A stretch of DNA of 22,363 nucleotides from a virus. The stretch is taken from IMG/VR virus record IMGVR_UViG_3300023079_000011, positions 1 to 22,363 of that record; one strand, 5' to 3'. The notes below the pieces were generated by a model. The model made no database searches, was not told the DNA's origin, and saw only the letters and a program-made list of their open reading frames with translations. This document shows, in pieces, positions 1 to 22,363 of the stretch. A program made the translations under genes and the position numbers. Numbering within the stretch: position 1 is the stretch's first letter; each line of letters begins with the position of its first letter.

Positions 1-128
1 TCATTGCGCTGGTGCGGCACTGGCAGATGCTGCGCGTGATGCGGATCGTGCTGAACAATCTGATCCTCTCGCAAACCCAGTTCAACGAGCTGATGCAAGC
101 CGAGCGGCGCAAGGACGCGGTAAAATGA
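1..128 (+). CDS. C-terminal fragment of an unidentified protein
   Basis: The frame opening at base 3 is open from the window edge to TGA at 126-128 and encodes the last 41 residues of a longer protein. The visible part is an amphipathic helix with Leu/Val/Met on one face, followed by a charged end (residues ERRKDAVK). No domain can be named from so little. The stop overlaps the next start in an ATGA arrangement (125-128), so this gene is the upstream member of the same translationally coupled run. The start lies outside the window. Confidence 0.6.
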   Translation, partial: IALVRHWQMLRVMRIVLNNLILSQTQFNELMQAERRKDAVK

Positions 129-358
129 CGTTCGCGAGCGGCGACGAGTGCATGGTGACGTGCGGCGACAGAACGGTCGTCGCTCGCATCATCATCATGT
201 CGGAGAACCAGATCTCGGGCTTCATCGAATACGAGGCCATCCTCAACGGGCATGCGGGCTCGATGCCGATCATGGCGCAGACCTCGACCGACGCGGCGCG
301 CGGCATCTATCGCTCGATCATCGACGGCACCCAAGTCACACTATCGAGGAAACAATGA
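125..358 (+). CDS. Small hypothetical phage protein, 77 aa
   Basis: The ATG overlaps the previous stop by 4 nt, and an AAGGA about ten bases upstream can serve as ribosome binding site. The protein has alternating beta-like stretches (GDECMVTCGDRTVVARIII) and a central segment that suggests a small beta-barrel. It has no membrane segment or catalytic motif. Cysteines at positions 9 and 13 are the only possible metal ligands, too few for a standard zinc ribbon. It overlaps the next gene by ATGA (355-358). I do not recognise the family; a small phage accessory protein is the most that can be said. Confidence 0.65.
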   Translation: MTFASGDECMVTCGDRTVVARIIIMSENQISGFIEYEAILNGHAGSMPIMAQTSTDAARGIYRSIIDGTQVTLSRKQ

Positions 359-549
359 CCGCACTTGATGACGCCAACGATCTGGACGCGCTCGTCGAGA
401 TCGTAGACGCGCTCTGCGAGACGCTGAGCAACGATCAGACCATTGACAAGGACCAACGCCGCACGCTCGCGAGTATCGCCGCGCGCGCGACGGCGCTGTA
501 TCAAAAGCGAGTGGACGACGACCCAGATCGGCAGCGAACCCCCGCCTAG
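355..549 (+). CDS. Small helical hypothetical protein, 64 aa
   Basis: The start is ATG at 355, four bases after an AGGA, and overlaps the upstream stop. A longer frame reaching back to 148 exists but lies entirely inside the preceding gene, so the short form is preferred. The product looks all-helical: an acidic first helix (DDANDLDALVEIVDAL) followed by a basic second one (QRRTLASIAARATALYQKR), with a polar tail. No known family was recognised. It is the last gene before a GC-rich hairpin at 585-613 and may end its transcription unit. Confidence 0.65.
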   Translation: MTALDDANDLDALVEIVDALCETLSNDQTIDKDQRRTLASIAARATALYQKRVDDDPDRQRTPA

Positions 550-584
550 CCCCCAGCCCCCGGTCGGCGGTTCGTAAGTCGAGG

Positions 585-613
585 CGCGGGGCGGGTCTCA
601 GGCCCGCCCCGCG
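585..613 (+). terminator. GC-rich hairpin, possible terminator or attenuator
   Basis: A perfect 11-bp inverted repeat, CGCGGGGCGGG (585-595) and CCCGCCCCGCG (603-613), encloses a 7-base loop. It lies in the 84-base gap between the gene ending at 549 and the YkgJ-like gene starting at 634. Only TT follows the stem, then GAAAAG, so there is no proper U tract. It may act as a partial terminator, an RNA 3'-end stabiliser or an attenuator. Confidence 0.5.
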
Positions 614-633
614 TTCGAAAAGAGGTAGGACGA

Positions 634-1272
634 ATGACCAAGACCTTCCATGTGGAGACCGCCGAGCAGGCCTTCGAAGTGCTGCGCGCGGTTGACGCTG
701 CGGCCGGTTCGGTAAGCAAGCCCGCCCGCCAGTGCGGCGATTGCCAGCTCTGCTGCAAACTGCTGCCTGTGCCGCCGCTGGAGAAGGCCGCAGGCACGAG
801 CTGTCAATTCCAGAAATTCCATAAGGGCTGCACGGTCTACAACACGCCGCGCATGCCGTCAGAGTGTTCACTTTGGAGCTGTCGGTGGTTGGTGCTCGAC
901 GACACCGCCGATCTGTCGCGCCCGGACCGCGCCCACTACGTGATCGACGTGATGCCCGACTTCATCACCATCAGCCGCGACGAGACCGACGAAAAGCAGA
1001 ATATCCAAGTCGTGCAGATCTGGATCGACCCGCGCTACCCGGACGCGCACCGCGACCCGGCGCTGCGGCGCTGGATGTACAGGCGCGCGGAGGAAGGCAA
1101 GGCTTCAATCGTCCGCTACAACGCAAAGGATGCCATCGTGATATTCGCGCCGCCGTTCGATCCGGGCGGCCAGTGGCACGAGATCAAGAGCGGCATGCAA
1201 TCGGTCAAGACGCACACCTTCAGTGAGGTGCTGGAGGCACTGGGCGGCGAAGCAAGGGCGGTGATCGAATGA
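634..1272 (+). CDS. YkgJ-like cysteine-cluster protein, 212 aa
   Basis: The N-terminal half carries C34-x2-C37-x2-C40-C41 (CGDCQLCC), then C57, C66 in a GCTVY motif, C78 and C83 in a CSLWSCRWL motif. The CxxCxxCC start is the hallmark of the YkgJ/UPF0153 family, thought to chelate zinc or iron, with no settled biochemical role. The C-terminal part (about 90-212) lacks cysteines and looks alpha/beta. The start follows a good GAGGTAGG ribosome site. A shorter relative is encoded at 8812-9285 and shares the cysteine pattern through the C-W-L motif. It overlaps the next gene by ATGA. Confidence 0.85.
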   Translation: MTKTFHVETAEQAFEVLRAVDAAAGSVSKPARQCGDCQLCCKLLPVPPLEKAAGTSCQFQKFHKGCTVYNTPRMPSECSLWSCRWLVLDDTADLSRPDRAHYVIDVMPDFITISRDETDEKQNIQVVQIWIDPRYPDAHRDPALRRWMYRRAEEGKASIVRYNAKDAIVIFAPPFDPGGQWHEIKSGMQSVKTHTFSEVLEALGGEARAVIE

Positions 1273-1421
1273 TTGAACTGTTGCAAGCGCTGATGATGCT
1301 GATGCTGGCGCTGGGCGTCATCTTCAACGCGATGGCGACGCGGCGGCTGATCAAGGCGGTCGAGGCCTGCACCCAGCTCACGGTGATGGCGATCCTGCAC
1401 CAGAAGCCGAGGCTGTGGTGA
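1269..1421 (+). CDS. Small single-span membrane protein, 50 aa
   Basis: The ATG at 1269 overlaps the stop of the cysteine-cluster gene (ATGA). Residues 4-22 are strongly hydrophobic (LLQALMMLMLALGVIFNAM) and form a likely transmembrane helix. A short basic stretch (ATRRLIKA) and a mixed C-terminal helix follow. By the positive-inside rule the C-terminus would be cytoplasmic. No family is recognised. Its position among accessory genes, away from the endolysin, argues against a holin. Confidence 0.6.
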   Translation: MIELLQALMMLMLALGVIFNAMATRRLIKAVEACTQLTVMAILHQKPRLW

Positions 1422-1425
1422 TGCC

Positions 1426-1632
1426 ATGAATGGACTATCACGCAAGCAACTCGACGAAACCGGCTGCGGCACGCCCAACTGCGGGCACGATCACACCGTG
1501 CTTTTTCTTCATGGTGCTTGCCATCCCTCCGCCGGGTCGAGAGCCAGCTACGACAAGCGGACCGGGCTGCTGACAATTCAATGCAGGCGATGCGAGAAAC
1601 TGATCGTGCGGGTGAAAGTGGCGTCCGAATGA
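1426..1632 (+). CDS. Putative zinc-binding protein, 68 aa
   Basis: Possible metal ligands come in two groups: C14, C19, H21, H23 near the N-terminus (GCGTPNCGHDH) and C53, C56 (CRRC) near the C-terminus, with C32-H33 between. The C-terminal CRRC sits between beta-like strands (GLLTIQ and LIVRVKV), as in a zinc-ribbon knuckle. The ribosome site is weak and the gene follows the upstream stop by only four bases, so coupled translation is likely. It overlaps the next gene by ATGA. Zinc binding is inferred from spacing alone. Confidence 0.7.
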   Translation: MNGLSRKQLDETGCGTPNCGHDHTVLFLHGACHPSAGSRASYDKRTGLLTIQCRRCEKLIVRVKVASE

Positions 1633-1925
1633 CCAATTCAGTCGAGATCGACGACGACGGCAACGGCGAGCACGCCGATGCCGTGGTGTGCGTGCGCCTG
1701 ACCCAGCCGCTGATCATGCCCGACAATGTGATCGGCCTGTGCGCCGAATGCGGCGAAGCGATCCAGCACCGCCCGCATGTGCCAAAGCAGCCGCGCAAGA
1801 TCTGCATGGAGTGCGCCTTGCCGCTCGCCTCGAAGGCGGCGAAGAAGGGCGAGCTGCATACGATCCTCACCCCGCAGACCGCCGCCGAAGTCGGGGCGTA
1901 TTTCAGAAAGAAGGGCGCGCACTGA
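1629..1925 (+). CDS. DksA/TraR-type zinc-finger protein, 98 aa
   Basis: A C38-x2-C41-x17-C59-x2-C62 finger (GLCAECGEAIQ ... ICMECA) matches the C4 zinc finger of DksA/TraR proteins, including the Ile-x-x-Arg spacing and the proline-rich middle. In that family the finger packs beside a coiled coil that enters the RNA polymerase secondary channel. Here the N-terminal 35 residues are too short and too beta-like for the coiled coil, so direct DksA function is doubtful. The chosen ATG overlaps the previous stop (ATGA). An in-frame start at 1518 would overlap the preceding gene by over 100 bases. Confidence 0.65.
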   Translation: MTNSVEIDDDGNGEHADAVVCVRLTQPLIMPDNVIGLCAECGEAIQHRPHVPKQPRKICMECALPLASKAAKKGELHTILTPQTAAEVGAYFRKKGAH

Positions 1926-2158
1926 TGACGCTGGCCAGTACCTTGAAGCAGAAGCTGGTCACCGCGCGCGACAAGACCGTGACCGAGGTGGCGGAAGAGC
2001 TGGAGATGAGTCGCCCGTGCTTCTCCAACGTCGTCAACGGCAACGCCAGCCTGTCGGTTGAGCTGGCGCTCCGGATCGAAGCGAAGTTCGGGCTGCAGGC
2101 GCGGAAGATGCTGATCGAGCAGCTCGACGAACAGATAGCGGCGGCGCGACATGACTGA
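1925..2158 (+). CDS. XRE-family HTH regulator, HigA-like, 77 aa
   Basis: Residues about 18-60 form a helix-turn-helix of the XRE/Cro type: TVTEVAEELEMSRPCFSNVV is followed by NGNASLSVELALRIEAKFG. The N-x-N-x-S-L-S-x-E-x-A-L-R-I pattern is typical of HigA/VapI antitoxin-like proteins. No HigB-like toxin is seen next to it, so it is more likely a small phage regulator than half of a toxin-antitoxin pair. Its start overlaps the upstream stop by one base (TGATG) and follows AAGGG. It is one of two DNA-binding candidates in the window that could recognise the TAGGCC dyads. Confidence 0.8.
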   Translation: MTLASTLKQKLVTARDKTVTEVAEELEMSRPCFSNVVNGNASLSVELALRIEAKFGLQARKMLIEQLDEQIAAARHD

Positions 2159-2429
2159 TGGCCTTATCTCGATCAACGAAGCAATGCGGCGCGGCTTCAG
2201 CAAGCTGCGGCTCGACAAATGGGCCAACCCCGACGACTACATGGAATTTCAGATCTACGAAGAACCTGACACGCACGACAAGCTGCCCGGCCCGTGGGTG
2301 AAGCTGTGGTCCCCGGCCAACGAGATCGTCGGCAACGAGAACCCGCACACGATGTTGATCTTGGAGTTGGGCGATCTCGATGACCCATGCTGGCGACCGC
2401 TTCCAAAGTCGCTGGGGAGGCCGAAATGA
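2151..2429 (+). CDS. Hypothetical phage protein, 92 aa
   Basis: The gene overlaps the HTH gene by 8 nt and the next gene by ATGA (2426-2429), so it belongs to the same translational run. The product is mixed alpha/beta with aromatic-rich segments (residues about 20-60, including a proline-glycine turn before WVKLWSP). A possible strand-turn-strand ends in TMLILELGDLD. There are no membrane spans, and the single cysteine is near the C-terminus. I do not recognise the family. Confidence 0.65.
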   Translation: MTDGLISINEAMRRGFSKLRLDKWANPDDYMEFQIYEEPDTHDKLPGPWVKLWSPANEIVGNENPHTMLILELGDLDDPCWRPLPKSLGRPK

Positions 2430-2704
2430 TTGACGTCGTCTTCCCCGATGACGAGAGCTGCCCGGACTGTAAGGGCACGATCTGGCGACCCGGACCGCGT
2501 GGCGGCGTCGGCCAGAACATCGAATGCGTTGGCTGCAAGTCGCGGTTCAACGTCGCACGCTGGTCGCGGGACTGGGACGAGAAGTTCGGTTACGAGACCG
2601 TCACGGGCGGCAAGATGCCGATTGTCTGGGCGCAGCGCATCCCGAGCGAGAAAGACGGCGGCGGCGTCTGGCGCGAGGATATGTTTCCGAAGGTGCTGGA
2701 ATGA
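2426..2704 (+). CDS. Zinc-ribbon protein, 92 aa
   Basis: C12-x2-C15 (CPDC) and C34-x2-C37 (CVGC) are separated by 18 residues, as in a C4 zinc ribbon. The second knuckle is followed by SRFNVARW, a common way for such ribbons to end. The remainder (about 45-92) is polar with several tryptophans and no visible catalytic motif. The start at 2426 follows GGGAGG and overlaps the upstream stop. An in-frame ATG at 2387 is rejected because it would sit inside the preceding gene. The ribbon may bind nucleic acid or protein; the sequence does not decide. Confidence 0.75.
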   Translation: MIDVVFPDDESCPDCKGTIWRPGPRGGVGQNIECVGCKSRFNVARWSRDWDEKFGYETVTGGKMPIVWAQRIPSEKDGGGVWREDMFPKVLE

Positions 2705-2720
2705 CGGTCCGGACGCGGCA

Positions 2721-3194
2721 ATGAACCTACAGGACGCAGCAAAATACGTCATCGGCAAACGCACCGAGCCGCTCCCGGCGCTGGTCGCCTCGATCAAGCG
2801 CATTCTGAAATTTCCGCAGGAGCGCGCCAACCGCCTCGCCCGCTACGTCATCATCACCCGCGCCTATCAGAAAGGCGAAGGCGTCGATCAGATCCGTGCC
2901 CGGTTCGGTTGCGCGCGCAGCACCGTGCTGCGGTACGCCCGGATGGCCGGACTGCCGACGCGGCCGAAGCACTTTCCTGCCGACGTCCGCCGCGCCGTGA
3001 TCCGCGACTACAAGGCCAAGATGCCGGTCGCCGACATCGCCCGGCTGCACGAGGTCAGCCCGGCCTATGTGTCAAAGATCGCCCGCGAGCAAGGCATATC
3101 CCGCTACGACCCGCGACCGAAGAAATCGAAGGCCCGGCATGCAAAGAATCCGAGTCCCAAGGCCCGTCGCCGCCGTGTAGGCTCCCGGCCGTAA
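2721..3194 (+). CDS. DNA-binding protein with two HTH motifs, 157 aa
   Basis: Two homeodomain-like helix-turn-helix segments are visible: residues about 52-78 (GEGVDQIRARFGCARSTVLR) and about 92-126 (MPVADIARLHEVSPAYVSKI). Each has the pattern of resolvase or transposase DNA-binding domains. The tail from 131 to 157 is strongly basic (Lys/Arg-rich), suited to non-specific DNA contact. No catalytic domain is present, so this is a binding protein only, perhaps a regulator. The ATG at 2721 is used; the frame extends upstream to 2430, but that stretch overlaps the zinc-ribbon gene. No strong ribosome site is seen. Confidence 0.75.
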   Translation: MNLQDAAKYVIGKRTEPLPALVASIKRILKFPQERANRLARYVIITRAYQKGEGVDQIRARFGCARSTVLRYARMAGLPTRPKHFPADVRRAVIRDYKAKMPVADIARLHEVSPAYVSKIAREQGISRYDPRPKKSKARHAKNPSPKARRRRVGSRP

Positions 3195-3210
3195 GAGGCG
3201 GGAGTTGCGT

Positions 3211-3555
3211 ATGCGTTCTGGGCCGTCGATTGTTCCGGGTTCGCCCGAAAATTTTTATATCGTCCTCAACCACTATGGCAGGCACGGCGTCGCGTTTGCT
3301 GAGACCGACATCGAGCGCGCCGACTACGAGACCACCATTTCCGACTTGATAAGCGGCCAGTACAGCGCTCCGCTCCGGGTGATCATGTTCAACCCGGAAA
3401 CCAACCGATCAGAGGATGTCTCGGTCGCGGTGGCTCAAGAGGTGCTGCGCCGCCTCGGTCTGGAGGATCGCCCGGTGCCGCGCGAGCTGGAGGATTTCAT
3501 CGACCGCTATGTCGGTCCGGACCGTCAGCTCACGATGCGACTTAACATAGGTTAG
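3211..3555 (+). CDS. Conserved hypothetical protein of rhizobial type, 114 aa
   Basis: The ATG at 3211 is preceded by GGAG at a six-base distance; a TTG two codons upstream (3205) is possible but badly spaced for that site. The protein opens with a turn-rich stretch and FYIVLNHYG, then an acidic alpha/beta middle and an amphipathic C-terminal helix (AQEVLRRLGLEDRPVPRELEDF). It looks like a short conserved protein I associate with Bradyrhizobium genomes, where its role is unknown. It is convergent with the ligase gene and their stop codons overlap in TTAG (3552-3555). Confidence 0.75.
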   Translation: MRSGPSIVPGSPENFYIVLNHYGRHGVAFAETDIERADYETTISDLISGQYSAPLRVIMFNPETNRSEDVSVAVAQEVLRRLGLEDRPVPRELEDFIDRYVGPDRQLTMRLNIG

Positions 3556-4151
3556 AATTGATCCAGCACGCGGCGGAACGCCGGGTGCTTCGGGTTCTTG
3601 GTCTTGAGCCAATGCGTGCAGCGCCCGCCCCCGTAAGCCCGCTGGCTATGCTTCGACACCAGTCCCTCCAGCCCCATCAGGCAGGCATGCCGGAATAAGT
3701 CTGGACCGATCTCACCCTGTTCGAACGACGCGACGAAGATGCCCTGCGACCGCCGCGCGAGCAGCCGAGCGAGATTCGTCTTGCGCAGTGAGAGCGGCAG
3801 TCGGCGAAGGTCGTCGCCCTCACCCGCCAGCATGTCGAAGGCGTAGAACTGAGCCTCGTGATCGTGCTTGCGGGAATGCAGCGCCCGGAAGTCGGAAATG
3901 CCATCCACCCCGAGCACGACGGTCTCGCCGTCGAGGACGAACTGCTTCTGCCGGATCTGGCGCGCGGTCTCGACGATCCACGGATACCGCTTCGACCAAT
4001 CGTGCCCGCCCTTGGTGCGCAGGCGCACGTTGTCGCCGTCCCGGATCAACATCATCCGGTAACCGTCATGCTTGATCTCGTGCAGCCAGTCCGGGCCAGC
4101 CGGGGTCTTCTCCGTTTTTACCGGAAGGGCAAATTCAAGGGCTTTCGACAT
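3552..4151 (-). CDS. ATP-dependent DNA ligase, adenylation domain only, 199 aa
   Basis: All catalytic motifs of the covalent nucleotidyltransferase fold are present in order: motif I KHDGYR with nucleophile K27, motif III LDGE (73-76), motif IIIa FYAFD (102-106), motif IV EGLVSK (162-167) and motif V WLKTKN (181-186). At 199 residues it ends after motif V and lacks the C-terminal OB-fold with motif VI, which most ATP-dependent ligases need for step one of the reaction. Similar stand-alone domains, close to the LigD ligase domain, occur in rhizobia. It runs opposite to its neighbours. A likely promoter (4158-4185) ends about seven bases before the ATG, and no clear ribosome site is seen, so the mRNA may be leaderless. 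Confidence 0.85.
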   Translation of the reverse strand: MSKALEFALPVKTEKTPAGPDWLHEIKHDGYRMMLIRDGDNVRLRTKGGHDWSKRYPWIVETARQIRQKQFVLDGETVVLGVDGISDFRALHSRKHDHEAQFYAFDMLAGEGDDLRRLPLSLRKTNLARLLARRSQGIFVASFEQGEIGPDLFRHACLMGLEGLVSKHSQRAYGGGRCTHWLKTKNPKHPAFRRVLDQF

Positions 4152-4157
4152 GGGTCG

Positions 4158-4185
4158 AAGATAGTCATTTCGGCCTATACGGCAA
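4158..4185 (-). promoter_or_regulatory. Ligase promoter containing a TAGGCC dyad
   Basis: Read leftward, a -35-like TTGCCG (4185-4180) is followed after 16 bases by a -10-like TATCTT (4163-4158). TAGGCC-GAAAT-GACTAT (4177-4161) fills the spacer, beginning two bases after the -35, exactly as in the 5397 promoter. The right half-site is degenerate. The start point would fall at or very near the ligase ATG. Confidence 0.5.
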
Positions 4186-4344
4186 GAGGACGAAAAAAAG
4201 TTTTGCCGCTAGACAGTCGTCACTTTTTCTCGCCGCCCCGCCAACACCGCACACCGCTCGCCCTGCGTTTTCCGCGTCAACAACTTTTTTCGAAACGCGT
4301 TTGCGCCTTGCCCGCTAGTGTTCCGCTGCGCCGAATTGGTCCTA

Positions 4345-4378
4345 TAGGCCGATTTGGCAAAAGTCGATTTGCTATACT
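4345..4378 (+). promoter_or_regulatory. Extended -10 promoter with TAGGCC dyad upstream
   Basis: TGCTATACT (4370-4378) is a good extended -10 element. TAGGCC-GATTT-GGCAAA (4345-4361) lies just upstream, where a -35 would be contacted. The left half is intact and the right half degenerate. CCTATAGG (4341-4348) adds a second, overlapping palindrome that shares the TAGG of the left half-site. The predicted transcript starts near 4385 and feeds the gene at 4437. Confidence 0.55.
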
Positions 4379-4436
4379 GCGTGTGTCAGTCGGGAAGTTC
4401 GGCTGCAGGCTGTTTGACAATGTGAAAGGAAAATGA

Positions 4437-4763
4437 ATGCCCATTAAATATGAGTGGGACATCGAGACCGTGGCTGCGGACGAGGACGAGGACATCCTCG
4501 ACCACGATCACCGGGACAAGCTGTCGGAGTTCGGGGTTGAGGAGTTGATCTTCGCGATTGCTCAGCAGCCCGGACCGGACAGCAAGGGCGATACCTTCCT
4601 CCGGTTGGTGCTGGTGCGGGATCGTCTCGACGACGGCGGCGTGGTCTGCCGGTCGTGGGCCTACGTGACTGACGACGGCAAAATGCCCGAGCAGTTTCTG
4701 GACGCCTACGAGCGGCCGGTCGCGAAAGTGCCGAAGCGCTTCATCGAGGAGTTTAATCGATGA
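4437..4763 (+). CDS. Acidic hypothetical phage protein, 108 aa
   Basis: The start follows AAAGGAAA. The first 40 residues are very acidic (AADEDEDILDHDHRDKLSEF), followed by a mixed alpha/beta core with FLRLVLVRDRL and a helical end (EQFLDAYER). No cysteine cluster, membrane span or known motif is seen. It is the first gene of a two-gene unit whose promoter and dyad lie at 4345-4378, and it overlaps the cysteine-peptidase-like gene by ATGA (4760-4763). That tight pairing suggests the two products work together or are needed in fixed ratio. The family is not recognised. Confidence 0.7.
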   Translation: MPIKYEWDIETVAADEDEDILDHDHRDKLSEFGVEELIFAIAQQPGPDSKGDTFLRLVLVRDRLDDGGVVCRSWAYVTDDGKMPEQFLDAYERPVAKVPKRFIEEFNR

Positions 4764-5293
4764 AGTGCGTCTACGACGACGGCGGTCGAAAGGCCGCCGG
4801 ATACAAGGGCCACGCGGGCGACTGTGTCGCGCGCGCGATCTGCATCGTCACCGGGCTGCCCTACGCCGACGTCTATGATCGGCTGGCGCAGGGCAACGCG
4901 ACCCAGCGCGCGTCCAAGCACAGCCGACGCCACAACACGACGCACGGCGTCGCGACGGCTCGCCACGGGATCTGGGTCAAGCGCAAGTGGTTCAAGGACT
5001 ACATGCGCGAGCTGGGGTTCGTCTGGACCCCGACGATGCAGATCGGTCAGGGCTGCAAGGTGCATCTGGCGGACGGCGAGCTGCCGCCCGGCAGGCTGGT
5101 CGTCTCGGTCAGCAGGCACTACACGGCGGTGATCGACGGCGTGATCCACGACACCTTTAATCCGTCACGGAGCACGAGCTGGACCATCGAGCCGGACAAG
5201 GGACAGGCGTTGAAGGCCAACCAAGGCCGCAACGAAAACGGCGTCTGGACCGAGGTCGGCGGCCGGTGCGTCTACGGGTACTGGTCCGTATAA
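4760..5293 (+). CDS. Putative papain-like cysteine peptidase, 177 aa
   Basis: A GDCVARAI motif places C22 at the start of a helix, as in papain-fold enzymes. H120 follows in SRHYTAVIDG and D131 in VIHDTFNP (N134 nearby), giving the Cys-His-Asp order and spacing of a catalytic triad. The ending VYGYW is a strand often closing such phage proteins. I recognise the pattern as a recurrent phage family with no established substrate. There is no signal peptide, so it would act in the cytoplasm. It ends the 4437-5293 unit, just before tandem hairpins. Peptidase activity is inferred, and a deamidase or transglutaminase-like role is equally possible. Confidence 0.65.
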   Translation: MKCVYDDGGRKAAGYKGHAGDCVARAICIVTGLPYADVYDRLAQGNATQRASKHSRRHNTTHGVATARHGIWVKRKWFKDYMRELGFVWTPTMQIGQGCKVHLADGELPPGRLVVSVSRHYTAVIDGVIHDTFNPSRSTSWTIEPDKGQALKANQGRNENGVWTEVGGRCVYGYWSV

Positions 5294-5294
5294 A

Positions 5295-5317
5295 AAGCGT
5301 TCCAGACCTGAACGCTT
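5295..5317 (-). terminator. Leftward hairpin terminator
   Basis: AAGCGTTC (5295-5302) and GAACGCTT (5310-5317) form a perfect 8-bp stem with a 7-base loop. Read leftward, the stem runs into a short U-rich tail (complement of the A run at 5292-5296), so it can stop antisense transcription. Read rightward it has no U tract. Confidence 0.5.
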
Positions 5318-5348
5318 ATGCCCCAGAAGAAAGACTCCAATCAAAACA

Positions 5349-5385
5349 GGCCGTTCCGGCTCCCCCGGAGCGGCCAACTTTTTTT
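5349..5385 (+). terminator. Strong rightward intrinsic terminator
   Basis: GGCCGTTCCGG (5349-5359) pairs with CCGGAGCGGCC (5365-5375) through 11 base pairs, one of them G-U, around a 5-base loop. AAC and seven T residues (5379-5385) follow. This is a textbook rho-independent terminator for the 4437-5293 unit, and it isolates it from the promoter that begins at 5397. Confidence 0.9.
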
Positions 5386-5396
5386 GATATGACCCA

Positions 5397-5425
5397 TTGA
5401 CCGCTAGGCCAAAACGGCCTATATC
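5397..5425 (+). promoter_or_regulatory. Sigma-70 type promoter with operator in its spacer
   Basis: TTGACC (5397-5402), a 17-base spacer and TATATC (5420-5425) make a good housekeeping promoter. The spacer is almost wholly a perfect palindrome, TAGGCC-AAAAC-GGCCTA (5405-5421). A protein bound there would block RNA polymerase, so this reads as a repressor operator. It drives the operon starting at 5453, whose ribosome site AGGAGG lies at 5442-5447. Confidence 0.75.
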
Positions 5426-5452
5426 TGACTGGTCAGGAAAGAGGAGGACGGG

Positions 5453-5608
5453 TTGTCGAGTTACTGGAGCTACCGCCCCGCGTCACCGACGCCGGAATAT
5501 CATGAGGTGCCGGAAGGCGCTTTCAAGGGGAGCGAAAAGCAATGGCACGCTCTGCCGCCCGGCATGCGCCGCGAAATCGTCCGTTCGTTCAAGGTTAAGG
5601 AAAAGTAG
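5453..5608 (+). CDS. Small hypothetical protein with TTG start, 51 aa
   Basis: A perfect AGGAGG (5442-5447) stands five bases before TTG at 5453, which decides the start; no ATG occurs until codon 38. The product begins SSYWSYRPASPTPEYHEVPE and ends with a basic helix (MRREIVRSFKVKEK), in all a small aromatic, proline-rich protein. It is the first gene of the operon driven from 5397, and the strong ribosome site with a weak start codon suggests tuned expression. The next gene starts two bases after its stop. Function unknown. Confidence 0.65.
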   Translation: MSSYWSYRPASPTPEYHEVPEGAFKGSEKQWHALPPGMRREIVRSFKVKEK

Positions 5609-5610
5609 AT

Positions 5611-5829
5611 ATGGCTGCGAAGAAATACAAGTTGGGTTCGAACGAAGCGGTCTACGCCCCCGGCATGGTGGCTTGGGCGATCAACGGCGCGGCCTTCAAG
5701 AGCGATGCCCCGCAGATGATCAAGGTGATCGCAGCGGGCTGGAACGTCCCGGCCGAGGCGGCCAAGGCCTTGGTGATGAAAAAGGTGCCCTACAAGATCG
5801 AGGGCGAAGCGGTGGTGTTCGAAGCGTGA
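5611..5829 (+). CDS. Small hypothetical protein, 72 aa
   Basis: The ATG follows AAGGAAAAG inside the end of the preceding gene. The sequence is a basic start (AAKKYKLG), a central helix with APGMVAWAINGAAF and a second helix, then a short strand pair (KVPYKIEGEAVVFEA). The two helices are only moderately hydrophobic, so I do not call a membrane span. It overlaps the exported-protein gene by GTGA (5826-5829), so those two are probably made together. The family is not recognised. Confidence 0.65.
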   Translation: MAAKKYKLGSNEAVYAPGMVAWAINGAAFKSDAPQMIKVIAAGWNVPAEAAKALVMKKVPYKIEGEAVVFEA

Positions 5830-6203
5830 TCAACAGCCTCAAAAATGCGCTGATCCTGATCAACGGGCTGATCGCCCTCGCCCTAACCACAAATGTCGCT
5901 CAGGCCGATGCAATCAACCTGTTTAAGGCTGCTCCCAGTTACGTCCAAGAAGCCTTCTACCGGGACGCATGCGAGGAGCGCGAAAAAAGCGAGTGGGAAG
6001 ACTACGGCAATGCGCAGTCCGACGACGAGCGCAGAGCGGCAATCCTCCCCGGCCTTGGCTCGCTGTCCATATCGGCCAGCAAAATCTACTTCGTCGTCAG
6101 CCGAGCATACGACAAAGAGATCGACATCTTGAATACGCCCGAGGATGAACTGATTAAATTATCTAACGAGTTCTGCCACGCCGCCAAGCGAGTGATGAAA
6201 TGA
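5826..6203 (+). CDS. Exported small protein, 125 aa
   Basis: The chosen start is GTG at 5826, overlapping the previous stop (GTGA). The same frame stays open back to 5397, but that part overlaps two genes. Residues 5-29 form a signal peptide: a basic/polar start, a hydrophobic core (ALILINGLIALAL) and an AQADA cleavage region. The mature part is charged and helical with two cysteines, C49 and C117, able to form one periplasmic disulfide. Export to the periplasm by an accessory-region phage gene suggests action on the host envelope, for example exclusion of other phages, but nothing in the sequence proves that. Confidence 0.7.
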   Translation: MINSLKNALILINGLIALALTTNVAQADAINLFKAAPSYVQEAFYRDACEEREKSEWEDYGNAQSDDERRAAILPGLGSLSISASKIYFVVSRAYDKEIDILNTPEDELIKLSNEFCHAAKRVMK

Positions 6204-6469
6204 GGAGCGAAGTGAGCGAGACCTACAAGGAGCGCGTCAACCGCTGGCGGATTATGCGCCACGACGAATTGCCGGAAGCCCACAAGGCCGAGTATCGCCT
6301 GTCGGGAATCAACCCGGATGACCTATGGTCTCTGATCTGGTCGTTCGAATCCGAAGACGAGGCGCGTCGGTGCCTCGCAGAGTGTGAGATCAACAAGGCG
6401 AGCTGGCAAACCCACAAGCTGGTGGACGGCGGCGAGGCAATCGAAATCGAGAGGAGCGTTTGGTTATGA
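6200..6469 (+). CDS. Hypothetical protein, 89 aa
   Basis: The ATG overlaps the preceding stop (ATGA); a GTG at 6212 after GAGCGAAG is an alternative. The protein is helical and charged at first (KERVNRWRIMRHDELPE), then has a region with SLIWSFESEDEARRCLAEC and a final strand pair ending IEIERSVWL. The segment FESEDEARRCL resembles helices that follow a strand in small ferredoxin-like folds. Cysteines 58 and 62 are close, but without partners they do not make a metal site. The family is not recognised. Confidence 0.65.
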   Translation: MRSEVSETYKERVNRWRIMRHDELPEAHKAEYRLSGINPDDLWSLIWSFESEDEARRCLAECEINKASWQTHKLVDGGEAIEIERSVWL

Positions 6470-6786
6470 GCGACTACAAGGAATATTCGGCAATCCCGGC
6501 CTACGAGCAGGCCGTTTACGAGAACGGCATGCCGGTCAAGCCGCCGGAGGGCGGATTGATCTGGGCTGGCAAGGACGGCTTTCAGCCGCCGCCGGTCGGA
6601 TCGAAGGTGATGGTGGCGATGAACGGCCTCGGCGAGGCGGAGGTCAAGGGCTACTTCTCGCAGGAGGGTTACCTCGGCCTGCTGGTCGTGATGGACAACG
6701 CGCCCGACTGGTACGTGAAACAGAACGGCGACGCCAAGAAGGTCGGCCACGTCTTCGGCCCCGAAGTCAAAGCGCTGGAGGCGTAA
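6466..6786 (+). CDS. Hypothetical protein, beta-rich, 106 aa
   Basis: ATG at 6466 overlaps the previous stop (ATGA); a TTG at 6460 closer to GAGGAG would add two residues. The second half has alternating strands and glycine turns: PVGSKVMVAMNGLGEAEVKG, then LGLLVVMDNAP. This pattern suggests a small SH3-like or other beta barrel of the sort seen in many phage accessory proteins. There is no catalytic motif, signal peptide or cysteine. It is separated from the next gene by four bases. Confidence 0.65.
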   Translation: MSDYKEYSAIPAYEQAVYENGMPVKPPEGGLIWAGKDGFQPPPVGSKVMVAMNGLGEAEVKGYFSQEGYLGLLVVMDNAPDWYVKQNGDAKKVGHVFGPEVKALEA

Positions 6787-6790
6787 ACCG

Positions 6791-7000
6791 ATGAAGGTGA
6801 AAGTGATCAAGAGCGGTGACATCTACCGGGTCATCGCCGAGCTGCCGAACGGCGAGCAGCGCAAGCTGACCGAAGCGACCGCCGGGATCAACGAGGAGAA
6901 GGCCAAGAACGATTGCATCTGTTACGCCCAAGGCGCGGCCGAAGGCTGGAATCTGTCGCTGCAGATGTTCGGCCGCGCCAACGTCTTCATTGAACTGTGA
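6791..7000 (+). CDS. Hypothetical protein, 69 aa
   Basis: The start follows GGAGG in the end of the preceding gene by ten bases. Three strands (KVKVIKSGDIYRVIAEL and QRKLTEAT) lead into a helix (NEEKAKNDCICYAQGAAEGW) and a final strand, giving a beta-beta-alpha layout of a compact fold. C42 and C44 are the only cysteines. No family is recognised. It ends at 7000, directly followed by a GTG and, nine bases later, the ATG of the next gene. Confidence 0.65.
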   Translation: MKVKVIKSGDIYRVIAELPNGEQRKLTEATAGINEEKAKNDCICYAQGAAEGWNLSLQMFGRANVFIEL

Positions 7001-7009
7001 GTGAATCAA

Positions 7010-7204
7010 ATGGCTGATCTATCGATCCAGAACGAAGGCAACATTTTCATCCTGCGTGCCCTCACCGACGCGGGCAAGCAGTGGGTGGCGGAGCACGTCC
7101 CGGCCGACGCGCAGACGTGGGGTCCGGACGGCGTCGTGGTCGAGCACCGCTACATCGGCGACCTCGCGCAAGGCGCGGTCAACGACGGGCTGGAGGTCGA
7201 GTGA
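7010..7204 (+). CDS. Small hypothetical protein beginning MADL, 64 aa
   Basis: ATG at 7010 gives a protein starting MADLSIQNEGNIFILRALTD; a GTG at 7001 would add three residues. The ribosome site is weak for both. The sequence has an early strand, a helix (AGKQWVAEHVP), then WGPDGVVVEHRYIGDL. The Trp and the final strand suggest a compact alpha/beta unit, possibly structurally related to its neighbours, which share the MADL opening. It overlaps the next gene by one base (TGATG). Function unknown. Confidence 0.65.
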   Translation: MADLSIQNEGNIFILRALTDAGKQWVAEHVPADAQTWGPDGVVVEHRYIGDLAQGAVNDGLEVE

Positions 7205-7422
7205 TGGCCGATCTCGTCTTCGACAAGATCACCAGCATCGACAAGCAGGACGGCGGTCAGGCGCTCATTGTCGAGCTGAGCGTCTCCGGCACCGAAGACG
7301 ACGAGGAGGGGCTCTTCGTTCGCGTACAGAGCTGGAGCACGACGGCCAACCATGCCGCGCTCAATGCCCTGCTGAAATCTGGCTTCACCGTAACGATCAA
7401 GGAAAACTCCGCCAATGGCTGA
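7204..7422 (+). CDS. Small hypothetical protein beginning MADL, 72 aa
   Basis: The start at 7204 overlaps the previous stop in TGATG. The protein opens MADLVFDKITSIDKQDGGQ, continues with a strand (ALIVELSVSG), an acidic loop (TEDDEEG) and a strand (LFVRVQSW), and closes with a helix and strand (NALLKSGFTVTIKE). This is an open alpha/beta arrangement with no motif I can name. It overlaps the next gene by 8 nt (7415-7422). An in-frame start at 7081 would lie inside the preceding gene and is rejected. Confidence 0.65.
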   Translation: MADLVFDKITSIDKQDGGQALIVELSVSGTEDDEEGLFVRVQSWSTTANHAALNALLKSGFTVTIKENSANG

Positions 7423-7552
7423 CCTATCCAAAGCCAGACGCCGCCGCCGGATCGAGATCATCAAGATCCTGTCCGATATGTCGCGCGACTGGTCACGTTG
7501 GACCGCTGCCGACTGGCAGCCGCTGGAAAGCGAACTGAAGGAATTGTCGTGA
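7415..7552 (+). CDS. Very small basic protein beginning MADL, 45 aa
   Basis: ATG at 7415, in the end of the previous gene and after AAGGA, starts a 45-residue protein. It opens MADLSKARRRRRIEIIKILS and continues with a tryptophan-rich helix (DWSRWTAADWQPLESEL). The run of five arginines suggests contact with nucleic acid or acidic protein. It overlaps the next gene by GTGA (7549-7552), and the gap-free packing is the main evidence that it is translated. Too short for family assignment. Confidence 0.55.
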   Translation: MADLSKARRRRRIEIIKILSDMSRDWSRWTAADWQPLESELKELS

Positions 7553-7809
7553 ATCCCCTCGTCCTGCCTCAAGTCAATCTCAACGGCACGTCGCGCGAGG
7601 AGCTTGTCTCCCAGCAACTCCGCGTCATGGAAGCGCTCCACTCCACATACCTCTCGATGAACGACGCCGCGCCGAACGGGCGCGACTACCAGCTCCGCCC
7701 GGCCGAGTTCGCGCCCGCGCGCGAGGCGTGGGACGCGCGCATGCTGGTCGTTCACAACATGCTCAAGGAGATCGAGGCGCACGCGCTGGCGATACAGGAC
7801 AGCAAATAA
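7549..7809 (+). CDS. Conserved phage hypothetical protein, 86 aa
   Basis: GTG at 7549 overlaps the previous stop (GTGA) and gives a protein starting MNPLVLPQVNLNGTSREELV. The pattern N-L-N-G-T-S-x-E-E-L, then PNGRDYQ and a long C-terminal helix (AREAWDARMLVVHNMLKEIE), matches a small protein I have seen widely in phages and prophages, function unknown. It looks like a helical bundle that could bind another protein. It is the last gene of the 5453-7809 operon. No terminator hairpin follows before the next promoter region at 7815, so readthrough is likely. Confidence 0.75.
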   Translation: MNPLVLPQVNLNGTSREELVSQQLRVMEALHSTYLSMNDAAPNGRDYQLRPAEFAPAREAWDARMLVVHNMLKEIEAHALAIQDSK

Positions 7810-7814
7810 TCAGC

Positions 7815-7835
7815 TAGGCCGTATTGACCTATGAG
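7815..7835 (+). promoter_or_regulatory. TAGGCC dyad at the head of the 7884 operon
   Basis: TAGGCC-GTATT-GACCTA (7815-7831) has one mismatch between its arms. TATGAG (7830-7835) overlaps its right edge in the place occupied by the -10 in the 5397 promoter; the matching -35 position (7807-7812) reads TAATCA, which is weak. A promoter here would start transcription near 7842, upstream of the ATG at 7884. Confidence 0.55.
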
Positions 7836-7883
7836 CCGCGCAAGCGTAAAGAACGCGGTAAGGAAAACGAAAGGGACCGACAC

Positions 7884-8234
7884 ATGCCAATGATGACACA
7901 GGCCGAGCTGGAGCCGTTGCAGCAAATTCGCCGCACCGCCGAAGAGTACAGCGACGCCATCCGCAAGATCGCCCTCGCCCGCCGCGATGCGCTGCCGCCG
8001 ATCCACCGCATGATCGACGCGCCTGCCGGTGCCATCGAGGAGCATGACCGCTTCTCCAAGCTGGAGGACATCGTCGGCGCGCTGCAAACGATCTATGACG
8101 CGGTCTCCGAACTGGAGTTCGAAGAGGAGCAGCCCGAAGAGCCCGCCCCGCCCGAGCCGCCGGAAGATCCGGAAGAGCCGGAAGACGAAGACGGCGAAGA
8201 GGACGAGGAAGAGGACGAGGACGACGACGAATGA
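7884..8234 (+). CDS. Protein with very acidic C-terminal tail, 116 aa
   Basis: ATG at 7884 follows AAGGGA; an upstream TTG at 7824 would start inside the operator/promoter and is rejected. Residues 8-76 look like paired helices (EPLQQIRRTAEEYSDAIRKI and SKLEDIVGALQTIYDAVSEL). From 77 to 116 the chain is nearly all Glu, Asp and Pro, ending in about fifteen acidic residues. Such tails occur on DNA-mimic proteins, histone-like chaperones and single-strand-binding-protein partners. The purine-rich DNA here (about 8118-8233) is low-complexity and may vary in length between relatives. First gene of its operon; overlaps the next by ATGA. Confidence 0.7.
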   Translation: MPMMTQAELEPLQQIRRTAEEYSDAIRKIALARRDALPPIHRMIDAPAGAIEEHDRFSKLEDIVGALQTIYDAVSELEFEEEQPEEPAPPEPPEDPEEPEDEDGEEDEEEDEDDDE

Positions 8235-8812
8235 TGGACATGGAAGCAACAGCCGCCCGCATGGCCGAGTTCAACGCGCGGGCGGATCTCAAAACGCTGA
8301 GTCCGATCCGCCGCGAGATGGAGATGATGAAGGCAGCATGGGGCTCACGCCCGATGATCGAATTCATGCTGCAGCACGGGCGCGACTACCGGATCGGCCC
8401 CGACACGTTCGCCGGTCCGCGTGGCGAACCGAAGCGATGCTACATGAACGCCAGCCAGCTTGCCTTTGAGGCCGAGCTTTATGGTCGGGATCTGACCTAC
8501 GTCGAGGGCAAGGTTCTGACGTGCGGCATCACTATCGACCACGCATGGTGCATCGATGCCGATGGCACCGTGATCGACCCGACACTGGAGGAAGACAGGA
8601 CAGACTTCGCCGCCGTCGTCGGTTATTACGGCGTGCCGTTCAAGACCCCCTATCTGCGCAAGGCGACGCTCGCCAACGGGCACTACGGGTTGCTCGACAT
8701 CATGTCCGCGCCCAAGACGCTGCCGCAACTAATCGAGCTGGGACTGGAGGCCGGACAGCAGTGGCTGCTCGACCAAAAGAAGCCGCTCCGGCGGAAGCGG
8801 AAGGCGGGCTGA
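8231..8812 (+). CDS. Putative Cys-His-Asp (papain-like fold) protein, 193 aa
   Basis: C70 in RCYMNASQLAFE heads a helix, H104 lies in the strand TIDHAWCIDADG, and D116 follows in TVIDPTLEE. This Cys, HAW, DPT order is the layout of transglutaminase-like or papain-like phage proteins in which the HAW strand and the DPT aspartate complete a triad. The region between (LTYVEGKVL) is a typical strand before the histidine. No signal peptide. The enzyme class is inferred from three residues and their spacing; no substrate can be proposed. It shares no obvious sequence similarity with the other candidate at 4760-5293. It overlaps its neighbours by ATGA and TGATG. Confidence 0.6.
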   Translation: MMDMEATAARMAEFNARADLKTLSPIRREMEMMKAAWGSRPMIEFMLQHGRDYRIGPDTFAGPRGEPKRCYMNASQLAFEAELYGRDLTYVEGKVLTCGITIDHAWCIDADGTVIDPTLEEDRTDFAAVVGYYGVPFKTPYLRKATLANGHYGLLDIMSAPKTLPQLIELGLEAGQQWLLDQKKPLRRKRKAG

Positions 8813-9285
8813 TGGCTGGCGACTGTGGAAGCTGCACCGCGTGCTGCCGGGTCTATGCGATCCCGGAGCTGAACAAGCCCGCCGGGCCGTGGTGCCAGCA
8901 CTGCGCCATTGGCGAGGGCTGCAAGGTCTACGAGCAGCGCCCTGCGCTATGCGTCGATTTCCAATGCCTCTGGCTGCAGAGCCGCACGCGCGAGGACAAG
9001 CGCGACCATCTGCCCGACGAGCTGCGGCCAGATCGTTGCAAGGTGGTGTTCTCGCCGACGACCAACGAGAAGATTATGGCTGCGATCACGATGCCCGGTG
9101 CGCCGCTGGCGTGGCGACGCGGCCCGGCGCGCGATCTGATCGACAAGATGGTGAGGGCCGGACTGAATGTCGTGGTCGGTGGACCGGCGACAACGCGCAA
9201 GACGATGGTCAACAAGAAGGGCGAGCGCGAAGTCGAGATGACCGAGCCGGACGAGACTGGCATGCAATGGAGCGTTGAGTCGTGA
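8812..9285 (+). CDS. YkgJ-like cysteine-cluster protein, 157 aa
   Basis: The N-terminus carries C5-x2-C8-x2-C11-C12 (CGSCTACC), then C28, C31, C37 (GCKVY), C47 and C52 (CVDFQCLWL). This matches the 634-1272 protein almost position for position, so the two are paralogues. The C-terminal 100 residues differ: here a basic segment (RRGPARDLIDKMVRAG) and a polar end. Family members are thought to hold zinc or an iron cluster; a role is not established. The start overlaps the upstream stop in TGATG, and the stop overlaps the next GTG start. Confidence 0.85.
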   Translation: MAGDCGSCTACCRVYAIPELNKPAGPWCQHCAIGEGCKVYEQRPALCVDFQCLWLQSRTREDKRDHLPDELRPDRCKVVFSPTTNEKIMAAITMPGAPLAWRRGPARDLIDKMVRAGLNVVVGGPATTRKTMVNKKGEREVEMTEPDETGMQWSVES

Positions 9286-9695
9286 ACGAAAAGCCGATGA
9301 TCCTGTCGAACTATGACCCGCTGGCGGACACGGTGATCTTCCACAACGACCGGGGCTCGTGGAACGTGTCGCGCGCGTTGCGCGACTGCCGCGCCGGAAA
9401 GCATCAGACCTATCTGATCGACGTGGCCGAAGCCTACGAGGCCAATAAGGCCTGCGAGGTGGACGAGGTCAAGGTGCAGCGCTTCCTGAAGAACCCCAAG
9501 AAAGCCTTCAAGGAGCCGGTGCTCGGCGTCATCGAGGACGGCGCGACGTGGTTCATCGACGGTCACCACCGGCTGCGCGCCCTGCATCGCGCAGGCATCA
9601 AGGAATATGCCGCGTGGATTATAGAGGAAGCGGATTCGAAACCGTACATCGTTTGGTATAACGGCGAGCGCAAGCCGCCGTTTGAGCTGTATTGA
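9282..9695 (+). CDS. ParB-like domain protein, 137 aa
   Basis: GTG at 9282 overlaps the preceding stop (GTGA). Residues 93-100 read DGHHRLRA, preceded by VIEDGATWFI. This is close to the G-x-R-R/H-R-x-x-A box that binds nucleotide in ParB/sulfiredoxin-fold proteins, and matches the HHRL variant seen in phage proteins. Only this N-terminal-type domain is present; there is no HTH or dimerisation domain of a partition ParB, so plasmid-style partition is unlikely. Known activities of such small domains include CTP or ATP binding and nuclease action. A good GAGGAGG follows near its stop for the next gene. Confidence 0.7.
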   Translation: MNEKPMILSNYDPLADTVIFHNDRGSWNVSRALRDCRAGKHQTYLIDVAEAYEANKACEVDEVKVQRFLKNPKKAFKEPVLGVIEDGATWFIDGHHRLRALHRAGIKEYAAWIIEEADSKPYIVWYNGERKPPFELY

Positions 9696-9704
9696 GGAGG
9701 CGAC

Positions 9705-9875
9705 ATGACACCCGCGCCTGATCTTTCGATGGAGGATCTTCGCATCCTCGTCATCGCGCTGCGCAAGGCGGCGCACACCTCGCACCCGGAGATGGCGACG
9801 CGCGAGCGCGAGCTGGCCTACCGCATCGCCCAGTTTATTCTGCCGTCGTTCACGCCAGAGGAAGTCGAACCATGA
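9705..9875 (+). CDS. Small helical protein, 56 aa
   Basis: GAGGAGG (9694-9700) stands four bases before ATG at 9705, one of the best ribosome sites in the window. The protein is two helices: MEDLRILVIALRKAAHTS and ATRERELAYRIAQFILPSF. The first is amphipathic, and the layout fits a small helical hairpin that pairs with another protein. It overlaps the next gene by ATGA (9872-9875). No family recognised. Confidence 0.65.
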   Translation: MTPAPDLSMEDLRILVIALRKAAHTSHPEMATRERELAYRIAQFILPSFTPEEVEP

Positions 9876-10132
9876 GACGCCCCACCGCCGCGCACCTGAA
9901 GCTGCTGCAATTCGCGCAGGACGGCGACAGCATGTTCAACGCGGTCAAGCCGATGCAACGGACCGAGGCCACGGTCGAGAAGCTGTTCTACGAGCTGGTC
10001 GATGCCAACATGATCGAGCACGGCGCACGCGACGAGCCCATGCAGATCACCCGGCTCGGCCGGGCGGTGCTGAAGGGCGGCGTCGGCACGTTCAAGCTCG
10101 CCAAAAAAAAGACCGCCACGAAGGCGGTCTGA
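9872..10132 (+). CDS. Winged-helix-like hypothetical protein, 86 aa
   Basis: The sequence starts with a helix (AAHLKLLQFAQDG), then a second and third helix with TEATVEKLFYELVDANMIE, then a strand-turn-strand (MQITRLGRAVLKGG). That helix-helix-helix-wing pattern, with I-x-x-LG-x-x-x-L at the end, resembles small winged-helix proteins. The end is lysine-rich (KLAKKKTATKAV), and those lysine codons lie in the A run of a leftward terminator (10103-10130). DNA binding is plausible but inferred. It overlaps the preceding gene by ATGA. Confidence 0.65.
   Translation: MRRPTAAHLKLLQFAQDGDSMFNAVKPMQRTEATVEKLFYELVDANMIEHGARDEPMQITRLGRAVLKGGVGTFKLAKKKTATKAV
10103..10130 (-). terminator. Leftward intrinsic terminator inside a + strand gene
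   Basis: AGACCGCC (10110-10117) pairs with GGCGGTCT (10123-10130) around a 5-base loop, with A run 10103-10110. Read leftward this is an 8-bp GC-rich stem followed by a run of eight U residues, a strong terminator. It lies at the 3' end of the 9872-10132 gene and would stop leftward late transcripts coming from 10881 and beyond. Rightward it lacks a U tract. Confidence 0.8.
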
Positions 10133-10153
10133 TAGGTCAGGGAGTGTGACGCG

Positions 10154-10315
10154 ATGGAGACGTTGCGGGAGCGTCTGGCGGAGCTGGTGGCGCGGAAGGT
10201 GCTGGTGCTGCCGCCGGATCATGATCGCCGGGGGATGTATTTCGAGCCCACACCCGAGCCCACGCCGCGCGGATCTTCTTGCGCCGCGCCGCACACCCCT
10301 CACATCGACGATTAA
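10154..10315 (+). CDS. Small hypothetical protein, 53 aa
   Basis: ATG at 10154 is preceded by GGAG at nine bases. The first 20 residues form an amphipathic helix (METLRERLAELVARKVLVLP). The rest is proline- and threonine-rich without predicted structure (YFEPTPEPTPRG). The frame is open to TAA at 10315. The gene is short and stands alone between two others, and codon use resembles the neighbours, but without more evidence it is a modest call. Confidence 0.45.
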   Translation: METLRERLAELVARKVLVLPPDHDRRGMYFEPTPEPTPRGSSCAAPHTPHIDD

Positions 10316-10327
10316 GTCGCCGCGCCA

Positions 10328-10349
10328 ATGACTTAGAGAACTGAGTCAT
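10328..10349. repeat. Inverted repeat covering a start codon
   Basis: ATGACTTAG (10328-10336) and CTGAGTCAT (10341-10349) are 9-base inverted arms with a 4-base spacer; one pair is T-G. The right arm contains the first two bases of the ATG at 10348. In RNA the hairpin would hide the start codon; in DNA it could be an operator. Either way it sits where a ribosome site is lacking. Confidence 0.6.
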
Positions 10350-10641
10350 GAAACTGATTTGTGCCTCCTGCCGCCGCCGCTGGACCCCGGAAAAGGACCA
10401 GCCCCGGACCGAATCCTGCCCCCGCTGCCGCCACCGGAACCTGAGTTCCGCGATCACCCGCGCGTGGGATCGGCGGAAGCGATTAGGGCCTCGCACAGAG
10501 GCCCTTCCCGACGCTGGACCAGACCCACCGGACACCCTCGCCGAGCTTATCAGGCAGGCCGACGCGGCCAGCGCGAAGGCCTTGGCCGCCGCCCTTTCCA
10601 TCGCAAGCGGAGACCTCCATGGCGGAACTAAAAAAAGGTGA
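10348..10641 (+). CDS. Zinc-ribbon protein, 97 aa
   Basis: C5-x2-C8 (CASC) and C24-x2-C27 (CPRC) form a C4 zinc ribbon in the first 30 residues, rich in Arg and Lys and so suited to nucleic acid. A disordered middle (ALPDAGPDPPDT) and an alanine-rich helix (ELIRQADAASAKALAAAL) follow. No Shine-Dalgarno sequence is visible before the ATG; instead a 9-bp dyad (10328-10349) covers it, suggesting controlled initiation. It overlaps the next gene by 23 bases, more than the usual 1 or 4, which slightly lowers confidence in one of the two. Confidence 0.7.
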   Translation: MKLICASCRRRWTPEKDQPRTESCPRCRHRNLSSAITRAWDRRKRLGPRTEALPDAGPDPPDTLAELIRQADAASAKALAAALSIASGDLHGGTKKR

Positions 10642-10807
10642 CCGGGTGACGTGCAAGCCGCCGGGCAGGAAGTCTGCCTTCACAGGCATCATCATCGGCG
10701 AGGCCCGCGACGGCCACGCGTGGCAGATCGTCAAGGACGGCACCAAATGGCCGCGCGGGATTCACAAGAGCTTCTGTCAGCCGGAGAAGCTGGAGCCGGA
10801 GGGATGA
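10619..10807 (+). CDS. SH3-like small protein, 62 aa
   Basis: The ATG follows GGAG. The sequence LKKGDRVTCKPPGRKSAFTG, IIIGEARD and HAWQIVKDG has the strand-turn pattern of a small SH3/KOW-type beta barrel, a fold often used to bind RNA, DNA or protein in phage accessory proteins. The basic surface (Lys/Arg in the first 20 residues and in KWPRGIHK) fits nucleic acid contact. It is the last well-supported gene of the rightward block, 73 bases from the convergent leftward gene. Confidence 0.65.
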   Translation: MAELKKGDRVTCKPPGRKSAFTGIIIGEARDGHAWQIVKDGTKWPRGIHKSFCQPEKLEPEG

Positions 10808-10914
10808 ACGGCGGACGCTTACAGTCGCCCCGACAGTTTGACGCACGTTACTTCGTGCAGCCGCTCACTCCCGCGCCGGATCAGAAGAAATCGACCTTAC
10901 CATCCTTGATGTAA
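10804..10914 (+). CDS. Possible very small ORF, 36 aa
   Basis: An ATG at 10804 overlaps the stop of the preceding gene (ATGA), the same coupling used through the rightward block, and reads MNGGRLQSPRQFDARYFVQP before running into a polar end. It overlaps the 3' end of the convergent 10881-11195 gene by 34 bases. The coupling is the only support. It may be real or a chance opening. Confidence 0.25.
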   Translation: MNGGRLQSPRQFDARYFVQPLTPAPDQKKSTLPSLM

Positions 10915-11195
10915 AACCGCGACTCGCACGCCCCGGCGGTCAAGCTCACCATCACGCGCCCGGCCATCAGCGACAGATCCTTGTAGCCGTGGCCGATGAA
11001 TTGCCAGCGCGCCGGATCTTCCCAGATGACCAGCATATGCGAGTTGTTGCTATGCGTGCGTCGGCTCGCCCAGTGACAGGCCGGACACTGCAGCGCGAGA
11101 CCGGCCGCCTCGTGGATGTCGTCGGTGTACTCGAACGCAACCGGCGACACCCGTTTCAGGAGATGCGGATCGAGATCGCTCAATTTCAGTTTCAT
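10881..11195 (-). CDS. DUF6527-like protein, 104 aa
   Basis: The protein starts MKLKLSDLDPHLLKRV and has C37-x2-C40-H41 (CPACH), H53, and a late C90. A GHGYKDLSLM stretch and a final beta segment (VMVSLTAGACESRFYIKDG) follow. This order resembles the DUF6527 family, a small phage and bacterial protein with probable zinc ligands and no known function; the assignment is from memory of the pattern. It is the last gene of the leftward block and converges on the accessory genes. The likely transcript would end at the terminator at 10103-10130. Confidence 0.6.
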   Translation of the reverse strand: MKLKLSDLDPHLLKRVSPVAFEYTDDIHEAAGLALQCPACHWASRRTHSNNSHMLVIWEDPARWQFIGHGYKDLSLMAGRVMVSLTAGACESRFYIKDGKVDFF

Positions 11196-11245
11196 CAGCA
11201 GCCTCGACAGATCGAAGGCGGTGGCGGTTCGGCAGGCGGCAGCGC

Positions 11246-11272
11246 ACCGAACCGGGATTCCCGGTTATCGGT
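11246..11272. repeat. Palindrome at the end of the holin-candidate gene
   Basis: AACCGGGA-T-TCCCGGTT (11250-11266) is a perfect 17-base palindrome. Outer arms ACCGA (11246-11250) and TCGGT (11268-11272) extend it into a 12-bp hairpin with a two-base bulge. It overlaps the stop codon at 11265-11267. With no U tract it is a weak terminator at best; it could protect the 3' end of the upstream mRNA or bind a protein. Confidence 0.5.
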
Positions 11273-11498
11273 AGCTCCAAAAGTGCGGCAGACCGGGGCC
11301 ACCTCCCAAGACGCCAGCCAGCCAGACCACGATGGCAATCAGGCAGATCAACCCGACGATGATCTTCGCAAACTTCAAGACATTGCCGTCGATGGCGATG
11401 CTAAACCAGTCGCGCACCACCCAGAGGATGACGTAGGCGATGAAGAGAATGATCGCGATGTAGAGCAGCAGATTGAGAAAGCTGATCAGGATGGCCAT
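11265..11498 (-). CDS. Two-helix membrane protein, holin candidate, 77 aa
   Basis: The start at 11498 has GGGAG seven bases upstream on the leftward strand; a longer frame to 11591 runs through the terminator at 11548-11583 and is rejected. Residues 2-24 (AILISFLNLLLYIAIILFIA and following) and about 43-65 (KIIVGLICLIAIVVWLAGVL) are membrane helices joined by a charged loop (RDWFSIAIDGN). Two short helices in a phage lysis region fit a class II holin; the sequence also resembles the small Thivi_2564-type membrane proteins. Its place between the DUF6527-like gene and the endolysin region supports the lysis role, which is inference. Confidence 0.65.
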   Translation of the reverse strand: MAILISFLNLLLYIAIILFIAYVILWVVRDWFSIAIDGNVLKFAKIIVGLICLIAIVVWLAGVLGGGPGLPHFWSYR

Positions 11499-11547
11499 GG
11501 CTCGACTCCCTTCGGTCTCGGGTTGATGGTGACAATTCTCCTCTTTC

Positions 11548-11583
11548 AAAAAAGCGCAGGCCCGGCCGTGACAGGCCGGGCCT
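11548..11583 (-). terminator. Leftward intrinsic terminator
   Basis: AGGCCCGGCC (11558-11567) and GGCCGGGCCT (11574-11583) form a perfect 10-bp stem with a 6-base loop. Read leftward it is followed by GCGC and six U residues (A run 11548-11553). It lies between the exported-protein gene ending at 11611 and the holin candidate, so it probably ends or lowers transcription before the last two leftward genes. Confidence 0.75.
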
Positions 11584-11610
11584 AGTATCAATCAATGAGA
11601 AGGTCGTTCA

Positions 11611-11967
11611 TCAGGGCAATGCGACACCAACGCCAGCGCCCGCGCCGATGTTGTTGGAGAAGCCGCCCGTAATGGCAGCACCGTTGCCGATGGACGCCGC
11701 GCCGCTGACCGACTGCGACTGCCCGGCGGAAGCGCCGACACCGGCCGTGAGCGAACCCGCTGGCGTGGTGGTGGCGAAGCCGGAGCCGAGACTGGTGTTG
11801 CTGCCAGCCGCGAGCGAGCCTGCCGCTGCCGTCCCGGTCGAAGCCGTGGCCGCTCCGGTCCGGACGTTGCCGAAGTTGAAGCCGCCGCCGAAGCTGAAAC
11901 CGGCGGCGTCAGCCGGTGACGCAGCAAAGGCGAGCGCTGCAACAGACGCGAGCAAAAGTTTCTTCAT
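11611..11967 (-). CDS. Exported Gly/Ala/Ser-rich protein, 118 aa
   Basis: A clear signal peptide starts MKKLLLASVAALAFAASPADA with cleavage expected near ADA. The mature chain is almost entirely Gly, Ala, Ser, Thr and Asn with repeated small motifs (SFGGGFNFGN, SIGNGAAITGG, IGAGAGVGVALP). It has no cysteine and no catalytic motif. Such low-complexity exported chains are often surface or outer-membrane-associated. A ribosome site AAGGAAAA precedes the ATG. It starts one base after the stop of the other exported protein, so the two are a pair next to the endolysin. Function unknown. Confidence 0.7.
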   Translation of the reverse strand: MKKLLLASVAALAFAASPADAAGFSFGGGFNFGNVRTGAATASTGTAAAGSLAAGSNTSLGSGFATTTPAGSLTAGVGASAGQSQSVSGAASIGNGAAITGGFSNNIGAGAGVGVALP

Positions 11968-11968
11968 G

Positions 11969-12733
11969 TCAGTTTTCCTTCTTTGGTTCAGCCGCTGCGG
12001 CTGGTGATGCAGCAGCGGCGGGTGCCGTTGCTGACGGCGGAGACGTCGCCGGTCTCGGCGCGGTCAATCTGGGTTTCGGTGGTGAGGCTGCCGCGACCCG
12101 ACGCTTCTCGCCATTCCATTGCAGACACTTTTGCCGCGTGGCGTTGTAGTCATCGCAGAGCCGCGTCGCGCCGGTTCTACCGTCGATCACCTCAATGGCT
12201 CCGGTGGCGCTGGCGGACATCACGATGCCAGCAGGCTGTTGCTGGGGTCGATACGTCTCGCAAATATCCGGCATCGACTTGTAGATTTCCGGCGTCAGGC
12301 ACAGCCGCGCGACCGCCGCTCCCTTCAGACCCATGCTCCACAGCGTGCGCGCGTCGAGCCGTGCGGCGCAGCCGGGATCAGGGATGGTGGTGCCGAAGCT
12401 CGCCCCGAAGCCTACGGCCGAACCGCCGCCGGAGATCGAACCAAGGCACGTTTCGAGGCCAGCCGCCGTCAAGCCCGGTGCGACAAAAGCGGGCGCGCTC
12501 TTGACGGTCTGGGTGCCGCTGACGCGCTGGTTGATGTTGGAGGTGGTGACGGCAGGCGTGCCGTTGACGGTGACGTTGTTGCCGACCGCGACCGCTCCCG
12601 ACTTCGATTCCGAATTGGCGACCCCGACGCCGGTCCCGGTCGCGGTTGCGGTTTGCGCCAGCGCCGGGCTGGCGAGCAGACAAACGAACGGCGCAAGCAG
12701 AAGCCAGCGAGAACAATTGCTCGAATTCAACAT
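11969..12733 (-). CDS. Exported protein with proline/alanine-rich tail, 254 aa
   Basis: The signal peptide has a polar start, a hydrophobic core (WLLLAPFVCLLA) and cleavage after ALA, near residue 26. The early mature part (ATATGTGVGVANSESKSGAV) is like the low-complexity chain of its neighbour. The middle holds cysteines in several pairs (CLGS, CAAR, CLTP, CETY, CDDY, CLQW) that could form disulfides. The end is Ala/Pro-rich, like a flexible wall-spanning linker, closing AAEPKKEN. An envelope role during lysis or superinfection exclusion is possible; no family is recognised. Confidence 0.7.
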   Translation of the reverse strand: MLNSSNCSRWLLLAPFVCLLASPALAQTATATGTGVGVANSESKSGAVAVGNNVTVNGTPAVTTSNINQRVSGTQTVKSAPAFVAPGLTAAGLETCLGSISGGGSAVGFGASFGTTIPDPGCAARLDARTLWSMGLKGAAVARLCLTPEIYKSMPDICETYRPQQQPAGIVMSASATGAIEVIDGRTGATRLCDDYNATRQKCLQWNGEKRRVAAASPPKPRLTAPRPATSPPSATAPAAAASPAAAAEPKKEN

Positions 12734-12778
12734 TTGGACACCCCATCGCCCGATGATTTCTCAATGATCAGACGATAG

Positions 12779-12789
12779 CCACAGTGTGG
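12779..12789. repeat. Short palindrome in a 128-base gap
   Basis: CCACAGTGTGG is a perfect 11-base palindrome in the gap between the endolysin (ends 12862) and the exported protein (starts 12733). The gap could hold a secondary promoter for the exported-protein pair, since the leftward strand has TTGCCG and TATCGT-like elements nearby, but the spacing is poor and I do not call one. Confidence 0.3.
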
Positions 12790-12861
12790 TCGCAAACGCA
12801 GTAGTACAGCGGCAACACTGGCTTTTGGTTAGTGGCGAGTCAGTGATGCTGTCGTGTCGCT

Positions 12862-13932
12862 CTATGTGACCGGCACGCCGTTGATGATGATGGTGACGTC
12901 GCCCACGACCTCGACATCGAGCCGGATGGTCGGCGGCGGCTTCGGCTTGACCGGCGGCGTGACCACCTCGCCGGGCGGCGGTACGATCTCCTCCTCGCCA
13001 GCGCCGCCGAGCACGGTCGCAATGGCCTCGCAGATCTCTTCGAAGCACGCCTCGTAGGCGTTGGCGTCGGCCGTCGAGTCCACAAAACAGGTTTCGAGCA
13101 AGATCGCTGGCTCGTCGCAGCCATTCAGGAACGCCAGATCGGTCCGCTTCTTTGCGCCACGGTCGATGAAATCACCGGCCTCGGCGATGGCTTGCGAGAT
13201 CTCGCCAGCGAGTGCGGACTGGGTGCAGAAGAGACACTCAACGCCCATCGGCTTCGTCGTCTCGACGTAGGCATTGAAATGGACGCTCACGTCCAGCTCG
13301 CGCTCGCAGCTATTGTGGAACGAGACGATACGGTCGAGATTTTCCGATTGGCTCTGGCTCGTGTCGTCATGAAATACGACGACGTCAACTCCGCGCGCTA
13401 CCAGCATGTCGGCGACGCGCTCCACCACCCGGCGAGCTTCATCGACTTCGTCGAGAACTCCGGCCGCCCCGCGCACATACTTGCCATGACCGGAGGATAT
13501 CACCACCGAGCTGTAGGGCATTGCGATGTCCCCTTGTTTGAGTGGGAAAATGACTTCGACCTCGTCGTCGGTTTCCAGACCGAGCGCCGCCAACAGTCCG
13601 GGCGAGATGTCCGCAAGCCGGTCCGTGTCCTGATGCGGCCCCCAGTCAGCAGGCTCAGCGAGAGCGTACTTGCCGGTCTTCACATTGCGCACGAGAGCCT
13701 TCAGCTCCAGCAGCTCAGATTTGCTGGTGACATCGTAATTCCATCGACAGGCGATGTAGAATTTCTCCGGATCGAGCCGCCGCGCGAGTCCGGATGTGCC
13801 GGAGGGTTGCTCGTCGAGAAAGAGGTGCGGCGCGTCGGCGACGTCGTAAATGAAAGCGAGGCCTTCGTCTGGCGAAACACCAGTGTCGTTCGGCCCGCCG
13901 AACCAACTGACCTTGCCGCGAAGGCGGGTCAT
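12862..13932 (-). CDS. Endolysin: N-acetylmuramoyl-L-alanine amidase, 356 aa
   Basis: Residues about 141-310 form an Amidase_3 domain, a zinc enzyme that cuts the amide between N-acetylmuramic acid and L-alanine in peptidoglycan. Its zinc ligands are visible as SGHG (H149), DEVDE (E165) and SVHFN (H218), and the catalytic glutamate as LLETCFV (E280). Residues 1-130 look like a double-psi beta-barrel (RRLDPEKFYIACRWNY to DDEVEVIFP), similar to phage cell-wall enzymes that carry an RlpA-like barrel. A proline-rich linker (315-334) and a short beta segment follow. No signal peptide, so it needs a holin to reach the wall. Overlaps the upstream gene by ATGA. Confidence 0.85.
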   Translation of the reverse strand: MTRLRGKVSWFGGPNDTGVSPDEGLAFIYDVADAPHLFLDEQPSGTSGLARRLDPEKFYIACRWNYDVTSKSELLELKALVRNVKTGKYALAEPADWGPHQDTDRLADISPGLLAALGLETDDEVEVIFPLKQGDIAMPYSSVVISSGHGKYVRGAAGVLDEVDEARRVVERVADMLVARGVDVVVFHDDTSQSQSENLDRIVSFHNSCERELDVSVHFNAYVETTKPMGVECLFCTQSALAGEISQAIAEAGDFIDRGAKKRTDLAFLNGCDEPAILLETCFVDSTADANAYEACFEEICEAIATVLGGAGEEEIVPPPGEVVTPPVKPKPPPTIRLDVEVVGDVTIIINGVPVT

Positions 13933-14267
13933 GGCACCGGCACCGCCGCGTAGGCGAGCGAGCGACTATCCCAGATCGTCGCCAGCGCGAACTCGATGTC
14001 ACCATCCGGCACGTTGGAGCCCAGCGCGGCAGGGTCGCTCTCGATGGTGATGGTGATGGCGGGGTTCGAAGAGATGACGTGCGCTGCGACGAGCTGGGGC
14101 TTCTCGTGCCCCATGATGACGAAGCTCGCATAGGCCCGGCGCTCCGCGTCGTGCGGGGTGGCCGGGTCTTCGGACGCGACGTTCTGCGCCACCTTGAACA
14201 TGATCATCATGACGCGACCGGCGAAGGTCTCGTCGGATGCCGTCGCGATGAGGTCGAGTGCTGACAT
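13929..14267 (-). CDS. Phage structural-region hypothetical protein, 112 aa
   Basis: The sequence opens MSALDLIATASDETFAGRVM and holds helices with MIMFKVAQNVAS, then RAYASFVIMG and a strand region (AITITIESDPAAL). It ends with DIEFALATIWDSRSLAYA. Its phage gene pattern is familiar: a small protein between the tail-fibre genes and the endolysin. It may be a tail or baseplate accessory protein or a lysis regulator. It overlaps its neighbours by ATGA and TGATG. No metal or catalytic motif. Confidence 0.65.
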   Translation of the reverse strand: MSALDLIATASDETFAGRVMMIMFKVAQNVASEDPATPHDAERRAYASFVIMGHEKPQLVAAHVISSNPAITITIESDPAALGSNVPDGDIEFALATIWDSRSLAYAAVPVP

Positions 14268-14479
14268 CAGACTGCTCCCAGAATCTGGTTGGTGGTCTTG
14301 CCGGTGCCGACGCTGTCGAGCGTGGCAACGATGGGCTGCGTGTCAGGATCGGGCACGCCGCCGTCCGCGAGCCACGCCTGATAGGCCTGCCAATCGGCAT
14401 TGCCTTCATCTGGCGGGATGAATGCGCCATCGGCGGTGCGGATCACCATCCCGGTCTCGGTCAGTCGGTACTCTGCCAT
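14267..14479 (-). CDS. Tail-fibre accessory or assembly protein, 70 aa
   Basis: The start ATG at 14479 overlaps the fibre stop (TGATG); a GTG one codon upstream is possible. The sequence reads YRLTETGMVIRTADGAFIPP, then NADWQAYQAWLADG and PDPDTQ. The pattern of a reported residue such as I-x-x-x-x-N-x-D-W-x-x-Y-x-x-W-L is shared with short proteins encoded just after tail fibres in many phages, several of which are fibre-assembly proteins. Its coupling to the collagen-like fibre gene supports that. The assignment rests on position and pattern only. Confidence 0.65.
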   Translation of the reverse strand: MAEYRLTETGMVIRTADGAFIPPDEGNADWQAYQAWLADGGVPDPDTQPIVATLDSVGTGKTTNQILGAV

Positions 14480-16239
14480 CACAAGAGCCTCGCATTTAGC
14501 TTGGCGCTACACTGCAAGGAGAAATCATCGGAGCCCGCAGCCGTGTTCTGTGTGACGACGCCGAAGGCATCAGGAGTGCTAAACCCAGCAGAAGGCGCAT
14601 TGCAGCGGTTCGCGGTGACATTGATGAAAGTCACTGTCGGTGCGATCCGCATCCGTTCTGGCAGCGGGATCGCCCATTGGAAATTGCGACCAGCGGTAGC
14701 GCTCTGCGTGTCAGCGAAGTTGAGGCTCGGGAAATATTGGAAGTACCGTTGGCACAGCCGCACATCATCCTGATATGGCCGCAGCGCCAGCCACGCGCGG
14801 TCAGCAGTCGGTGCTTCAAGACCGGGCAGCATCATGACGCCGCCGATCAGGAATCGGTCAGTGTTCGCCTGAACAGCGTTGATCTGATTGAGCGATGCAA
14901 TCGTGCCGGTCGTGCCGCCAGACCATACGCCCGCAGTCAGTCTCAGGTCCGCGCCTGCCGCCATGGCGAAGGAGAGATACAGGCCCGCACCAGTCCCTGC
15001 TTGCGGCAAGCCGCCCGTCGTGCAGGGTGGAATGGTGATCACATTCCACTGGTTCACCGCCGACGCTACATGCGTGTACTCGAAAGCGTAGGCGTGCGCG
15101 CTGTCGATGCAGCGCAGCGTGCCGCTATAGATGCCGGGGCGGATGTGGCGCGTCCAGAAGCCCAGCGTCATCGGCAGGCATTGCGGCGTGCCGAACCCGA
15201 ACCGCACCGCGCGAAAGCCTTCGATCACATGATGCAGGCCAACGCCATCGTTGACGCCAAGCGATGCGTGAGGCACCTGACATTCGAGTTCGATGAGACC
15301 GCCGAAACCGGGAAAGACGTTCGGGTTGCTCAGGATCTGCCGCGCGAGGATGCCCGCTGTCGCGTCGGTCTTGAACAACTGCCAGCCGTCGCAGATCGGC
15401 GTGGCGTGCAGGGTCGCACCGCCCGCAATCGTCGGATCAATCTGTATCTCCATCGCGCCGTTGATCAGCGCACCGTGGTAGGCCATCGCATCAATCGGTG
15501 CGGCGGCGATGTTCTGCCGTGCCTGCGTTTTCTCTGCAACCGTCAGCGCCTGCACGGTATCATAGCGAACGTAGTTGCCGGTGATGGTGATGATCGTCCA
15601 AGCAGAATTCTTGCGGCCATAGGTCTGGCCGTCTGTCGGTGCTTCGGCGATTGCGCCGGGGATGCCTTGGATGCCTTGCGGCCCCTGCGGGCCGATCAGC
15701 GAGGTGCCGGGCGGCCACGCGGATGCCTTCGGGCCGAACCAGAAGTGCGTCAGCGTGTTGATGTAGAAATTGCCATCGACTCCGATGGCTCCAGTCGGAT
15801 CGGTCACGCCGTACAGGATCGTATTGCCGGGAATGCCCTGAATGCCTTGGATGCCCGGCGGTCCTTGAATGCCTTGAATGCCCTGCGGACCTTGAATGCC
15901 CTGCGGCCCGATCAGCGAGATGCCAGCGGGCCATGTGCCGCCCGTGCTCTTCGGACCGAACAGCGTGTGGGTCGCGGTGTTGATGAAGCTGTCACCGGGC
16001 AGCCCGTCGCTCGGCAGCGGATCGCGCGGCTGATAATGGATGGTGTTGCCGTGCGGCCCTTCCGGACCATCCGGACCAACCGGCCCCAGCGGCCCCGGAG
16101 GGCCTTGCGGTCCGGGCGGCCCCTGTTCGAAGGTTTGGATCACCTCGACCTCGTAATCAGCGACGACGGTGACGGTCTCGCCCGTGGTCGCGATGTCGGT
16201 GTCGGTGTCTTGGCTGATGCTGACGTTCAGATCATTCAT
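14479..16239 (-). CDS. Collagen-like tail fibre, 586 aa
   Basis: Three collagen-like Gly-x-y runs lie at about 40-64, 111-138 and 183-195. They are separated by a repeated module of some 45 residues, at about 65-110 and 139-182, each reading N-T-I ... DG/GD-x-F-I-N-T ... FGPK ... WP-x-G-x-SLIGPQG. A linker with [16 protein letters not shown] follows. The C-terminal 350 residues are a beta-rich receptor-binding region with [16 protein letters not shown] and WNVITIP stretches, likely a jelly-roll-like domain. The trimeric fibre would attach to the baseplate at the N-terminus and bind the host surface at the C-terminus. Confidence 0.85.
15652..15912. repeat. 9-base periodic repeats coding for collagen-like runs
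   Basis: Bases 15661-15690 and 15831-15906 repeat 9-base units of the type GGNATNCCN read on the leftward strand, coding for Gly-Ile-Gln and Gly-Pro-Gln triplets in the fibre. Such short tandem repeats can slip during replication, so the collagen length may vary among relatives. Confidence 0.7.
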
Positions 16240-16583
16240 CGGCTCGGCCCCGCATTGACCGTGAGCATCCCGGACCAGATTCGCAGCGTCAGCCCGGTCG
16301 GCACGATGCGGACCAGCGAGTGCTCGTATTCGCCGACCTTCAGCAACATGAGCTGCTCGTTGGTGAGCCAGACGTTGAACTTGCCGTTGACCGCGTCAGT
16401 GATCTCCAGCCCGCCGTTCTCAGTGGTGAGCAGCATTTGTTCGGCGATGTCTGCGGCGCGCTTGCGGATGCCCATCTTCAGCTTGTTGCCGGTGAGATCG
16501 ATGGGCACGCCCGCGACGGTCTCGTAGGCGAACTGCCGAATGAAGTCGGCGTCGTTCTCGGTGGTGATGTTGACGATGGCCAT
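16236..16583 (-). CDS. Hypothetical tail protein, 115 aa
   Basis: The protein begins [20 protein letters not shown] and continues with strands ([17 protein letters not shown]), a helix and a run of strands ending [21 protein letters not shown]. It is beta-rich, like small proteins that sit between fibres and baseplate. The pattern of a short lead strand followed by [10 protein letters not shown] matches proteins I associate with fibre-attachment domains in phages. It overlaps the collagen-like fibre gene by four bases (16236-16239). The ribosome site is weak. Confidence 0.65.
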
Positions 16584-16586
16584 GGC

Positions 16587-16844
16587 CTATTTCTTCCGCG
16601 ACACCGAACGCATCGCAGGGACGGTCAGGCCGTAGGCGTCCATCACCGCCTGCATCGACTCCATGGTCTGATTGCCAGCATCGTCGCGCGGCCAGATCTG
16701 CGGCGGCGCTTTCGGATCGTCGCCCTGCCACGCCACGAACGCGGCATCGGACTCGGCGACGAGCGCCTGCGTCTTGCTGGAGTAGATCTCGCCACTATCG
16801 GCTTGCCAATACCAGTCGTAGGGATCGTAATAGACCTTAAGCAT
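16587..16844 (-). CDS. Small tail-region protein, 85 aa
   Basis: GGGAGG is five bases before ATG at 16844 on the leftward strand; a longer frame to 16913 overlaps the spike gene and is rejected. The sequence MLKVYYDPYDWYWQADSGEI is rich in Tyr and Trp, followed by SKTQALVAESDAAFVAW and a C-terminal helix (ESMQAVMDAYGL). The Trp-rich start and W-x-G-D-D-P motif recall small fibre-assembly proteins, as for 14267-14479. It overlaps the spike gene by 8 nt, so it probably serves that protein. Confidence 0.6.
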   Translation of the reverse strand: MLKVYYDPYDWYWQADSGEIYSSKTQALVAESDAAFVAWQGDDPKAPPQIWPRDDAGNQTMESMQAVMDAYGLTVPAMRSVSRKK

Positions 16845-18141
16845 ACTGACCTCCCGTCGCGACCGTGCCCGCGACATCGCCGGGCAGATAGTTGATGCCA
16901 CCGCCGACAGCACCGATCACCGAATTGTAGGTGGCCTGATATTTCTTGCCGGTGGCCGTGCCTGTCAGCGTCGAATAGCTCATCATCGCTACGCCGACGC
17001 TGTCGGTGAGGACAAAAGCGGTCGGAAAGTTCGGAACGCCGACCAGCGTCCATGGCGATGCGGCGACGCCAATAAAATCCAACTTGGCCCCGTAGATGCA
17101 GTTGACGAAGCATCCCAGACCATAGGTGTGGTTCTGCGTGCTGCCGCTGATCTTGATGGTGCCGCCCAGCCGGACATACGCACCGCCATAGATGAAGTTA
17201 TGCGGCCCGGCGCACGCGCCCCATTCAAAGTTGGTGAAGCTCGCGGCGACCGACCCCTGCGCGTGAATGCCTGCGCGCGTGTCGATCTGGCCGGTGCCGC
17301 CCGTCGTCTGCACCTTGAAGCCGTTCATGGCATTGTTGACGCCAGCGACCATGACCGCGATGGTGTTGGTGCCGGTGATGACAACGTTGCCGGGGTTCGC
17401 GGCGTTTCCGATCCAGTTGATCGAACCGTTGCCCGCCGACGCCGGAAGCCGCACACTGGAATAGCTCGGACTGTCGGCGACGTTGACCGTCACGTTGTAG
17501 CCATTGAGGTTGAAGGTTCCGATCACATCGGCCGCCTTCTGCAGCGTCTTGAACGGACCATGACCGGCGGCGAGCACCGCCGCCGCGCCGTCGTTGGCGT
17601 CGCTGCCGGTGGCGTAGTTGACGTAGAATGTGAGGTTCTGCGTCAGCCATCCGGTCGCGCCAGCGGACTTCGCGCCCCAGACGATGCGGAATTTGGTGCC
17701 GTCGTACATAAAGGCGTTGAGCGTGTTCGCGCCGATGTCGCCGGGCACCAGTTCGGAGCCGTCCGCGCGCACCACGGGCTTTGCGCCCATCGCGTTGACA
17801 TTGAGGTTCGACGGTCCGGTGTTCGGCGCGGTGGTGTACGCGACCACCAGCATGTAGCGGCGATAACCGCCGGGATGCGGGTTGAGCGTGACGCTGTACT
17901 GGTTTGCGGTGCCCGCGTCATCGACCGAGTGCAGCAGTTGCGACTGGACCGCCTTGCCGAGCTGGCGCAGATCCGCGTTGTCGGGGACCAGCGTCGCGTC
18001 GGTGATCAGATTGACGATCTCGCGCTGCGGATACTCAATCGAAGCCGCTGGCGGAATCGAGCCCATGGTGCCGGTCGATGGATTGCCGTTGATGTAGGGC
18101 GCATCTTCGTCGGTGACGCCGTAGGGCTGATTATATTTCAT
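16837..18141 (-). CDS. Tailspike or fibre with beta-helix, 434 aa
   Basis: The N-terminal 160 residues look like a baseplate attachment region (MKYNQPYGVTDEDAPYINGN). From about 168 the motif NLTFYVNYATGSDANDGAAA, followed by PFKTLQKAAD and VTVNVAD, is the usual opening of a right-handed beta-helix in phage spikes. Repeating strands with small residues (GNVVITGTNTIAVMVAG, AGIHAQGSVAASFTNF) continue to the end. No clear pectate-lyase or hydrolase residues are seen, so binding or cutting of host polysaccharide is inferred. A start with GAGGGGAG upstream supports ATG at 18141. It is the second receptor-binding candidate. Confidence 0.75.
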   Translation of the reverse strand: MKYNQPYGVTDEDAPYINGNPSTGTMGSIPPAASIEYPQREIVNLITDATLVPDNADLRQLGKAVQSQLLHSVDDAGTANQYSVTLNPHPGGYRRYMLVVAYTTAPNTGPSNLNVNAMGAKPVVRADGSELVPGDIGANTLNAFMYDGTKFRIVWGAKSAGATGWLTQNLTFYVNYATGSDANDGAAAVLAAGHGPFKTLQKAADVIGTFNLNGYNVTVNVADSPSYSSVRLPASAGNGSINWIGNAANPGNVVITGTNTIAVMVAGVNNAMNGFKVQTTGGTGQIDTRAGIHAQGSVAASFTNFEWGACAGPHNFIYGGAYVRLGGTIKISGSTQNHTYGLGCFVNCIYGAKLDFIGVAASPWTLVGVPNFPTAFVLTDSVGVAMMSYSTLTGTATGKKYQATYNSVIGAVGGGINYLPGDVAGTVATGGQYA

Positions 18142-18215
18142 CGCATAGCTCCCCTCTCAGGCGGCCCGTGCGGTTCGCCAAGGTGTGAATGTCGGAAATG
18201 TTTTGATGTCGCGGC

Positions 18216-18989
18216 TTAGGGCGTGCCCGCCATGTCGCCGCCGGTCTCAAGATTCGAGTAATCGAAAATGATCTGGCTGTGCGCGGGCTTCCAGCGATTG
18301 AGCAGGCACTCAAGATCGTCAGCGAGACCGATGCGCAGATGCGGATCGACGCCGCACTGTCCGGACGAGCAGCGAAACCACGTCAGCTTCGCTTCATGAA
18401 CATGCACCGTCCAATAGAAGCGGTTCTCAGGCGGCCCTAGCCCGTAATACGGCCACTCCGACAGCTCGCCTTCCTTGACGTAGGCATCGCCGTTGGCATC
18501 CATCCACGGGTTGCCCCATTCGTTGTACATGACCGGGTCAGGCGCACCGGCCGCGCCGTAGACGCGGGAGTCGCCGACGCGGTCGATGCCGACGACGAAG
18601 GTGCGGTACTCGGTGATCGTGATCGTGTAACCGATCATCGCCGCGATCTCGATGAAGAACTCGCGGCTCTGCGAGCCCTGCATCGTCATCCGCATCACCA
18701 GCGCGAGCTGGCGTTCAGCAATCGACTGCGGCTCCTCGTAGCAGGGATCTGGCAGACCCCAGTTGCGCTCCCAATCGGGCAGCAGCTCGATGGTGTAGCG
18801 CGGGTCGCTCTCGCGCTCCAACAGATCGGCGGCGCGGCTGTCCACATAGCCCCAGTATTCGGCGAGGCCTCGACAAGCGAGGTCGAGCGTGGTGCCGGGA
18901 TATTTCGGCCACGCCTGACCTTGCGGCAGCAGGCTCAAAAAGGCGGTGCCGTAATCCTGCCCGAGACGGCGGAGATGTCGGTCGCTCAT
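18216..18989 (-). CDS. Mu gp48-like baseplate protein, 257 aa
   Basis: The start at 18989 overlaps the gp47-like stop (ATGA); the longer frame to 19136 lies inside that gene. The opening MSDRHLRRLGQDYGTAFLSL followed by PQGQAWP, then ESDPRYTIELLPDWERNWGLPD, is characteristic of the gp48/YmfQ (DUF2313) family. These proteins close the Mu-type baseplate wedge and link it to the tail fibre. The middle (EFFIEIAAMIGY) and the C-terminal cysteine-containing segment (FRCSSGQCG ... LECLLNRWKPAHSQ) are also family-like. Gene order gp44 to gp48 supports it. Confidence 0.85.
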   Translation of the reverse strand: MSDRHLRRLGQDYGTAFLSLLPQGQAWPKYPGTTLDLACRGLAEYWGYVDSRAADLLERESDPRYTIELLPDWERNWGLPDPCYEEPQSIAERQLALVMRMTMQGSQSREFFIEIAAMIGYTITITEYRTFVVGIDRVGDSRVYGAAGAPDPVMYNEWGNPWMDANGDAYVKEGELSEWPYYGLGPPENRFYWTVHVHEAKLTWFRCSSGQCGVDPHLRIGLADDLECLLNRWKPAHSQIIFDYSNLETGGDMAGTP

Positions 18990-20086
18990 GATGTCGGGAT
19001 CGGTGGCGGGGTTTCTTCGTACAGGATGGTGCCGAGCACGGCCATGTGTCCGAGCGACGGCATCACGTAATCGTCGGTCGTCACCAGATGGAATGACTGG
19101 ACGCCCGGCGCGTTCATGATCGCGTAGGAGACCCACGCCGCGTAAATCGTCTGGCCGGGCTTGGCCATCTGGAACAGCATGTCGCGCAGGCTCGCCTCGA
19201 CCGCGCCCGCGACATCTGGCGGCATCAGATCGAGGATGGTGATGTCAATGAAATACTTGATCGGCGCGAGCACGTAGCAATCCTTCACCGTGACCGGGCG
19301 CATCTTGTTGATGTAGTTGTGAACGATCTGCACGTCGCTCGGGGTCGGCCAGCCATCGTCCTCTGCGCGCAGCTCGTCCATCAGAAACCGCACCGTGATG
19401 GTGCCGATGCCCTGCTCGGGCGCGGCCCACGCGCGCGTGACGCCGGGCACCGCGAGCGCCCATGTGACGTAATCCTCCTGCGCACCACCCATCGGCGGGT
19501 TCTGGATGCGGTGCAGAATTCGCATGCGCAGATCGTCGTCGTTCTCGGTATCGACGCCGCCCGTGATCTGGATCACCGTCACAGCCCCGTTTGCGCCGGG
19601 GATCAGATCGATCAGGGCCAGAGTTTCGCCTTGCACCAGATTGCCAGCCTTGCCCGCATCAAGCGCCCGCACGGGAGCCGGGGTCGGCGTCGTGCCGATG
19701 GTGATCTCTTGCGTGGTCTCGTATTCGACGCCTTCAGTGCCGCCGGACAGCCGCGCCCCTACCGGGACGACGGTGCCGCTCTCTCCGGTGAACTCAACGA
19801 AGCCGTAGGCAAATGTCGCCTGCTTGCGGCCCTTGGTGCCGTCCGCATTGACCAGCCAGATCGCGCCATGGCGGTCGAGCCATTCGGTCTCGGCGGTGTC
19901 CGGCAGAAGCTGCAGCGACAGCCAGTCGATATATTGCAGCGTCAGATGACACAGGCCTCCCTGCGCATCGGAGAGCACGCGCAGCACCGAGTTGGGGACG
20001 CTGGCGTCCGCGCCCGGCAACGACGCGCGGACGTTGTCGCGGACGAGACCGCGCACTTCCTTGAGCGTTGGCGTGCTCCATGGCAT
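18986..20086 (-). CDS. Mu gp47/baseplate J-like wedge protein, 366 aa
   Basis: The sequence MPWSTPTLKEVRGLVRDNVR followed by PNSVLRVLSDAQGGLCHL and EWLDRHGAIW is the usual start of Mu gp47/baseplate J proteins. The middle carries ENDDDLRMRIL and GGAQEDYVTWALAVPGVTRAW, the most conserved stretch of the family. It forms the baseplate wedge that surrounds the central spike in contractile tails. The length of 366 residues is normal. It follows the gp46-like gene after three bases and overlaps the gp48-like gene by ATGA. Internal positions 100-180 form the beta-sandwich typical of the family. Confidence 0.9.
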   Translation of the reverse strand: MPWSTPTLKEVRGLVRDNVRASLPGADASVPNSVLRVLSDAQGGLCHLTLQYIDWLSLQLLPDTAETEWLDRHGAIWLVNADGTKGRKQATFAYGFVEFTGESGTVVPVGARLSGGTEGVEYETTQEITIGTTPTPAPVRALDAGKAGNLVQGETLALIDLIPGANGAVTVIQITGGVDTENDDDLRMRILHRIQNPPMGGAQEDYVTWALAVPGVTRAWAAPEQGIGTITVRFLMDELRAEDDGWPTPSDVQIVHNYINKMRPVTVKDCYVLAPIKYFIDITILDLMPPDVAGAVEASLRDMLFQMAKPGQTIYAAWVSYAIMNAPGVQSFHLVTTDDYVMPSLGHMAVLGTILYEETPPPIPTS

Positions 20087-20089
20087 TCG

Positions 20090-20596
20090 TCACGTCCTCA
20101 CAATGTCGTCCCAGAGGATTTGGAAACGCAGATCGACCGGACGCTTCGGCCCGCGATAGATGATGACCGCCGCATTAATCTGCTGCCTGTCTACGCGCCA
20201 CGCCTCGACATCGAACGCGGTTGCGATCCGCATATCGACGAAGGGCTGAAGCGCCTCGCTGATGTATTGCTCGACGCGGGTGATGGTCGCGCCTTCGGGA
20301 TCTTCCGGTCCCACGATCTTGGCGCGTTTGAGCAGCCACAGCTTGGTGCCAATCGGCCAGCCATTGAACAGCTCCTCCGCATCCATGTCGCCCCACCAGC
20401 CCGCGCGGTCGTTCGAATCCGGGTCCGGCAGGATGTCGTCGGGCGATGCCAGCCGGTCGGTGCCGAGCGCAACGATCACCGCCGTGGCGAGCGCCTGCGT
20501 ATCGTCCAGCGTGCCGTCATCGAGCAGCAACCAGTCGATAGGAATCGAATACTTCGGGAACGCCTCGGGGCTCTGGATCAGGCGGATGTCAGGCAT
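20090..20596 (-). CDS. Mu gp46-like baseplate protein, 168 aa
   Basis: The start ATG at 20596 overlaps the gp45-like stop by one base (TGATG). The opening DIRLIQSPEAFPKYSIPIDW and the segment LDDTQALATAVIVALGTDRL, then WWGD, match the gp46 family of the Mu baseplate. These proteins have the LysM/gp25-like wedge fold that triggers sheath contraction. The later part holds GTKLWLLKRAK and the helix ITRVEQYISEALQPFV, common in this family. The length is typical and its place between gp45 and gp47 is conserved. Confidence 0.85.
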   Translation of the reverse strand: MPDIRLIQSPEAFPKYSIPIDWLLLDDGTLDDTQALATAVIVALGTDRLASPDDILPDPDSNDRAGWWGDMDAEELFNGWPIGTKLWLLKRAKIVGPEDPEGATITRVEQYISEALQPFVDMRIATAFDVEAWRVDRQQINAAVIIYRGPKRPVDLRFQILWDDIVRT

Positions 20597-21591
20597 CAGA
20601 TCTGCTCGAAACCCTTGGCGCGCACGATGCCGGTCACGGTGAGATTGCCGTTCACCGCAAGATCGCCGTCGATCTCGACCCCATCGTCGGTGATCCTGAT
20701 CTTGTCGAAGATGGAGCGTTGACGCGCGAACGCGGCCTGCTGATCGGCGGTCAGTTGGACTGGCGGCCTCTTGACGTACTCAAACACATCATCATCGTCG
20801 CTCGGCCCCGGCGTCGCGGTGCCCGGTGCCCATTCCGGCCCGGTCGGCTTGAAGCCCTGCTTGCTGATGTAAAGGTTGCCGGTGACATGCACGTCGCCGT
20901 CGAAATAGTGCGTTTCGGCCTTGCGCTTGATGGCCGTGGCCTCCATCGCAAGCGTCTTGCCAGCCTTGGCCCCGATGTCGGCGTCGTGCTCCATCTTGTA
21001 ACTTTTTTCGTTGAGATCCGTGAAGCGCTTGCTCTCTTTCTCGGCCTTTTCGTAGCGCTGTTTCTGGCCCTTCTTTTTCTGCGAGCCGCCGGACTGACCG
21101 GATGAACCGCCTCCCGCCAGCGCCTCGACGCCCTCCTTGCCACCGCTCTGCTGCTCCTCCTCAACCTTGAGCAGCGACATGCGGATCTTCTTGTTGTCGA
21201 GGCCGGTCAGGAACGTGCCGTCCTTGTTGAAATGGAATTGCTGCTGCTGGTGGTCGTAGAACGCCACGTCGCCCGGCTTCAATTCCTTCAACCTGTAGCG
21301 CCGGTCGTCCATCACCATCGCGACCGGAAACGAGCGGTTGCCGCCCAAGAATTGCAGGTAGGCCTCGGCGCACTCCTCGATCTCGCCATCCTTGCCTTTC
21401 TTCGCGGGCATCACGACGCTGGTCATGCCGTAGTTCTGCGGCGACTCGATCTTCTCGCGGTTCTCACCGCCCAAGAACGAGCCCTTCATCTCCTGCATCA
21501 TCGGGTTGTCGCTGATCTCATCGACCAGCGCGCGAGCGCCGCTGCCGGAATAGCCAACGAAACCCTGTTGCAACGGATTCTGTCGATGCAT
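20596..21591 (-). CDS. Mu gp45-like baseplate spike protein, 331 aa
   Basis: Residues about 1-140 form the OB-like front of a Mu gp45/baseplate V protein (YGMTSVVMPAKKG, RYRLKELKPGDVAFYDH). The family spike is usually about 200 residues, while here a stretch of about 140-230 is inserted. The insert has a Gly/Ser linker and a Lys/Glu-rich helix (KKKGQKQRYEKAEKESKRF). Two short triple-beta-helix elements follow: DGDVHVTGNLYISKQG (231-246) and DGVEIDGDLAVNGNLTVTG (303-321). The homotrimer would pierce the outer membrane. The start follows GGGG with weak spacing. Confidence 0.85.
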   Translation of the reverse strand: MHRQNPLQQGFVGYSGSGARALVDEISDNPMMQEMKGSFLGGENREKIESPQNYGMTSVVMPAKKGKDGEIEECAEAYLQFLGGNRSFPVAMVMDDRRYRLKELKPGDVAFYDHQQQQFHFNKDGTFLTGLDNKKIRMSLLKVEEEQQSGGKEGVEALAGGGSSGQSGGSQKKKGQKQRYEKAEKESKRFTDLNEKSYKMEHDADIGAKAGKTLAMEATAIKRKAETHYFDGDVHVTGNLYISKQGFKPTGPEWAPGTATPGPSDDDDVFEYVKRPPVQLTADQQAAFARQRSIFDKIRITDDGVEIDGDLAVNGNLTVTGIVRAKGFEQI

Positions 21592-21600
21592 TGAGTACCC

Positions 21601-22363
21601 CTATATTGCGGTGTCTTGAGCGGCTGGCATCGGCGGCTTGTTATCGCCCTGCGGAACGCTGCCCAGCGTGTAGAGCTTGTCGCCAAGCATCCACGGCAAC
21701 ACGCACTCCAGCAGCGTTGTGGTGCCGCCCCGGTTGTCCTGCGTGAAGGTCGCGGTCTGAATCTTCATGCCCAGATTGAGCGGACACATCGGCGAGTAGA
21801 TCGTGACATTGTCCCCGGTACGCCACAGCGCGCCGCCATCGCGCAGCCAGCCTTGCACAGTGACATTGGCGGTGATCTGTGTGCCGTCGCGCTTCAATGC
21901 CTCATAGGTGGCGCGTTGCTGCAGCTCCTGCGGCGTTTTCACCGGCTGTTCAGTGACGATCTCAAGGAAGCGCTTCAGCCCCGGCAAGCCACCATTGGCT
22001 TGCGCAACAATTTGCGCGGCCTGCTTCATCGTCTTCTCGTCATCAACGGCGTGCTGCCCGGTCAGTTTGTAGAGGCTGTACATCAGCTCGCTGGAGAACA
22101 CGCACTGCATCTTCAGAATGTTGAAGCCCTCGGTCAGTTGCTGCACGATGGGATTCGAGTGCTCGCCGATGAGCAGCAAATTGCCAAGATGGTCGGAGCC
22201 AAGCGTCGCGTTGCGCATGCGCGCGATTTTGTCGAGGAAGTCGAATACCAACTCGCCCGGTTGCGATTGCATCCGTTCAAACGGCGTATTATCCGGCGAC
22301 CCGATCACCTGAAGGCTGCCGCCAACTGAGCCCACGACCTTTTGCGCGATGGCGGTGACCGGC
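21601..22363 (-). CDS. Mu gp44/P-like baseplate hub protein, partial
   Basis: The frame is open to the right edge of the window, so the N-terminus is missing; a GTG at 22335 is internal. The visible 254 residues include IAQKVVGSVGG, a segment ending NLLLIGEHSN and the C-terminal DNVTIYSPMCPLNLGMKIQT with QDNRGGTTTLLECVLP. This is the order of Mu gp44 (P), the hub that joins tail tube to the gp45 spike and shares its fold with T4 gp27. Gene order with gp45 confirms it. It is the first gene of the baseplate group visible here, with tail-tube genes expected further right. Confidence 0.8.
   Translation of the reverse strand, partial: PVTAIAQKVVGSVGGSLQVIGSPDNTPFERMQSQPGELVFDFLDKIARMRNATLGSDHLGNLLLIGEHSNPIVQQLTEGFNILKMQCVFSSELMYSLYKLTGQHAVDDEKTMKQAAQIVAQANGGLPGLKRFLEIVTEQPVKTPQELQQRATYEALKRDGTQITANVTVQGWLRDGGALWRTGDNVTIYSPMCPLNLGMKIQTATFTQDNRGGTTTLLECVLPWMLGDKLYTLGSVPQGDNKPPMPAAQDTAI

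Follow-up and report, generated by a model that had tools for sequence, protein, structure and literature searches.

A viral DNA fragment of 22,363 nucleotides (IMG/VR record IMGVR_UViG_3300023079_000011, here called the window) carries the inverted repeat TAGGCC-N5-GGCCTA, or a degenerate form of it, ahead of a DNA ligase gene and ahead of three rightward transcription units. The question is what these four dyads do, and whether a single protein could switch all four units. On conjugative plasmids, the repressor KorC shuts down genes, those for anti-restriction among them, once the DNA has entered the cell. Sequence comparison suggests that the four dyads are most probably the operators of one phage-encoded, KorC-like helix-turn-helix (HTH) repressor.

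Four dyads in promoter gaps

The four sites of the form TAGGCC-N5-GRC start at 4161 (minus strand), 4345, 5405 and 7815, and all are in promoter gaps, as the first-pass annotation had reported. Its remark that a -35-like hexamer stands two bases ahead of the dyad also held, for site 1 (TTGCCG) and site 3 (TTGACC). The sites and the units they head, the latter taken from the open reading frames, are:

3552..4151, minus strand: ATP-dependent DNA ligase, only the catalytic domain (Pfam DNA_ligase_A_M, E=5.6e-21), headed by site 1
4158..4185, minus strand: site 1, the ligase promoter-operator, with -35 TTGCCG at 4185-4180, dyad TAGGCCGAAATGACTAT at 4177-4161 and -10 TATCTT at 4163-4158
4345..4361, plus strand: site 2 dyad TAGGCCGATTTGGCAAA, in a gap, upstream of an extended -10
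4370..4378, plus strand: extended -10 of the site-2 promoter, TGC-TATACT
4437..5293, plus strand: unit 2, genes 4437-4763 and 4760-5293
5349..5386, plus strand: intrinsic terminator of unit 2, a GC-rich hairpin and T-run just upstream of site 3
5397..5425, plus strand: site-3 promoter-operator, with -35 TTGACC at 5397-5402, -10 TATATC at 5420-5425 and a 17-bp spacer
5405-5421, plus strand: site 3 dyad TAGGCCAAAACGGCCTA, a perfect match
5453..7809, plus strand: unit 3, a run of closely spaced small genes
7815..7852, plus strand: site-4 promoter-operator, with -35 TTGACC at 7824-7829 within the dyad and -10 TAAAGA at 7847-7852
7815-7831, plus strand: site 4 dyad TAGGCCGTATTGACCTA, one change from perfect
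7884..9695, plus strand: unit 4, with genes for an acidic protein (7884-8234), 8231-8812, 8809-9285 and a ParB-like protein (9282-9695)

A Pfam search gave no match for the unit 2 genes, the ParB-like protein matched ParBc_2 at E=1.5e-4, slightly below the family cut-off, and a 72-aa protein of the window found no relatives when used as search bait.

The window holds 22 dyad matches at up to three mismatches, against 5.9 +/- 2.7 expected, a count that is little proof alone because most of the matches are GGCC-rich coding sequence. A scoring matrix made from 60 sites of other phages was applied to the window, and it ranked 5405 first (27.5 bits), 7815 second (26.4) and 4345 third (11.2), while the maximum in shuffled windows averaged 1.1 bits and was 12.9 at its largest. 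These three sites all lie outside genes, in the gaps that account for 5.6% of the window. The outcome that the first-pass annotation had named as speaking against a regulon, a matrix with hits in genes as numerous as those in gaps, was not seen for these three.

Two of the sites, 1 and 2, are degenerate. Weakest of all four is the ligase site, seventh in the ranking at 3.5 bits, which looks degenerate because its right half is one base short (GAC-TATCTT, compared with GACC-TATAT); its context CGTCCTCTTGCCGTATAGGCCGAAATGAC matches the module seen at promoters in other phages. The GRC form of site 4 arises because the -35 TTGACC falls inside the dyad.

Sites 2, 3 and 4 are kept at orthologous promoters in a related contig, L028. 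At site 2 a second dyad abuts on the upstream side in L028, the extended -10 is identical, the first unit-2 gene has an orthologue of 87% identity, and the hairpin and T-run of the terminator are kept. TTGACC and the dyad of site 3 are identical, as is the site 4 stretch TAGGCCGTATTGACCTAT, where the -10 of L028 reads TATACC. Gene order in unit 3 is kept partly.

A promoter module repeated across phages

In related phages the motif forms a recurring promoter module, approximately CTTGACrTA-TAGGCC-N5-GGCCTA-TAT, with the dyad occupying the spacer between -35 and -10. Well-covered contigs of these phages carry 5 to 12 copies, most of them at a distance from a gene that suits a promoter (exact dyads in relatives number 5, 5, 6, 5 and 12, and in further contigs 9, 8 and 9). 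TTG stands exactly at the -35 place in 69 of 90 distinct dyads, compared with a median of 2 at other offsets, an association that is inflated in the part of the set retrieved by a TTGAC-containing pattern, to which many of the dyad contigs belong. Phages retrieved by protein instead have the same layout of -35 and dyad. The 17 bp abutting the dyad upstream form a degenerate second dyad, with a mean of 4.55 matches out of 10 compared with 2.50 at control offsets. When TTGAC followed by any palindromic spacer was scanned in loci lacking the dyad, no other operator family was found.

The module also occurs in a second, unrelated phage group, where it stands ahead of anti-restriction genes (ardC). 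The regulon genes examined mostly had no family match. The window ligase is 66% identical to the ligase of a Bradyrhizobium prophage; among viral contigs with ligase relatives none has a dyad at the ligase gene, and two of them (G400 and G468) have dyads elsewhere.

A BLAST search of phage records with the consensus module gave chance matches only, those listed being in mycobacteriophage tape-measure genes, and a search of the literature on TAGGCC in phage promoters returned nothing relevant.

KorC operators on plasmids and a KorC-like protein in phages

Searched against plasmids, the consensus module led to the KorC operators of IncU plasmids. The IncU klcA promoter, TTGACA-CAA-TAGGCCAAAATGGCCTA-TTAT, has the dyad as found in the phages, and the orf02 promoter has it likewise. 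Both promoters are reported to be KorC-repressed (PMC7414963). By the general form of the KorC-type operator, TAGGnC-N5-GnCCTA in or overlapping a core promoter, sites 3 and 4 are clear, site 2 is partial and site 1 has a base missing. Several promoters of one element carry such an operator here: four in the window, and between 5 and 12 in well-covered relatives.

In most of the better-covered dyad contigs, a gene downstream of a dyad also codes for a small KorC-like HTH protein. In hhalign, the profiles of KorC and of the phage HTH proteins scored 97.6% (E=4e-12, 49 columns), and a control HTH scored 3.7%; the alignment is confined to the HTH region, with no similarity outside it. With a model made from other contigs, the HTH gene was found at 5 of 10 dyad loci versus 3 of 170 other loci (p=9e-6, a Fisher value that overstates independence because the compared phages are partly related). 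One of the three other loci, L162, carries drifted dyads. In related phages the gene lies on the same strand as the dyad and downstream of it, often 1.6-3.1 kb on, and the repressor is therefore probably self-repressing. Neither the window nor L028, both of them fragments (the window of 22 kb), contains a KorC-like gene, and the repressor gene of the window phage would lie outside the fragment. A 37-kb dyad contig (G400), checked to the contig end, has none either. Among the matches listed in a literature search for KorC and prophage, none concerned KorC in phages by title or abstract.

Other HTH proteins were considered as the shared regulator. The HigA-like protein (1925-2155) and the two-HTH protein (2721-3194) of the window have no homologues in the dyad phages. 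HTH_3 proteins of two contigs (G465 and G401), PraR-like by eye, occur in few records, have no dyad directly before them and are unlike KorC; PraR has the N5 spacing in common with the dyad and binds CAAC-N5-GTTG (PMC5527310).

The dyads could also belong to a classical immunity regulon, in which a prophage repressor of the lambda CI type holds the promoters off in the lysogen. The lambda operators are likewise 17 bp, the dyads sit within the core promoter, and at least one relative looks temperate (a tyrosine integrase in G465, by eye). However, Peptidase_S24 was found in 0 of 15 dyad records, which are partial, while 13 of 14 control genomes were positive. HTH_3 rose above its cut-off in only 3 of the 15, with no dyad seen in the stretch upstream, and the HTH protein that does accompany the dyads is short, single-domain, KorC-like and downstream of them. 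A CI-type regulon is thus unlikely.

It is less likely still that the regulator is a host protein whose regulon the phages exploit. The presence of the module in at least two unrelated phage groups would fit this, but the whole module was found in 0 of 385 bacterial genomes of the class, and the dyad in 5 of 61 genomes of one order (17 copies; assembly G429 alone has 13, and the four others have a single copy each), samples that may include few hosts of these phages. A reversed control pattern was commoner than the dyad in the same 61 genomes.

Equally improbable is that the dyads are sites for an activator, or for an RNA polymerase or sigma factor encoded by the phage. Site 2 is without a good -35, as activated promoters may be. 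Most modules, though, have near-consensus TTGAC and TATAT at a 17-bp spacing and ought to work unaided by an activator; a dimer bound at the dyad would occupy the spacer, a position from which polymerase is usually blocked; and the identical IncU sites are in promoters reported to be KorC-repressed.

A putative entry circuit and its known counterparts

The preferred reading is a KorC-like repressor acting on all four units. That one protein may switch them, as first proposed from the window, is now backed by comparative evidence: the recurrence of the module, the rarity of the dyad in the 61 bacterial genomes, the plasmid operator and the KorC-like HTH protein. A repressor dimer would bind TAGGCC-N5-GGCCTA inside the -35/-10 spacer (site B) or, alternatively, the adjoining 17 bp, in which the -35 lies (site A), and would block RNA polymerase at ordinary sigma-70-type promoters. 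Incoming phage DNA would meet no repressor and all units would fire strongly; as repressor accumulated, the units would shut off, as KorC plasmids do after transfer.

This entry-burst circuit has so far been described on conjugative plasmids. Tentatively, it may be widespread in phages, driving up to a dozen near-identical dispersed promoters whose genes would have largely unrecognised anti-defence functions. In that case the half-sites TAGGCC, TAGGAC and TAGGGC would form a code common to phages and plasmids, with cross-repression possible. If the preferred reading is right, a circuit of conjugative resistance plasmids also operates in environmental phages, and a plasmid already in the cell and a phage entering it, where their operators match, might each switch off the entry genes of the other. 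The 25-bp promoter-operator signature would then serve as a search tool, and would place dozens of uncharacterised small phage genes in one early repressed regulon. The sole recognisable case, ardC in the other phage group, would be in keeping with genes that help a phage survive the defences of its host as it enters.

Several known systems resemble parts of this design. Mycobacteriophage stoperators and SAS/ESAS are also regulatory sites repeated along a phage genome, but they are asymmetric 13-bp sequences, with SAS at translation starts (PMC6550527, PMC3203893); the dyads, symmetric 17-mers within core promoters, were rejected as stoperators on this point. An ArdK regulon was likewise rejected: its sites are direct TTGACA repeats at the -35 (PMC9723621), whereas the dyad is an inverted repeat in the spacer. 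Similar features are known from anti-CRISPR-associated (Aca) autorepressors and from the early promoters that archaeal viruses share: a small HTH repressor encoded within the operon or behind it, promoters with inverted repeats, a burst followed by shutdown, and a shared regulatory sequence that marks anti-defence genes (PMC9410881, PMC11065993). These systems differ in operator sequence, the archaeal promoters are of another type, and no anti-CRISPR gene was identified in the dyad phages.

The KorC systems are closer. In the Bradyrhizobium prophage ppBeUSDA76-2 (OP596614), a KorC-like HTH protein (WAX24438) 49% identical to a phage member has upstream of it a perfect dyad of 17 bp with a partial one abutting it; the half-site there is TAGGGC, and only a single locus of this kind was seen in the prophage. 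IncP-1 (RP4-type) and IncL/M plasmids have their 17-bp KorC dyad in promoter spacers of klcA, kleA or the korC operon, with the half-site TAGGAC rather than the TAGGCC of the phages, and their klcA is induced about 120-fold after transfer (PMC7314908, PMC12365149). In the IncU KorC regulon (RA3, pFBAOT6, pMBUI3), TAGGCC-N5-GGCCTA itself lies in the -35/-10 spacer of several promoters and a small HTH repressor is encoded downstream of a controlled gene. The carriers here differ in being tailed phages, which have as many as a dozen or so sites, mostly on small uncharacterised genes, and in having a shorter, only distantly related HTH protein; the spacer of the plasmid klcA promoter exceeds theirs by one base. 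Phages and plasmids thus appear to have one regulatory design in common.

The four dyads and their promoters

The 22,363-bp fragment carries Mu-like tail genes, a DNA ligase (3552-4151) and many small genes, as called by simple ORF rules. The first-pass annotation had proposed that a 17-bp dyad, TAGGCC-N5-GGCCTA or a degenerate form of it, marks four promoter regions, and a check of the sequence found all four in place, two of them degenerate:

Site 1, 4161-4177, minus strand: laid out as site 3, with -35 TTGCCG and -10 TATCTT; right half one base short
Site 2, 4345-4361: upstream of an extended -10, TGCTATACT
Site 3, 5405-5421: complete module, with -35 TTGACC, two bases, the dyad, and -10 TATATC starting with the dyad's last TA
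Site 4, 7815-7831: -35 TTGACC inside the dyad and, 17 bp on, TAAAGA (TATACC in L028, a contig of a related phage)

Scored with a matrix derived from 60 sites in other phages, the sites at 5405, 7815 and 4345 come out first, second and third in the window, all within gaps, which make up only 5.6% of it. The ligase site at 4161 ranks seventh. The window also holds 22 loose dyad matches, which should not be counted as evidence because they lie mostly in GGCC-rich coding sequence.

The four sites thus use two positions 17 bp apart: A covers the -35 and B lies in the spacer. In certain phages strong dyads abut at both positions, for example TAGGCCGTATTGACCTA-TAGGCCAGAATGGCCTA in locus L112. Across 75 modules, the 17 bp directly 5' of the spacer dyad agree with the consensus at an average of 4.55 of 10 tested positions, versus 2.50 at control offsets. 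This accounts for the GACC variant as an operator overlapping a TTGACC -35.

Orthologous promoters in L028 retain sites 2-4, with neighboring genes that differ in part. At the matching place L028 keeps the flanking leader but lacks the ligase that adjoins site 1, as would fit a gain or loss of ligase plus promoter in one piece. The noncoding stretch between ligase and site 2 (4196-4340, about 145 bp) is largely conserved in L028 and exceeds what a promoter needs. The protein at 7884-8234 ends in a long acidic run, EDEDGEEDEEEDEDDDE (8120-8234), which its positional counterpart in L028 lacks.

Recurrence in phages and bacteria

Relatives were retrieved by protein similarity and by DNA pattern, and both sets carry the module, a promoter with the dyad filling its -35/-10 spacer, repeatedly. 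The compared contigs are partly related to one another. In five contigs of 32, 12, 37, 53 and 61 kb, TAGGYC-N5-GRCCTA occurs 5, 5, 6, 5 and 12 times, respectively. With one mismatch allowed, contigs of 77, 54 and 46 kb have 13, 10 and 9 copies (9, 8 and 9 of them exact); the 54-kb contig is a near-copy of the 77-kb one. The exact pattern was not found in contigs G402, G404, G405 and G406; L162, a locus from G402, has one-mismatch dyads in the right promoter setting. TTG stands exactly at the -35 place in 69 of 90 distinct dyads, a set partly retrieved with a TTGAC pattern, and the protein-retrieved loci have the same layout.

A phage group whose head genes are different also has the module, there 5' of anti-restriction genes (ardC). 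In L115 and L124-L129 a single-dyad variant, TAGGCCCAATGGGCCTA, heads a small operon. The dyad and TATACAACACATGGGAAGCGCATA (with close variants) form a conserved block in L115 (3885), L124 (648), L126 (5397), L127 (3575), L128 (1792) and L129 (148), followed by a 72-aa protein and, in the loci checked, a KorC-like gene. In L262, a protein with an HD_4 domain is encoded directly 3' of a dyad (4120-4650, Pfam E=7.6e-16). By eye, dyad-bearing contig G465 encodes a NusG/RfaH-like protein (59022-59660, or L263 2022-2660) and integrase, GcrA-like and DnaA-domain-IV-like proteins.

Ligase similarity points to Bradyrhizobium-like hosts for the window phage. A Hyphomicrobiaceae genome served as the center for sampling bacteria: in its class, 0 of 385 genomes have the full TTGAC-plus-dyad module. 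Five of 61 genomes in its order contain the plain dyad, as one copy in each of four and 13 in assembly G429, and a reversed control pattern is commoner overall in the 61; the dyad is therefore scarce rather than absent among the sampled bacteria. The 13 TAGGCC-N5-GGCCTA dyads of G429 are spread over many contigs and, unlike the phage sites, mostly have GC-rich centers; they may belong to another system or to contamination.

A candidate KorC-like repressor gene

Most of the better-covered dyad contigs encode a small HTH protein, detected with profile searches; in the main group it has an RTxRRW recognition motif. Over the HTH region it matches KorC, a small HTH repressor of conjugative plasmids, with 97.6% probability (E=4e-12), versus 3.7% for a different HTH family used as control. 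In the group with Mu-like tails the gene lies 1.6-3.1 kb 3' of the last dyad on the same strand, and in several single-dyad contigs its frame starts within about 450 bp of the dyad. When the search model was made from other contigs, the gene was detected in 5 of 10 dyad loci versus 3 of 170 non-dyad loci (p=9e-6; protein-retrieved set, contigs partly related). One of those three is L162, whose dyads have drifted. The dyad loci that lack the gene are L028, the short L153, L154 and L155, and L157; the first 3.6 kb of G400, the full contig of L157, also has no recognizable ORF of this kind. A gene for such a KorC-like HTH protein follows a perfect TAGGGC-N5-GCCCTA dyad in prophage ppBeUSDA76-2 of Bradyrhizobium elkanii. 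Separately, the window encodes a HigA-like antitoxin at 1925-2155 (NCBIfam TIGR02607, under its cut-off).

Comparison with plasmid and viral circuits

Reportedly, KorC action on plasmid RA3 was originally mapped by Ludwiczak et al. in 2013 (cited in PMC7414963). A BLAST search of plasmids with the consensus module matched IncU plasmids around the klcA promoter, where TTGACA-CAA-TAGGCCAAAATGGCCTA-TTAT lies 5' of the anti-restriction gene klcA. The korC gene comes two genes after klcA, and orf02 has another dyad 5' of it. KorC of IncU RA3 is a global repressor that targets the klcA and orf02 promoters (PMC7414963). In IncP-1 and IncL/M plasmids the geometry is unchanged but the half-site reads TAGGAC, and in pOXA-48 a KorC site is predicted between -35 and -10 (PMC12365149).

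In the simplest model, the putative phage repressor would occlude the dyad promoters, with negative feedback. The presence of ardC in a single phage group is what suggests an anti-defense role for the regulon genes. On plasmids, the repression circuit gives a transient burst after entry: new transconjugants show about 120-fold induction of RP4 klcA (PMC7314908). By analogy, phage genes under the dyads would be expressed transiently after DNA entry. Aca repressors and the early promoters that archaeal viruses share offer analogies to the proposed circuit (PMC9410881, PMC11065993).
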